DNA of 64,000 nucleotides from contig NZ_LT906479.1 in the NCBI RefSeq assembly GCF_900187015.1, forward strand, positions 2,170,001 to 2,234,000, written 5' to 3'. Below are positions 1-64,000 of the stretch, in pieces. The notes under the pieces were generated by a model that was not told where the DNA came from, made no database searches, and worked only from the letters and a program-made list of their open reading frames with translations. Position 1 is the stretch's first letter, and each line of letters opens with the position of its first letter. This DNA comes from Serratia ficaria (GTDB lineage: Bacteria; Pseudomonadota; Gammaproteobacteria; Enterobacterales; Enterobacteriaceae). A program made the translations under genes and the position numbers.

Positions 1-50
1 TGTTGCTCACGCGCCAACGGGTTTTTCTTTATCTGCCGTCGAGCAAACGC

Positions 51-85
51 CCCTTCCGGTACGGCAGGGCGCCGTACCGGAAAGG
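51..85 (-). terminator. Strong hairpin downstream of prs
   Basis: A nearly perfect 15-bp inverted repeat (51-65 against 71-85) with a 5-nt loop starts 7 nt after the prs stop codon. It lacks a clean U-run on the minus strand, so it may act as a terminator or as an mRNA-stabilising 3' structure. The stem is seen directly; the role is inferred. Confidence 0.55.
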
Positions 86-92
86 ACGCGGA

Positions 93-2076
<1,984 letters not shown>

Positions 2077-2080
<4 letters not shown>

Positions 2081-2700
2081 TTGAGCGTCCAGTTATCCAT
2101 TTTCAGCTTGATGCGCTGGTCGCCCTGTTTCAGCTCCAGGCGGCTCGGCAGCTGCGGTTTGATGTCGCCGTGGTAATCCTGGTAATCCACCGTCCAGGTC
2201 TGGCCGCCCTGCCGGTAGGTCAGCTTGTTCAGGCGATATTGGTCATCCAGCGCGAAGTCATCGGCTTCGCCCGGCAGGCCGAGCATCCACTGGCGCAGGT
2301 TGTCCAGCGGGATCGCCATGCCGGTCAGCTTGCGGATCATCTCTTCGGCGTTGTCGCTGACGTAGCGCTTGCCCTGATTATCGGTCAGCTGCACCACGTT
2401 TTGCTGCACGTTCAGATCAAGCTCGGTGCTGCCCAGCGGGTTGGTCAGCAGCAGGCGATAGCGCTCCGGGGAGAACTGCTGCCAGAAGAAGCGCGCGTAC
2501 ACCTTTTTCTGGTCAGACAAATAGGCGAAGGAGCCGCGGGTCTGGTATTGGCTGAGCTGCTGCACCGCCTGCTCGTGGGCGCGCCACTGCGGCGAGGTCG
2601 GGCTGGTGGCCGGACCGGTCGGCCTGGTGGTGGTACAGGCGGCCAGCACCAGGCTGGCCAGCGGGATCAGACGAAGCAAACTAACTTTGCGGATTGGCAT
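2077..2700 (-). CDS. lolB: Outer-membrane lipoprotein insertion protein LolB
   Basis: Receives lipoproteins from periplasmic LolA and inserts them into the inner leaflet of the outer membrane. The 207-residue precursor equals the E. coli length. A lipoprotein signal peptide ends in the lipobox LVLAAC with the lipidated Cys at residue 22. The start MPIRKVSL (2700) puts the signal peptide at the N-terminus; an ATG at 2733 would place 11 extra charged residues before it and is less likely. It overlaps ispE by 4 bp and is divergent from hemA. The inner-membrane partners lolCDE are also in this window (17259-20405). Confidence 0.95.
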
Positions 2701-3156
2701 AACTTTCTCTTGTCCTTTTGTCCTTGCGGGCATGCTCAGCGAAACCCGTTTTCAGCATTCACGCTAGCGGCGCGGCGCCGGCGCGTCAATTTTTTGCTGC
2801 ATCGCGTTGAATCTTGCCGGCTTTGCCAGCGCAGCGCCAGGCGCGGGGTTTGCCATAAGATTAACACAATCGTTCGGCCGCGCCGCCGTTTGCGTCAGAT
2901 TGCCGGCCCGCTCCCTCGGCCCAACGCGCGGCGTTTGCGCGAATAGCGTGCGGAATATCACAGACTGCGTTAAAATTCAGTAAGTCATGTCGTCGAACAA
3001 TTATTCATCTTGCTGTATTTATTACGGATTTATCAATTGATGCTGCCTATATCAGCGATTGAACGGAAGATGCGGTTGTTGCTTTTATTGATCCCGCGCA
3101 TCAAGTAGAATGCCGTTCAACGAGAACCCGTACCAACATAAGTATTACTCGAAGCA
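2701..3156. promoter_or_regulatory. Divergent lolB/hemA intergenic region
   Basis: This 456-bp gap between divergent genes must carry promoters for both. On the plus strand a plausible hemA promoter is TTTATT (3084-3089), 16 bp, TAGAAT (3106-3111), placing hemA about 40 bp downstream. The 2760-2960 half is GC-rich with no convincing gene, and 2990-3060 is AT-rich. No repeat or RNA gene was recognised. Confidence 0.35.
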
Positions 3157-4419
3157 ATGACCCTGCTGGCGTTAGGTATTAATCACAAAACCGCTCCGGT
3201 TTCTCTGCGTGAAAAGGTGACCTTCTCGCCAGAGTCTATCGATCAGGCGCTCTCCAGCTTGCTCCAACAGCCGTTGGTGCAGGGCGGCGTCGTGTTGTCT
3301 ACCTGCAACCGCACCGAACTGTATCTCAGCGTGGAGCAACAGGAACATATTCACGAACAGCTGGTTGCCTGGCTGTGTGAATACCATCATCTGCGCCCGG
3401 AAGACGTGAAGAAAAGTCTGTACTGGCACCATGATAACGACGCGGTCAGCCACCTGATGCGGGTGGCCAGCGGGCTGGATTCATTGGTGCTGGGCGAGCC
3501 GCAGATCCTCGGCCAGGTGAAAAAGGCCTTTGCCGAATCGCAGCGCGGCCAGTCGCTTTCCGGCGAGCTCGAGCGCCTGTTCCAGAAATCCTTCTCCGTC
3601 GCCAAGCGCGTGCGCACCGAAACCGACATCGGCGCCAGCGCGGTGTCAGTGGCCTTCGCCGCCTGCACCCTGGCGCGGCAAATCTTCGAATCGCTGGCCG
3701 ATCTGAACGTGCTGCTGGTCGGCGCCGGTGAAACCATCGAGCTGGTCGCGCGCCATCTGCGCGAGCACAAAGTGCGGCATATGATCATCGCCAACCGCAC
3801 CCGCGAACGCGCTCAGCTGCTGGCGGACGAAGTCGGCGCGGAAGTGATCACCCTGCCGGAAATCGACGAACGCCTGGCGGACGCCGACATCATCATCAGT
3901 TCCACCGCCAGCCCGCTGCCGATCATCGGCAAGGGGATGGTGGAGCGAGCGCTGAAAGCGCGCCGCAATCAGCCGATGCTGCTGGTGGATATCGCCGTTC
4001 CGCGCGATATCGAGCCGGAAGTCGGCAAACTGGCCAACGCCTACCTGTACAGCGTGGACGATCTGCACGCCATCATTCAGAACAACCTGGCGCAGCGCAA
4101 GGCGGCGGCGGTGCAGGCTGAATCCATCGTGCAGCAGGAAAGCACCAACTTTATGGCCTGGCTGCGCTCACAGGGCGCGGTGGAAACCATTCGCGACTAC
4201 CGTTCGCAGGCCGATCAAATTCGCGCCGAAATGGAAGCCAAAGCGCTGGCCGCCATTGCGCAGGGCGCCAACGTGGAGCAGGTTATCCACGAACTGGCCC
4301 ACAAACTGACCAACCGTCTTATTCATGCCCCCACCAAATCCCTCCAGCAGGCAGCCGGCGACGGCGACGTGGAGCGGTTGCACTTATTACGCGACAGCCT
4401 CGGGCTGGATCAGCATTAG
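3157..4419 (+). CDS. hemA: Glutamyl-tRNA reductase
   Basis: Reduces glutamyl-tRNA(Glu) to glutamate-1-semialdehyde with NADPH, the first committed step of C5-pathway haem synthesis. The 420-residue protein has the catalytic STCNRTE motif with the nucleophilic Cys at residue 50, an NADP-binding Rossmann segment ([16 protein letters not shown]) in the middle and a C-terminal helical dimerisation domain. It is followed after 32 bp by prfA, as in E. coli. The N-terminus [14 protein letters not shown] agrees with the family. In enterobacteria HemA abundance is controlled by haem-dependent proteolysis acting on its N-terminus. Confidence 0.97.
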
Positions 4420-4451
4420 TTTTCTCTTATTAACAGGGTTTAATACCACGC

Positions 4452-5537
4452 ATGAAGCCTTCTATTGTTGCCAAACTGGAAGCGTTACAAGAGCGCCATG
4501 AAGAAGTGCAGGCGCTGCTCGGCGACGCCGGCGTTATTGCCGAGCAGGACCGGTTCCGCGCGCTGTCGCGCGAGTATGCGCAGCTGACCGACGTCAGCCG
4601 CTGCTTCCTGGAGTGGCGCCGGGTGCAGGAAGACCTGGCGACGGCGGAAACGATGCTGGACGATCCGGAAATGCGTGAAATGGCGCAGGAAGAGCTGAAG
4701 CAGGCCAAGGCGGCGGCGGAAGCGCTGGAGCAACAGCTGCAGGTGCTGCTGCTGCCGAAAGACCCGGACGATGAGCGCGGCTGCTTCCTGGAAGTGCGCG
4801 CCGGCACCGGCGGCGATGAGGCGGCGATCTTCGCCGGCGACCTGTTCCGCATGTACAGCCGCTATGCCGAAACCCGCCGCTGGCGCGTGGAAGTGATGAG
4901 CGCCAACGAAGGCGAGCACGGCGGCTACAAGGAAGTGATCGCCAAAGTGTCCGGCGACGGCGTTTACGGCCAGCTGAAGTTCGAATCCGGCGGCCACCGC
5001 GTGCAACGGGTGCCGGAAACCGAATCGCAGGGGCGCATCCATACCTCCGCCTGCACCGTGGCGGTGATGCCGGAAGTGCCGGAGGCCGAAATGCCCGAAA
5101 TCAACGCCGGCGATCTGAAAATCGATACCTTCCGCTCCTCGGGCGCGGGCGGCCAGCACGTCAACACCACCGACTCGGCGATCCGCATCACCCACTTGCC
5201 GACCGGCATCGTGGTGGAGTGCCAGGACGAGCGTTCGCAGCACAAAAACAAAGCCAAGGCGATGTCGGTGCTGGGCGCGCGCATCCGCGCCGCCGAGATG
5301 GCCAAGCGCCAACAGGCCGAGGCTTCCACCCGCCGCAACCTGTTGGGCAGCGGCGACCGTTCCGACCGCAATCGCACCTACAATTTCCCGCAGGGGCGGG
5401 TGACCGACCACCGCATTAACCTGACGCTGTACCGTCTGGACGAAGTGATGGAAGGCAAGCTGGACATGCTGATCCAGCCTATCGTGCAGGAATATCAGGC
5501 CGACCAGCTCGCCGCGCTGTCCGCCGAGCTTGAGTAA
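4452..5537 (+). CDS. prfA: Peptide chain release factor 1
   Basis: Recognises UAA and UAG stop codons and triggers peptide release on the ribosome. The 361-residue protein is one residue longer than in E. coli. It carries the GGQ peptidyl-tRNA hydrolysis motif ([15 protein letters not shown]), whose Gln is methylated by the product of the next gene, prmC. The stop overlaps the prmC start by one base, so the enzyme and its substrate are co-translated. Confidence 0.97.
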
Positions 5538-6370
5538 TGGACTATCAACGCTGGCTGCAGGCCGCCGCCGCCAGGCTGACGCACAGCGACAGCGCCCGGC
5601 GCGATGCGGAAATCCTGCTGGGTTTCGTCACCGGCCGGGCCAGAACCTTTCTGATGGCGTTCGGCGAAACGCCGCTGCCGCCAGAACAGCAGCGGCAGCT
5701 GGAGACGCTGCTGGCGCGCCGCGAACGCGGTGAGCCGGTCGCCTATCTGGTCGGCGAGCGCGAATTCTGGTCGCTGCCGCTGTCGGTGTCGCCCGCCACG
5801 CTGATCCCGCGGCCGGATACCGAATGCCTGGTGGAATTGGCGTTGGAGCGTTTGCCGGCGGAACCCTGCCGTATTCTCGATCTCGGCACCGGCACCGGCG
5901 CCATCGCGCTGGCGTTGGCCAGCGAGCGGCCGGACTGCGCGGTTACCGGCGTCGACCTGCAGCCCGACGCCGTGGCGTTGGCGCAGCACAACGCGCGGAA
6001 GCTGAACATCGGCAACGCGCAATTTTTGCCGGGCAGCTGGTTTGCGCCGCTGGCCGGCCGCACCTTCACCTTGATCGCCAGCAACCCGCCGTACATCGAC
6101 GCCGCCGATCCGCATCTGGCGCAGGGCGACGTGCGCTTCGAACCGGGCAGCGCATTGGTGGCGGCGGATCGGGGGCTGGCGGATTTGGCCGCCATCGTGC
6201 GCCAGGCGCCGCAGCATCTGCAGCCGCAGGGTTGGCTGCTGCTGGAACATGGCTGGCAGCAGGGCCGCAGCGTGCGCGAGCTGCTGCAGGCCGCCGGGTT
6301 TACCGCGGTCGCCACCCACCGCGACTATGGCGATAACGACCGCGTAACCCTCGGCCAATGGCCGCACTAA
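5537..6370 (+). CDS. prmC: Release factor glutamine methyltransferase
   Basis: Methylates the GGQ glutamine of release factors RF1 and RF2 using S-adenosylmethionine. The 277-residue protein has the SAM-binding motif ILDLGTGTGAIALALA and the substrate-glutamine motif NPPY (SNPPYIDAADPHL). It starts within the last base of the prfA stop codon, a one-base overlap seen widely in enterobacteria. Length and gene order are as in E. coli. Confidence 0.96.
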   Translation: MDYQRWLQAAAARLTHSDSARRDAEILLGFVTGRARTFLMAFGETPLPPEQQRQLETLLARRERGEPVAYLVGEREFWSLPLSVSPATLIPRPDTECLVELALERLPAEPCRILDLGTGTGAIALALASERPDCAVTGVDLQPDAVALAQHNARKLNIGNAQFLPGSWFAPLAGRTFTLIASNPPYIDAADPHLAQGDVRFEPGSALVAADRGLADLAAIVRQAPQHLQPQGWLLLEHGWQQGRSVRELLQAAGFTAVATHRDYGDNDRVTLGQWPH

Positions 6371-6416
6371 CAGAAAACCAATAATAACGACGCGCAAAGC
6401 AATTTAAGGAAGCCCC

Positions 6417-6815
6417 ATGACTGCATACACCGCATTGAAACATTTCCATTTGCTGACGGTCGCCATCAGTATTACCTTGTTTGTGCTGCGTTTCTTTTGG
6501 CAATGGCGCCAGTCGGCGATGATGAGCCGGCGCTGGGTCAAGATCGCGCCGCACCTTAATGACACGCTGCTGTTCGTCAGCGGCATTGCGCTGGTGGCGA
6601 CATTCGGGTTTTATCCGTTGCTGGGTATGGACTCATGGCTGACCGAGAAGCTGTTTGGCGTTATTATCTATATCCTGCTTGGCTACGTCGCATTGGGCAA
6701 GAAGACCAAAAGCCAGAAGCTGCGCGCGTTGGCGTTCGTTCTGGCGTTGGGCTGTCTGTACCTGATAATTAAACTTGCCACGACGAAAATACCGTTTCTG
6801 ATGGGATACCTATGA
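6417..6815 (+). CDS. sirB2: SirB2 family inner-membrane protein
   Basis: A 132-residue hydrophobic protein of the SirB2 family (E. coli ychQ) with about four predicted membrane segments. It ends in a 4-bp overlap with sirB1. The molecular function is not established; the name derives from an old Salmonella invasion-regulator locus. The start is preceded by a good ribosome-binding site (AAGGAAG). It sits in the conserved hemA-prfA-prmC-sirB2-sirB1-kdsA run, which suggests cotranscription. Confidence 0.88.
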   Translation: MTAYTALKHFHLLTVAISITLFVLRFFWQWRQSAMMSRRWVKIAPHLNDTLLFVSGIALVATFGFYPLLGMDSWLTEKLFGVIIYILLGYVALGKKTKSQKLRALAFVLALGCLYLIIKLATTKIPFLMGYL

Positions 6816-7621
6816 GTAGCATTGCTGATTTTGAATTTAACACCTCGCCGCTGAGCGAAGGGGTGATCCTGGTGTCGCAGTCGGTGCGGCGCGATTTCCC
6901 GGTTGCCGAGGTCGAGCGCAAGCTGCAGCAGCTGGTCGATGAAGCGCGCGCGGCGATGCCGCACGATCTGACTCAGGAACAGCAACTGGACGCACTCATC
7001 GAGCTGTTCTACAAAACCTGGGGCTTCGGCGGCGCCGGCGGCGTTTACCGCCTGTCCGACGCCATCTGGTTGGACAAGGTGCTGGAAGGGCGCCAGGGCA
7101 CGCCGGTGTCGCTGGGCACCATTTTCCTGCACATCGCCCACCAGTTGGATCTGCCGCTGATGCCGGTGATCTTCCCCACCCAGCTTATTCTGCGCGCCGA
7201 CTGGCTGGACGACGAAATGTGGTTGATCAACCCGTTGAACGGCGAAACGCTGAACGAACATCAGCTGGAAGTGTGGATCAAGGGCAACCTGGGGCTGGGG
7301 GCCGAGCTGGAAGACGACGACCTCGACGAATCGGAAAACGTCATGGTGGTGCGCAAGATGCTCGACACCCTGAAGGCGGCCCTGATGGAAGAAAAGCAGA
7401 TGGAAATGGCGCTGCGCGCCAGCGAAACGGTGCTGTGCTTCGATCCGGACGACCCGTACGAGATCCGCGATCGCGGGCTGATTTACGCCCAGCTGGAGTG
7501 CAACCATATCGCCATTTCCGATCTCAACTATTTTGTCGAGCAGTGTCCTGAAGATCCGGTCAGCGAAGTGATCAAGGTACAGATCCATTCGATTGAGCCG
7601 AAACAGGTTACGCTGCATTAA
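6812..7621 (+). CDS. sirB1: SirB1 family protein (transglutaminase-like fold with TPR tail)
   Basis: A 269-residue cytosolic protein homologous to E. coli YchA/SirB1. Family knowledge places a transglutaminase-like domain in the N-terminal two thirds and a tetratricopeptide-like helical tail (ALRASETVLCFDPDDPYEIRDRG region). Its biochemical role is unknown. It overlaps sirB2 by 4 bp and precedes kdsA by 33 bp, matching the E. coli operon order. Confidence 0.88.
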   Translation: MSSIADFEFNTSPLSEGVILVSQSVRRDFPVAEVERKLQQLVDEARAAMPHDLTQEQQLDALIELFYKTWGFGGAGGVYRLSDAIWLDKVLEGRQGTPVSLGTIFLHIAHQLDLPLMPVIFPTQLILRADWLDDEMWLINPLNGETLNEHQLEVWIKGNLGLGAELEDDDLDESENVMVVRKMLDTLKAALMEEKQMEMALRASETVLCFDPDDPYEIRDRGLIYAQLECNHIAISDLNYFVEQCPEDPVSEVIKVQIHSIEPKQVTLH

Positions 7622-8509
<888 letters not shown>

Positions 8510-8525
8510 GCGCCAACGGCGTCAT

Positions 8526-9270
8526 AAAAAAGCCCGACTCTCGTCGTAATGCTTGTCAGTTAGCGTTTTCTGCAGGCGTCCGTGAAATTTTCGGTCGATA
8601 AAGGTGAGATGCGCCATGAGGATCCCGCGCCTCGACCGAGCAAGGGACCGTGGGCGCGGTCCCTTGCAACCCGCGCCTTTGCCCTATCAGACGGTTGGCT
8701 GTGCCAACTCCCCTCCCTCCGTCCCGTCGCATCACGGCCGGCTACGACAGGCGTCCCTGCCTGTCTCGCCTGAAACCGCCGTCCTTGGCGGTTTCGCCTA
8801 TGCGCCGCTCCTGCGTTCGGCGTCTTCAAGGGCGCCTAACATCGTGCTCATCCCATCATTTTCACTGTCTTCCATAACGTAATATCAAACGGAGGGGACA
8901 AGTTGCCCGGTGGCTGCAGATTCGGGTGTTGACCTTGGGCGCGCATCGCCGGCTGCCGAGCAAGACGGCGTTGTCAGGGGCAACCGGCCAGGGAAGGCCG
9001 GTTGAGGCGAGACTAACAGGGACGTTTGTCGTAGCCGACCCGCCCGACAACGCTGGTGCAGCGAGGGAACCCGTAGGGCAGACGGTGTTAAGCGGAGGCG
9101 CGGGTGGAGGGGCCGCGCCTTCGGCCCCTCCAATTGCCGTACATTGCGGTAGCAGAGAAATACAGGGTATTTACGGCAATTCCTCCTGCGCAGAGCGTAC
9201 AGAGGTTGGATAAAAAAATGCCAGTCAGGCTTAACTGACTGGCATTACGACTCTCGTCGGGCTTTTTTTT
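8526..9270. terminator. Bidirectional kdsA/dauA terminator, interrupted
   Basis: The left half AAAAAAGCCCGAC (8526-8538) and the right half GTCGGGCTTTTTTTT (9256-9270) are perfect complements. With the loop TCTC they would form one intrinsic terminator serving both convergent genes. They are now separated by the repeat element, and CGACTCTCGTCG is present on both sides (8535-8546 and 9248-9259). Confidence 0.8.
8547..9247. repeat. Terminator-nested fold-back repeat, long copy (701 bp)
   Basis: The ends are imperfect inverted repeats: TAATGCTTGTCAGTTA on the left, and TAATGCCAGTCAGTTA when the right end is read in reverse. The element is flanked by a 12-bp direct duplication (8535-8546, 9248-9259). 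Internal arms 8739-8773 and 9001-9038 pair over about 35 bp, and shorter hairpins lie at 8773-8795 and 8981-9004. The right end carries hairpin ATGCCAGTCAG/CTGACTGGCAT followed by seven U on the minus strand. About 160 bp at the left and 130 bp at the right closely match a second copy at 33062-33356. No transposase or convincing ORF lies inside. It looks like a non-autonomous mobile repeat. Confidence 0.85.
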
Positions 9271-10958
9271 TAACCGTCCAGCGCCGCCAGCGCTTCCGGC
9301 AGCGTCGGATAAAAGTGCAGTTTCCCTTCGATCGGCTGTACCCGCGCCCGCGCCAGCGTTTTCAGCGGCTGGAACGGAATATCCGTGATCGCCAGCCGCT
9401 TGCCGGCCGGCAGCTCGTCGATAAAGCGCTGCAGGGCGCTCAGCCCGCCGGCGTCCAGCACCGGCACCGCATCCCACTGCAGCACGATCACCTGATACCC
9501 TTCGCTGCGCGCCAGCAGCTCGGTAAAGATGCGTTCGGCGGCGGCGAAGAACAGCGGTCCGTTGACCCGCAGCACCAGGCGGCCGCGGTCGGCGCTCAGC
9601 TCGCTCAACCGGGTCATGCGGGCGATGCGCCGCATGAACAGCAGCGAAGCCAGCACTATGCCGACGGTAATGGCGATCACCATATCGAACAGTACCGTCA
9701 GCGACATGCACAGCAGCATCACCAGAATGTCGTCCTTGGGCGCCCGGCGCAGCAGATACACCACCTTATGCGCCTCGCTCATGTTCCAGGCCACCATCAG
9801 CAGCAGCGAAGCCATCGCCGCCAGCGGCAGGTAAGACAGCCAGGGCGCCAGCACCAGCAGCGCCAACAGCACCAGCAACGCATGGATGACGGCGGACACC
9901 GGCGAGGTGGCGCCGGCGCGCACGTTGGCGGCGGAGCGGGCGATGGCGGCGGTGGCGGTGATGCCGCCGAAGAACGGCGCAATGATATTGCCGGCGCCCT
10001 GGCCGATAAGCTCGGTGTTGGAGTGGTGTTTCTTGCCGGTCATGCCGTCGAGCACCACCGCGCACAGCAGGGATTCAATCGCCCCCAGCATCGCCATCGA
10101 GAATGCCGCCGGCAGCAGGGCGGAGAGGGTGTGCCAGCTCAGCGAAAAGGGTTTGCCGTCGCCGCCCGGCAGTTCCCAGGGCAAGACCAGCTGCGGCAGG
10201 ATCGGCGGAATGCCCTGGCCGCGGCCGCCGTCGGCCAGCAGGTAGCTGAAGCGGGAGCCGATGGTCGCCACCGGGTGGTCGAACAGCGCCAGCGCGCCCA
10301 TCAGCGCGGTGCCCGCCAGCAGCGCCGGCAGGTGACCCGGCACCCGCAGGCCGAGTTTCGGCCAGAAAATCAGGATCAGCAGCGTGACGGCGCCGATCAG
10401 CGTGTCGCCGACGTCCAGCGTCGGCAATGCCTGCAGCAGGGCCAGCAGCTTGCCGACGTAGTTTTCCGGCACCTGCTCCAGCTGCAGGCCGAAGAAGTCC
10501 TTGATCTGCATGGTGCCGATGGTAATGGCGATGCCGGAGGTAAAGCCGAGGGTGACCGACAGCGGAATATACTCGATCAGCCGGCCAAAGCGCGCCAGCC
10601 CCATAATCACCAGGAACAGCCCGGAGAGCAGGGTGGCGATCAGCAGCCCGGCCAGGCCGAACTGCTGCGATACCGGGTAGAGGATCACCACAAAGGCGGC
10701 GGTAGGGCCGGAGACGCTGTAGCGCGAGCCGCCGCTGACGGCGATGACGATACCGGCGACGGCGGCGGTGTACAGCCCGTACTGCGGCGGCACGCCGCTG
10801 GCGATCGCCAGCGCCATGGCCAGCGGGATGGCGATGATGCCGACCGTGACGCCGGCGATGGCGTCTTTCAGCAGGCGTTGCAGGGTATAAGGTTCCCGCC
10901 AGCAGGCGTCGATCAGTGCGCTGAAGGGGCGAATTCTGTTGATTTCATGCGTTTTCAT
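9270..10958 (-). CDS. dauA: C4-dicarboxylate transporter DauA (SulP/SLC26 family)
   Basis: A 562-residue inner-membrane anion transporter closely resembling E. coli DauA (YchM), which takes up succinate and other C4-dicarboxylates aerobically. The N-terminal three quarters is a SulP membrane domain with the [22 protein letters not shown] signature near residues 43-64. The C-terminal ~120 residues ([17 protein letters not shown] onward) form a STAS domain. In E. coli dauA follows prs; here it is convergent with kdsA across an interrupted terminator. SulP members vary in substrate, so the transported anion is inferred. Confidence 0.88.
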
Positions 10959-11188
10959 CTAAGGTGCAAACCAAATCTTTAAAAGAGAAAGGAATGGCGG
11001 GCCAGATGAGGTCCGTCGCGTCGCGTCAGGTCATACCATACGCCCATTGGCCGAAGGATTACCAGACCTGCATCAAATTGGCGCGGGAAAAGAAATGCGC
11101 GGGTTTTGTCATGGCGGGCATTTGATTTTACCCAGCCAGGCCGCGTATCCGGCGGCCGTGGCGGGGGATTTAAAGTGGTTTTTGGCGC

Positions 11189-11674
11189 TTAGTGGACGGC
11201 GGGTAAGGATAATCCGAGAAACTGGGCCAGAGTGCTGACCAGCAGGTGGTGGTCCTCCAGCTGCGGCGCGCCGGAAATGCTGACGCTGCCGATGCAGCCG
11301 ACGCCGCTCAGGTTGAGCGGGAAAGCGCCGCCGTGCACCGAATAGTCGCGCACGCTCAGACCGTATCGCTCTTCCAGCGTCGATTGCCGCTGCTGCAGCC
11401 GCAGGCCGATGGCGTAGGAGCTTTTGTGGAAATGCTTCACCACGTTGCGTTTGCGCCGCACCCAGTCGGCGATATCCGGCGTGGCGCCGGGCATGGCGTA
11501 ATAAAACAGCGTTTGCCCGGCCAGTTGGATTTCGATGGCGATCGCCAGGCGGCGCTGCTCCGCGGCGGCTTTGAGCGCCGCGCCCAACGCCCAGGCGGTG
11601 GTATGGTCGAAATGGCTGAAGGTCAGCGCCGCTTCCTGTTCGCTGAGCGCGCGCAAATCATCGTCTAAAGTCAT
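11189..11674 (-). CDS. UPF0303 / haem-degrading-domain family protein
   Basis: A 161-residue soluble protein of the UPF0303 family, related to GlcG/HbpS-type haem-binding domains. The conserved RRKRNVVKHFHKSSY and HGGAFPLNL segments are typical. Family members have been proposed to bind or degrade haem, but no physiological role is settled and nothing here adds to it. It stands alone, co-directional with mfd upstream (153-bp gap). Confidence 0.8.
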   Translation of the reverse strand: MTLDDDLRALSEQEAALTFSHFDHTTAWALGAALKAAAEQRRLAIAIEIQLAGQTLFYYAMPGATPDIADWVRRKRNVVKHFHKSSYAIGLRLQQRQSTLEERYGLSVRDYSVHGGAFPLNLSGVGCIGSVSISGAPQLEDHHLLVSTLAQFLGLSLPAVH

Positions 11675-11827
11675 GGCGGTCCCCGTTAATCTTGGCGATC
11701 GACAGAGTATCCCGAACGCCAGGCGTGGAGATAGACGCCTTGGCGATAAGATAGAACCGCAACGTCGGGGGCCGACGCGGCCAGATATGCTGCGGGGAGT
11801 GCCCCGGCGTTGCCGCCGGGGGGCGGA

Positions 11828-14800
11828 TCAGATTGCCAGGGTATGCTCGCGGAAGGCGCTCAGCAGATCTTCGACAAACTTCAGGCGTTTCTGCCGATCG
11901 GTCAGATCGAGCATGAATTTCAGCTTGCTCGGCCCGTCCAGGCGATAAACCTGCGGATTGCTCTGCAGCAGGCCGATCAGATAGCCCGGATCGACGCGGT
12001 TCTTGTCGCCGAACTCGATAAACCCGCCGCGTTCGTTGCCTTCGATGCGCTTGATGCCCAGCGTCTGCGCGTGCTGGCGCAGCGCCGCGCTTTGCAGCAG
12101 GTTGCGCGCCGGATCCGGCAGCAGGCCGAAGCGGTCAATCAGCTCCACCTTCAGCTCTTCCAGCTCGCCGTCGCGTTTGGCGCTGGCGATGCGCTTATAG
12201 AACGACAGCCGAGTGTTGACGTCTGGAATGAAGTCGTCCGGCAGCAGGGCCGGCATGCGCAGCTCCACTTCGGTCTGGCTGCTGGTGAGATCTTCCAGCG
12301 ATGGCTCGCGGCCATTTTTCAGCGCGTCGACCGCGCTTTCCAGCAGCTCCATATACAGCGAGAAACCGACGGTGGTCATCTGGCCGCTCTGGTCTTCCCC
12401 CAGCAGTTCGCCGGCGCCGCGGATTTCCAGGTCATGGGTGGCCAGCGCGAAGCCGGCGCCCAGGTCTTCCAGCGAAGCGATGGCCTCCAGCCGCTTGTGG
12501 GCGTCGGTGCTCATGGCCTTGGGATTCGGCGTCAGCAGATAGGCGTAGGCCTGATGGTGCGAACGGCCGACGCGGCCGCGCAGCTGGTGCAGCTGCGCCA
12601 GCCCGAAGCGGTCGGCGCGTTCGATGATGATGGTGTTGGCGCTGGGAATGTCGATGCCGGTTTCGATAATGGTGGTGCAGACCAGCACGTTGAAACGCTG
12701 GTGATGGAAGTCGTTCATCACCCGTTCCAGATCGCGCTCGCGCATCTGGCCGTGGCCGATGGCGATGCGCGCTTCGGGCACCAGCTCCGCCAGCTTCTGC
12801 GCCGCCTTTTCGATGTTTTCCACGTCGTTGTACAGGTAGTAGACCTGCCCGCCGCGCAACACCTCGCGCAGGATCGCTTCGCGCACCACCAGGCTGTCGT
12901 ATTCGCGCACGAAGGTCTTCACCGCCAAACGACGCGCCGGCGGGGTGGCGATAATCGACAGATCGCGCATGCCGCTCATCGCCATGTTCAGCGTGCGCGG
13001 GATCGGCGTGGCGGTCAGCGTCAGGATGTCCACGTCGGCGCGCATCGCCTTGATGCGTTCCTTGTGGCGCACGCCGAAGCGGTGTTCTTCATCGACGATC
13101 AGCAGCCCCAGGTCTTTCCAGCGCAGATCGTTCTGCAGCAGCTTGTGGGTGCCGATGATGATGTCGACCTTGCCGTCGACCGCGTCGTCCAGCACCTGCT
13201 GCTGCTCTTTGGCGCTGCGGAAGCGCGACATCATCTCGATGCGCACCGGCCAGGTGGCGAAGCGATCGCGGAAGTTGTCGAAGTGCTGCTGGGCCAGCAG
13301 GGTGGTCGGCACCAGCACCGCCACCTGCTTGCCGTTTTCCACCGCCAGGAAGGCGGCGCGCATCGCCACTTCGGTTTTGCCGAAGCCGACGTCGCCGCAC
13401 ACCAGGCGATCCATGGCCAGCGGTTGGCACATGTCGCTCAGCACGGCGTTGATCGCCTGCTCCTGATCGGGGGTGGTCTCGAACGGGAAGGTCTGGCAGA
13501 ACAGCTGATACTGTTCGCGGTCGTGTTTAAAGGCGAAGCCGGTCTTGGCGGCGCGCTGGGCGTAGATGTCCAGCAATTCGGCCGCCACGTCGCGCACCCG
13601 TTCGGCGGCTTTTTGCCGCGCGCGGGTCCAGGCGTCGCCGCCCAGCTTGTGCAGCGGGGCGTTTTCATCCGCGCCGCCGGCGTAGCGGCTGATCAGGTGC
13701 AGCGAAGACACCGGCACGTACAGCTTGTCTTCACCGGCGTAGGACAGGATCAGGTATTCGGCCTTGATGCCGCCGGCTTCCAGCGTGGTCAGGCCGACAT
13801 AGCGCCCGACGCCGTGCTCCAGGTGCACCACCGGCTGGCCGGGATGCAGCTCCGCCAGGTTGCGGATCAGGGTATCGGTGTTGATGGTGCGGCGGTTGTC
13901 CTGCCGGCGGCGGCTGACGCGCTCGCCCAGCAGATCGCTTTCGCAGATCAACGCCCGGTTGCGCATGCCGTCGAGGAAACCGCGCTCGGCAGCGCCGACC
14001 ATCATGTAGCGGCCGGCCGGCTGCGCCTGATCCAGATGCTGGATCAGCGAGGTGCCGAGCTTGATGCGGCCGAGCAGGTCCTGCAGCGTTTCGCGCCGGC
14101 CCTCGCTTTCGACCGAGAAAATCACGCTGCCGTCGAAGCCCTCGATAAAACGGCGCAGGTGGTCCAGCGGCGCCTTGTTCTGCGCCTGCACCGCCAGATC
14201 CGGCAGAGTGCGGTAGTCCAGATTGGTGTTGCCGGCCCTGGTCGGCAGGTCTTCGGTTTTCAACGCCATGCGCGGCCAGGCTTTCAGCTCGCCGAACAGC
14301 GCATCGACGCGCAGCCACAGGGTGTCCGGCGCCAGCAGCGGGCGCATCGGATCGACGCGGCGGTTTTCGTAACGCTGGTTGACGTCCAGCCAGAAACGCT
14401 CGGCGGCGCTCTCCAGATTGCCGGTGTTGACGATCAGGGTGTTGGCCGGCAGGTAGCTGAACAGCGACGGCAGCGGCTGGCTGAAGAACAGCGGCTGCCA
14501 GTATTCGATGCCGGCCGGCCAGGTGCCTTTGCTGACCTGCTGGTAGATGTGTTCGGCGTCGCGCCGCACCTCGAACTGCTCGCGCCACTGGCTGCGGAAC
14601 AGCTCGATGGCGTTTTTGTCGGTCGGGAACTCGTGGGCCGGCAGCAGGTTGATGGCGTCCACTTCGTTCAGCGTACGCTGGGTGTCGACGTCGAAGGTGC
14701 GCAGGCTGTCGATCTCGTCGTCGAAGAAGTCGATGCGGTAGGGCTCTTCGCTGCCCATCGGGTACAGATCGAGCAGCGCGCCGCGGGTGGCGAACTCGCC

Positions 14801-15301
14801 GTGCTCCATCACCTGATCGACGCTGCGGTAGCCGGCCTGTTCCAGCTGGGCGCGCAGTTTGTCGCGCGACAGGCGCTGGCCCTTTTTCATCACCAGCGCG
14901 TGGCCATGCAGGAACTCGTGCGGGCAGACGCGTTGCATCAGGGTATTGACCGGCAGGATTATCACGCCGCGCACCATGGTCGGCAGGTGATACAGGCTCG
15001 ACAACCGGGCGGAGATGATTTCCTGATGCGGCGAGAAGCTGTCGTACGGCAGGGTTTCCCAGTCCGACAGCGTGGTCACCATCTGGTCGGTGAACTGCTG
15101 GATCTCGTCGCGCAGCCGCAGGGCATTCTGCATGTCCGGGGCAATCAGCATTACCGGCCCGTTATGGCGTTCGACTATCTCGGCGCACTCCACGGCGCAG
15201 GCCGAGCCGGTCAACTGGCCGAGCTGGCGCAGGTCGCCCGCGCGTTCGGGCAGGGAATAACGGGGGGATGAGGAACGGTTACGGCTATCGGAAGTGCTCA
15301 T
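11828..15301 (-). CDS. mfd: Transcription-repair coupling factor
   Basis: Displaces RNA polymerase stalled at DNA lesions and recruits UvrA for nucleotide excision repair. The 1157-residue protein is slightly longer than E. coli Mfd because of a short serine-rich N-terminal extension. In order it has UvrB-like N-terminal domains, an RNA-polymerase-interacting domain near the centre (HLEHGVGRYVGLTTLE), and a RecG-like translocase with Walker A GDVGFGKTEVA, a DEEH box and the GRVGRSHHQAYAYLL helicase motif. The C-terminal autoinhibitory domain is intact. Confidence 0.97.
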   Translation of the reverse strand: MSTSDSRNRSSSPRYSLPERAGDLRQLGQLTGSACAVECAEIVERHNGPVMLIAPDMQNALRLRDEIQQFTDQMVTTLSDWETLPYDSFSPHQEIISARLSSLYHLPTMVRGVIILPVNTLMQRVCPHEFLHGHALVMKKGQRLSRDKLRAQLEQAGYRSVDQVMEHGEFATRGALLDLYPMGSEEPYRIDFFDDEIDSLRTFDVDTQRTLNEVDAINLLPAHEFPTDKNAIELFRSQWREQFEVRRDAEHIYQQVSKGTWPAGIEYWQPLFFSQPLPSLFSYLPANTLIVNTGNLESAAERFWLDVNQRYENRRVDPMRPLLAPDTLWLRVDALFGELKAWPRMALKTEDLPTRAGNTNLDYRTLPDLAVQAQNKAPLDHLRRFIEGFDGSVIFSVESEGRRETLQDLLGRIKLGTSLIQHLDQAQPAGRYMMVGAAERGFLDGMRNRALICESDLLGERVSRRRQDNRRTINTDTLIRNLAELHPGQPVVHLEHGVGRYVGLTTLEAGGIKAEYLILSYAGEDKLYVPVSSLHLISRYAGGADENAPLHKLGGDAWTRARQKAAERVRDVAAELLDIYAQRAAKTGFAFKHDREQYQLFCQTFPFETTPDQEQAINAVLSDMCQPLAMDRLVCGDVGFGKTEVAMRAAFLAVENGKQVAVLVPTTLLAQQHFDNFRDRFATWPVRIEMMSRFRSAKEQQQVLDDAVDGKVDIIIGTHKLLQNDLRWKDLGLLIVDEEHRFGVRHKERIKAMRADVDILTLTATPIPRTLNMAMSGMRDLSIIATPPARRLAVKTFVREYDSLVVREAILREVLRGGQVYYLYNDVENIEKAAQKLAELVPEARIAIGHGQMRERDLERVMNDFHHQRFNVLVCTTIIETGIDIPSANTIIIERADRFGLAQLHQLRGRVGRSHHQAYAYLLTPNPKAMSTDAHKRLEAIASLEDLGAGFALATHDLEIRGAGELLGEDQSGQMTTVGFSLYMELLESAVDALKNGREPSLEDLTSSQTEVELRMPALLPDDFIPDVNTRLSFYKRIASAKRDGELEELKVELIDRFGLLPDPARNLLQSAALRQHAQTLGIKRIEGNERGGFIEFGDKNRVDPGYLIGLLQSNPQVYRLDGPSKLKFMLDLTDRQKRLKFVEDLLSAFREHTLAI

Positions 15302-15443
15302 TCAGGTATCTTTAATCAATGTGTTAGAGTTCGCCCCGGCACAAATAACAAGCGCCTTTATCCTGGTTATAGTAGCCCAGCGGCCGCCAAACTGACACAG
15401 ATAAAAGCGCTACGCCTTGATTTTTCGCCTGATATTAACGACG

Positions 15444-16427
15444 TTAATTTTCGCCGGCCAGAGCCAGGTACTGCCCGATCTTGTCTACGTCGACATTGCC
15501 GCCGCTGACGATGACGCCGACCTTTTTACCGCGCAAATCGAGCAGGGCGTTCATCGCCGCCGCGGCCGCCAGGCAGCCGGTCGGTTCGACTACCATTTTC
15601 ATCCGCTCCATGAAGAAGCGCATTTGCCGGCACAGCTGCGCGTCGCTGACCGTCAGAATGCCCTCGACGCAATCTTGAATAATCGGGAAGGTCAGCCGCC
15701 CGACCTGCTGGGTTTGCGCGCCGTCGGCGAGGGTGTTCGGCACCGGAATGCGTACCGGTTCGCCGCGCAAAAAGGCTTGCTGCACGTCGTTGCCCGCTGC
15801 GGGTTCTACGCCATACACGCGGCACCCCGGCGACCAGTGCCGGGCCGCCACCGCGCTGCCGGCCAGCAGCCCACCGCCGCCGGTACACACCAGCAGCACG
15901 TCCAACGGCCCGACCTCTTCGAACAGCTCCTTCGCCGCGGTGCCCTGGCCGGCGATCACCTGCGGGTAATCGTAGGGCGGCACCAGCGTCAGGCCCCGTT
16001 CGGCGGCCAGCCGTTGGGTTATTTCCTCGCGGTCTTCACTGTGGCGCCGGTAGATAACCACGTTAGCCCCATAGCCGCGCGTCGCCGCCAGCTTGGCGGC
16101 CGGGGCGTCGTCGGGCATCACGATGGTGGCGCTGACGCCCAGCTCGCGCGCCGCCAGCGCCATCGCCTGCGCATGGTTGCCGGAAGAAAAGGCGATCACT
16201 CCGGCGCGCCGCTGCGCCTCGCTCAGTTGAGCGATGGCGTTATAGGCGCCACGAAATTTGAAGGCGCCGACGCGCTGAAAATTCTCGCATTTGAAGAACA
16301 GCCGTGCGCCGGTGAGATGATCGGCCTGACGCGAGGTCATCACCGGGGTGCGAACGGCATGCCCGGCAATAACCTCGGCGGCGGTGGAAATATCTGCGGC
16401 GGTGATGCAATGGAGCCTTGAACTCAT
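15444..16427 (-). CDS. PLP-dependent threonine/serine dehydratase-family enzyme
   Basis: A 327-residue fold-type II pyridoxal-phosphate enzyme related to catabolic threonine dehydratase, serine racemase and threo-3-hydroxyaspartate ammonia-lyase. The Schiff-base lysine is K57 in RVGAFKFRG, the SSGNHAQ motif is at residues 81-87, and a glycine-rich phosphate loop (CTGGGGLL) follows. There is no C-terminal ACT domain, so it is not the feedback-inhibited biosynthetic IlvA. The start at 16427 has a GAGG ribosome-binding site; a GTG at 16466 has none. It is divergent from a YheO-type regulator 75 bp away, which probably controls it. The substrate cannot be fixed from sequence. Confidence 0.82.
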   Translation of the reverse strand: MSSRLHCITAADISTAAEVIAGHAVRTPVMTSRQADHLTGARLFFKCENFQRVGAFKFRGAYNAIAQLSEAQRRAGVIAFSSGNHAQAMALAARELGVSATIVMPDDAPAAKLAATRGYGANVVIYRRHSEDREEITQRLAAERGLTLVPPYDYPQVIAGQGTAAKELFEEVGPLDVLLVCTGGGGLLAGSAVAARHWSPGCRVYGVEPAAGNDVQQAFLRGEPVRIPVPNTLADGAQTQQVGRLTFPIIQDCVEGILTVSDAQLCRQMRFFMERMKMVVEPTGCLAAAAAMNALLDLRGKKVGVIVSGGNVDVDKIGQYLALAGEN

Positions 16428-16476
16428 AACGACCTCGCGCGGGGGAAAAGGGGAATTGATTGTCACGAAGTTTTAA

Positions 16477-16491
16477 TTTACTCTTTGTAAA
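16477..16491. promoter_or_regulatory. Candidate operator between divergent genes
   Basis: TTTACTCTTTGTAAA is an inverted repeat (TTTAC-N5-GTAAA) in the 75-bp gap between the dehydratase gene and the YheO-type regulator. Position and symmetry suggest a binding site for the regulator; this is inference. Confidence 0.4.
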
Positions 16492-16502
16492 GTTATTGTC
16501 AA

Positions 16503-17153
16503 ATGGTTAACTTAATGAGCGATCTCAGGCAGGAAAACGCGCTGTTGCTGCGCGAAGCGGAAAAAATTGTCCAGGCGCTGGGCGCGATGTTCGCCCCGGG
16601 GTGCGAGGTGGTGCTGCACGACCTGACCCAGCCGGATCACGCCATCGTCGCCATCGCCAATAATCTGTCCAACCGCCGCATCGGCGACGCCGCGACGGAA
16701 ATGGGGCTGGAACGCATCGCTTCGCCGGAATTCCCCGACGTGGTGCAGAACTACGCCAGCGCCTTCCCGGACGGCCGCCCGGCCAAAAGCACGTCCATCG
16801 GCCTGCGCAACAGCCAGGGGGCCTTTGTGGCGGCGATTTGCCTCAATCTGGACGTGTCTATCTTCAACAGCGTCACCGCCATCCTGCAGCAGCTGACGGC
16901 GGTGGTGCAAAGCGCGCCGCAGGCGGTTGAGGGCGCTCGTTCGCTGTCGGACATCGCGGCGGTGATCAACGCCTTCGCCGCTTCGCACGCCACCCAACCG
17001 CGCGCGCTGTCTTCGGAACAGCGCTTGCTGGTGATCCAACAGCTGAAGCGGCAGGGGTATCTGCAGCTGCGCGGCGCGGCCACCATGGCGGCCGAAGCGC
17101 TGGGCATTTCGCGGGTGTCGGTCTATAACCTGCTCAAACGCGACGCCGGGTGA
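16503..17153 (+). CDS. YheO/DauR-type helix-turn-helix transcriptional regulator
   Basis: A 216-residue regulator with an N-terminal YheO-like PAS domain (about residues 12-125, FAPGCEVVLHDLTQPDHAI...) and a C-terminal helix-turn-helix (AAEALGISRVSVYNLLKR). This architecture is shared with DauR, which controls D-amino-acid catabolism in Pseudomonas. It is divergent from a PLP dehydratase gene, so an amino-acid-responsive local regulator is likely. The start is uncertain: ATG at 16503 or at 16515, neither with a strong ribosome-binding site. Confidence 0.82.
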   Translation: MVNLMSDLRQENALLLREAEKIVQALGAMFAPGCEVVLHDLTQPDHAIVAIANNLSNRRIGDAATEMGLERIASPEFPDVVQNYASAFPDGRPAKSTSIGLRNSQGAFVAAICLNLDVSIFNSVTAILQQLTAVVQSAPQAVEGARSLSDIAAVINAFAASHATQPRALSSEQRLLVIQQLKRQGYLQLRGAATMAAEALGISRVSVYNLLKRDAG

Positions 17154-17258
17154 GGCGGCGCCCGGCGCAATAAAAGGCCGCCGGGTGTTCCCTAAACGGG
17201 GGAGAGCCTTTATTATCCAAGACTACTTTGCTTAAGCTACGGCAACAAAACGGATTTC

Positions 17259-18461
17259 ATGTATCAACCTGTCGCGTTATTCATTGGCCTGCGCTACATG
17301 CGCGGGCGGGCCTCAGACCGCTTCGGGCGGTTTGTTTCCTGGCTTTCCACCATCGGCATCACGCTGGGGGTGATGGCGTTGGTCACCGTGCTTTCGGTGA
17401 TGAACGGTTTTGAAAAGGATCTGGAGAACAACATTCTCGGCCTGATGCCGCAGGCGTTGATCACCGCCAGGCAGGGGTCGATCAATCCGCAGCAGCTGCC
17501 GGCCTCGGCCGCGCAGGGGCTGAAGGGCGTCAGCCGCGTCGCGCCGCTGACCACCGGCGACGTGGTGCTGCAAAGCGCCCGCAGCGTGGCGGTCGGCGTG
17601 ATGCTCGGCGTCAACCCGGACGAAGCCGATCCGCTGACCCCTTACCTGGTCAACGTCAAACAGCAGCAGCTGCAGCCGGGCCGGTACAACCTCATCATCG
17701 GCGAGCAGCTGGCGGGCCAGCTCGGCGTCAAGCGCGGCGACTCGCTGCGCCTGATGGTGCCCAGCGCCAGCCAGTTCACGCCGATGGGCCGCATTCCCAG
17801 CCAGCGTCTGTTCACCATCGTCGGCACCTTCCACGCCAACAGCGAGGTGGACGGCTATCAGCTGCTGGTCAATCAGCAGGACGCCTCGCGCCTGATGCGC
17901 TATCCGGCCGGCAACATCACCGGTTGGCGCCTGTTCCTGCAGCAACCGCTGACGGTCGACACCCTCAGCCAGCAGACGCTGCCGCAGGGCACCGAGTGGA
18001 AAGACTGGCGTGAACGCAAGGGCGAGCTGTTCCAGGCGGTGCGCATGGAGAAAAACATGATGGGGCTGTTGCTCAGCCTGATCGTGGCGGTGGCCGCGTT
18101 CAACATCATCACCTCGCTCGGCCTGCTGGTGATGGAGAAGCAGGGCGAGGTCGCCATTCTGCAGACCCAGGGCCTGACCCGCCGGCAGATCATGTCGGTA
18201 TTCATGGTGCAGGGCGCCAGCGCCGGCATCATAGGTTCACTGCTCGGCACGCTGCTCGGCGTGCTGCTGGCCACCAATCTGAATAACCTGATGCCGATCC
18301 TCGGCGCGTTGATCGACGGCGCTTCGCTGCCGGTGGCGGTCGACCCGCTTCAAGTGACGATCATCGCCGTGGTGGCGATGGCGGTGTCCCTGTTGTCCAC
18401 GCTTTACCCTTCATGGCGCGCTGCCGCCGTACAACCCGCTGAGGCTTTACGTTATGAGTAA
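17259..18461 (+). CDS. lolC: Lipoprotein-releasing ABC transporter permease LolC
   Basis: Inner-membrane subunit of LolCDE, which extracts outer-membrane-directed lipoproteins from the inner membrane and passes them to LolA. The 400-residue protein has one N-terminal membrane segment ([28 protein letters not shown]), a large periplasmic domain and three C-terminal FtsX-type segments. It overlaps lolD by 8 bp, so lolCDE is a tight operon. LolC is the subunit that docks LolA. Length and order match E. coli. Confidence 0.96.
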
Positions 18462-19158
18462 CCATCTTTTGCTGCAGTGCGACAACCTGTGCAAGACCTA
18501 TCAGGAAGGCCATCTGCATACCGACGTGCTGTGCAATGTCAGCTTTGCCATGCAGCCGGGCGAGATGATGGCGATCGTCGGCAGCTCGGGCTCCGGCAAA
18601 AGCACCCTGTTGCACCTGCTGGGCGGGCTGGATTCGCCGACCTCCGGCGAGGTTATCTTCAAGGGCCAGTCGCTGAACGGCATGTCGTCGGCGGCCAAGG
18701 CCGAGCTGCGCAACCGCCAGCTGGGCTTCATCTACCAGTTCCACCACCTGCTGCCGGACTTTACCGCGCTGGAAAACGCCGCCATGCCGCTGCTGATCGG
18801 CGGCACCAAGCCGGCGCTGGCGCAGGAAAAAGCCATGGAAATGTTGGCGGCGGTCGGGCTGGAAAAGCGCAGCAAGCACCGCCCCTCCGAGCTGTCCGGC
18901 GGCGAGCGCCAGCGCGTGGCGATCGCCCGCGCGCTGGTCAACAGCCCGGCGCTGGTGCTGGCGGATGAACCGACCGGCAACCTGGACAAACGCACCGCAG
19001 ACAGCATCTTCGATCTGCTGGGCGAACTCAACGTGCGCCAGGGCACCACCTTCCTGGTGGTGACCCACGATCTGCAGCTGGCCAAGCGTTTGAGCCGCCA
19101 GTTGGAAATGGCCGACGGCCACCTGCAGGCGCAGCTGACCCTGATGGGGGCCGAGTAA
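18454..19158 (+). CDS. lolD: Lipoprotein-releasing ABC transporter ATPase LolD
   Basis: ATP-binding subunit of LolCDE. The 234-residue protein has Walker [10 protein letters not shown] near residue 45, ABC signature [15 protein letters not shown] and Walker [13 protein letters not shown]. It is of the MacB/LolD type and lacks extra domains. It overlaps lolC by 8 bp and lolE by 1 bp, which favours stoichiometric synthesis of the complex. Confidence 0.96.
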
Positions 19159-20405
19159 TGGCGGGAGCCTCACTTTCCTTCCTGACGGCCCTGCGTTTCA
19201 GCCGCGGCCGCAAACGCGGCGGCATGGTGTCGTTGATTTCGGTGATCTCCACCATCGGCATCGCGCTGGGGGTGGCGGTCTTGATCGTCGGCCTGAGCGC
19301 GATGAACGGTTTTGAGCGCGAGTTGAAAAACCGCATTCTGGCGGTGGTGCCGCACGGCGAGATCGAACCGGTGAAGCCGCCGTTCAACGGTTGGCCGTCG
19401 ATTCTGCAGCGGGTGGAAAAGGTGCCGGGCATTATGGCCGCAGCGCCTTACATCAACTTTACCGGGCTGATGGAAAACGGCGCGCAGCTGCGTGCGGTGC
19501 AGGTCAAAGGGGTTAACCCGCAGCAGGAAAGCCGGCTCAGCGCGCTGCCGCAGTACGTGCAGGGCGACGCCTGGGCCAACTTCAAGGCCGGCGAACAGCA
19601 GGTGATCCTCGGCAAGGGCGTGGCCGACGCGCTGGGCGTCAAGCAGGGCGCCTATGTCACGGTGATGATCCCCAACAGCGACCCGGAAATGAAGCTGCTG
19701 CAGCCGAAGCGCATTCGTCTGCAGGTGACCGGCATTCTGCAGCTCAGCGGCCAGCTGGATCACAGCCTGGCGTTGGTGCCGCTGGCCGACGCGCAGCAGT
19801 ATCTCGATATGGGTGACAGTGTCACGGGCATCGCCATCAAGGTCAACGACGTGTTCGCCGCCAACAAGCTGGTGCGCGACGCCGGCGAGGTGACCGATTC
19901 CTACGTTTACATCAAGAGCTGGATCGGCACCTACGGCTACATGTACCGCGACATCCAGATGATCCGCGCCATCATGTACCTGGCGATGGTGCTGGTGATC
20001 GGCGTGGCCTGTTTCAACATCGTTTCCACCCTGGTGATGGCGGTGAAGGACAAGAGCGGCGATATCGCGGTGCTGCGCACCCTGGGGGCCAAAGACGGCT
20101 TTATCCGCGCCATCTTCATTTGGTATGGCCTGCTGGCCGGGCTGGTGGGCAGCCTCAGCGGCGTGGTGGTCGGGGTGATCGCCTCGCTGCAGCTGACCAA
20201 CATCATCAAGGGCATCGAAAAGCTGCTTGGGCATTCATTCCTGTCGGGCGACATCTATTTTATCGATTTCCTGCCTTCCGAGCTGCACTGGCTGGACGTG
20301 GCGATCGTGCTGGCGACCGCCATCGTGCTCAGCCTGTTGGCCAGCTGGTATCCCGCCAGGCGCGCCAGCCGCATCGATCCGGCGCGGGTGTTGAGCGGAC
20401 AATAG
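19158..20405 (+). CDS. lolE: Lipoprotein-releasing ABC transporter permease LolE
   Basis: Second permease of LolCDE, paralogous to LolC, contacting the lipoprotein substrate. The 415-residue protein repeats the LolC layout: an N-terminal membrane segment ([27 protein letters not shown]), a periplasmic domain and three C-terminal segments ending in [20 protein letters not shown]. It is followed by an intrinsic terminator at 20413-20442, which closes the operon before nagK. Confidence 0.96.
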
Positions 20406-20412
20406 ACAAAAT

Positions 20413-20442
20413 GGGGAGGCAGAGATGCCGCCCCCTTTTTTT
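20413..20442 (+). terminator. lolCDE intrinsic terminator
   Basis: A GC-rich hairpin GGGGaGGCA-gaga-TGCCgCCCC (20413-20434) is followed by a run of seven T (20436-20442), 8 bp after the lolE stop. It separates lolCDE from nagK, although nagK starts only 17 bp later and may receive readthrough. Confidence 0.85.
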
Positions 20443-20458
20443 AGCCTGAGGGTGGGTT

Positions 20459-21376
20459 ATGTACTACGGTTTCGATATGGGCGGCACCAAGATTGAACTG
20501 GGCGTGTTTGACGAAAATCTGCAGCGCATCTGGCAGAAGCGGGTGCCGACGCCGCGCGAGGATTATTCGCAGCTGCTGGCGACGCTGCGCGATCTGACCC
20601 ATGAAGCGGATGCCTTTTGCGGCCGGCGCGGCAGCGTGGGCATCGGCATTCCCGGCTTGCCCAACGACGATGACGGCACGCTGTTTACCGCCAACGTGCC
20701 GGCGGCGATGGGGCAGCCGCTGCCGCGCGACCTGGCCGAACTGATCGGCAGAGAAGTGCGGGTAGACAACGACGCCAACTGTTTTGCGCTGTCGGAAGCC
20801 TGGGACGACGAGTTTCGCCGTTATCCGACGGTGCTGGGCATTATCCTCGGCACCGGCGTGGGCGGCGGGCTGATCGTCAACGGCAAGACGCTGACCGGGC
20901 GCAACTATATCGCCGGCGAGTTTGGCCATTTCCGCCTGCCGGTGGACGCTCTGGAGGTGCTGGGACGTGACATACCTCGCGTTGCCTGCGGTTGCGGCCA
21001 CCAGGGTTGCATAGAAAACTACATTTCGGGCCGCGGTTTTGAGTGGATGTACGCCCACTTTTACGGGCGGCACTTGCCCGCCACGCAGATTATTGCGCAT
21101 TATCAGGCGGGTGAGCCGCAGGCGGCGGCTCACGTCGAACGCTTTATGGCCGTGTTGGCGATTTGCCTGGGCAATTTGCTGACCATTCTGGATCCGCATT
21201 TGGTGGTGATCGGCGGCGGGCTGTCGAATTTTGACGCCATCTACCGCGAGCTGCCGCAGCGCCTGCCGGCGCACCTGTTGCGGGTGGCCAGGCCGCCGCG
21301 GATTGAAAAGGCGCGCTACGGCGATGCCGGCGGCGTACGCGGGGCGGCGTTCCTCAATTTGGTACGCCCGAGCTAA
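20459..21376 (+). CDS. nagK: N-acetyl-D-glucosamine kinase
   Basis: Phosphorylates free N-acetylglucosamine to GlcNAc-6-phosphate during cell-wall recycling. The 305-residue ROK-family protein has the phosphate loop [11 protein letters not shown] at the N-terminus, the catalytic [11 protein letters not shown] segment, GEFGHFRL and a zinc-binding [17 protein letters not shown]. It lies between lolE and cobB as in E. coli. Length is as expected (E. coli 303). Confidence 0.95.
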
Positions 21377-21455
21377 TTGGCGTTGCCGGCGGGTGACCAA
21401 CAACGCGGCAACGCCAGGCAAGAAGGGCAGTCAAGGACAAGTAAGGAGAGAGTTA

Positions 21456-22292
21456 ATGCACACTCGCCATCGGCTGTGCCAGTTTCGCAAGAGTAAGCAT
21501 GTGCTGCATCAGCGCTTTCGTTCACGCATTTTTCACCGTGACACCATGGCGGCGGCCGAGCTGAAAAAGCCGTTTGTCGTGGTGTTGACCGGGGCCGGCA
21601 TTTCGGCCGAATCGGGCATTCGCACCTTCCGCGCCGCGGACGGGCTGTGGGAAGAGCACCAGGTCGAAGACGTCGCCACGCCGGAAGGCTATCAGCGCGA
21701 CCCGGCGCTGGTGCAGGCGTTTTACAACGCGCGCCGCCGCCAGCTGCAAACGGCGGAGATCGCGCCCAACGCCGCTCACCGCGCGCTGGCGGATCTGGAA
21801 GAGTGGCTGGGGGACAACTTCCTGCTGGTCACGCAGAATATCGATAACCTGCATGAACGCGCCGGCAGCAAGCGGGTGTTGCACATGCATGGCGAGTTGC
21901 TCAAGGTGCGCTGCACCAGCTCGGGCCAGGTGTTCGACTGGCCGGAAGATCTCGGCGTCGACGACCGCTGCCACTGCTGTCAGTTTCCGGCGCCGCTGCG
22001 CCCGCACGTGGTGTGGTTCGGCGAAATGCCGCTGGGCATGGACGACATCTATCAGGCGTTGGCCAAGGCCGACTTTTTCGTCGCTATCGGCACCTCCGGC
22101 CACGTCTATCCGGCGGCCGGTTTCGTGCATGAGGCGCGGCTGGGCGGGGCGTACGCCATGGAGCTGAACCTGGAGCCGAGCCAGGTGGAGAGTCAGTTCG
22201 ACGAGAAGCATTACGGCCCGGCCAGCGAGGTGGTGCCGCGCTTCGTGCACAAATTCCTGGTGGGCAAGGTGGCGCGAGCGGATCGGCCATAA
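21456..22292 (+). CDS. cobB: NAD-dependent protein deacylase (sirtuin) CobB
   Basis: Removes acetyl and succinyl groups from protein lysines using NAD. The 278-residue protein includes the arginine-rich N-terminal tail of the long E. coli CobB isoform ([14 protein letters not shown]...). It has the sirtuin motifs [26 protein letters not shown] and the catalytic His in HMHGEL, plus a CHCCQFP zinc site. The start at 21456 has a strong ribosome-binding site (AAGGAGAG); reading further upstream would run into nagK. In E. coli cobB neighbours potD, and the same is true here. Confidence 0.95.
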
Positions 22293-22302
22293 GGCGTGAG
22301 GC

Positions 22303-22326
22303 GGGGCGCAATGCGGATTGCGCCCC
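22303..22326. terminator. Hairpin between convergent cobB and potD
   Basis: A perfect 10-bp stem (GGGGCGCAAT / ATTGCGCCCC) with loop GCGG lies in the short gap between the convergent genes. There is no clear U-run on either strand, so it may be a 3' end structure rather than a classic intrinsic terminator. Confidence 0.5.
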
Positions 22327-22341
22327 GGCGGCTGAGCGGGC

Positions 22342-23385
22342 CTAGCGGCCGGCTTTCAGCTTCTGGAAGTAGCTTTCATACAGCGTGCTGGCGTCGCCGA
22401 CGTCGTTTTGCCATTCCCCGTTGTTGATCACCGACTCGTCCGGATACAGCGATTTGTCGTTGGCGATCTCCGGCGACAGCAGCTTTTTCGCCGCCAGGTT
22501 AGGCGTTGGGTAACCGATAGTTTCCGCCACCTGCACCGCAATTTCGGGCCGCAGCAGGAAGTCGATCAGCTTCAGCGCGCCCTCGACGTTCTGCGCATTG
22601 GCCGGAATGGCCAGGCTGTCCATCCAGAAGATGCCGCCTTCTTTCGGCCAGACGATCTCCAGCGGGGTGCCCGCCTGGCGCGCCACGAAGGCCGAACCGT
22701 TCCACACCATCCCCAGATTGACTTCCCCCTCCATAAACGGGTTGCCCGGGTTATCGGAGTTGAAGGCCAGCACGTTCGGCATCAGCTTCTGCAGCTCGTG
22801 GTAAGCGGCCTCGATCTGTTTGGGATCGGTGGTGTTGCCGGAGTAGCCCAGCTTGCGCAGCGCCATCTGGAACACTTCGCGCGCGTCGTCGGTCAGCAGC
22901 AGGCGGCTCTTGTACTGCGGCTGCCAGAAATTGGCCCAGGAGGTGATCGTGGTCGGGTCGAGTTCGTCGCTGTTGACGCCGATCGCCGTCGCGCCCCAGA
23001 TGTAAGGGATCGAATAGTCATTGTTGGGATCGAAAGGCTTGTTCAGCAGGTTGGGATCCAGGTCTTTGAAATGGCTGAGCTTGCTTTTGTCGATCTTTTG
23101 CAGCATGCCTTCTTTGCGCATTTTGGCGATAAAGTAGGTTGAAGGCACCACCAGATCGTACGCGCCGTCCTTGTAGGTCTTCAGCTTGGCGTACATGGAT
23201 TCGTTGGATTCGTAGGTGGAGTAAATCACCTTGATGCCGGTTTCCTTGGTGAACTGCTCCAGCAGCCCCGGCGGGACATATTCAGTCCAGTTATAGAAGT
23301 ACAGGGTTTTGCCGTCAGAGGCGTTTGCAGAGCACATGCTCAGCGCCACCATCCCGGCTGCGAGCAGATGTGACCACTTTTTCAT
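22342..23385 (-). CDS. potD: Spermidine/putrescine ABC transporter substrate-binding protein
   Basis: Periplasmic polyamine receptor of the PotABCD importer, preferring spermidine in E. coli. The 347-residue precursor has a signal peptide (LLAAGMVALSMCSANA, likely cleaved before SDGK) and the conserved FYNWTEYVPPGLLEQFTKET start of the mature family. In E. coli potD is the last gene of potABCD. Here it is separated from potC by about 4.1 kb holding an RpiR regulator, a GH4 glycosidase and a PTS permease, so it probably needs its own promoter in the 199-bp gap before the divergent regulator. Confidence 0.95.
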   Translation of the reverse strand: MKKWSHLLAAGMVALSMCSANASDGKTLYFYNWTEYVPPGLLEQFTKETGIKVIYSTYESNESMYAKLKTYKDGAYDLVVPSTYFIAKMRKEGMLQKIDKSKLSHFKDLDPNLLNKPFDPNNDYSIPYIWGATAIGVNSDELDPTTITSWANFWQPQYKSRLLLTDDAREVFQMALRKLGYSGNTTDPKQIEAAYHELQKLMPNVLAFNSDNPGNPFMEGEVNLGMVWNGSAFVARQAGTPLEIVWPKEGGIFWMDSLAIPANAQNVEGALKLIDFLLRPEIAVQVAETIGYPTPNLAAKKLLSPEIANDKSLYPDESVINNGEWQNDVGDASTLYESYFQKLKAGR

Positions 23386-23584
23386 GCAGCGTATCCTTCA
23401 GCAGTATTTAGCCGTTCCCGTATGCGCCGCCGCCTGCCGCGGTGCGTCATACCCCAGAAAAAGGTCATTATAGGTGCCGGGGTCCAGCGGGTAAAGGCGG
23501 TTATCCCGTTGGCAAATCAGCGATTTTACCGACCGACAGCGTGTCACAGTTTTATCGCTGCCCGCTGGACAGCCGTGCACGCGC

Positions 23585-24337
23585 ATGAGAAACATAATCT
23601 TAGTGAATAAGCAGGGGGTGGCGGTGAATTTCAAACAGGTTTTCAGCCAGGCGGATCTCAGCAAGACGGACCTGGCCATTCTCAACTGCATTCTCGACAA
23701 TCCGGACGCCTGCATCGATGACGGCATCCGAGCGGTGTCCGCCCGCTGCTACAGCTCGCCGTCCACGCTGGTGCGTTTGGCCAAGAAGCTGGGTTTCCGC
23801 GGTTATCTGGAGCTGGTGTATTTCATCAAGTTCAACCTGGCGATGGCGCCGGCCTATTTGGCGGAGCGGCAGGGGCCTGCGGCGGTCAGCGCGCAGCAGC
23901 AGGCGCAGTTTCTCGACCTGCTCGACCACGGCAAGATTCTGATCCACGGCAGCGGCTTCTCGCAGCTGGTGGCGCAATACATGTACAACAAGTTTATGAC
24001 GTTGGGCATCGACAGCTACCTGTCGCTGTGGCCGGATTTCGACATTCTCGATCGGGAAACGCGCTTTCGCTTCAATATGGTGATCGTGATTTCAAAGTCG
24101 GGCAACAGCGGCTCGGCGCTGAGCTGGGGGGAGGCGGTGAAGCGCAACGACATTCGCCTGGCGGCGTTCTGCGGCGATGGCGACAGCCCGCTGGCGCAGC
24201 AGGCCGACATGCGCTTTATTTATGAAGACCGGCAAAAATATGACCACGATATTTATTATCCCAATCCGTTCTTCGGCCACTGCCTGCTGGGATTCGAAAA
24301 CCTGATCAAGGCCTGGTTTGAACGGCGCAGCCGCTGA
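23585..24337 (+). CDS. RpiR/MurR-family transcriptional regulator
   Basis: A 250-residue regulator with an N-terminal RpiR helix-turn-helix (SPSTLVRLAKKLGFRGYLEL) and a C-terminal SIS phosphosugar-binding domain (ILIHGSGFSQLVAQYM ... VIVISKSGNSGSALSW). It is convergent with the GH4/PTS pair, ending 17 bp before the GH4 stop, and is the obvious candidate to sense the phosphorylated sugar those genes deliver. The start may be the GTG at 23624 (VNFKQVF), preceded by AGGGGGTGG, rather than the ATG at 23585. It lies inside the split pot locus. Confidence 0.85.
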   Translation: MRNIILVNKQGVAVNFKQVFSQADLSKTDLAILNCILDNPDACIDDGIRAVSARCYSSPSTLVRLAKKLGFRGYLELVYFIKFNLAMAPAYLAERQGPAAVSAQQQAQFLDLLDHGKILIHGSGFSQLVAQYMYNKFMTLGIDSYLSLWPDFDILDRETRFRFNMVIVISKSGNSGSALSWGEAVKRNDIRLAAFCGDGDSPLAQQADMRFIYEDRQKYDHDIYYPNPFFGHCLLGFENLIKAWFERRSR

Positions 24338-24354
24338 AAGCCGCGCCGTCGCCG

Positions 24355-25740
24355 CTACCGCCAGTGTTCGGCATATTGCCGGTGGGCCTGCAGGTACTCT
24401 TCCACCAGCGTTTTCGCCAGCGAATAGGAGTTCACCAGCGGGTGCACCATCAGCGCCTTGATGGCCTTTTGCCGATCGCCGGTTAAAATCGCCGCCACCG
24501 CCAGCCGTTCATACTCCTTCACCCGGGCGATCAGGTTTTTCTGGGTATCGGGGATGTCGCGCATTTTCACCGGATGGATCCCGGCGCTGCTCAGTTCGCA
24601 GCTGATTTCAATCACGTCCTCCGGATGCAGGAAATCCAGCGTGTCGTTGTTCTGCATCGAGACGACGACGCGTTTTTGCTGGCCGCTGTTCACCGCTTCC
24701 AGGATGTCGATCGCCACGCCGGCGTAGCCGCCGCTGTCCGGCTGTTCGATAAACTGCTGCAGCGTCAGCATTTCGCGCTCTTTCACCTTGCCCTGGCTGG
24801 ATTCGCGCTGCATATACGAGTTCTCGCGCGTCAGGTAATGGCTGAAATAGACGCTGAAGGCCTGTTCCAGTTGGCGGGGAATGTCCAGCTGCGCCAGGCT
24901 CGCCAGCATCTGTCGGTTGATGGCCGCAATCTGCTCGCCGCGGGTTTCTCCGGCGCTGACGATGGCGGCGATCGCCTGCTCGCGGTAGTAGTAGTAGTAC
25001 AGATACTCGTTGAGCATCAGGTTATCCGACAGCGTCACCAGCTCCGGCGAGAAATATTTCATGCAGGTGTCGCGGTACAGGCGCGGATCCGCCAGCAGCC
25101 TGTCGGTCACCGGTTCGCCATTCACCCGCGCATTGCGGAACCAGGACAGGTGATTCAGGCCGAAGCAGTCGATGCTCAACTCCGCTTCGCGGCAGCCCAG
25201 CAGCTCGGCCAGTTCGCGGATAAACTCGCTGGGCGCATCGCAGATGCCGTACACCCGGCGGGTGAAGCCGGATTTGATGATAGCCTCGGTGACCATGCCG
25301 GAGGGATTGGTGAAGTTGAACAGCACCGCGTCAGGCGACGACAGCTGCTCGATCAGGCGGCAGTAGTCGACGATTGCCGGGATCGAGCGCAGCGCCATGG
25401 CGAAGCCGCCGGCGCCGGTGGTTTCCTGCCCCAGCACCTGGTGGTTGAGCGCAATGCGTTCGTCATGGATGCGGCCTTCCTCGCCGCCGATGCGCAGGGT
25501 GGTGATGATATAATCCGCGCCGCTCAGCGCCTGGCGCGCGTCGCTGGTCAGGCTGAAGGCGATATCGCCGCGGATGCGCTGGAACACCCCCTGGGCGATG
25601 GCGCCGTAAATCGCCAGCTTGTGCTGGTCGGTGTCCATAAACACCACCTCGGTAACGCCGATGCGGTGAGCGTTATAGGCGATGGACTTCGCCAGGAACG
25701 GCGAGCGCACGCCGCCGCCGCCCAATACGGTAAGTTTCAT
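24355..25740 (-). CDS. Glycoside hydrolase family 4, 6-phospho-glucosidase type
   Basis: A 461-residue NAD- and metal-dependent GH4 enzyme expected to hydrolyse the phosphorylated disaccharide made by the adjacent PTS permease. It shows the NAD-binding start MKLTVLGGGGVRSPFLAKS, NFTNPSGMVTEA, the specificity tetrapeptide in GICDAPSE, and FGLNHLSW. The Cys-Asp-x-Pro tetrapeptide is closer to the phospho-alpha-glucosidase pattern than to the Cys-Asn-x-Pro of phospho-beta-glucosidases, but the call is tentative. Start at 25740 has a GGGAG site; an in-frame ATG at 25761 does not. It follows the PTS gene by 22 bp. Confidence 0.82.
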   Translation of the reverse strand: MKLTVLGGGGVRSPFLAKSIAYNAHRIGVTEVVFMDTDQHKLAIYGAIAQGVFQRIRGDIAFSLTSDARQALSGADYIITTLRIGGEEGRIHDERIALNHQVLGQETTGAGGFAMALRSIPAIVDYCRLIEQLSSPDAVLFNFTNPSGMVTEAIIKSGFTRRVYGICDAPSEFIRELAELLGCREAELSIDCFGLNHLSWFRNARVNGEPVTDRLLADPRLYRDTCMKYFSPELVTLSDNLMLNEYLYYYYYREQAIAAIVSAGETRGEQIAAINRQMLASLAQLDIPRQLEQAFSVYFSHYLTRENSYMQRESSQGKVKEREMLTLQQFIEQPDSGGYAGVAIDILEAVNSGQQKRVVVSMQNNDTLDFLHPEDVIEISCELSSAGIHPVKMRDIPDTQKNLIARVKEYERLAVAAILTGDRQKAIKALMVHPLVNSYSLAKTLVEEYLQAHRQYAEHWR

Positions 25741-25762
25741 TCGATATCTCCCATTAATCATT

Positions 25763-27322
25763 TCACAGAGTGGCTAAATACTTCTCAACCTGATTTTTCA
25801 CCTTGCCGACGGTGACGCCATAAATAACCTGCACTTCACGCCGATTTTTCACCACCCCTTTGGCGCCGGTGCTTTTTAATGCCGCTTCGTCTACCTGTTG
25901 CAGGTCTTTTAATTCCACCCGCAGCCGGGTAAAGCAGTTATCGACGGAAATGATATTGTCCTTGCCGCCGAGGGCGCGAATAATAATGCCGCTCAGTTCA
26001 TTCGGTTGGTTCTTGCTGTTCTGATAATCCTGTTTGGAATACAGTTTGACGTCGTCCCGGTCTTCACGGCCCGGCGTTTTCAAATTGAGTTTCAGCACCA
26101 GGGTTTTGAACACCAGGTAATAGACCGCGAATTGCACCAGGCCAATCACCACGTATAGCGGCCAGCGGGTAAGGGTGGCCGGCAGCGGCAGGTTGTACAC
26201 CAAAAACTCGATCAGGCCGCTGGCGCCCCAGGGGCGCACCTCGAACAGGTTGCAGGCCACCTGCGACAGCGCGGTCAGCACCGCGTGGATCACCCACAGC
26301 AGCGGTGAGATAAACAGGAAGGTGAATTCGATAGGTTCGGTGATGCCCACCAGAATTGACGTGGTGATGGCGGGGATCAGGATCGCCTTGGCCAGCGTTT
26401 TTTTCTCCGGTTTGGCGGTGCGGTAAAACGCCAGCGCCGCGCCCGACAGGCCGAAAATGGTCACCATGCCCTGTTGCGAGAAGCGCAGCGCCTCGTTCAT
26501 CAACGGCGAGATGCCCGGGTCGCGCATATAGGCCAGGAAGATCGCCTGCGAGCCGGAGACGGTATGGCCATCCTGCACGATAGAGCCGCCGATGCTGGTG
26601 AGCTGGAACGGCGACCAGATAAAGTGGTGCAGCCCGGTGGGAATGAGGAATTTCTCGAAGAAGCCGTAAACGAACACGCCGAGCGAGCCGGAGCTTTTCA
26701 TAAAGCCGGTCAGCGAGATCAGGCCGTGCGAAATGGCCGGCCACAGGTAGCTGAAGGCGATGGCGTATACCAGGATCACCGGCGTCATGGCGATCAGCAC
26801 CAGCTTGGCGCCGCCGTACACCGAGAACACGCCGCCCAGCTCGACGTTGCACAGGCGGTTATGCACCCAGGCGATGGTGACGCCGAGGATCAGGCCGAGG
26901 AAGATGCCCATGTCCACCACGGTGAAGCCCAGCAGCTCGGTCTGCCCGGTGCCGTAGTGTTCGCCGTTGATTTTTTGCGCCACCTGGCCGCTGAGCTGCA
27001 GATAAGAGGCGTTGGCGCCGAGAAACATGATAAAGCACATTACCGCCACCAGCGCCGCTTCGCTTTTTTTATCCCTGGCTAATCCGTAGGTAATGCCGAT
27101 GCAGAAAATCAGGCCGAGGTTGCCGAATAATGGCCAGAAGGTATCGCCGATCATTTTTCCGACATGAAAAATGCCGGAACTTTCATTAACCAGCGTGGGA
27201 TTGGTGAGAATAGAACTTAATGCCAGTATCAGGCCGATAACCGGCAGAAAAAATATCGGTCCCATCATGGCTTTGGAAAAAAGCTGCAGCTTGTTCAAGA
27301 TATTATCAATAATACCTTTCAT
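25763..27322 (-). CDS. PTS permease EIICB, alpha-glucoside/glucose superfamily
   Basis: A 519-residue sugar phosphotransferase permease with an N-terminal EIIC membrane domain (FSKAMMGPIFFLPVIGLILALSSI, EKFLIPTGLHHFIWSPFQL, GITEPIEFTFLFI) and a C-terminal EIIB domain with the phosphocysteine in SVDNCFTRLRVELKD. There is no EIIA domain, so it needs a partner such as the glucose EIIA. Paired with the GH4 gene it would import and split a phosphorylated glucoside. The exact sugar is unknown; resemblance is to the MalX/GlvC/AglA group. Confidence 0.85.
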   Translation of the reverse strand: MKGIIDNILNKLQLFSKAMMGPIFFLPVIGLILALSSILTNPTLVNESSGIFHVGKMIGDTFWPLFGNLGLIFCIGITYGLARDKKSEAALVAVMCFIMFLGANASYLQLSGQVAQKINGEHYGTGQTELLGFTVVDMGIFLGLILGVTIAWVHNRLCNVELGGVFSVYGGAKLVLIAMTPVILVYAIAFSYLWPAISHGLISLTGFMKSSGSLGVFVYGFFEKFLIPTGLHHFIWSPFQLTSIGGSIVQDGHTVSGSQAIFLAYMRDPGISPLMNEALRFSQQGMVTIFGLSGAALAFYRTAKPEKKTLAKAILIPAITTSILVGITEPIEFTFLFISPLLWVIHAVLTALSQVACNLFEVRPWGASGLIEFLVYNLPLPATLTRWPLYVVIGLVQFAVYYLVFKTLVLKLNLKTPGREDRDDVKLYSKQDYQNSKNQPNELSGIIIRALGGKDNIISVDNCFTRLRVELKDLQQVDEAALKSTGAKGVVKNRREVQVIYGVTVGKVKNQVEKYLATL

Positions 27323-27461
27323 GGCAGTTCCTTTTTTATATTTTAGTGGATACGACGTTGCTGATCATGCTCCCTGAAAAGATGAAAGTGATAATGGCGA
27401 GCCCTGCCTGGGTTCAGTTATAGGGGGAAAGATCCGGCGAAGCAATTGGCGGGAGGAAATA

Positions 27462-27494
27462 GGCACCGGTGGTCAGCGAATGACAACCGGTGCC
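27462..27494. other. Hairpin between potC and the PTS gene
   Basis: A perfect 9-bp stem (GGCACCGGT / ACCGGTGCC) with a 15-nt loop that can pair further lies downstream of potC. No U-run follows on the minus strand, so it may be a weak terminator or an mRNA end structure that separates potABC from the inserted sugar genes. Confidence 0.4.
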
Positions 27495-27539
27495 GGTCGT
27501 GAAGGCGGGAGCAAAAGGGCGCCGCAGCGCCCTGCGGCG

Positions 27540-28322
27540 TCAGCCGGCTTTGGGACCGCGATCGCGCATGACCCACTGGCTGGCGATCACCAGCACCAGC
27601 GACAGCAACAACAGTATGGTGGCCAGGGCGTTGACCTCCGGCGATACGCCGACCTTCACCATCGAATAGATCTTCAGCGGCAGGATCTCGTAGCTGGGGC
27701 CGGTGACGAACGAAGACACCACTACGTCGTCCATCGACAGCGTGAAGCTCAGCAGCCAGCCGGCCGCCACCGCCGGCATCGCCAGCGGCAGGACTATCTT
27801 GCGCAGGATGGTGACTTCGCCGGCGCCGAGATCGCGCGCCGCCTCCAGCATTTTCACGTCGAAGCCTTTCAGCCGCGAATAGACGGTGACCACCACGAAC
27901 GGCAGGCAGAAGGTGATGTGCGAGAACAGCAGCGACCAAAAGCCGAGCGAGATCCCCAGCAACATAAACAGCACCAGCAGGGAAATGGCCATCACGATAT
28001 CCGGCGACATCATCACCACGAACAGCATGCCGCTGACGAACGGCTTGCCGCGGAAGCGGTAGCGATACAGCGCCACCGCGGTCAGCGAGCCAATCAGCGT
28101 GGCGAAGGTGGCGGACAGCACCGCCATGGTCAGCGAATGGCCCGCCGCCTGCAGCAGGCTGTCGTTGTTGAACAGCATACCGTACCAGTGAGCGGTGAAG
28201 CCCCGCCAGCTGATGCCAAAGCGCGAGGCGTTGAAGGAGTTGACGATCAGAATGACGATCGGGATATACAGGTAAGCGTATACCAGCGTCATAAAGCCGC
28301 CGCGCAGCAGACGGCCGATCAT
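27540..28322 (-). CDS. potC: Spermidine/putrescine ABC transporter permease PotC
   Basis: Inner-membrane subunit of the polyamine importer. The 260-residue protein has about six membrane segments and the EAA loop [27 protein letters not shown] that contacts the PotA ATPase. It is nearly identical to E. coli PotC up to a shorter C-terminus. It overlaps potB by 4 bp. Its usual downstream partner potD is displaced by the PTS insertion. Confidence 0.95.
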   Translation of the reverse strand: MIGRLLRGGFMTLVYAYLYIPIVILIVNSFNASRFGISWRGFTAHWYGMLFNNDSLLQAAGHSLTMAVLSATFATLIGSLTAVALYRYRFRGKPFVSGMLFVVMMSPDIVMAISLLVLFMLLGISLGFWSLLFSHITFCLPFVVVTVYSRLKGFDVKMLEAARDLGAGEVTILRKIVLPLAMPAVAAGWLLSFTLSMDDVVVSSFVTGPSYEILPLKIYSMVKVGVSPEVNALATILLLLSLVLVIASQWVMRDRGPKAG

Positions 28323-29179
28323 GCCAGATCCTCCTTCTTGTTCAGCAGCCGGGCGGCACGGTAGTAGACCAGCAGCAGCAGGCCCATGACCAGCGTCAGA
28401 CAGATGCTGGTGGCCGCGCCGAACGGCCAGTCGCGAATATTGAGGAACTGGCTTTTGATCACGTTGCCGATCAGCAGGTTCTTGGCGCCGCCCATCAGAT
28501 CGGCGACGAAGAACAGCCCCATGGCCGGCAGCACCACCAGCAGGCAGCCGGCGATAATGCCCGGCATGGTCAGCGGCACGATGATGCGGATAAAGGTCTG
28601 CAGCTTGCCGGCGCCCAGATCGCGCGCCGCTTCCAGGCAGGACTTGTCGAGCTTTTCGATGCTGGAATAAAGCGGCATCACCATAAACGGCAGCAGAATG
28701 TACACCAGCCCGAGGGTCACCGCCTCTGAGGTGTACATGATGCGCAGCGGTTTATCGATCAGCCCAATCCACAGCAGCGCGTCGTTCAGATAGCCGCGGG
28801 TGCTGAGGAACAGCTTCAGGCCGTAGATGCGGATCAGCGAGTTGGTCCAGAAGGGCACAATCAGCAGAAACAGCAGCAGCGGCCGCAGCTTCTGCGGCAG
28901 GCGCGCCAGGATGAAGGCGAACGGATAACCGATCGCCAGGCAGCACAGGGTGGCGATCAACGCCATGTTCAGCGAATGCAGCAGCACCTGGGCGTACAGC
29001 GGGTCGAACAGCCGGCTGTAGTTGTCCAGCGTGAACACCAGCCGCACCAGGTTGGCGTCGTCGCGCGTCAGGAAGCTGGTGCCGATGATCATCAGGTTCG
29101 GCATAAACACGAACAGCAGCAGCCAGGCCACCACGCTGACGATCACCGTATTCTGGAAGACCTTACGCGATTTCTTCAT
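28319..29179 (-). CDS. potB: Spermidine/putrescine ABC transporter permease PotB
   Basis: Second permease subunit of PotABCD. The 286-residue protein has about six membrane segments and the EAA-type loop [28 protein letters not shown]. It overlaps the end of potA by 17 bp and the start of potC by 4 bp, so potABC remains a tight operon. Confidence 0.95.
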
Positions 29180-30278
29180 CGGCCAGCACCACCTCCCAAC
29201 TTTCGACCCAGGTCACCGCCATCTTCTGATCCAGCGAGTGGTCGACGTCCGGATCGTCCTCGTTGAAAAACTCGCTGACCATCACCGTCTTGCCGTTTTC
29301 CAACTCGACCACCGACTCCAGCGTCATGCCTTTGTAGTTGCGCTCGCGCACGTAGCCGATCAGGCCGTCCGGCTGTTCGCCGTCGTTGACTTCCTCTACC
29401 CGCAGGTCTTCCGGCCGCAGCAGCACCTTCAGCCGCTGGCCCGCTTCGACCGGCAGCTCGGCGTAGATATCGCACTGGCGCCCTTCGACGTCGGCGCGCA
29501 CCCGCTGCGGATCGAGGCGCTGCAGCACCACGGCGTCGAAGATGTTGATCTCGCCGATAAAGCTGGCGACGAACAGGTTCTTCGGTTCTTCGTAGATTTC
29601 ACGCGGCGTGCCGTCCTGCTCGATGCGGCCTTCGCGCATCACCACAATGCGATCCGACATGGTCAGCGCCTCTTCCTGATCGTGGGTGACGAACACGAAG
29701 GTGATGCCCAGCTTGCGTTGCAACGCTTTCAGCTCGTTCTGCATCTGCTTGCGCAGCTTGTAGTCCAGCGCCGACAGCGATTCGTCCAGCAGCAGCACCT
29801 TCGGCTTGTTGACCACCGCGCGGGCGATGGCCACCCGCTGTTGCTGCCCGCCGGAAAGCTGGCCCGGCCGACGCAGGGCGAACTGATCCAACTGCACCAT
29901 GCGCAGCGCCTCTTCGACGCGCGGCGTCAGTTCGGCGCTCGGAACTTTTTGCATGCGCAGGCCGAAGGCGACGTTTTCAAACACCGTCATGTGCGGAAAC
30001 AGGGCGTAGCTCTGGAATACGGTGTTGACGTGGCGATGCTCGGCGGGGATGGCGGTGACGTCCTGGCCGTCGAGCAGGATGCGCCCCCGATCGACGTCTT
30101 CCAGACCGGCGATCAGGCGCAGCACGGTGGTCTTGCCACAGCCGGAAGGGCCGAGAATGGTGAGGAATTCGCCGTCGTTAATCGTCAGATCGAGATCGGC
30201 AATGATCGTTTTGCCGTCGAACCCCTTGCTCAGGGCATGCAGTTCAACGAGGGGTGTCAGAGAGGATTTCTCAGTCAT
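29163..30278 (-). CDS. potA: Spermidine/putrescine ABC transporter ATPase PotA
   Basis: ATP-hydrolysing subunit of the polyamine importer. The 371-residue protein has Walker [10 protein letters not shown] near residue 43, signature [16 protein letters not shown], Walker [13 protein letters not shown] and a C-terminal TOBE-type regulatory domain that binds spermidine in E. coli PotA. It is the first gene of potABC and is divergent from pepT. Confidence 0.95.
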
Positions 30279-30581
30279 TTATAGTGTCACTCTATCCCGT
30301 GGGCTAATGCAGATAGAACCGCAACTGGAAAAGACTGCCGGAGCTCGCGGGGCTAACCCGTTGATCAAATGAAGCTCAAAACCAGCTGCGCCAATGGAAA
30401 TTTTTAGAGCGCGCATGATAGACGTTGACTCGCGGAATTGAAAGCCGTTCCGGCCCAGATGCGTCGTTTTTCATCATGATAGCGGCAGATGACCCTAATA
30501 TGACAGCTAATCCCCCGCTGAAATCATCACAGACTTTAATGACATTCGTTAAATCTGGTTAAAAATGACCTGACTCAATAT

Positions 30582-30595
30582 TTGATCCGGATCGG
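30582..30595. promoter_or_regulatory. Candidate FNR site upstream of pepT
   Basis: TTGATCCGGATCGG matches the FNR consensus TTGAT-N4-ATCAA at 8 of 10 positions and lies 40 bp before the pepT start. E. coli pepT is activated anaerobically by FNR, which supports the call, but the distance leaves little room for a standard leader. The rest of the 356-bp potA/pepT gap (30279-30634) shows no gene or repeat. Confidence 0.35.
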
Positions 30596-30634
30596 TTCCG
30601 CATAATGAAACGCGATATTCTGAGGGCCGCTACC

Positions 30635-31864
30635 ATGGATAAACTACTTGATCGCTTTTTCAACTACGTCTCTTTCGACACCCAATCCAAAGCGAACGTC
30701 AAGCATGTGCCGAGCACCGACGGGCAGCTGAAGCTGGCGCGCGCGCTGCAACAGGAAATGATCGAACTGGGATTTGAACGGGTGTCGCTCAGCGAGCACG
30801 GCTGCGTGATGGGCACCTGGCCGGGCAACGTCGCCTGGCCGGTGCCGGCGATCGGTTTTATCGCCCATCTGGACACCTCGCCGGATTTCAGCGGCAAGCA
30901 CGTCAATCCGCAGATCGTCGAAAATTACCGCGGCGGCGACATCGCGTTGGGCATCGGCGATGAGGTGCTTTCGCCGGTGATGTTTCCGATCCTGCACCAG
31001 ATGCTGGGCCAGACGCTGATCACCACCGACGGCAAAACGCTGCTGGGCGCCGACGACAAGGCCGGCATCGCCGAAATCCTTACCGCCATGGTGCGCCTGC
31101 GCCGGCGCAAGATCCCGCATGGCGATATCCGCGTGGCCTTCACCCCGGATGAAGAGGTGGGCAAGGGCGCGCAGCTGTTCGACGTGGCGGCGTTCGACGC
31201 CCAATGGGCCTATACCGTGGACGGCGGCGGCGTCGGCGAGCTGGAGTGCGAAAACTTCAACGCCGCGGCGGTGACGGTGAAAATCGTCGGCAACGGCGTC
31301 CATCCCGGCAGCGCCAAGGGCGTGATGGTCAATGCGCTGTCGCTGGCTACCCGCATACACCAGGCGCTGCCCGCCGATGAAACCCCCGAAACCACCGACG
31401 GCTATCAGGGCTTTTACCACCTCAGCAGCATCAAGGGGCACGTGGAGCGCGCCGAGATGCACTACCTCCTGCGCGACTTCGAGCGCGAAGGCTTCGAGGC
31501 GCGCAAACGCAAGATGGTGGAGGTGGCCCGGCAGGTGGGCAAAGGCTTGCCGCGCGATTGCTATATCGAAGTGACCATCGAAGACAGCTATTACAATATG
31601 CGCGAACAGGTTGCGGAGCATCCGCAGGTGATTGCGCTGGCGCAGCAGGCGATGCGCGACTGCGGCATCGAACCGGTGATGAAGCCGATCCGCGGCGGCA
31701 CCGACGGCGCTCAGCTGTCGTTCCGCGGCCTGCCGTGCCCAAATCTGTTTACCGGCGGTTATAACTACCACGGCAAGCACGAATTCGTGTCGCTGGAGGG
31801 GATGGAGCAGGCGGTGGCGGTGATCGTGCGCATCGCCGCGCTGACCGCCGAGCGGGCGCGATAA
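30635..31864 (+). CDS. pepT: Peptidase T (tripeptidase)
   Basis: Cytosolic zinc aminotripeptidase of the M20 family that removes the N-terminal residue from tripeptides. The 409-residue protein shows the metal-binding segments [36 protein letters not shown] and NYHGKHEF. The ATG at 30635 follows GAGGG and gives the E. coli-like start [13 protein letters not shown]; an in-frame ATG at 30605 would add ten unrelated residues. In E. coli it is divergent from potA, as here. Confidence 0.95.
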
Positions 31865-31953
31865 ACGACGCTTGCCTTTGTCATAATTGCTTGCCGCAAC
31901 AATGATTTGCTCTTAGTGTGAGGGAACACTTTTTAAGCGCAAGGACTTGCAGT

Positions 31954-33042
31954 ATGAGCACTGAGTACCGCATCGACAGCCAGAGCCTGGGGCAGTTCGT
32001 TCAGGCCATCTGGCGCCAGGCCGGTAGCACGGCGCGCGAGGCCGAACTGGTGGCCGAGCACCTGGTGCAGGCCAATTTGGCCGGGCACGATTCGCACGGC
32101 GTCGGCATGATCCCCAGCTACATGGCCTCGCTGGCGCAGGGGCAGTTGCAGCTTAATCAACACGCCGAGGTGGTGCGCGACGCCGGCGCGGTGCTGACCG
32201 TCAACGGCGGCCGGGGCTTTGGCCAGGTGGTGGCCAACGAGGCGATGGCCAAGGGCATCGAACGCGCCGGGCAACTGGGGCTGGCGGCGGTGGCGTTGCA
32301 CAATGCGCACCATATCGGCCGCATCGGCCACTGGGCGGAACAGTGCGCCCGCGCCGGCTTTATCTCGATTCACTTCGTCAACGTGGTGGGCGATCCTATG
32401 GTGGCGCCATTCGGCGGCAGCGATCGCCGCTTCGGCACCAATCCGTTCTGCGTCATCTTCCCGCGGCCGGGGAAAACCCCGCTGCTGCTGGACTTCGCCA
32501 CCAGCGGCATCGCCTTCGGTAAAACCCGCGTGGCCTACAACAAAGGCTTGCAGGTGGCGCCGGGCTACCTGATTGACCAGCATGGCCAACCGACCCGGGA
32601 ACCTAAGGTGATGCACCAACAGCCGTTCGGCTCGCTGCTGCCGTTCGGCGCCCACAAGGGCTATGCGCTGGCGGCGCTGTGCGAGATCCTCGGCGGCGCG
32701 CTGTCCGGCGGCCGCACTACCCATGACGCGACCCTGAAGGCCGACAGCGACGCCATCTTCAACTGCATGACCACCCTGATCCTCAACCCGCAGGCCTTCG
32801 AGGCGCCGGCGATGCAGGAAGAGGCCGAAGCCTTCATCGACTGGGTCAAGGCTTCGCCGCCGAGCGACGGCCAGCCGATCGCGGTGCCGGGCGAGTGGGA
32901 AGAGGCCAACCGCGCGGCGCGGCTGCAGCAGGGCATCCCGGTGGACGCCAACACCTGGCGGCAGATTTGCGCCGCCGCGCAGCAGGCCGGCATGGCGGAT
33001 TCCGAGCTGGACGGCTACCGCGCCCAGGCGCGGCAGGCATAA
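31954..33042 (+). CDS. hcxB: Hydroxycarboxylate dehydrogenase HcxB (Ldh/MDH2 family)
   Basis: NAD(P)-dependent oxidoreductase of the malate/L-lactate dehydrogenase type 2 family. The 362-residue protein matches E. coli YbiC (HcxB) over its whole length, including AGHDSHGVGMIPSY, LHNAHHIGRIGHWAEQC, FGTNPFCVIFPRP and HKGYALAALCEILGGALSGG. E. coli HcxB reduces 2-oxoacids such as phenylpyruvate. The start at 31954 has an AAGGA site; the upstream frame to 31918 lacks one. It is placed between pepT and roxA here, unlike in E. coli. Confidence 0.88.
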   Translation: MSTEYRIDSQSLGQFVQAIWRQAGSTAREAELVAEHLVQANLAGHDSHGVGMIPSYMASLAQGQLQLNQHAEVVRDAGAVLTVNGGRGFGQVVANEAMAKGIERAGQLGLAAVALHNAHHIGRIGHWAEQCARAGFISIHFVNVVGDPMVAPFGGSDRRFGTNPFCVIFPRPGKTPLLLDFATSGIAFGKTRVAYNKGLQVAPGYLIDQHGQPTREPKVMHQQPFGSLLPFGAHKGYALAALCEILGGALSGGRTTHDATLKADSDAIFNCMTTLILNPQAFEAPAMQEEAEAFIDWVKASPPSDGQPIAVPGEWEEANRAARLQQGIPVDANTWRQICAAAQQAGMADSELDGYRAQARQA

Positions 33043-33373
33043 AAAAGCCACCCGAATGGGTTAATGCTTGTCAGTTAGCGTTTTTCTGCGGGCGTTGGAG
33101 AAGTTTTCGGTCGATGAATATGAGATGTACCATGAAGCTCACGCGCCTCGACCGAGCAAGGGACCGTGGGCGCGGCCCCTTGCAACCCGCGCCTTTGCCC
33201 AATCAGACGGTTGGCTACGCCAACGTTACTCGGCCCCTCCAAGTGCCGTTCATTGCGGTAGCAGAGAAATGCAGGGTATTTACGGCAATTCTTCCTGCAC
33301 GGAGCGAACAGAGATTGGATAAAAAAATGCCAGTCAGGCTTAACTGACCGGCATTACCCGAATGGGTGGCTTT
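33041..33373. terminator. Bidirectional hcxB/roxA terminator, interrupted
   Basis: The left half AAAAAAGCCACCC (33041-33053) and right half GGGTGGCTTTA (33364-33374) are complementary and would form one terminator with loop GAAT. A repeat element now separates them, and CCCGAATGGGT occurs on both sides (33051-33061, 33357-33367). Confidence 0.75.
33062..33356. repeat. Terminator-nested fold-back repeat, short copy (295 bp)
   Basis: It shares with the 8547-9247 copy the left end TAATGCTTGTCAGTTAGCG, the central CTCGACCGAGCAAGGGACCG block and the whole right end (CCGTTCATTGCGG... to ...TAACTGACCGGCATTA). It lacks the ~410-bp middle present in the long copy. The right end again forms ATGCCAGTCAG/CTGACCGGCAT, preceded by an A-run, so on the minus strand it is a hairpin followed by seven U. 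It is flanked by an 11-12 bp direct duplication made from the loop and inner stem of the host terminator. No ORF inside is credible. Confidence 0.85.
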
Positions 33374-33391
33374 ATTGTTTCAATCGTCAGC

Positions 33392-34513
33392 TCAGTCGTT
33401 AAAGTACCAGTACCCGCTGTTGACCAGCGCGGTGAGCAGCGCCAGGAACGACGGATCGTCCAGCGCCTCGCCGAGCAGGGCGGCGTCGACGCTGAAGTGC
33501 TGGCACAGGGCGTTTGCGGCCTGCAGGTGTTCGGTGTCGATCAGTTCGCCGTTGACGAAGCACTGGTCGCCGACGCGCAGCACGCGCAGGCCGCCCAGGC
33601 GTTGCAGCAGCTCGCCTTGCTGCAGCAGCTCGTAAATTTCACCGGCCTGATACGGCGGCTCCGGCGGGGAGATGTCCAGCTCGTGGCGCGACTGCGAGGT
33701 AAACTCGCCGAACCAGTGCTGGAAGTGTTCCGGCTGCTGCACCAGTTCCAGCATCATCTGCCGCAGCGCGTCGACCTCCTGCGGCAGCACCTCGGCCGGC
33801 TGCTCGCGCAGCTTGATGTCCGGATCGCTGTAGCGCTTGCTGCCCAGCTCACGCGCCAGCACGTAGTCGGCGAAGCCGCTGACCAGTTCGCGGCCGTTCG
33901 GCGCGCGGAAGCCCACCGAGTAGTTCAGCGCGTTTTCCAGCGCGTAGCCCTCGTGCGGGAAGCCCGGCGGGATATACAGAATGTCGCCCGGTTCCATTTC
34001 TTCGTCGATGATGGCGTCGAAAGGTTCTACCTGCAGCAGGTCCGGATGCGGGCTGTGCTGTTTCATCGGCAGCTTCTCGCCCACCCGCCAACGGCGGCGG
34101 CCGGTACCCTGGATGATAAACACGTCGTACTGATCGAGGTGCGGGCCGACGCCGCCGCCCGGCACCGAGAAGGAGATCATCAGGTCATCCATTCGCCAGT
34201 CCGGCAGTTGGCGGAACGGGCGCATCAGCGCGCTGGAAGGCTCATGCCAGTGATCCACCGCCTGCACCAGCAGCGACCAGTTATTCTCGCCGAGGTGATC
34301 AAAGCTCTCGAAGGGGCCGTGCGCAACCTGCCAGCGGCCGTCCTGATGGCTGACCAGGCGGCTGTCCACTTCGTTTTCCATCGCCAGGCCGGCCAGCTCA
34401 TCCGGGGAGATCGGATCGATAAAGTTTTTGAAGCCGCGCTTCAGAATCACCGGACGTTTTTGCCAATAGCGTTGCAAAAAATCGTTCCAGTCCAGATCTA
34501 ATTGATAATCCAT
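33392..34513 (-). CDS. roxA: Ribosomal protein uL16 arginine hydroxylase RoxA
   Basis: JmjC-type Fe(II)/2-oxoglutarate oxygenase that hydroxylates an arginine of 50S protein L16 (E. coli YcfD). The 373-residue protein is exactly the E. coli length. The iron-binding HxD appears in GVGPHLDQYDVFIIQ. A C-terminal winged-helix region follows the cupin core. It lies downstream of phoPQ in the same direction, as in E. coli, but separated by a 207-bp gap carrying a palindromic repeat. Confidence 0.95.
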   Translation of the reverse strand: MDYQLDLDWNDFLQRYWQKRPVILKRGFKNFIDPISPDELAGLAMENEVDSRLVSHQDGRWQVAHGPFESFDHLGENNWSLLVQAVDHWHEPSSALMRPFRQLPDWRMDDLMISFSVPGGGVGPHLDQYDVFIIQGTGRRRWRVGEKLPMKQHSPHPDLLQVEPFDAIIDEEMEPGDILYIPPGFPHEGYALENALNYSVGFRAPNGRELVSGFADYVLARELGSKRYSDPDIKLREQPAEVLPQEVDALRQMMLELVQQPEHFQHWFGEFTSQSRHELDISPPEPPYQAGEIYELLQQGELLQRLGGLRVLRVGDQCFVNGELIDTEHLQAANALCQHFSVDAALLGEALDDPSFLALLTALVNSGYWYFND

Positions 34514-34551
34514 GTTCTATTCCAGGAGAGAGGAGTGAGCCTGAGTGCGAT

Positions 34552-34679
34552 TATACGCGTCATGCTTCAAACTGCATCTTTGTTGGCTACGTTTGCTCAC
34601 CTGAATCGCTTACTTCGGTAAGCTCATCGGGCTTGCTCACTGGCCGCCGCAATGCAATTCGAATTATTTAGAGTATATA
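34552..34679. repeat. Palindromic intergenic repeat (YPAL-like)
   Basis: About 128 bp between phoQ and roxA form one long imperfect palindrome. The left arm (TATACGCGTCATGCTTCAAA...) pairs with the right arm (...GAATTATTTAGAGTATA), with the centre near CTTACTTCGGTAAG at 34610-34623. The sequence style (TTGCTCACCTGAATCGCTTACT... TAAGCTCATCGGG) resembles palindromic repeats known from Yersinia and Serratia intergenic regions. The name is from memory and unverified. Confidence 0.6.
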
Positions 34680-34720
34680 GCGAGGTTTGGCCCCGTGGAT
34701 CGGGGCCCGAGCGCCAGAAT

Positions 34721-36187
34721 TCATTCGTTGTGGTGGGTGTCGTGCTGGCGGGCGAAGGTCACCTGCATGCGCGCGCCGCCGAGCGGGCTGTCGCTGATGG
34801 CGATTTGGCCGTCGTACTGCTCGATAATCTCCGCCGCCACCGACAGGCCAAGGCCCTGGCCCGGGCGCAGGGTATCGACGCGCTGGCCGCGCTGGAAGAT
34901 CAGTTCGCGTTTGCTTTCCGGAATGCCGGGGCCGTCGTCGTCGATGACGATGGTCAGGTTTTTCTCGGAATGCAGCGAGGTGATCTCGACAAACTCCAGG
35001 CAGTATTTGCAGGCGTTTTCCAACACGTTGCCCATCACCTCCATAAAGTCGTTCTTCTCGCCCACAAAGGTCACCTCCGGCGAAATGTCCAGCGTGATCA
35101 CCACGCCTTTGCGCTGGTACACCTTGTTCAGCGCCACCGTCAGGCTGTCGAGCAGCGCCGGCACCGAATGGATCTCGCGCGTCAGCACCGTTTGGCCCGA
35201 GTTGATGCTGGCCCGGTGCAGGTAGTAGCCGATCTGCTGCGAGATGCGGCCGATCTGATCCAGCATGATCGGCTCGGCCTCCTCGATGGTGGTCTGCTTG
35301 CCGGAGCGCAGCGAACGCAGGGTGGTCTGCAGCACCGCCAGCGGGGTTTTCAGGCTGTGGGTCAAATCGGACAGCGTGGTGCGGTATTTGGTGTAGCGCT
35401 GGCGTTCGTTGCGCACCAGAATGTTCAGGTTGCGCACCAGCCCGCGCAGCTCGCTGGGGGGATTTTCGTCCAGCTGTTCCCGCTCGCCGTTTTCCAGTTC
35501 GCCGACCTGATTGACCAACGCCTTGATCGGCCGCAGGCTCCAGTAGGCCGCCAGCCACAGCAGCGGCACCACCAGCAGCAGGTTGGCCAGCAGCACGTAG
35601 CTGAACCATTCCCACACCACGTCGGAACGCTGCAGCTCCTGCGGAATGCTGTCGACCACCACGATGGTCAGCGCCGGCAGCCGCGCGGTGGCGGCGTAGG
35701 TGTTGACCGCCACCGAGTGGGTCAGCGCATTCCGGTCGGTGTCGTCATAATCTTTCAGCTGATCCTGCGCCTTGGGGTTGTTGCCCAGCACTTCGCTACT
35801 GATGCGGGTGTCGGTATCGATTTCGTAGAAACCGGATTCCTCAAGCCACTCCTTGTTGATCAGCTTCTCCAGCTCCGGCACCTTGCGCTGGCTCCACAGC
35901 AGCTTGCCCTTGTCGTCGTAGATGAACACCAGGGTAGGGAAGTTGAGATCGAGATCGGGGGGAATGGCGATGGTGAGCTTGTTGTCTTTCCACTGCGCCA
36001 GGCTGAAGAACAGGTTGCTTTCGCCGCGCAGCAGGCGGAAGGCGGTCTTGTCGAAGCTGACGATATAACCCACAACCGCCACCAGGCCGTAGGACAGCGA
36101 CAGCGCCAGGATCACCCCGGCGGTCGCCATCAGAAAACGGGCGCGCAGCGAAAACGGTTTTTTATCCTTGTTGAACATGATGTTCAT
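34721..36187 (-). CDS. phoQ: Sensor histidine kinase PhoQ
   Basis: Inner-membrane kinase responding to low Mg2+, acid pH and cationic peptides and phosphorylating PhoP. The 488-residue protein has an N-terminal membrane segment, a periplasmic PAS-like sensor, a second membrane segment, HAMP, the phospho-acceptor His in [14 protein letters not shown] and an ATPase domain with [10 protein letters not shown] and GQGLGLSV. The acidic sensor patch is present but shorter ([14 protein letters not shown]) than the E. coli EDDDDAE run. It overlaps phoP by 4 bp. Confidence 0.95.
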
Positions 36188-36855
36188 TTCGCGTCAAATC
36201 GATAGCCTTGGCCACGCACCGTGGTGATCACTTCCTGCGGATACTCCGCCTGAAGTTTTTTGCGCAGGCGGCCCATCAGCACGTCGATGGTGTGGCTCTC
36301 GCGCAGTTCGGCGTCCGGGTACAGCTGCAGCATCAGCGAATCTTTGCTGACCACTTTGCCGGCGTTGCGGATCAGCGTCTCGATGATGGTGTATTCAAAG
36401 GCGGTCAGCTTGATCTGCTGTTCGTTCACGCTCAGCTCGCGGCGCGACAGGTCGATCTGGAACGGCGGCAGCACGATAACCTGAGAGGCCAGGCCGCTGT
36501 TGCGGCGCATCAGCGCCTGCATGCGGGCGATCACCTCTTCCAGATGAAACGGCTTGGTGACATAGTCGTCGGCGCCGGCTTCCAGCACCGCCACTTTGTC
36601 CTGCCAGCTTTCACGCGCCGTCAGCACCAGGATCGGCAGCTTCATCTGGTGAGCGCGCCAGCGGCGGATCAGGCTCAGGCCGTCTTCGCCCGGCAGGCCG
36701 AGATCGACGATCGCGATATCCGGCGCATGCTCCTGCAGGAAGTAGTCGGCCTCTTTGGCGTCTTCAGCGGCATCGACCTGATGGCCCATTTCACGCATCT
36801 GAACGGAAAGGTGGTGGCGCAGCAAACCATTATCTTCAACAACCAATACTCGCAT
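36184..36855 (-). CDS. phoP: Response regulator PhoP
   Basis: OmpR-family transcription factor controlling Mg2+ transport, lipid A modification and peptide resistance. The 223-residue protein has the receiver aspartate in [14 protein letters not shown] (residue 51), K in VTKPFHLEE, and a C-terminal winged helix ending [10 protein letters not shown]. Its upstream region contains two PhoP boxes in the right orientation, one spaced 12 bp from a -10 element, so autoregulation is very likely. It begins the phoP-phoQ operon. Confidence 0.97.
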
Positions 36856-37049
36856 GGGGGACTCCTGTGACTATGCGGGTGAACATCCTGTCACCCACGC
36901 TCTATAAGGTAACACGCTTTACGGCGTGCCTAGGGATAACGCGCGGCCACCTTGTCCATTCGAAGAAAACGCTGACGTTATGGTAGGTATAACCTGCTCA
37001 GGCCGCAAGCGAGCCGGGAAATATGCGCTATCAATTTTTGTGCCGAATC

Positions 37050-37084
37050 ATTATCGGCAACGGCTGATAAACGCTGAATAAACA
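37050..37084 (-). promoter_or_regulatory. PhoP-activated phoP promoter
   Basis: On the minus strand TGTTTATTCAGCGTTTA (37084-37068) fits the PhoP box (T/G)GTTTA-N5-(T/G)GTTTA with one change. Twelve bp downstream is a -10-like GATAAT (37055-37050). This spacing is typical of directly PhoP-activated promoters. It lies about 195 bp before phoP, predicting a long leader. Confidence 0.7.
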
Positions 37085-37099
37085 ACGGCGGCACAAAAT

Positions 37100-37116
37100 T
37101 AAACGAAACTTAAACG
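37100..37116 (-). promoter_or_regulatory. Second PhoP-box-like repeat
   Basis: The minus strand reads CGTTTAAGTTTCGTTTA, two CGTTTA half-sites with 5-bp spacing, 32 bp (three helical turns) from the first box. It could be a second PhoP dimer site for phoP or an operator for the divergent yegT promoter. Confidence 0.5.
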
Positions 37117-37170
37117 CGAGGCGGCTCGACCCGCGGTACAAAGTGTGAGCAAGATCGTTGAAAAAACTCA

Positions 37171-37203
37171 AAGGTATTATTAAGGTATTATCAAGGTATC
37201 AAA
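37171..37203. promoter_or_regulatory. Three 11-bp direct repeats before yegT
   Basis: AAGGTATTATT (37171), AAGGTATTATC (37182) and AAGGTATCAAA (37193) are tandem 11-bp units, so their AAGGTAT cores lie on one face of the helix. They sit about 75-105 bp before the yegT start. They could be a multi-site operator, for example for YegW or PhoP-independent control of yegTUV. The remaining 36856-37277 gap shows no gene. Confidence 0.5.
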
Positions 37204-37277
37204 TTGATGCCAACACCAGGCCCTTACACCGCCGCCCCGGTTAACCCGGCCGGCCCTGAGTCAGCAAGGATATAATA

Positions 37278-38528
37278 ATGAAACGTCCTCATCTGAAGCT
37301 GTCCGTCATGATGTTTGCAGAATGGTTTATCTGGGGGGCGTGGTTTGTCCCCCTGTGGCAGTACCTGAACAAGCTTGGCTTTACCCCGGCGGAAATCGCC
37401 TGGTCCTACAGCAGCACCGCCATCGCCGCCATTTTGTCGCCGGTGCTGGTGGGGGTGATCGCCGATCGCTACTTCGCCGCGCAGAAAGTGCTGGGTTGGC
37501 TGCACCTGGCGGGGGGCGGGCTGATGTTCATCATCGCCTGGCAGACCCAGTTCTCCAGCTTCTTCCCGCTGCTGGTGCTGTACGCCATCACTTACATGCC
37601 GACCGTGGCGCTGACCAACAGCATCGCCTTCGCCAACATCGCCGACGCCGAAAAAGAGTTTCCGCGCATCCGCGTGCTGGGCACGCTGGGCTGGATCGCC
37701 TCCGGTCTGGTGATCGGTTTTATGCTGCCGCCGCTGTTGGGCAGCGCCAATATCTCCGACGGCAATCTGCCGCTGATCATCACCGGCATCGCGTCGCTGC
37801 TGCTCGGCCTGTACAGCTTCGGTTTGCCCAACACCCCGGCCAAGGGCAGCGGCCCGGTGGACGTCAAGGCGCTGCTTGGCCTGAATGCGCTCGGCCTGCT
37901 GAAGGATCGTTCGTTCGCCACCTTCGCGCTGTGTTCCTTCCTGTTTTGCATGCCGCTGGCGTTCTATTACCAGTTCGCCAACGGCTATCTGACCCAGGTC
38001 GGCCTGCCGGACGCCACCGGTTGGATGACCCTCGGCCAGGTGTCGGAAATCTTCGCCATGCTGGCGCTGCCGCTGCTGCTCAAACGCTTCGGCATCAAGA
38101 AAGTGCTGATGCTCGGCTTTGTCACCGCCGCCATCCGTTACCTGTTCTTTATCTACGGCGGCACCGCCGACGTCTGGGCCTACAGCATGCTGTTCCTCGG
38201 CATACTGCTGCACGGCGTCAGCTATGACTTCTACTTCGTCACCGGCTACATCTACGTCGACAAAAAAGCGCCGCCGCACATGCGCACCGCGGCGCAGGGC
38301 CTGATCACCCTGATCTGCCAGGGGCTGGGCAGCTTTATCGGCAACTGGCTGGGCGGCCGGGCGATGACCACCTTCGCGCTGGCGCAGCCGCGCGACGGCA
38401 TGACCTTTGACTGGTTCGCCGTGTGGGGCGTCGGCGCGGCGATGGTGGTGGCGGTGATGCTGCTGTTCCTGCTGTTTTTCCGCGAGCGCAGCCACGACAT
38501 TACGCCGGTCAGCCTCACCCAATCATGA
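37278..38528 (+). CDS. yegT: Nucleoside/H+ symporter-family permease YegT
   Basis: A 416-residue major-facilitator permease of the nucleoside:H+ symporter family, closest from memory to E. coli YegT (shared MMFAEWFIWGAWFVPLW, AITYMPTVALTNSIAFAN, LGILLHGVSYDFYFVTGYIYVDKKAP). Twelve membrane segments are expected. It is the first gene of a yegTUV operon that also encodes an ADP-ribosylglycohydrolase-like protein and a PfkB kinase, suggesting uptake and breakdown of a nucleoside-like or ADP-ribose-related compound. Its substrate is unknown. Confidence 0.88.
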   Translation: MKRPHLKLSVMMFAEWFIWGAWFVPLWQYLNKLGFTPAEIAWSYSSTAIAAILSPVLVGVIADRYFAAQKVLGWLHLAGGGLMFIIAWQTQFSSFFPLLVLYAITYMPTVALTNSIAFANIADAEKEFPRIRVLGTLGWIASGLVIGFMLPPLLGSANISDGNLPLIITGIASLLLGLYSFGLPNTPAKGSGPVDVKALLGLNALGLLKDRSFATFALCSFLFCMPLAFYYQFANGYLTQVGLPDATGWMTLGQVSEIFAMLALPLLLKRFGIKKVLMLGFVTAAIRYLFFIYGGTADVWAYSMLFLGILLHGVSYDFYFVTGYIYVDKKAPPHMRTAAQGLITLICQGLGSFIGNWLGGRAMTTFALAQPRDGMTFDWFAVWGVGAAMVVAVMLLFLLFFRERSHDITPVSLTQS

Positions 38529-38578
38529 TTCGGCGCCGGGCCTGACGCCTGGCGCGGCACAATACTCAGGAGCAACAG

Positions 38579-39598
38579 ATGAAGCAGTTAACCCAGGAAC
38601 AACGCGTAGTGGGCGCACTTTATGGGCAAATGCTGGGCGATGCGCTCGGCATGCCTTCCGAACTGTGGCCGCGTGAGCGGGTTAAACGCCACTTCGGCTG
38701 GATAGATCGTTTTCTCGACGGCCCGGCGGAAAATAGCGCCGCCTGCTATTTCAAGGCCGGCCAGTATACCGACGACACCTCGATGGCGCTGGCGCTGGCC
38801 GACGCCCTGGTGGAGGCGGAAGGGCAGGTGGTGCCGGAACTGATCGCCCGCAACGTGATCCGCTGGGTGGACAGTTTCGACGCCTTCAACAAGAACATCC
38901 TTGGCCCCAGCTCCAAGCTGGCGCTGGGGGCGCAGAAGCAGGGCACGCCGATCGCCGAGCTGGAGAACAACGGCGTCACCAACGGCGCGGCGATGCGCGT
39001 GTCGCCGCTGGGCTGCGTACTGCCGTCAGCGCCGCTGGCGCGTTTTTGCCGGCAAACCTGGCTGGCCTCCAGCCCGACGCATAAATCCGACATCGCCGTC
39101 GCCGGCGCGGTCGTTATCGCCTGGGCGGTGTCGCGAGCGGTGGAGGGCGCCAGCTGGGAAGAGATCCGTCTGGCGCTGCCGGGGGTGGCGGAGTACGCCC
39201 AGCGCCGCCAGGAGACCACCTTCAGCGCCTCGCTGTCGGCGCGCATCGAGCTGGCGTTCCGGGTGGTGGACGAGTCCATCGGCACCGAGCAGGCCTCCGA
39301 GCGGGTTTATCAGCTGGTCGGCGCCGGCGTCAGCACCATCGAGTCGGTGCCGGCGGCGTTGGCGATGGTGCAGCTGGCGCAGACCGATCCCACCCGCTGT
39401 GCGGTGCTGTGCGCCAATCTGGGCGGGGATACCGACACCATCGGCGCGATGGCTACGGCAGTCTGCGGCGCGCTGAACGGCATCGATGCTTTCGAGCCGT
39501 CGCTGCTGGCGGAGTTGAAAAGGGTTAACCCGCTGGACGTCAGCGCCTATGCGCCGGCGTTTCTGCGTTTCCGCCGGCGCTGGCAGGAGGCGGAATGA
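38579..39598 (+). CDS. yegU: ADP-ribosylglycohydrolase family protein YegU
   Basis: A 339-residue protein of the DraG/ADP-ribosylglycohydrolase fold. It shows the N-terminal GQMLGDALGMPSE, the metal-binding QYTDDTSMALALAD and the C-terminal metal motif GGDTDTIGAMA, so the dinuclear metal site looks intact. The family cleaves ADP-ribose or related N-glycosidic bonds. It overlaps the start of yegV by 4 bp, and with YegT and YegV it may process an imported ribosyl compound. Confidence 0.88.
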   Translation: MKQLTQEQRVVGALYGQMLGDALGMPSELWPRERVKRHFGWIDRFLDGPAENSAACYFKAGQYTDDTSMALALADALVEAEGQVVPELIARNVIRWVDSFDAFNKNILGPSSKLALGAQKQGTPIAELENNGVTNGAAMRVSPLGCVLPSAPLARFCRQTWLASSPTHKSDIAVAGAVVIAWAVSRAVEGASWEEIRLALPGVAEYAQRRQETTFSASLSARIELAFRVVDESIGTEQASERVYQLVGAGVSTIESVPAALAMVQLAQTDPTRCAVLCANLGGDTDTIGAMATAVCGALNGIDAFEPSLLAELKRVNPLDVSAYAPAFLRFRRRWQEAE

Positions 39599-40560
39599 GC
39601 CACGAACGACGCGAGCTGCTGCGCAGCCTGACGCAGGGTGGATGGCATCAGCAGTGCCCGGTGACGGTGATCGGCGCGGCGGTGATGGATATGGTGGTCA
39701 GCGCCGATGCGCTGCCGCCGCGCGGCGGCGACGTCGCCGCTAAAATGCAGGGGTTCCACCTCGGCGGCTGCGCGCTGAACATCGCCGTGGCGCTGAAACA
39801 GCTGGGCATCGAGAGCCGCAACCTGCTGCCGGTCGGCGAAGGCCCGTGGGCCGACCGCCTGCGCGATGGCATGGCGCGCCGCGGCCTGCGATCCGATCTG
39901 CCGGTGAGCGGCGAAGACAACGGTTGGTGCATGGCGCTGGTGGAGCCGGACGGCGAGCGCACCTTCATTTCCATCGACGGGGTGGAAAACCAGTGGCAGG
40001 CGGCCTGGCTGGAGCGGGCCGCGCCCGTCGCCGGGCTGGCGTATCTTTCCGGTTATCAGCTGAGCGCCGCCAAAGGCGGGGTGTTGATCGACTGGATGCT
40101 GCGCCTGCCGCCGACGGTGCGGGTCGTGCTGGACATCGGCCCGCGCATCGACGTAATCGACGCCGCCTTGCTGCAGCGGCTGATCCGCCCGGGGGTGATC
40201 CTGACCCTCAACCAGCGTGAGGCGCAGCATCTCGGCATGCGGGGCGATATCGGCCATTTCTGCCGCGGGCTGTGGCGGCGCACCCGCCAGCCGGTGGTGG
40301 TGCGTTGCGGCGCGGAGGGGGCGTATTACCATGCCGGGGAGGCGGACTGCGGCTGGATCGCGGCGCGCCGGGTGCGGGTGGCGGACAGCATCGGCGCGGG
40401 CGACAGCCACAGCGCCGGCCTGTTGGCCGGATTGGCGCTGGGCCTGACGCCGCGCCAGACCATGATGCTGGCCAACAGCATCGCCGGCTACGTGGTTTCG
40501 CAGCCCGGCGGCGACTGTGCGCCGACGCTGGCCCAGCTGCTGGCCAGCGAAGAAGCCTAG
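39595..40560 (+). CDS. yegV: PfkB-family carbohydrate kinase YegV
   Basis: A 321-residue ribokinase-like sugar kinase. It shows the N-terminal GGCALNIAVALKQLG substrate region and the C-terminal PfkB signature SIGAGDSHSAGLLAGLALG with the catalytic Asp. It overlaps yegU by 4 bp at its start and the convergent yegW by 4 bp at its end. It likely phosphorylates the sugar released by YegU; the sugar itself is unknown. Confidence 0.88.
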   Translation: MSHERRELLRSLTQGGWHQQCPVTVIGAAVMDMVVSADALPPRGGDVAAKMQGFHLGGCALNIAVALKQLGIESRNLLPVGEGPWADRLRDGMARRGLRSDLPVSGEDNGWCMALVEPDGERTFISIDGVENQWQAAWLERAAPVAGLAYLSGYQLSAAKGGVLIDWMLRLPPTVRVVLDIGPRIDVIDAALLQRLIRPGVILTLNQREAQHLGMRGDIGHFCRGLWRRTRQPVVVRCGAEGAYYHAGEADCGWIAARRVRVADSIGAGDSHSAGLLAGLALGLTPRQTMMLANSIAGYVVSQPGGDCAPTLAQLLASEEA

Positions 40561-41321
40561 TCCTCGCTGATAAACTCGTACATGTCGCTGCGGCAGAAGC
40601 TTTCGCTGTATTCGATCGGTTTTTTGCCGCTGTCGAACAGCGTCTGCCGCACGATCAGCAGCGGCATCGGCTCTTTCAGCTGCAGCGCCTGCAGGGTCTC
40701 GTCGTCGCTCATCGCCGCGCTCACCTGGCTGCGCAGCGAGCCCAGCTCGACGTTGTTCAGGCGGAAATAGTCATACAGCGAAACGCCGATGTCCTCGACG
40801 TTGGCGATCGCTTCCGCCACCACGTAAGACACCGCCACCGACATCGGGCGTTTATCGATAAAGTGGATGCGCTTCAGCTTGTATACCGGGGTGTTTTCCG
40901 CCAGCGCCAGCTTGGCCGCCAGCGCCGGGTCGGCGGGGATCTGTTCGCGACTGATCCACACCGTGTCCGGTTTGCGCCCCTGCAGCATCACCTCACGCGA
41001 GAAGCCTTTGACGTCCGCCAGCGAGTAGGCCAGCTTGGGCTCCGGCTGCTGTGGCTGGATAAAGGTGCCGTAGCCGCGCGAGCGGCCGATGATGCCGTCC
41101 TGTTCCAGGCAGGCCAATGCCTTGCGCACCGTGATGCGCGAGATGCCGAGCCGATCGGTGAAGTGGCGCTCGCTGGGCAGAAAATCCCCCTGGCTCAACA
41201 CCCCCTGGTCGATGGCCTGGCGCACCGATTCGTTAAAGCGCAGGTACAGCGGCATCGCGCCCGCGCTGGCCAGATCCCGCTGCAGTTTGTCCAGCAGGCG
41301 CTGGTTGGTGTCCATGCTCAT
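40557..41321 (-). CDS. yegW: GntR-family (HutC type) regulator YegW
   Basis: A 254-residue repressor-type regulator with an N-terminal GntR winged helix (LPSERHFTDRLGISRITVRKALACLEQDGII) and a C-terminal UTRA ligand-binding domain. It is convergent with yegV with a 4-bp overlap of the stops, the same arrangement as in E. coli, and is the likely regulator of yegTUV. The 11-bp repeats upstream of yegT are a candidate target. Confidence 0.87.
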   Translation of the reverse strand: MSMDTNQRLLDKLQRDLASAGAMPLYLRFNESVRQAIDQGVLSQGDFLPSERHFTDRLGISRITVRKALACLEQDGIIGRSRGYGTFIQPQQPEPKLAYSLADVKGFSREVMLQGRKPDTVWISREQIPADPALAAKLALAENTPVYKLKRIHFIDKRPMSVAVSYVVAEAIANVEDIGVSLYDYFRLNNVELGSLRSQVSAAMSDDETLQALQLKEPMPLLIVRQTLFDSGKKPIEYSESFCRSDMYEFISED

Positions 41322-41459
41322 AGCCGACAGAAATCCCGTAGCCTCAATGCGATAGCCTATTTAAGGGGATTTCATTCGGCGGCGCAACTGCCGCCGCAGC
41401 GACGCGGCGGCGAAATGAGGTAAAGTAGCGGGTATGGCCATCCTCCCACTCGGAATACC

Positions 41460-42977
41460 ATGAAGCACAACAGCAAGCGCTACGCCGCGGACGATGCGAT
41501 ACAGGCGGCCTTTACCCAGCAGTTGCAGCGCGGGATCACGCTGAGATCGGCATTGCATCAGGCGTTAACGCTGCTGGTGACCGGCGGAGAGCTGCCCTAT
41601 CTGGCCAGGCTGCCGCCCAGCCGGGGACTGGCGGCGCGGCTGGCGGTGTCGCGCGATACCGTCGAACAGACCTATGCGCGGCTGGAGGCGGAGGGCTATA
41701 TCGCCCGCGCCGTCGGGCGCGGCAGCGTGGTCTGCCATCAGCCCGACAGGCTGCTCGGCCGCGAGCTGCTGGCGGCCGGGCAGGCCAAAGACGAGCGATT
41801 GGCGGAGCCTGAGCTGAGCGCGCACGGTCGGGCGCTGTTGAGCGCCCGCCATGCGCCGCATACCCGGCGCAGCGCCTCGCTGACCCCGTCGCTGCCCGAT
41901 CTGCGGGCGTTTCCCATCGACAGCTGGCTACAGCTGGAAAAGCAGGCGATCAGGCGGTACGGCGAGCGCATGCTCGGCTACGCCGATCCGCAGGGGGTGG
42001 CGGAGCTGCGAACGGCGATCGCGCAGTACCTGCAGCGCGAACGCGGGGTTAAAGCGAGCGCGGAGCAGGTGATCGTGGTCACCAGCTCGCAGCAGGCGCT
42101 GTCTTTGTGCACTCAGGTGCTGTTTGACCCCGGCGATGCGGTGTTCGTTGAAGAGCCGGGCTATCAGGGCGCCAAAAAGCTGGTGCAGTCGGCGGGGCTG
42201 GTAGCCCGGCCGATTGGCGTCGACGCGTGCGGTCTGGACGTCGAGCGCCTGATTCAGACGCCCGGCGGCGGGCGGGGCGTTTATATCACCCCCTCGCATC
42301 ATTATCCTCTGGGGCATTCGCTGAGCCTCGAGCGGCGCCTGAGGCTGCTGGAATGGGCGCGGCGCGAACGCGCCTGGGTCATCGAAGACGACTATGACAG
42401 CGAATTCAACTATGACCGGCAGCCCAAGGCGGCGCTGCAGGGATTGGACCGCGACGGGCGCACCTTGTATATCGGCACCTTCAGCAAGACGCTGTTTCCG
42501 GGGTTGCGCATCGGTTTTATGATCGTGCCGCCGCCGCTGATCGCGCCGATGGTGGCCGCCAAGCAGTTCCAGGACGGCTATACCTCGGCGCTGACGCAAA
42601 CCACGCTGCTCAGGTTCCTGCATGACGGTTTCTATGCCGAGCACCTGCGGAATATGCGCCGGCTGTATAAGGCGCGGCTGGATATACTGCACGCCGCAGT
42701 GCACCGCCAGCTTGGCGACTGGACGCAGCCGACGCTGCCGCAGGGCGGGCTGCAGCTGGTGTGCCCGCTGGCCGATGCGGCGACGGAGCGGCGGTTGATC
42801 GCGGCGGCCGCGGCGCAGGGCATGCAGCTGTACGGACTGGCGGATTTTTACACCGAACGGCCGCGGCACGGCGCGCTGGTGCTGGGGTTTTCGGCCTACG
42901 CGCCGGACGAAATCACGCAGTTCATCAGCCGGCTGGCGCAGATCTTCGGCGCAATGCCGACGGAATCGGCGGGCTGA
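41460..42977 (+). CDS. MocR-type regulator (GntR helix-turn-helix fused to aminotransferase)
   Basis: A 505-residue PLP-binding regulator. An N-terminal winged helix (LPPSRGLAARLAVSRDTVEQTYARLEAEGYI, about residues 50-85) is joined to a class I aminotransferase domain with the PLP lysine in GTFSKTLFPGLRIGF. MocR proteins such as PdxR and GabR sense PLP or amino compounds and usually act on a divergent or adjacent gene. The downstream acetyltransferase (43095) is the nearest co-directional candidate, 117 bp away. Target unknown. Confidence 0.87.
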   Translation: MKHNSKRYAADDAIQAAFTQQLQRGITLRSALHQALTLLVTGGELPYLARLPPSRGLAARLAVSRDTVEQTYARLEAEGYIARAVGRGSVVCHQPDRLLGRELLAAGQAKDERLAEPELSAHGRALLSARHAPHTRRSASLTPSLPDLRAFPIDSWLQLEKQAIRRYGERMLGYADPQGVAELRTAIAQYLQRERGVKASAEQVIVVTSSQQALSLCTQVLFDPGDAVFVEEPGYQGAKKLVQSAGLVARPIGVDACGLDVERLIQTPGGGRGVYITPSHHYPLGHSLSLERRLRLLEWARRERAWVIEDDYDSEFNYDRQPKAALQGLDRDGRTLYIGTFSKTLFPGLRIGFMIVPPPLIAPMVAAKQFQDGYTSALTQTTLLRFLHDGFYAEHLRNMRRLYKARLDILHAAVHRQLGDWTQPTLPQGGLQLVCPLADAATERRLIAAAAAQGMQLYGLADFYTERPRHGALVLGFSAYAPDEITQFISRLAQIFGAMPTESAG

Positions 42978-43094
42978 AATTGGTCTGCTCGCCGTTGTAA
43001 ATTGGTCCGTATTCCATCGCCAACGGCCGGTGTATCCTCTGGGTATTCGATTATTTCCCCAATGGAAATAATATCTTACTATCCGTGAGGCACC

Positions 43095-43547
43095 ATGAAC
43101 CCATCAAACAATCAAGTGCTGATCCGCAGAGTGAGCGGTGACGATAAACGCCAATGGCTGGCGTTGTGGCAGGGCTATCTGCATTTTTACCGCGCCGACC
43201 TGGCTCCGCAGGTGAGCGATGTCACCTTTGAGCGGCTGTGCAACGATGCGCAGGTCCACGGCCTGGTGGCGGAAGGGCCGGACGGTCAGCTTTCGGGGCT
43301 GATGAATCTGGTGTTCCATCCGTCGACCTGGAGCGCCGCCGGCTATTGCTATATCGAAGATCTGTACGTGTCGCCGCAGGCCCGCGGCCAAAAGGTCTCT
43401 GAAAAGCTGTTTGAGCAGGCCTATCGGCTGGCCGAACAGCGCGGCAGCGATCGGGTTTACTGGATGACGCAGGAATACAACGCGCCGGCGCGTTCGCTGT
43501 ACGACAAGATCGGCAAGCGAAGCTCGTTCATCGTTTATACCCGTTAA
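43095..43547 (+). CDS. GNAT family N-acetyltransferase
   Basis: A 150-residue GNAT protein. The acetyl-CoA binding motif A is in YIEDLYVSPQARGQKVSEKLFEQAYRLA, followed by NAPARSLYDKIGKRSSFIVY. Substrate unknown; small GNATs of this type acetylate amino acids, polyamines or antibiotics. It is 21 bp before a second acetyltransferase gene in the same direction and could be cotranscribed with it and perhaps controlled by the upstream MocR regulator. Confidence 0.85.
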   Translation: MNPSNNQVLIRRVSGDDKRQWLALWQGYLHFYRADLAPQVSDVTFERLCNDAQVHGLVAEGPDGQLSGLMNLVFHPSTWSAAGYCYIEDLYVSPQARGQKVSEKLFEQAYRLAEQRGSDRVYWMTQEYNAPARSLYDKIGKRSSFIVYTR

Positions 43548-43568
43548 CCGCATTCAGGGAGCAAGCCT

Positions 43569-44273
43569 ATGAGAACCAATCAGCATGGTCAGCCGGTGGG
43601 GGAGCCGCTGGCGGACTGGCGCCCGGCGCGCCGCCCGCAAGGCGTTACTACGCTCGGCGGGCGTTTTTGCCGGCTGGCGCCGCTCGATCCGCAGCGGGAC
43701 AGCGCCGCACTGTTCGCCGCCTTTCAGCAGGCGCCGGACGGCCGCGACTGGACCTATCTGCCGGTGGAGCGGCCGGAAAGCCCTGCGGCGATGCGGCAGC
43801 ACCTGAACAACCTGCAGGCCAACGACGCGCTGGTCAACTTTACGGTGTTCGACGCCGCCAGCGGTGCGCCGGTGGGCACGGTGGCGTTTATGCGCATCGA
43901 TGAGGCCAACGGCGTGCTGGAGATCGGCCACGTCAGCTGGTCGCCGGCGATGAAGCGGCGTTCGAGCGCCACCGAAGCCATTGCGCTGATGCTGCGCCAT
44001 GCCTTCGACGAACTGGGTTATCGCCGCTGTGAATGGAAATGCGACAGCCATAATGCGCCGTCCAAACAGGCCGCGCTGCGCTTCGGCTTCAGCTACGAGG
44101 GCTGCTTCCGGTATGCGGTGATCGTCAAGGGCCGCAGCCGGGATACCGACTGGTTCGCCATCACCGGCGATCGCTGGCCGGCGATCGGCGCTGCGTTCGA
44201 ACGTTGGCTGAGCGCGGATAACTTCGATGCGCAGGGGCGGCAGAAGCAGCGCCTGCAGGCGTTGAGAAACTAA
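43569..44273 (+). CDS. GNAT family N-acetyltransferase, RimJ/RimL-like
   Basis: A 234-residue GNAT protein of the RimJ/RimL-like group. It shows the early GRFCRLAPLDPQRDSAALF segment, the EIGHVSWSPAMKRRSSATEAIALMLRHAFDELGYRRCEWKCDS core with its acetyl-CoA loop, and the NAPSKQAALRFGFSYEG motif. Related proteins acetylate N-termini or small amines; the target cannot be assigned. An intrinsic terminator shared with convergent purB follows immediately. Confidence 0.85.
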   Translation: MRTNQHGQPVGEPLADWRPARRPQGVTTLGGRFCRLAPLDPQRDSAALFAAFQQAPDGRDWTYLPVERPESPAAMRQHLNNLQANDALVNFTVFDAASGAPVGTVAFMRIDEANGVLEIGHVSWSPAMKRRSSATEAIALMLRHAFDELGYRRCEWKCDSHNAPSKQAALRFGFSYEGCFRYAVIVKGRSRDTDWFAITGDRWPAIGAAFERWLSADNFDAQGRQKQRLQALRN

Positions 44274-44275
44274 CA

Positions 44276-44303
44276 AAAAGGCGGCCTGCGGGCCGCCTTT
44301 TTT
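44276..44303. terminator. Bidirectional intrinsic terminator (GNAT / purB)
   Basis: AAAAGGCGGCC-TGCG-GGCCGCC followed by TTTTTT forms a hairpin with an A-run on one side and a T-run on the other, so it can stop both the GNAT transcript and purB. Unlike the kdsA/dauA and hcxB/roxA terminators it is uninterrupted. Confidence 0.88.
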
Positions 44304-44319
44304 ATCGGGCAGGGAAAGC

Positions 44320-46339
<2,020 letters not shown>

Positions 46340-46669
46340 GATTACTCCTGTAAACGCTGTTAACGGTACATGGCTTACTGCATAAGGTTGCGCGTATCGA
46401 AAGGGTGACGGCGGCGGCCGCGGATCGGCGACGATCGGGCGTGGCTGTGACAACGATGACAACGAATGTTACAGATCATGCCACAAAATCGGGGCTAAAC
46501 CCAGCGTCTAATACGCCGACGCGGGGGCAGATTGGCCGCGCGGCGCGGAACTGCGCAAACATGCAGCGGAAATCCTCGGAACGGGGGGCGAACTTATTGT
46601 TGCGGCAATGAATAAAGTTGAACGGCGGCATCTATACTGCCAACGTGACCCCTTAAAAAAGACCCCTTT
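46340..46669. promoter_or_regulatory. Divergent hflD/kup intergenic region
   Basis: A 330-bp gap between divergent genes. On the plus strand TATACT (46633-46638) is a possible -10 for kup. Immediately before the kup start there is a direct repeat GACCCCTT (46647, 46661) around an A-run. Nothing else was recognised. Confidence 0.3.
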
Positions 46670-48538
46670 ATGCATGTAAAAAACAAGCAGCCGCTGCCGG
46701 CGGTAACGCTGGCGGCCATCGGCGTGGTGTACGGCGATATCGGTACCAGCCCGCTGTATACCCTGCGCGAGTGTCTGACCGCCGAAGAAGGCATCGCCAT
46801 GACGCCGGCGTCGATCTACGGTTTTTTGTCGCTGATTTTCTGGCTGTTGACGCTGGTGGTGTCCATCAAATACGTCTGCTTCGTGATGCGCGCCGATAAC
46901 GACGGCGAAGGCGGCGTGCTGACGCTGATGTCGCTGGCGGTGCGTCGGCTGGACTCGCGCTGGGTGCCGGCGGCGGTGCTCATCGGCCTGGTGGGCGGCA
47001 GCTTTTTCTATGGCGACGGGGTGATCACCCCGGCCATTTCGGTGCTTTCGGCCATTGAGGGGCTGCAGATTATCGCGCCGGAGCTGGACCGCTTTATCAT
47101 CCCGCTGGCGATCCTGGTTCTGACCCTGCTGTTCGTGATCCAGAAGCGCGGCACCGGCAGCGTCGGCAAGCTGTTCGCGCCGGCGATGGTCGTCTGGTTT
47201 CTGACGCTGGCGCTGTTGGGCATTGGCGGCATCCTGCGTCACCCCGAGGTGCTGCGGGCGTTGAATCCTTATTGGGCGGTTAATTTCTTTCTGGAATACC
47301 GGGCGGTATCGTTTTTTGCGCTGGGGATGGTGGTGCTGGCGGTAACCGGCGCCGAGGCGCTGTACGCCGATATGGGCCACTTCGGCAAAAAGCCGATACG
47401 CCTCGCCTGGTTTACCCTGGTGGCGCCGTCGCTGGTGCTGAACTATTTCGGCCAGGGCGCGCTGCTGCTGGTTAATCCGGCGGCGATCGATAACCCGTTT
47501 TTCCTGCTGGCGCCGAACTGGGCGCTGATCCCGTTATTGGTGATCGCCACGCTGGCGACGGTGATCGCCTCGCAGGCGGTGATCTCCGGCGTGTTCTCGC
47601 TAACGCGTCAGGCGGTGCGCCTGGGCTATCTGCCGCCGATGCGCATCATCTACACCTCCGATCAGGAGTCTGGCCAGATCTACATCCCGGTGGTTAACTG
47701 GCTGCTGTTCGCCGCGGTGCTGGTGGTGATCGTCAGCTTCAAGCATTCCGGCAACCTGGCTTCCGCGTATGGCATCGTGGTGACCGGCACCATGCTGTTG
47801 TCTTCTGTCTTGCTGAGCATCGTGGCGGTGAAAAACTGGGGCTGGCCGCGCTACTGGGGCGTGGCGATGCTGCTGGCGATGATGGCGGTCGACATTCCGC
47901 TGTTCGGTGCCAACCTGATCAAGCTGGTGTCCGGCGGCTGGTTGCCGGTGGCGTTGGGGTTGGTCATTTTGCTGATCATGCTGACCTGGAAAACCGAACG
48001 CTCGCGCTTGATCCGCCGGCTGCGCGACAATCAGGAGGGCCTGACCGCATTGATCGAATCGCTGGAGAAAGCGCCGCCGCAGCGGGTGCCGGGTACCGCG
48101 GTGTTCATGGAGCGCACGCCCCATGCGGTGCCGCTGGTGTTGCTGCATAACCTGAAGCACAACAAGGTGATGCACGAACGGGTGGTGCTGCTGACCATCA
48201 CCACCACCGACATGCCCTATGTGCACAACGTGCAGCGGGTGACCATCGAGCAGCTGTCGTCGAGTTTCTGGCGCGTGGTGGCCAGCTACGGCTGGCGCGA
48301 GACGCCCAACGTCACCGACATTCTCTACCGCTGCGGGCTGGAGGGGATGAGTTTCACCATGAATGAAACCTCGTTCTTTATGTCGCGCGATACGCTGGTG
48401 TTGGGTAAACGGCCCTGGTATCTGCGGATACGCGGCCGGGTGTTCCAGCTGCTGCAACGCAACGCGCTGCGGGCGCCGGATCTGTTTGAGATCCCGCCCA
48501 ATCGGGTGATAGAGCTGGGCGCGCAGGTGGAGTTCTGA
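46670..48538 (+). CDS. kup: Potassium uptake protein Kup
   Basis: A 622-residue K+ transporter of the KUP/HAK/KT family, collinear with E. coli Kup: [20 protein letters not shown] at the N-terminus, [21 protein letters not shown], about twelve membrane segments, and a C-terminal cytosolic domain ending [12 protein letters not shown]. It is placed between hflD and mnmA, whereas E. coli kup lies by the rbs operon, so this may be an extra paralogue or a relocated gene. Ribosome-binding site is weak. Confidence 0.9.
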
Positions 48539-48543
48539 ATGAA

Positions 48544-48572
48544 AAAGGCGCTGCAATCACCGCAGCGCCTTT
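48544..48572. terminator. Bidirectional terminator between kup and mnmA
   Basis: An 11-bp perfect stem AAAGGCGCTGC / GCAGCGCCTTT with loop AATCACC lies 5 bp after the kup stop and 22 bp beyond the convergent mnmA stop. Confidence 0.8.
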
Positions 48573-48593
48573 CGCATAGCGGGGGGCGAGCCG

Positions 48594-49694
48594 TTACTGC
48601 AGGCGTTGTTCGATGATGCCGCCGCCAAGGCAGACTTCACCCTGATAGAACACCGCAGACTGGCCTGGCGTGACGGCGGCCACCGGCTCGTCGAAGCGCA
48701 CTTCGATGCGTTGATCGTCGAGCGGCGTAACGGTGCAGGGGATGTCCTGCTGGCGATAGCGGGTTTTCACCGTGCAGCGGAACGGGCCGCCGAGCGGCAG
48801 GCGATCGACCCAGTGCAGCTGTTGCGCGATCAGGCCGACCGACATCAGGCGCGGATGGTCGTGCCCCTGCGCCACCACCAGCACATTGTTGGCCACGTCT
48901 TTGTCCACCACGTACCAGGGATCTTCGCTGCTGTCTTTCATGCCGCCGATGCCCAGCCCCTTGCGCTGGCCGAGGGTGTGATACATCAACCCCTGGTGCT
49001 CGCCGACGGCCTGGCCGTCGACGCTGACGATCGGCCCCGGCTGCGCCGGCAGGTAGCGGCCGAGGAAGTCGCGGAACTTGCGCTCGCCGATAAAGCAGAT
49101 GCCGGTGGAGTCTTTCTTCTTGGCGGTGACCAACTCCAGCTGCTCGGCGATGCGGCGCACCTCCGGTTTTTCCAGCTCGCCGACCGGGAACAGGCTTTGC
49201 GCCACCTGCTCGTGGCCCAGCGTGTACAGGAAGTAGCTCTGATCCTTGTTGCCGTCGACGCCGCGCAGCAGGCGGCTTTTGCCGTCCACGTCCTGGCGGC
49301 GCACGTAGTGGCCGGTGGCGATAAAATCGGCCCCCAGATCTTCCGCGGCGAACTCCAGGAAAGCTTTGAATTTGATTTCTTTATTGCACAGGATGTCCGG
49401 GTTCGGCGTGCGGCCGGCCTTGTACTCTTCCAGGAACAGTTCGAATACGTTGTCCCAGTACTCCGCCGCGAAGTTTACCGTATGCAGTTCGATGCCCAGC
49501 TTGTCGCATACCGCTTGCGCGTCGGCCAGATCGGTCGCGGCGGAGCAGTATTCTTCGTCATCGTCCTCTTCCCAGTTTTTCATAAACAGCCCAGCGACCT
49601 GATAGCCCTGTTGCTGTAACAGATAGGCAGTAACGGAAGAGTCGACGCCGCCGGACATTCCGACGATTACTTTTTTCTGGCTGTTGTCTGACAT
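48594..49694 (-). CDS. mnmA: tRNA 2-thiouridylase MnmA
   Basis: Inserts sulfur at position 2 of the wobble uridine in tRNA-Lys, -Glu and -Gln. The 366-residue protein has the PP-loop [10 protein letters not shown] near its start, the catalytic Cys in [12 protein letters not shown] and the second Cys in [12 protein letters not shown], which together carry out the persulfide transfer. It lies 94 bp downstream of nudJ, as in E. coli. Confidence 0.96.
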
Positions 49695-49788
49695 GGGATT
49701 CTCACGAACTTGAACACGAACCGTGCTGATAAAAACAAGCGCAGGATTTTATCACGTCGGGCGGGCCTGCGCACTGCTCTTATTGTGC

Positions 49789-50241
49789 TTAGGCCGAGAA
49801 CGGCCAGTCATGGCTGCCGACCAGCGACAGCGGGTAACGCTCCGGCTGTTGGTAGCTGCGAATGCTCTCCGCCACCAGCGCGGAACGCAGGTTGGGCGCC
49901 TGTAGAATTTCCTCGGCGCTCAGCCACAGGCAGCGGTCGATGTCGCTGTCGTGCGGCTCGGTCGGCAGCTGCCGCTCCAGTTCGATGACGAAACAGAAGC
50001 GCAGGAAAGGCGTGCGGTCCGGCGCGATCCACTGGTGCAACCGCAGGAACGACTGCGGCGTGGCGCGGATGCCGGTCTCTTCCCACAGCTCGCGCTCGGC
50101 GGCCTGCACCAGGGTTTCGTCGGCCTCGAGGTGACCGGCCGGCTGGTTCCACAGGGCTTTGCGGTTGATGGTTTCTTCGACGATCAGGAATTTGCCGGCG
50201 GCGTGCACTACGCAGGCGACGGTGACGTGCGGTTTGAACAT
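49789..50241 (-). CDS. nudJ: Nudix phosphatase NudJ
   Basis: A 150-residue Nudix hydrolase homologous to E. coli NudJ (YmfB), which acts on HMP-pyrophosphate and nucleoside di/triphosphates. The complete Nudix box is [23 protein letters not shown] (about residues 37-59). It sits between the LprI-like gene and mnmA; in E. coli nudJ lies directly between rluE and mnmA. Confidence 0.92.
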
Positions 50242-50250
50242 GGCGGCCCC

Positions 50251-50589
50251 TTACAGCGGTTTGTCGATGCGTTGGTAAATGTCATCCAGCTCGGCGATGC
50301 GGACTTTATAGCTCTGCGCCAGGCAGCCGGCGTCGCTGCCGCACAGCCTGCGTTGTTCCAGCCAGCCCTGCTGGCGGTCCTGCATCGCGCCGCGGGCGCC
50401 CATGGCGAACAGGCCGCGCAGGAATTGGTATTTGGTGGCCATTTCCACGTCCTTATCGCTCAGCGTGCGGCTGGCGCAAATCGCTTTCTCGTCGGCATTG
50501 ACGGCTTTGGCGCAGTCGAAGCTGGCGGCCTGCGCCGCAGAGGCCGACAGCAGGCCGGTGAACAGTAGCGCGGTTAATGCTTTTTTCAT
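50251..50589 (-). CDS. Secreted LprI/DUF1311-family protein
   Basis: A 112-residue exported protein with a signal peptide cleaved after AQA. The mature part has four Cys in the DUF1311/LprI pattern (FDCAKA..EKAICA....RRLCGSDAGCLAQSY) likely forming two disulfides. Some relatives inhibit lysozyme, but most are uncharacterised. It lies between rluE and nudJ, co-directional, a position without a counterpart in E. coli K-12. Confidence 0.8.
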   Translation of the reverse strand: MKKALTALLFTGLLSASAAQAASFDCAKAVNADEKAICASRTLSDKDVEMATKYQFLRGLFAMGARGAMQDRQQGWLEQRRLCGSDAGCLAQSYKVRIAELDDIYQRIDKPL

Positions 50590-50606
50590 GGCGGCTCCTT
50601 GGCGAA

Positions 50607-51233
50607 CTACAGGGAATCAAGGCTTTTCCATTCACCGGGTTGCAGTTCACCCAATGAAAGATTACCCATACTGTAGCGAATCAGGCGCAGGGTAGGGAAC
50701 CCGATATGCGCAGTCATGCGACGCACCTGGCGATTTCGCCCTTCGAACAGGGTGATTTTCAGCCAGGCGGTGGGGATGGATTTGCGCTCGCGAATTGGCG
50801 GGTTGCGCGGCCACAGCCAGTGCGGCTCGTCCACCCGCTCCACGCCGGCGGGCAGGGTGGGGCCGTCTTTCAGCGTGACGCCGCTGCGCAGCGGCGCCAA
50901 ATCGCTGTCCTGCGGCGCGCCCTCCACCTGCACGAAATACACCTTGCCGGTGCGCTTGCCCGGCTGGGTCAGCTGCGCCTGCAGCTTGCCGTCGTTGGTG
51001 AGCACCAGCAGGCCTTCGCTGTCGCGATCCAGACGCCCGGCGGCGTAAACGTCGGGGAAGGGAATGAATTCTTTCAGCGTGGCGCGGCCGGCTTCGTCGG
51101 TGAACTGCGGCAGCACGTCGAAGGGTTTGTTGAATAACACCACCCGGCGCGGGCCGTGCGCCACCGCGGGTTTGGCGGCATTGGGTTTGCTGAATCGTTT
51201 AACGCTGTGATTTCTAACAGGGAATTTTTTCAT
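50607..51233 (-). CDS. rluE: 23S rRNA pseudouridine(2457) synthase RluE
   Basis: Isomerises U2457 of 23S rRNA. The 208-residue RsuA-family protein carries the catalytic Asp in [19 protein letters not shown] and the [15 protein letters not shown] motif. The start at 51233 ([10 protein letters not shown]) is preferred because the upstream ATG (51263) is part of a -10 promoter hexamer on the same strand. It is divergent from icd, as in E. coli. Confidence 0.93.
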
Positions 51234-51261
51234 AACGGTTGAGATTACGGATGATAGGCGC

Positions 51262-51267
51262 ATTATA
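51262..51267 (-). promoter_or_regulatory. rluE -10 element
   Basis: The minus strand reads TATAAT, a perfect -10 hexamer, about 29 bp before the chosen rluE start, implying a leader of roughly 20 nt. No good -35 was recognised. Its overlap with an upstream ATG decides the rluE start. Confidence 0.5.
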
Positions 51268-51365
51268 ACCGAATCCGTTTCGGATTGGCGCGGAGCGAAT
51301 ATTCAAGTAGTATCTACACGCATCTTACAAAGCATTAACAAAAATTGCGCTTGAAGGAGAGGTTG

Positions 51366-52619
51366 ATGGAAAGCAAAGTAGTTGTTCCGGCAGAAGGTAA
51401 AAAGATTACGGTCGATGCCCAGGGTAAACTGGTTGTTCCGAATAACCCGATCATTCCGTTTATCGAAGGCGACGGCATTGGCGTTGACGTTACCCCTGCT
51501 ATGATTCACGTGGTTGATGCGGCCGTGAAAAAGGCCTACCACGGCGAACGTAAAATCTCCTGGATGGAAATCTACACCGGCGAAAAATCCACTCACGTTT
51601 ACGGGAAAGACGTGTGGCTGCCGGACGAAACCCTGGATCTGATCCGTGACTACCGCGTCGCCATCAAAGGCCCGCTGACTACCCCGGTCGGTGGCGGTAT
51701 CCGCTCCCTGAACGTGGCGCTGCGCCAGCAGCTGGACCTGTATGTGTGTCTGCGTCCGGTGCGTTACTACCAGGGCACCCCAAGCCCGGTTAAACAGCCT
51801 GAGCTGACCGACATGGTGATCTTCCGCGAAAACGCCGAAGACATCTACGCCGGCATCGAGTGGAAAGCCGGTTCCGCCGAAGCGGACAAAGTGATCAAAT
51901 TCCTGCGCGACGAAATGGGCGTGAAGAAAATCCGCTTCCCAGAGCAGTGCGGCATCGGCGTTAAGCCATGTTCTGAAGAAGGGACCAAGCGTCTGGTGCG
52001 TGCGGCGATCGAATACGCCATCACCAACGACCGCGATTCCGTGACCCTGGTTCACAAGGGCAACATCATGAAGTTCACCGAAGGTGCCTTCAAGGATTGG
52101 GGCTACGAGCTGGCGCGCGAAGAATTCGGCGGCGAGCTGATCGACGGCGGCCCATGGCTGAAGATCAAGAACCCGAACACCGGCAAAGAGATCGTGGTTA
52201 AAGACGTGATCGCCGACGCCTTCCTGCAGCAAATCCTGCTGCGCCCGGCGGAATACGACGTGATTGCCTGTATGAACCTGAACGGCGACTACATCTCCGA
52301 CGCCCTGGCTGCCCAGGTTGGCGGCATCGGCATCGCGCCGGGCGCCAACATCGGCTCCGACTGCGCGCTGTTCGAAGCGACCCACGGCACCGCGCCTAAG
52401 TACGCCGGCCAGGACAAAGTGAACCCAGGCTCCATCATCCTGTCCGCAGAAATGATGCTGCGTCACCTGGGCTGGTTCGAAGCGGCCGACCTGATCGTTA
52501 AGGGCATGGAAGGCGCCATCGCCGCCAAGACCGTGACCTATGACTTCGAACGCCTGATGGACGGTGCTAAACTGCTGAAATGTTCAGAGTTTGGCGACGC
52601 TATCGTTAAGCACATGTAA
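51366..52619 (+). CDS. icd: NADP-dependent isocitrate dehydrogenase
   Basis: Oxidises isocitrate to 2-oxoglutarate in the TCA cycle. The 417-residue protein is one residue longer than in E. coli and nearly identical. The regulatory serine phosphorylated by AceK is S114 in [13 protein letters not shown]. The start at 51366 follows GGAGAGGTTG and gives [13 protein letters not shown]. In E. coli the 3' end of icd is a known phage attachment site; here the end is intact and followed by its own terminator and accessory genes. Confidence 0.97.
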
Positions 52620-52644
52620 GGGTGTTTTAGCGTTAAATGATAAC

Positions 52645-52668
52645 GGGAGCCTCAGGGCTCCCTTTTTT
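52645..52668 (+). terminator. icd intrinsic terminator
   Basis: GGGAGCC-TCAG-GGCTCCC followed by TTTTTT, 25 bp after the icd stop. Confidence 0.9.
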
Positions 52669-52738
52669 ATTCAATATAAAATATTGGCGTGGGCGTTATT
52701 TGACTGGCCTACTGGGAATTATCCATAAGGAAAGGGAT

Positions 52739-53191
52739 ATGAAAGTAACCTATTTAGGATGTAAAACCGGCGTTTCTTCATTGCTGTTGATCATTGGCGC
52801 ATTGACGTTAACCGCAGGGGCCAAAGCCGCCTCCGCGCACCAAGCCGATCCGATTAACCAAGAGGTCGATGACCTTTTTGCTTCCCTCGAAAACAAAGCG
52901 GCCCCCGCTCCTGGCTCTGAGGCGAATGATTACGCCGCTCAGTTGCGATCCGCTATTGCACGTCATTTGAACGATGCCGACTCTTATGCCGGTAAACGTT
53001 GCGCCCTGAAGATTATGCTGGCTCCTGACGGGCTGTTGTTAAACGTACAGTCTGAAGGAGGGGATCCGGCGCTTTGCCGCGCCGCGGTCAAGGCGCTTAC
53101 CCATGCTCGACTTCCCAAGCCCCCGACACCCGCAGTTTATGATACCTTTAAAACTAGCGTATTGGAGTTCCGCCCGTCAGGGGCTCAATAA
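52739..53191 (+). CDS. Secreted stand-alone TolA C-terminal domain protein
   Basis: A 150-residue protein with a cleavable signal peptide (LLLIIGALTLTAGAKA) followed by a domain matching the periplasmic C-terminal domain III of TolA: YAAQLRSAIARHLNDADSYAGKRCALKIMLAPDG, then EGGDPALCRAAVKAL and PKPPTPAVYDTFK. Both domain cysteines are kept. The TolA membrane anchor and long helical domain II are absent, so it should be free in the periplasm. The ATG at 52739 has an AAGGAAAGG site. Codon composition is visibly less GC-rich than icd and other neighbours. Possible roles are a decoy for colicins or phage proteins, or a Tol-Pal modulator; none is shown. Confidence 0.82.
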   Translation: MKVTYLGCKTGVSSLLLIIGALTLTAGAKAASAHQADPINQEVDDLFASLENKAAPAPGSEANDYAAQLRSAIARHLNDADSYAGKRCALKIMLAPDGLLLNVQSEGGDPALCRAAVKALTHARLPKPPTPAVYDTFKTSVLEFRPSGAQ

Positions 53192-53220
53192 CAGCATTAA
53201 CAGCAATACCGGAGTCTGCA

Positions 53221-53655
53221 ATGAGGATTCGCCCTGCCACCGAGGCAGATGTTGCGGCATTGATCGCCATTGATAGCGTCGCACCCCAGGATGCGCATCG
53301 TCGCGTTCAGATCCGCCAATGGTGCATGGCAGGCAACTGCTACCTGGCTGAAGGCGAAGAAGGGCAGTTGATGGCCTATGGCGTGCTGAACGGCCACTTC
53401 TTCGGCTGCGGCTTTATCGAAATGCTGATGGTCGCCGCAGGCGGCAGGCGCCATGGCACGGGGGCCAGGATGATAGCCGCATTGATCTCCCGTTGCCCCC
53501 AGCCCAAGCTGTTCACCTCAACCAACCGTTCGAATTTGCCTATGCGGGCGCTGCTCCTGAAGGCCGGATTTATCGAAAGCGGCTATATTGAAAACCTCGA
53601 TGAAAACGATCCCGAACTGGTGTTTTTTTACCCGCGCAGAGGCGCGGAAAACTGA
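53221..53655 (+). CDS. GNAT family N-acetyltransferase
   Basis: A 144-residue GNAT protein starting MRIRPATEADVAALIAIDS, with the acetyl-CoA motif MLMVAAGGRRHGTGARMIAALI and the late FTSTNRSNLPMRALLLKAGFIESGYIENLD. Substrate unknown. It sits between two genes encoding TolA-like and TonB-like periplasmic domains, 29 bp after the first, so it may be cotranscribed with the TolA-domain gene. Confidence 0.85.
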   Translation: MRIRPATEADVAALIAIDSVAPQDAHRRVQIRQWCMAGNCYLAEGEEGQLMAYGVLNGHFFGCGFIEMLMVAAGGRRHGTGARMIAALISRCPQPKLFTSTNRSNLPMRALLLKAGFIESGYIENLDENDPELVFFYPRRGAEN

Positions 53656-53726
53656 CCTCGCCATGGCCGCTATCTTCCCGCCACATTTTTATCTTGCCTC
53701 ATCCGCTCCGCACCTTGATTTCAATT

Positions 53727-53763
53727 GAGAATCATTTTCATTTTCCCCGGGATAAGCTAAAAT
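53727..53763 (+). promoter_or_regulatory. Fur-like box overlapping promoter of the TonB-domain lipoprotein
   Basis: GAGAATCATTTTCATTTTC (53727-53745) matches the 19-bp Fur consensus at 14 positions. It covers a plausible -35 (TTTTCA, 53735-53740) placed 17 bp from a -10 TAAAAT (53758-53763). The lipoprotein start follows 28 bp later. Iron-dependent repression is inferred. Confidence 0.65.
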
Positions 53764-53791
53764 TCGGCAGTACTTTCAACAGGACGTTGCC

Positions 53792-54130
53792 ATGTTCAAG
53801 CCACTGATGCTTTCAATCGCTCTGGCGCTTTGCGCCTGTACGGCTTCCAACGCCCCCCAGGGGCCTAAGCCGAAACCCATATCCCGGCTGAATCCGAATT
53901 ATCCCGTCTATGCCGTTGACAATAAGATCGAGGGCTATGTCAAACTGCGGTACGACGTAGGCGCTGATGGCAAAGTCAGCGAAGTCAGGATATTGGATGC
54001 ACAGCCGCGGGGATTGTTTGAAGACAAAGTCATCGCCGCCATGGCCCAGTGGCGCTTTGAGAAGAACCAGCCTTATAAGGACGTTGATATGACCGTGCGA
54101 TTCAAGATGGCGTCGGCCGAGATGCTGTGA
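53792..54130 (+). CDS. Lipoprotein with stand-alone TonB C-terminal domain
   Basis: A 112-residue protein with a lipoprotein signal peptide (lipobox LCAC, lipidated Cys at residue 16, next residue Thr, so outer-membrane sorting is expected). The rest is the TonB C-terminal receptor-contacting fold: NPNYPVYA, then EGYVKLRYDVGADGKVSEVRIL, AQPRGLFEDKVIAAMAQWRFEK. The TonB transmembrane anchor and Pro-rich spacer are absent. A Fur-like box overlaps its promoter and a terminator follows. It could bind TonB boxes or modulate TonB-dependent receptors; this is inference. It is distinct from the main tonB gene. Confidence 0.82.
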   Translation: MFKPLMLSIALALCACTASNAPQGPKPKPISRLNPNYPVYAVDNKIEGYVKLRYDVGADGKVSEVRILDAQPRGLFEDKVIAAMAQWRFEKNQPYKDVDMTVRFKMASAEML

Positions 54131-54135
54131 ATAAC

Positions 54136-54158
54136 GCCGGGAGATCCTCCCGGCTTTT
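54136..54158 (+). terminator. Terminator after TonB-domain lipoprotein
   Basis: GCCGGGAG-ATC-CTCCCGGC followed by TTTT, 5 bp after the stop codon. It may also serve the convergent AI-2E family gene weakly. Confidence 0.8.
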
Positions 54159-54185
54159 CTTTGCTACCGACCATTTTCGACGCGC

Positions 54186-55298
54186 TTAGCTGGCGTCGGG
54201 GTGGTTTTTGCCTTCCTCGATAAACTCTTCGTCGATTTCATCGGTGGTTTCTTTGCTGTCGCGCCCGGAAAGGATATTCCAGCAGGCGATGAACAGCGCG
54301 GCGATCAACGGGCCGATGACGAAGCCGTTAATGCCGTAAATCTCCATGCCGCCCAGTGTAGAAATCAGGATCAGGTAGTCCGGCATTTTGGTGTCCTTGC
54401 CGACCAGCAGCGGGCGCAGAATATTATCCACCAGCCCGATAATCACCACGAAGAAGCCGACCAGGAACAGGCCTTTCCACAGCATGCCGCTGGCGAAGAA
54501 ATAGATTGCCGCCGGCACCCAGATAATCGCCGAGCCCACCGCAGGGATGATCGACAGGAAAGCCATCAGCGCGCCCCACAGCAGGCTGCCGTCGATGCCG
54601 GTAAAGTAAAACGCCAGGCCGCCGAGCGCGCCTTGCACTATCGCCACCACCACCGTGCCTTTAACGGTAGCGCGCGAAACGGCGGCGAACTTGACGAACA
54701 GGTGGTGTTTAACATGCTCGGACAGCGGCAGGGCTTCGAGCGCCAGGTTGACCAGATACGGGCCGTCCTTCAGCAGGAAGAACAGCAGATACAGCATCAC
54801 GCCGAAGCCGACGAAGAAATTGAAGGTGCCCTTGCCGATCAGGAATACGCTGCCGGCCAGGTATTGCCCGCCTTTGAGCGCCACTTCGGAAAGCTGTTTC
54901 TGGATATCCGCCGCATTGTCGAGGTTGTGTTCTGCCAGGAAATGGCGCGCCCAGCCCGGAAGATGCTGCAGGACCTCGGCCAGAATAACCGGCAGCTGGG
55001 TATCGTTATTTTGCAACTTGGTGTAGATGACGTTGAATTCCATCGCCAGCGAAGAGGCGATGATCGCCAACGGCGTAAATACGATCAGGCAGATCACCGC
55101 GACCGTCAACAGCGATACCAGCCCGTTTCTCTCACCCAGATATTGTTTAAGCTTTTTCTTCAGCGGGTGGAAAATCACCGCCAGGATAATGGCCCACAGC
55201 ACGGAGGAGTAGTAGGGGCCCAGTACGTCCAGAAATGCGGCCGTCACGATAAAAAGGATCAGAATAAAAAATCCCTTTGAAATACCTTTAGACATCAT
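54186..55298 (-). CDS. AI-2E family transporter
   Basis: A 370-residue inner-membrane protein of the AI-2 exporter (UPF0118) superfamily with about seven to eight membrane segments and the family motifs GALMAFLSIIPAVGSAIIWVPAAIYFF and VDNILRPLLVGK. Members export autoinducer-2 (TqsA) or act as Na+/H+ antiporters, so the substrate is uncertain. The C-terminal tail is acidic (TTDEIDEEFIEEGKN). The ATG at 55298 has GAGGG at a proper distance; the one at 55304 is too close to it. Confidence 0.82.
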   Translation of the reverse strand: MMSKGISKGFFILILFIVTAAFLDVLGPYYSSVLWAIILAVIFHPLKKKLKQYLGERNGLVSLLTVAVICLIVFTPLAIIASSLAMEFNVIYTKLQNNDTQLPVILAEVLQHLPGWARHFLAEHNLDNAADIQKQLSEVALKGGQYLAGSVFLIGKGTFNFFVGFGVMLYLLFFLLKDGPYLVNLALEALPLSEHVKHHLFVKFAAVSRATVKGTVVVAIVQGALGGLAFYFTGIDGSLLWGALMAFLSIIPAVGSAIIWVPAAIYFFASGMLWKGLFLVGFFVVIIGLVDNILRPLLVGKDTKMPDYLILISTLGGMEIYGINGFVIGPLIAALFIACWNILSGRDSKETTDEIDEEFIEEGKNHPDAS

Positions 55299-55614
55299 AT
55301 TCATCCCTCAAATGATAAATCCGCCAATCATCGGCGCTAACTGCCAGCAACCCTATCATCACCAACGCTTAACCGGTAGCGGATTTTTTTTCGCCGGAGC
55401 CCCGGAGAATTCTAGTGGATAGCCGGAATTATTGCAGTGAAACAGCGAAGTTTACCCGATTGGCGGCGGGAGCCGTTGATGGGCTTCCGGGATTAACCAT
55501 TAACAAATTTTATGGTTTTTGTTTCATTTTGTGAAGCGCGCTTGATGATGCGGCCGGTGTTACCTAAGTTTTAACTGGATCACATTTCTTTGAAACAACC
55601 AAGAGGGTATGCAA
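55299..55614. other. Intergenic region upstream of small membrane gene
   Basis: A 316-bp gap between divergent genes. The part from 55500 to 55600 is AT-rich and probably carries the promoter for the small membrane-protein gene. No RNA gene, repeat or operator was recognised. Confidence 0.4.
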
Positions 55615-55752
55615 GTGACTGAACACAAGCGACTGAAGATCATCGAGAAGGCGGTATTGATCGTCTTTGCCGGCCTGCTGATCTATCTGGCGGCGACCGG
55701 CGCGCTGTCATTATCCGGTTTGGATCACCACTGGCCGTATCCTTCCAGATAG
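55615..55752 (+). CDS. Small single-span membrane protein (45 residues)
   Basis: A short frame beginning with GTG (VTEHKRLKIIEKAV) with an AAGAGGG ribosome-binding site seven bases upstream; an ATG at 55609 is too close to that site. One hydrophobic segment (AVLIVFAGLLIYLAATGALSL) is preceded by basic residues and followed by a short polar tail ending HHWPYPSR, so the N-terminus is probably cytoplasmic. No family was recognised. The good ribosome-binding site and compact layout support it being real. Confidence 0.6.
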   Translation: MTEHKRLKIIEKAVLIVFAGLLIYLAATGALSLSGLDHHWPYPSR

Positions 55753-55841
55753 CAGATGCATCATTCGCCAGGGAATAATTAAGCTTTCTTATAAAAATAA
55801 CCGCAGGCCCCGCACTCGATGTTGCTTCCTCTTCTTTTCAC

Positions 55842-57047
55842 TCAGGCTTTGGCCTGTGACGCGAACGCCAGCGCAGCGCCCGCCACGGCGGCCGCCAACA
55901 CCAGCGCGGCGGGAGCGGACCAACCGGCATAGGCGACGATGGCGCTCAGCGCCAGCGGCCCGATCACCTGGCCGAGGTAGTTGCCCTGCATCACCAGCCC
56001 CAAACTCAGCGGAATCAACGTCGGATCCGGTGACGCCGCCGGCGTCGCCGCCAGAAGGGTGGCGGGCAGCATGCCGGCGATGGCGCAAAACACGAAACAC
56101 AGCGGGATCAGCACAGTGGCCGGCGTGGCGCTAAGAAAAATGCCGGCTCCGGTTATCCCCATCAACAGGCTGGTGGCGGCCAGCAGGGTTCTGGCGCGCA
56201 GGCCGCGCGACAGCAGCAACCCGGCGCTGAGATTGCCGATGATATTCACCGCGACGATCGCCGCGCTGACGCCGCCGGCGGCGGTGAGCGTCAGGCCGAC
56301 GCGTTGCATCAGGAAGATTGGCAGAAAGGTCATCACCGAGAAAAACTGCAGGTTATAAGCGGTGAACATCAGCGCCAGCAGCGCGGGCTGCCGCGCACGC
56401 AGGATGCGGCCCAGCGCCTGGCGCAGCAGGAACGGGGCGGCGGATGGCGCGATGCTCGGGCTGCGGCGGGTGGTCAGCGGCAGCAGCAACGCCGTCAGCA
56501 GCGTCAGGGCGCCGCCGGCCAGCCAACTCTGCTGCCAGCCGGTGAAGTGCGGGCCGAAAAACAGCGAAATGGCGATGCCGGCCGGCATAAAGGTGCTCCA
56601 GATGCCGAACACCAGGTTGCGCCGCTGCGGATCAACCACCCGGGTGAGCACCGCCGGTGAAGCGACAACCACGATCACGAAGCCAATCCCTTCGATAAAG
56701 CGCGTGGCGATCAGCCCGTTAAAGCCGTGCAGCGCGGCGCCGGCGAAGCTGGCGGCGCTGACGATCAGCAGCCCGAGTATCAGCAGGCGTCGGTCGCCCC
56801 AGCGCCGCACCAGCAGGCCGGCAACGATGCCGCCGAATACGCCGACGAACGGAAAGGCCGAGATGACCCAACTCAGCGACTCCAGCGAACGGCCGAACTC
56901 CCGCTGCAGTTCCGGCAGGGCGATGGTTGCCTTGCCCACGTGCAGGGCGGCGGCAATGCCGGCGAACAGCACGTTCGCCACGGCGGCCCATTGGGTGGCG
57001 GGCGTCAGGCGAACAGAGTCCAGCGCTTCAGGTTTTATGGCGGTCAT
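55842..57047 (-). CDS. Major facilitator superfamily transporter
   Basis: A 401-residue permease with about twelve membrane segments. The MFS loop signature between segments 2 and 3 is seen as GGIVAGLLVRRWGDRRLL. It resembles CynX/NimT-like drug and anion exporters, but the substrate is not assignable. A GGAGAT site precedes the start. The 294-bp gap to the LacI-type gene is divergent. Confidence 0.82.
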   Translation of the reverse strand: MTAIKPEALDSVRLTPATQWAAVANVLFAGIAAALHVGKATIALPELQREFGRSLESLSWVISAFPFVGVFGGIVAGLLVRRWGDRRLLILGLLIVSAASFAGAALHGFNGLIATRFIEGIGFVIVVVASPAVLTRVVDPQRRNLVFGIWSTFMPAGIAISLFFGPHFTGWQQSWLAGGALTLLTALLLPLTTRRSPSIAPSAAPFLLRQALGRILRARQPALLALMFTAYNLQFFSVMTFLPIFLMQRVGLTLTAAGGVSAAIVAVNIIGNLSAGLLLSRGLRARTLLAATSLLMGITGAGIFLSATPATVLIPLCFVFCAIAGMLPATLLAATPAASPDPTLIPLSLGLVMQGNYLGQVIGPLALSAIVAYAGWSAPAALVLAAAVAGAALAFASQAKA

Positions 57048-57340
57048 GGCAATCTCCGGGGCGGTGAAATGCAGACTATGCGCCGGGAACGCGGCTGCGG
57101 CAGTTCAATTATTGCTCTGCCGGCCGGCACAACCTTACATTTCGAGCTTTATTGGCGTTTGATCCGCCGATTCAGACCATTGCGAGTAGCGTCGGATAAG
57201 ATAAGACGGGCTGCCTATATCAAGGAGAAGAGCATGTACAGCCGGCCAGGTACGCGCCAACTCACATAACCGGCCACGGCGGGTTTCTTGCCGGCGGCCA
57301 GTTATGATAATTTTTCATCAAATCCATCATGGAGACGATG

Positions 57341-58381
57341 ATGTCAGGTAAAAAAACCACGATGGCGGCTATCGCCAGAGAAGCGCGGGTCGGCATCGCC
57401 ACCGTCGATCGGGTCATGAACCGGCGCTCGCCGGTACGTCCGGCGACGGAGCGGCGGGTGATTGAAGCGGCGAAAAAGCTGGGGTTTGCGTTGGAAAAGT
57501 CCCATTACCTGTCGGCGCTGGCGGGGCCGCCTGAACGGCGGCTGAAGATGGGATTTATCCTGTTGCGCCGGGAACACTCGTTTTATGCCCAATTGGCCGA
57601 CGCCCTGTTGGCGCAGGCAAGTCCTTATCATGAGCCGGGGCAGCCGCCGCAGTTCGTTTTTCAGGATATCAACGCCGTCGGCGAAACCGCCGCCGCCATT
57701 ACGCGGCTCAGCCGTGAGGTGGAGATCATCGGGGTGCTGGCGCTGGATAACGCGCTGATCCGTTATGCGGTGGAAGAGGCCTGCCGGGCGGGGACGAAAG
57801 TTTTCGCGCTGCTGTCGGATCTCTCGGTGCACGGCCGCGCCGGCTTTATCGGCCTGGACAATCAGCAGGCCGGCCGCACCGCCGCCTGGGCGGTGGATCG
57901 CCTGTGTCGCCGCCAGGGTGAGGTGGGGGTGATCATCGGCGATAATCGCTTTCTGTGTCAGGAGGCCTGCGAAAGCAGCTTTCGCTCCTATCTGCGCGAG
58001 CAGATGAGCGGCCAGCGCGTGCTGGAACCGGTGCGCAGCCATGAGGATGCGGAAACCGCGCACCGGGTGACGCATGAGATGCTGCAGCGGCACCCCGAAC
58101 TGGTGGCGCTGTATGCGCCGAGCGGCGGCGTTGAGGGTATCTTCCGGGCGCTGCGCGAGAGCGGCCGGCAGCAGGATGTGATGCTGGTTTGCCACGGCCC
58201 GGTGGCCGGCGCGGAAATGGCGTTGATCGACGGCACCCTGGATCTGATGCTGTCTCACCGCATCGCCGAGTTCGCCGCCGCCATCATCGATACCTTCGTC
58301 GCCGCGGCCGCCAACGGCGAGCAGGGCGGGCAGCTGCAGGTACTCAACCGTTTCGATCTCATCACTAAAGAAAACCTCTGA
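57341..58381 (+). CDS. LacI-family transcriptional regulator
   Basis: A 346-residue regulator with an N-terminal LacI helix-turn-helix (TMAAIAREARVGIATVDRVMNRRSPVRPAT) and a periplasmic-binding-protein-like sugar domain (MGFILLRREHSFYAQLADALL ... PSGGVEGIFRAL). The ATG at 57341 lies six bases after GGAG; in-frame ATGs at 57329 and 57338 are alternatives. It is 177 bp upstream of an isomerase/oxidoreductase pair and probably regulates it. The N-terminal half resembles regulators of inositol or rare-sugar genes, but the effector is unknown. Confidence 0.83.
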   Translation: MSGKKTTMAAIAREARVGIATVDRVMNRRSPVRPATERRVIEAAKKLGFALEKSHYLSALAGPPERRLKMGFILLRREHSFYAQLADALLAQASPYHEPGQPPQFVFQDINAVGETAAAITRLSREVEIIGVLALDNALIRYAVEEACRAGTKVFALLSDLSVHGRAGFIGLDNQQAGRTAAWAVDRLCRRQGEVGVIIGDNRFLCQEACESSFRSYLREQMSGQRVLEPVRSHEDAETAHRVTHEMLQRHPELVALYAPSGGVEGIFRALRESGRQQDVMLVCHGPVAGAEMALIDGTLDLMLSHRIAEFAAAIIDTFVAAAANGEQGGQLQVLNRFDLITKENL

Positions 58382-58480
58382 ACCGCAGATAGTCGGCCTG
58401 GCGTCCAGGCCGCTTGGCGTCTCGGTTTGATTAAAAACTATCATTTAAACTATCAAAATTAACGCGATCTACATCAAAAA

Positions 58481-58493
58481 ATGAAAGTTTCAT
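58481..58493. promoter_or_regulatory. Candidate LacI-type operator
   Basis: ATGAAAGTTTCAT is a perfect 13-bp palindrome 66 bp before the TIM-barrel gene. Odd-length palindromes of this kind are common LacI-family operators, and the regulator gene is directly upstream. Confidence 0.5.
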
Positions 58494-58558
58494 CGTTGTC
58501 GGTTTCGAAATATTTGTTTGATACTGCCGCCATGTTTTCCCCATAAGGAACCGCCGAG

Positions 58559-59479
58559 ATGAACCTGCCAATCGCCAATGCGCCCTGCAGTTGGGGCGTG
58601 GACGACCCGAAAAATCCCTATTTGCCGCCTTACGCCAAGGTGCTGCAGGAGGCGGCCGCCGCCGGCTACCGCAGCATTGAGCTGGGTCCCTGGGGCTATT
58701 TGCCCACCGAAACCGCGGCGTTGAGCGCCGCGTTGCGGCGGCAGGGGCTGTCGCTGGTGGCCGGCACCATTTTTGACGATCTGGTCAGCGAAGAGAATTT
58801 CGCCTCTATCCTCGCCCTGACCCACAACATTTGCCGCAACCTGTCGCAGGCGCCCCAGGCGCGGGGCGCGGCCGGTGAAAATACGCCGCCCTATCTGGTG
58901 ATTATCGATTTCGGCGACCCGCAGCGCGCCAGGTTCGCCGGGCAGCCCGCCCTGGCGCCGCGCCTGTCGGCCGCGGATTGGCAAAGGATGATCGGGCATA
59001 TCAAGCGCATCAGCGACATTGCCCGGCGCGAATACGGCGTGCGGGCGGTCGTGCATCCGCACGCCGGCGGCTGCATCGAGTTCGCCGATGAAATCGACCG
59101 GCTGGCGGCGGATATTCCGCATCGGACCGCCGGGCTTTGCCTGGATACCGGGCACCTGTATTACTCCGGCATGGATCCGGCCACCTGGCTGGAGAAGCAT
59201 TTCGCGCGCCTCGATTACCTGCATTTCAAGGATGTCGATCCGCAGGTCTACCCAGAGGTGCTGAAGCGCGGGGTGGATTTCTTCACCGCCTGCGCCGAAG
59301 GCGTAATGTGCCCGCTGGGCACAGGGGCGATCGACTACCCGCAGCTGCGGGCGTTGCTGGCGCGGCGCGGTTATCGGGGCTGGATCACCATCGAACAGGA
59401 GCGCGATCCGCGCAATGTGCAGGGCAGCCTGCGTGACGTGACCGAGAGCCTGGGCTACCTGCGCAGCGTCGGTTTTTAA
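58559..59479 (+). CDS. Sugar phosphate isomerase/epimerase (xylose-isomerase-like TIM barrel)
   Basis: A 306-residue protein of the AP-endonuclease-2/IolE-like TIM-barrel family. It starts NAPCSWGVDDPKNP like inosose dehydratases and shows metal-binding segments VVHPHAGGCIEF, CLDTGHLYYSGMDP, HFKDVDPQVY and WITIEQERDP. It is followed after 14 bp by a Gfo/Idh/MocA oxidoreductase. Together they probably convert a cyclitol or sugar. IolE is the nearest named relative by eye, but this is not a full iol operon. Confidence 0.8.
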   Translation: MNLPIANAPCSWGVDDPKNPYLPPYAKVLQEAAAAGYRSIELGPWGYLPTETAALSAALRRQGLSLVAGTIFDDLVSEENFASILALTHNICRNLSQAPQARGAAGENTPPYLVIIDFGDPQRARFAGQPALAPRLSAADWQRMIGHIKRISDIARREYGVRAVVHPHAGGCIEFADEIDRLAADIPHRTAGLCLDTGHLYYSGMDPATWLEKHFARLDYLHFKDVDPQVYPEVLKRGVDFFTACAEGVMCPLGTGAIDYPQLRALLARRGYRGWITIEQERDPRNVQGSLRDVTESLGYLRSVGF

Positions 59480-59493
59480 TCGGGAGACACAGC

Positions 59494-60666
59494 ATGATCA
59501 ACGGCAGCAAACCTCTGGCAAGATCCCTGCGCTGGGGCATGGTCGGCGGCGGCGGCACCAGCCAGATTGGCTATATTCATCGCTCGGCCGCACTGCGCGA
59601 CGGCACCTTCACCCTGGCGGCGGGGGCGTTCGATATCGACGCGCAGCGCGGCCGCCGCTTCGGGCAAAGCCTGGGCGTGGCGGCGGACCGCTGCTATGCG
59701 GATTACGCCGCGCTGTTTCGCGAAGAGGCCGCCAGGCCGGACGGCATTGAGGCGGTGTCGATCGCCACGCCCAACAATACCCATTACGCCATCTGCCGGG
59801 CGGCGCTCGAGGCCGGCCTGCACGTGGTGTGCGAAAAGCCGCTGTGTTTCACCGTGGAACAGGCGCAAACCCTGGAAGCGCTCTGCCGGCAGCACAACAA
59901 AATCCTGGGCGTGACTTACGGCTATGCCGGGCATCAGCTGATCCTGCAGGCCCGGCAGATGATCGCCGAAGGTCGGTTGGGGGATATCCGCATCGTCAAT
60001 ATGCAGTTTTCCCACGGTTTTCACGCCGAGCCGGTGGAGCTGGAGAACCCCAGCACCCGCTGGCGGGTGGATCCGCATTTTGTCGGCCCCAGCTACGTGC
60101 TGGGCGATCTGGCTACCCATACGCTGTTTCTGGCGGAGACCATGGCGCCGCAGCTCAACATCCGGCGGCTGATGTGCGCCCGGCAGAGCTTTGTGAAATC
60201 GCGCGCGCCGCTGGAAGACAACGCTTACGTGCTGATGGAGTACGACAACGGCGCCGTGGGGTCGCTGTGGTGTTCCGCGGTCAACTGCGGCTCGATGCAC
60301 GGGCAGAAAATACGGATCGTCGGCTCGAAGGCCAGCCTGGAATGGTGGGACGAACAGCCCAACCAGCTGCGCTTTGAAGTGCAGGGTGAACCGGTGAGGA
60401 TCCTGGAGCGCGGCATGTTTTACCTCGATCCGGCGGCATTGGCCGACGACCGCATCGGCGGCGGACATCCGGAGGGGCTGTTCGAGGCCTGGTCGAATCT
60501 GTATCGGCGCTTTGCGCTGGCGATGGACGCCACCGACAGGCGGGATGCGGCTTTCCTGGCGGACTTCTGGTACCCCGACGTGCACGCCGGCACCCTGGGC
60601 GTGCGCTGGGTGGAAAACTGCGTGCGCTCAGCCGATGCCGGCGCCGGCTGGGTGACGTTCGGCTGA
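59494..60666 (+). CDS. Gfo/Idh/MocA family oxidoreductase
   Basis: A 390-residue NAD(P)-dependent dehydrogenase. It has an N-terminal Rossmann fold (WGMVGGGGTSQIGYIHRSA), the family EKP motif (VVCEKPLCFT) and a C-terminal substrate domain with the conserved DLATHTLFLAE histidine. Relatives oxidise myo-inositol, glucose or other sugars. It is coupled to the upstream TIM-barrel isomerase gene and probably under the same LacI-type regulator. Confidence 0.85.
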   Translation: MINGSKPLARSLRWGMVGGGGTSQIGYIHRSAALRDGTFTLAAGAFDIDAQRGRRFGQSLGVAADRCYADYAALFREEAARPDGIEAVSIATPNNTHYAICRAALEAGLHVVCEKPLCFTVEQAQTLEALCRQHNKILGVTYGYAGHQLILQARQMIAEGRLGDIRIVNMQFSHGFHAEPVELENPSTRWRVDPHFVGPSYVLGDLATHTLFLAETMAPQLNIRRLMCARQSFVKSRAPLEDNAYVLMEYDNGAVGSLWCSAVNCGSMHGQKIRIVGSKASLEWWDEQPNQLRFEVQGEPVRILERGMFYLDPAALADDRIGGGHPEGLFEAWSNLYRRFALAMDATDRRDAAFLADFWYPDVHAGTLGVRWVENCVRSADAGAGWVTFG

Positions 60667-60753
60667 GCGGCGCCGGAGCCCGGCTTTGTCTCCTTAATAA
60701 GTCAGAGGGTTTCTGTTAAGTTAACCGCTGACGTCATCAAAAAGGAGAGCAGG

Positions 60754-60963
60754 ATGTTAGAGCAATATTACCCGAGCAATATGGGCTCCAAACCGGTCAC
60801 GGACGAGCAGCATAAGAGGCTGGTGGCGGTGCAGGCGGCGCTGGAGTTGATCAAGGCCACCTTGTCCGACACCAACGACGGCAACGGGGTGGATTTCCAG
60901 CTGAAGGCGGCGGAGAAACACATTGGCCCGATGGCCGACGCCATTCAGGAAGCATTGAAGTAA
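60754..60963 (+). CDS. Conserved-looking small protein of unknown function (69 residues)
   Basis: A 69-residue soluble protein with a strong ribosome-binding site (AAGGAGAG) and an intrinsic terminator right after it, so it is probably a real monocistronic gene. Sequence MLEQYYPSNMGSKPVTDEQH... is rich in Ala, Gln and Glu and mostly helical by eye. There is no signal peptide or membrane segment. I do not recognise a family. Confidence 0.7.
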   Translation: MLEQYYPSNMGSKPVTDEQHKRLVAVQAALELIKATLSDTNDGNGVDFQLKAAEKHIGPMADAIQEALK

Positions 60964-60980
60964 CCCTTTATCCTGGTGAA

Positions 60981-61007
60981 AAACCGCCCGCGGGCGGTTT
61001 TTTTGTG
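60981..61007 (+). terminator. Terminator after the 69-residue gene
   Basis: AAACCGCCCG/CGGGCGGTTT palindrome (60981-61000) followed by TTTT, 17 bp after the stop codon. Confidence 0.85.
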
Positions 61008-61108
61008 TCTTCGCGTCGGCAAGATTCGGATTGTTTGTATAGTGACGCCGAAGAAAAGTTGGCAGAATCCCCAGGATTATCTTAGGGAATGGCGTGAGGA
61101 GACTGTCG

Positions 61109-61852
61109 ATGAGGGATGTGCATATCGCACCGTTAAACGGCTGCGTGCGGCTGGCGTACCCGGGCGAAGTGGTGCTGGAGTTTCCCGATACCCTGTCGTT
61201 TGGCCCGCTGTATGCGCTGGACGACGATCGGGCGTTGGCGCAGCGCCTCCGCTGGCTGCAGCAGATGTACCAATCTGTCCACGCGCCGGAATGGCACGAC
61301 GGCGAACAGATGTCGGCGCGCATCGTTCAGCTTCGGCAGCAGCTGGCCAGGCTGACCGGGCAGGTGACCCTGTGGCTCGGCGACAACGCCGACGAGCAGC
61401 TGATGCTGCGCGCGCTGATGCCGCTGCTGGCCGAGCGCCGGGTGTTCGTGGTGAACGTCAGCGAATTGGCCGGCCGGGACGCCACCGGCTGGTGCTCGGT
61501 GGAAATGCTGGAGCCGCTGTGGATCCGCCGCCGCGAGCTGTCCGCGGCGGAAAAGAGCGCGCTGATCGCCGACTGGCGGCGTTTGCTGGCGGAAAATGCG
61601 CCGGTGCGCATTTTTGCCCAGGAAAAGCTGCAGGGCAAAGCGCAGGATTTTCACGACTCGCTGCTGCTGGCGCATTGCCCGGCCGATTATACCCAGGGTT
61701 CGCGGGTGATCGGCGCCGCGATGGTCAATTCCCCCTATCCGGTCGGCGATACCTTGCTCAATTTCCGTCTGTATGCGCTGATCGCGCAAGGGACGCTGCA
61801 GGCGCAGAGCGCCGGTCTTAACATGAACCGGATACAGGTTAAACTGCGCTAG
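61109..61852 (+). CDS. DUF1835 domain-containing protein
   Basis: A 247-residue cytosolic protein whose N-terminal part (FPDTLSFGPLYALDD) fits DUF1835 with a DUF3658-like C-terminal helical part. No catalytic role is known. The ATG at 61109 has a GAGGAG site eight bases upstream. It lies just before qnr in the same direction, 110 bp away, with qnr having its own promoter. Confidence 0.75.
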   Translation: MRDVHIAPLNGCVRLAYPGEVVLEFPDTLSFGPLYALDDDRALAQRLRWLQQMYQSVHAPEWHDGEQMSARIVQLRQQLARLTGQVTLWLGDNADEQLMLRALMPLLAERRVFVVNVSELAGRDATGWCSVEMLEPLWIRRRELSAAEKSALIADWRRLLAENAPVRIFAQEKLQGKAQDFHDSLLLAHCPADYTQGSRVIGAAMVNSPYPVGDTLLNFRLYALIAQGTLQAQSAGLNMNRIQVKLR

Positions 61853-61921
61853 CGCCCAACCCGCCGCGTTTTTTTTCGTTTGCCGCCCGCCGGTGGGTTC
61901 CCTAAAAAAGCCGATTATGTC

Positions 61922-61953
61922 TATAATGCCGCATCGACTGTATAAATAAACAG
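61922..61953 (+). promoter_or_regulatory. qnr promoter with LexA (SOS) box
   Basis: A -10 TATAAT (61922-61927) is followed by CTGTATAAATAAACAG (61938-61953), which fits the LexA pattern CTG-N10-CAG with an AT-rich centre. The box lies over the transcription start and ends 9 bp before the qnr ATG. LexA-controlled qnrB genes are well known from plasmids and Citrobacter; the same logic appears here. Confidence 0.85.
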
Positions 61954-61962
61954 GGGTGCGTA

Positions 61963-62607
61963 ATGAGCCTGTCGTTGAAGGGTGAGAAAATCGACCGTAA
62001 CCGTTTTACCGGCGAGAAGGTCGAAAACGGCAACTTTATTAACTGCGATTTTTCGGGCGCCGATCTGACCGGCAGCGAGTTTATCGGCTGCCGGTTTTAC
62101 GATCGCGAAAGCGGGCTGGGCGCCAATTTCAGCCGCGCGTTGCTGAAGGACGCCAGCTTTAAAAGCTGCGATCTGTCGATGGCCGATTTCAGAAACGCCA
62201 GCGCGCTGGGCCTCGAAATCCGCGAGTGCCGGGCGCAGGGCGCTGATTTTCGCGGCGCCAGCTTTATGAATATGATCACCAGCCGCACCTGGTTTTGCAG
62301 CGCCTATATCACCAAAAGCAATCTGAGCTACGCCAATTTCTCCAAGGTGGTGCTGGAGAAGTGCGAGCTGTGGGAAAACCGTTGGAATGGGGCGCAGATC
62401 CTCGGCGCCAGCTTCAGCGGCTCCGATATGTCCGGCGGTGAGTTCTCCGGCTTCGACTGGCGTGCGGCCAACGTCACCCACTGCGACCTGAGCAATGCCG
62501 AGCTGGGGGAGCTGGATCTGCGCCATACCGATCTGCAGGGCGTGAAGCTGGACAGCTATCAGGCCGCCCAACTGATGGAGAGGCTGGGGATCGCGATTAT
62601 CGGCTGA
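61963..62607 (+). CDS. qnr: Qnr-family pentapeptide repeat protein (SmaQnr-like)
   Basis: A 214-residue right-handed beta-helix protein that binds DNA gyrase and topoisomerase IV and lowers quinolone sensitivity. It reads MSLSLKGEKIDRNRFTGEKVENGNFINCDFSGADLTGSEF, very like QnrB, with repeated A(D/N)(L/F)xx pentapeptides and the Qnr central WFCSAYITKSNLSYANFSKVVLEKC and C-terminal QLMERLGIAIIG helix. This is the chromosomal type reported from Serratia marcescens. Expression is probably SOS-inducible through the LexA box upstream. There are no mobile genes nearby. Confidence 0.93.
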   Translation: MSLSLKGEKIDRNRFTGEKVENGNFINCDFSGADLTGSEFIGCRFYDRESGLGANFSRALLKDASFKSCDLSMADFRNASALGLEIRECRAQGADFRGASFMNMITSRTWFCSAYITKSNLSYANFSKVVLEKCELWENRWNGAQILGASFSGSDMSGGEFSGFDWRAANVTHCDLSNAELGELDLRHTDLQGVKLDSYQAAQLMERLGIAIIG

Positions 62608-62748
62608 GCCGTTGCCTGATGCCCAGGCCGATAATCAACGCGCCGCAGGCGCGATCGGTCTCCACCGCATCGCGCTTTTTTTACCGCCCGCCGCGGCGGT
62701 GCGGCGTAATAAATTTATCCGCGCTATGAATATAATTTAAAATATCCC

Positions 62749-62958
62749 TTGCTTAAATAATCCAGCTATGTGTAAATAGCGTCATCGGTTTGTAGTACAG
62801 ACCTTATGAAAGCAGTTTTAGTAAAGCAGTTCTCAGTATTAGCGATATCCTCAGATACCTCTTCTCCCGCGAATTTCCTTCTCTAGTGCCCCATAAGTTT
62901 CCAATAAAAACAGACCTCTATCGCCTTATGGCGTCTCAAAAATAGAAAGGAAATATCG
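62749..62958 (+). promoter_or_regulatory. Cold-shock gene promoter and long 5' leader
   Basis: TTGCTT (62749-62754), 18 bp, TAAATA (62773-62778) is a plausible promoter. It would give a leader of about 170 nt before the csp start, the usual length in cspA-type mRNAs that refold with temperature. GTAGTACAGA (62792-62801), near the inferred mRNA 5' end, resembles the cold-box TGACGTACAGA. The 62608-62748 stretch holds no gene I can see. Confidence 0.5.
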
Positions 62959-63171
62959 ATGTCTACTAAAATGACTGGTTTGGTAAAATGGTTTGATGCA
63001 GGTAAAGGCTTTGGCTTTATCTCCCCGGCAGACGGCAGCAAAGACGTGTTCGTGCACTTCTCTGCGATCCAGAGCAACGATTTCAAAACGCTGGACGAAG
63101 GCCAACAGGTTGAGTTCACTATCGAAAATGGCATGAAGGGTCCTTCTGCCGGCAACGTGGTCGCGTTGTAA
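62959..63171 (+). CDS. CspA-family cold-shock protein
   Basis: A 70-residue single cold-shock domain that binds single-stranded RNA and melts secondary structure. RNP1 (KGFGFIS) and RNP2 (VFVHFSAI) are both present. The N-terminus [12 protein letters not shown] is closest to the CspA/CspB/CspG group, while [11 protein letters not shown] recalls CspC/CspE, so the paralogue name is left open. AAGGA precedes the start. The long leader suggests cold induction. Confidence 0.92.
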
Positions 63172-63255
63172 TTTTCAGCTGAGGTGCGGTTTCTTACGAT
63201 AGCGATGATGGTTTAAGCCGGAGCGGATAAGAAATAAAAACCTCTGCCTGAATAA

Positions 63256-63275
63256 ACTCCGGGTTCGCCCGGAGT
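63256..63275. other. Stable TTCG-loop hairpin between csp and tRNA-like sequence
   Basis: ACTCCGGG-TTCG-CCCGGAGT is a perfect 8-bp stem with a UUCG tetraloop, an unusually stable RNA hairpin. No U-run follows. It lies 11 bp before the tRNA-like sequence and could end csp mRNA or protect/process a transcript. Confidence 0.6.
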
Positions 63276-63285
63276 ATTAATGAAT

Positions 63286-63364
63286 ACGTCATTAGCTCAG
63301 CAGGAAGAGCGGCGGTGAATTTATTTACTGGCGGACTGGGGTTCGATTCCTCGATGACGTTCCA
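63286..63364 (+). tRNA. tRNA-like sequence with aberrant anticodon arm
   Basis: A 79-nt stretch folds like a tRNA. It has a perfect 7-bp acceptor stem (ACGTCAT/ATGACGT) with encoded TCCA, a D arm GCTC-AGCAGGAA-GAGC with the GG pair, and a T arm with TTCGATT loop on a 5-bp stem. The anticodon region does not give a standard 5-bp stem with a 7-nt loop: the best fit is CGGTG/TACTG around an 8-nt loop AATTTATT with two bases before it and a 6-nt variable region. It is either a degenerate tRNA, a tRNA with a non-canonical loop, or a tRNA mimic. No amino acid is assigned. Confidence 0.6.
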
Positions 63365-63536
63365 ATAATTTATTATTGGCAACAGCAAAACGGATTGGCG
63401 CATAAATAATAAAGCGGCGTCTCAGTCTATTTTTCTGTTGTGAAAAAGTTGTGCTTAAGCTGCGTAACGTTGGAGTGTTGGATGGACGCTTGCGCCATAA
63501 CATGACGGCCGGGAAAGTAACCGGCACATATTTGAT

Positions 63537-63565
63537 AGCCCCGGCTCTGCGCCGGGGCTTTTTTA
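63537..63565 (+). terminator. Plus-strand intrinsic terminator downstream of tRNA-like sequence
   Basis: AGCCCCGGC-TCTGC-GCCGGGGCT followed by TTTTTT. The T-run is on the plus strand, so it terminates a rightward transcript, most simply one containing the tRNA-like sequence or an RNA between 63365 and 63536. No protein gene was seen in that stretch. Confidence 0.8.
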
Positions 63566-63575
63566 TGCCTGCGGA

Positions 63576-64000
63576 TCAGCGCTGGGAGTCCAGCGGTTCG
63601 TGGTGGGTCACCACGTCCCGGGCTTTGAGATAGCTTTCGATCAGCAGCTGATAGGCCGGGAAGATTTTGGTGTAGACCTCCGCCCATTGCTGCGCGTCTT
63701 CGCGGTTCCAGCTGCCCTGCAGCTCGGAGGCCACGCCGGCGGTGTCGATCGGCACGACGCCGGCCTGCACGACGCGCGCCAGGGTGATTTCCTGCGCCAT
63801 TTTCGAATAGGTGCCGGAGGCGTCGATCACCGCGAACACCTTATAGCCTTCGGCTACCGCGCTGATGGACGGGAAGGCCATGCACACGCTGGTGATGGTG
63901 CCGGCGACGATCAGGGTTTTGCGGCCGGTGGCCTTCACCGCCGCCACGAATTCCGGGTTGTCCCAGGCGTTGATCTCCCCTCTGCGGGCGACGTACTGCG
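63576..64000 (-). CDS. Isochorismatase-family hydrolase (YcaC-like), 3' part
   Basis: The C-terminal ~140 residues of a cysteine hydrolase; the start lies beyond the window. The visible part QYVARRGEINAWDNPEFVAAVKATGRKTLIVAGTITSVCMAF aligns with E. coli YcaC, including the catalytic-Cys segment (GTITSVCMAFP) and DASGTYSKMAQE. The upstream in-frame GTG at 63947 is not the true start, because the homologous frame continues to 64000. YcaC-like proteins are of uncertain substrate. Confidence 0.85.
   Translation of the reverse strand, partial: QYVARRGEINAWDNPEFVAAVKATGRKTLIVAGTITSVCMAFPSISAVAEGYKVFAVIDASGTYSKMAQEITLARVVQAGVVPIDTAGVASELQGSWNREDAQQWAEVYTKIFPAYQLLIESYLKARDVVTHHEPLDSQR

Follow-up and report, generated by a model that had tools for sequence, protein, structure and literature searches.

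Within the window, by which we mean the whole 64,000-nucleotide stretch of Serratia ficaria DNA analyzed here, a short repeat interrupts the transcription terminator between two convergent genes, and a second copy with the same ends interrupts another one. What is this repeat, and how does it come to sit inside terminators? An earlier note on this DNA had suggested that hairpin structure or palindromes, rather than sequence, are recognized. As set out below, the repeat is very probably a transposase-less derivative of the IS4 subgroup that was mobilized in trans, targets terminators, and brings a predicted terminator of its own that would in part replace that of the host.

The split terminator between the hcxB-like gene and roxA

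The repeat is a non-autonomous element (MITE) of 295 bp at positions 33062-33356 (plus strand), with IS4-subgroup-like ends that form imperfect inverted repeats (TAATGCTTGTCAGTTA.../TAATGCCGGTCAGTTA...). Upstream lies the hcxB-like gene, so named after the earlier note, of the malate/lactate/ureidoglycolate dehydrogenase family (31918-33042, plus strand; NF007504, 619 bits). The convergent ORF downstream (33392-34513, minus strand) is presumably roxA, as the earlier note named it, and matched no NCBIfam model at E≤0.001.

On both sides, the element is bordered by a target duplication, CCCGAATGGGT, at 33051-33061 and 33357-33367. The duplication spans 11 bp, or 12 bp from position 33050 (ACCCGAATGGGT) when the A that is common to the element end is counted. 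Outside of it, both outer halves of a terminator are undamaged, namely an A-tract plus GCC on the left (33041-33049, AAAAAAGCC) and GGC plus a T-tract on the right (33368-33373, GGCTTT). The host thus reads AAAAAAGCC-ACCCGAATGGGT to the left of the element and (A)CCCGAATGGGT-GGCTTT to the right, from which it follows that a hairpin, AAAAAAGCCACCCGAATGGGTGGCTTT, was split and its core duplicated.

The corresponding empty site is found in related genomes. Among 28 roxA loci of the genus, 19 (the window's own included) have an hcxB-like match beside roxA. The flank matches are 331 bp apart in the window versus 22-89 bp in the 18 other loci, none of which carries the element in this gene pair. An undivided hairpin with an A-run and the pattern GCCA...TGGC is present in 16 of these 18, and the remaining two show a comparable hairpin that either contains a mismatch or lacks the A-run. 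The earlier note had placed the repeat inside a terminator between convergent genes and had derived an 11-12 bp duplication from the hairpin itself; both statements are borne out, as the duplicated sequence is the hairpin core.

Copies in the genome and the genus and their affiliation

The second copy in the window is a long form of 701 bp with the same ends (8547-9247, plus strand), flanked by the duplication CGACTCTCGTCG at 8535-8546 and 9248-9259. It splits the hairpin AAAAAAGCCCGACTCTCGTCGGGCTTTTTTTTT, within which CGACTCTCGTCG lies. Of 29 relatives, 24 have this GCCCGA..TCGGGC hairpin undivided, and the compared stretch stops short of it or differs in the five others. A DNA search of the organism's own genome gave four copies (295, 701, 850, and 225 bp), all four of them inside terminators, so that the unusual site choice noticed for the two window copies is shared by every copy that this search gave. 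A search with the end motif returned the same four copies plus two extra matches with two mismatches. These were rejected as copies, a backward control pattern being equally frequent (two matches). One of the two, a right-end motif at 25984-26000 of the window (minus strand) with no element body, is probably due to chance.

A different short palindromic sequence was met near the site of the 701-bp copy. At three loci (L267-L269), GTAGGGGCGCAGCATGCTGCGCCC adjoins the ortholog of window positions 7900-8520 on its downstream side, and a related sequence lies downstream of the same ortholog at a fourth (L272). In three related genomes, a sequence of this type stands just before the terminator that is split here by the 701-bp copy.

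The matches listed come from 19 of the 30 genus genomes searched. There are at least 84 copies in the genus; of the 84 that were fetched, the 68 with two ends were scored and the 16 with one end left out, and comparison of the flanks reduced the scored copies to 48 independent loci. The two-ended copies measure 185-850 bp and, being short and transposase-less, are MITEs. Long forms of 640-860 bp account for 41 of the 68 and copies of less than 260 bp for 14, so the 295-bp copy appears to be a shortened version. Eight ORFs of two long forms (L008 and L060) were compared with Pfam, NCBIfam, and PHROGs at E≤1 and matched nothing, so that an annotation of such sequences as encoding Ash/Icd-like proteins found no support in these three collections. 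Two stretches (L008:567-1090 and L060:686-1094) show a likeness, on both strands and below the gathering scores, to the Rfam families TwoAYGGAY (RF01731) and AaHKsRNA22 (RF02902), and a 777-bp form of the repeat shows extensive self-folding along with internal inverted repeats. We found no published description of the repeat in the CC-licensed text of PMC.

Which fraction of the copies in the genus lies in terminators? A palindromic stem of at least 5 bp, centered on the duplication, is present in some member of 40 of the 48 independent loci, and in the best-preserved member of 37. Conversely, eight loci have no stem in any member and 11 have none in the best-preserved one; several of the stemless loci have degraded or miscalled duplications. 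In 28 loci, the duplication of the best member has no more than one mismatch; of these loci, 25 have a stem and 26 an A- or T-run of at least three. For comparison, 20,000 random positions gave a centered stem of at least 5 bp in 4.9% of draws, and such a stem plus an A- or T-run of three in 0.9%. When empty sites were reconstructed for 48 copies and searched for predicted intrinsic terminators (a GC-rich stem-loop followed by a T-run), 40 had the hairpin and T-run on at least one strand and 18 on both. The duplications themselves are uniform: among 40 of at least 9 bp with at most one mismatch, 38 measure 11-13 bp and two measure 10 bp.

These duplications and the ends of the element point to its kin. 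For the IS4 subgroup, Table 1 of De Palmenaer et al. 2008 (PMC2266710) gives ends of the form -AATR--------WTW---- and direct repeats of 10-13 bp. Both ends of the repeat have this signature (AATG at positions 2-5 and WTW at 14-16) which, with duplications of 11-13 bp, fits the IS4 subgroup of the IS4 family.

In the organism's own genome, a search with the IS4 transposase model NF033592 gave no match. Above the model's cut-off, it matched in two of the 30 genus genomes, G025 and G002. The IS of G025 is 1412 bp long and encodes a transposase of 439 aa that shares 53% identity with the E. coli IS4 transposase; the transposase of the G002 IS has 438 aa and is 35% identical to the same protein, and its element has the ends TAACACCG.... 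Both transposases carry the YREK motif. The ends of the G025 IS (TAATGCTTGTCAGTTAAGC and TAATGCCGATCAGTTAAGG) closely resemble those of the repeat (TAATGCTTGTCAGTTAGCG and TAATGCCGGTCAGTTAAGC), one being identical over 16 bases and the other having one mismatch. An autonomous relative with the same ends and a transposase, as envisaged in the earlier note, thus exists in another genome of the genus and was not found in the organism's own. The complete relatives measure 1412, 1415, and 1426 bp (1400-1650 bp being the range of the subgroup), and a further G025 IS measures 1389 bp.

The complete elements have the same taste in targets. At sites with a clean duplication, a stem is present for 13 of 14 copies of the G025 IS and for all five of the G002 IS, together 18 of 19, and A- and T-tracts lie on both sides in 14 of 15 and five of five scored copies, respectively. 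One of the 15 scored G025 copies (L141) has no duplication, a different IS of that genome with a stem and a 9-bp duplication (L121) was counted apart, and five of the six G002 copies were scored, the sixth (L125) running into a contig end. From the shared ends and the shared target rule, we infer that the repeat is moved in trans by an IS4-type transposase; it is probably a MITE with IS4-subgroup ends that a relative of IS4 mobilizes. As for G025 itself, this genome (3.6 Mb versus about 5 Mb for most genomes of the genus) holds 14 uninterrupted copies of one IS4-type element (e.g., L126, L129, and L132) as well as further complete or broken ones, and the element seems to have been recently active there.

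How far does the rule extend beyond the genus? For E. coli, 21 of 60 listed matches were fetched (2669 records matched, with one place per record); 16 IS4 loci were scored, and the 21 together represent 13 distinct places. Among the matches listed, nine of these 13 have a stem of at least 5 bp. The other four, namely the K-12-type site and those in ygeA, yicI, and a DUF1175 gene, have A/T tracts but no 5-bp stem, and three of the four fall inside annotated genes. The hairpin is accordingly not obligatory for IS4. Among the relatives, some duplications fall outside 10-13 bp: the E. coli bamD-raiA site has one of 14 bp, and one G025 IS has one of 9 bp.

Inspection of 28 loci with end-like matches in other genera showed five with two-ended IS4-like elements. 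By eye, all five sit in sites with an A-run, a palindrome, and a T-run (one, L228, has a degraded duplication, and two, L227 and L242, are shortened elements). Next to some of the one-ended matches (e.g., L229, L232, and L243), no hairpin is evident. In several other loci of these genera, the right-end hairpin of the element (AATGCCGGTCAG..CTGACCGGCATT, with an A-run and a short T-run) appears as a stand-alone terminator, near position 1534 of L225, 1535 of L226, 1539 of L230, and 1534 of L246, and on the minus strand near 1536 of L235, 1542 of L241, and 1535 of L247. No second end was detected near them in the 3-kb loci at two mismatches, and they are possibly leftover IS4-type ends that have turned into host terminators.

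Arms, symmetry, and structure at the target

Aligned half-sites show A at positions -7 to -4 from the cut, followed by G/C. The A at -5 occurs in 28 of 28 half-sites of the G025 IS, 94% of those of E. coli IS4, and 72% of those of the repeat; together with the A at -6, it is nearly invariant in the ISs of G025, G002, and E. coli. Such invariance is what one would expect if the transposase read sequence only, that is, an A-tract and a T-tract about 20 bp apart with a GC-rich spacing, a pattern that terminators would match incidentally. The four E. coli sites with arms but without a 5-bp stem (K-12-type, ygeA, yicI, and DUF1175) speak for the same reading. The genomic background speaks against it, as sites with arms are rarely stemmed: in 463 kb of the organism's own genome, a stem of at least 5 bp was present in just 98 of 769 AAA-N18..22-TTT sites. 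Composition does not close the gap, given that at 70-79% GC, 35 of 90 such background sites have a stem versus 22 of 23 unique MITE sites.

A stricter comparison matched occupied and background sites by their score in a dyad profile. Palindromic sites made up 48% versus 16% for the MITE, 56% versus 12% for the G025 IS, and 45% versus 6% for E. coli IS4, where 33 of 37, nine of 14, and 11 of 16 sites, respectively, entered the comparison, the background was the organism's own genome (coding DNA included) even for the G025 and E. coli sets, and the fixed-register measure is too low for occupied sites, as duplication boundaries can shift by one base. Moreover, 37 of the 68 scored MITE copies are without one or both A/T arms of three bases, and 30 of these 37 have kept the stem. 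Weighing this, we consider recognition of sequence only to be rather unlikely. The palindromy beyond what half-sites predict and the stems of copies lacking one or both arms imply instead that symmetry and arms both matter.

Part of the excess in palindromy could stem from selection or composition, neither of which explains the register of the dyad. When the longest stem was sought within 10 bp on either side of the duplication center (ties being resolved towards the center), it lay at most 1 bp from that center in 36 of the 37 MITE copies that have a stem and a clean duplication, and exactly on it in 22. The same held for 13 of 13 copies of the G025 IS, five of five of the G002 IS, and 12 of 13 of E. 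coli IS4, whereas uniform placement would give about 12%.

If symmetry is read, is it read as a structure? The transposase might act on an extruded cruciform or on a single-stranded hairpin (e.g., one exposed on the lagging strand or in the wake of RNA polymerase), and not on duplex sequence. Cores that vary in sequence while retaining their self-complementarity, and duplications centered on the dyad, are consistent with this; however, a dimeric transposase on a palindromic duplex predicts exactly the same. Furthermore, the fixed A/T arms suggest duplex contacts, and E. coli IS4 uses sites without a hairpin. A strictly structure-specific mode of targeting is thus, in our opinion, improbable, to about the same degree as one by sequence only.

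Nor does it seem likely that the pattern arose after insertion. If elements inserted nearly at random, only copies at gene ends might persist, and in support of this, the copies are old in many genomes (judging by mismatched duplications) and the background used above includes coding DNA. Yet, centering on the dyad, within 1 bp in 36 of 37 copies, is not something that selection against gene disruption would produce. The A at -5 in every G025 IS half-site and the A/T tracts retained by in-gene E. coli IS4 insertions also argue against it, and we hold survivorship to be very improbable. Finally, the repeat could be a non-mobile terminator module spread by recombination, its right end being a predicted terminator with stand-alone look-alikes in other genera, but clean target duplications and empty sites refute this for complete copies with clean duplications and leave it next to no credence overall.

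Targeting of terminators by an IS4-type transposase that senses both arms and symmetry is hence the preferred reading, and terminator targeting as such is strongly supported by 40 of 48 genus loci, 18 of 19 IS copies, and nine of 13 E. coli IS4 loci. The proposal of the earlier note on what is recognized fared less evenly. Its first half, a hairpin or palindrome, stands insofar as self-complementarity exceeds the half-site prediction (45-56% versus 6-16%). Its second half, "rather than sequence", does not, as arms at a fixed distance are read as well and four of the 13 E. coli IS4 loci are stemless.

Predicted terminators carried by the elements and the meaning of the target

The elements do not only enter terminators; they also contain predicted ones. 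For each of four complete types (E. coli IS4, two G025 ISs, and one G002 IS), one representative was examined, and inward-facing terminators were predicted within 130 bp of all eight ends, at -14.7 to -22.1 kcal/mol. Values of -14 kcal/mol or better, a cut-off that was chosen after the values had been seen, occurred in 52 of 1500 random genomic 130-mers, in 13 of 404 interior windows, and in 12 of 1200 shuffled sequences. The left terminator directly precedes the first ATG of the transposase frame in three of the four types, namely E. coli IS4, the main G025 IS, and the G002 IS; some E. coli annotations begin the IS4 transposase gene 18 bases earlier, within the hairpin.

For the repeat, the situation is one-sided. 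Its right inverted end is a predicted terminator in 74 of the 76 copies tested, with a median of -15.5 kcal/mol; in the 295-bp element, this inward-facing terminator lies at 33321-33355 (minus strand) and consists of a 12-pair stem plus a T-run (-18.2 kcal/mol). At the left end, terminator-like hairpins occur in 58 of the 76 copies and are weak (median -4.2 kcal/mol), so that terminator replacement would be incomplete for one direction. Judging from these predictions, complete ISs would replace the terminator that they destroy, and the small element would do so in one direction only. We found no orientation bias in favor of the terminator-bearing end at one-sided terminators (7 versus 14). A separate idea, that the duplication itself preserves termination, was rejected as a general explanation: the duplicated core re-forms an exit terminator at few junctions (14 of the 48 on the right and 13 of the 48 on the left), and these are weaker in energy.

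Several of these traits have counterparts among known mobile elements. IS4 is credited with a preference for AAAN20TTT targets, and Mayaux reportedly described an IS4 insertion in the pheST attenuator in 1984. IS231A (target GGG-N5-CCC) and IS186 (target GGGG-N6/7-CCCC) are IS4-family elements that likewise use GC-rich dyads, and we know of no A/T-tract arms or terminators reported for the targets of either. Group IIC introns, the subject, it is said, of work by Robart in 2007, are retroelements that insert without a target duplication.

As for what is already in print, PMC2266710 reports strong target-arm specificity for some elements of the IS4 subgroup and some insertion specificity for IS231A, and the word "terminator" is absent from its main text, figures aside. 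The elements described here resemble that subgroup in their end signature, their duplications of 10-13 bp, and the YREK transposases of the complete relatives (as compared with PMC2266710); they differ in that the 295-bp element has no transposase and that duplications of 14 and 9 bp occur among the relatives. ISRm22, placed in the related IS4Sa subgroup (PMC2266710), targets REPs, as do IS1397, ISKpn1, and IS621 (PMC1525189; Tobes and Pareja 2006). Extragenic palindromes are insertion sites in both cases, but those ISs use one repeat family of related sequence (in the account of PMC1525189), whereas the host terminators hit here are unrelated and vary from locus to locus. Group IIC introns choose Rho-independent terminators, with the stem-loop upstream of the insertion point (as described in PMC7923331). 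They too are mobile elements that pick terminators; here, in contrast, a DNA transposon cuts inside the hairpin and leaves a duplication. Lastly, bacterial MITEs and the SPRITE, BOX, and RUP repeats are short non-coding mobile repeats, some with terminator-like hairpins (PMC10969869); the repeats described there contain terminators, whereas the present repeat inserts into them. Target-arm specificity, REP targeting, and terminator targeting by group IIC introns are thus all on record (in PMC2266710, PMC1525189, and PMC7923331, respectively), and the terminator rule reinterprets a specificity of the IS4 subgroup that was already known. In the CC-licensed text of PMC, we found neither intrinsic terminators named as the target of an IS4-type element, which is weak evidence of novelty, nor a relevant paper using the term AAAN20TTT.

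How, then, might such an insertion proceed? A miniature derivative of an IS4-subgroup IS would be mobilized in trans by an IS4-type transposase that is now undetected in the organism's own genome. The transposase would cut a two-fold symmetric target, consisting of an A-tract, a GC-rich palindrome of about 20 bp, and a T-tract, by staggered nicks 10-14 bp apart and centered on the dyad. In a bacterial genome, such a target would in practice be an intrinsic terminator at a gene end, often a bidirectional one. Insertion would split the hairpin and duplicate its core, the element's own terminator would take over, at least partly, from the destroyed host one, and the inward terminators would shield the transposase gene from read-through. 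By this choice of landing site, insertions may become tolerable, the elements bringing their own stop signals.

A broader and more tentative reading, conceivable rather than likely, is that IS4-subgroup transposases are dedicated terminator-seekers that work through symmetry (possibly an extruded hairpin) plus A/T tracts and whose elements have co-evolved inward terminators. Insertion would then swap one terminator for another and be nearly silent for both neighbors, and some enterobacterial terminators may be leftover IS4-type end hairpins.

For the subgroup, the target-arm specificity gains a concrete meaning in that the site is usually an intrinsic terminator. Terminators would be a safe harbor for a DNA transposon, much like tRNA genes in the case of phages and REPs in that of some ISs. 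The rule predicts which intergenic regions can be hit and explains why insertions at convergent gene ends can be tolerated. It also makes the question of whether a DDE transposase reads DNA hairpins or dyad symmetry directly testable with plasmid targets, and it suggests that such insertions may rewire termination between convergent genes.
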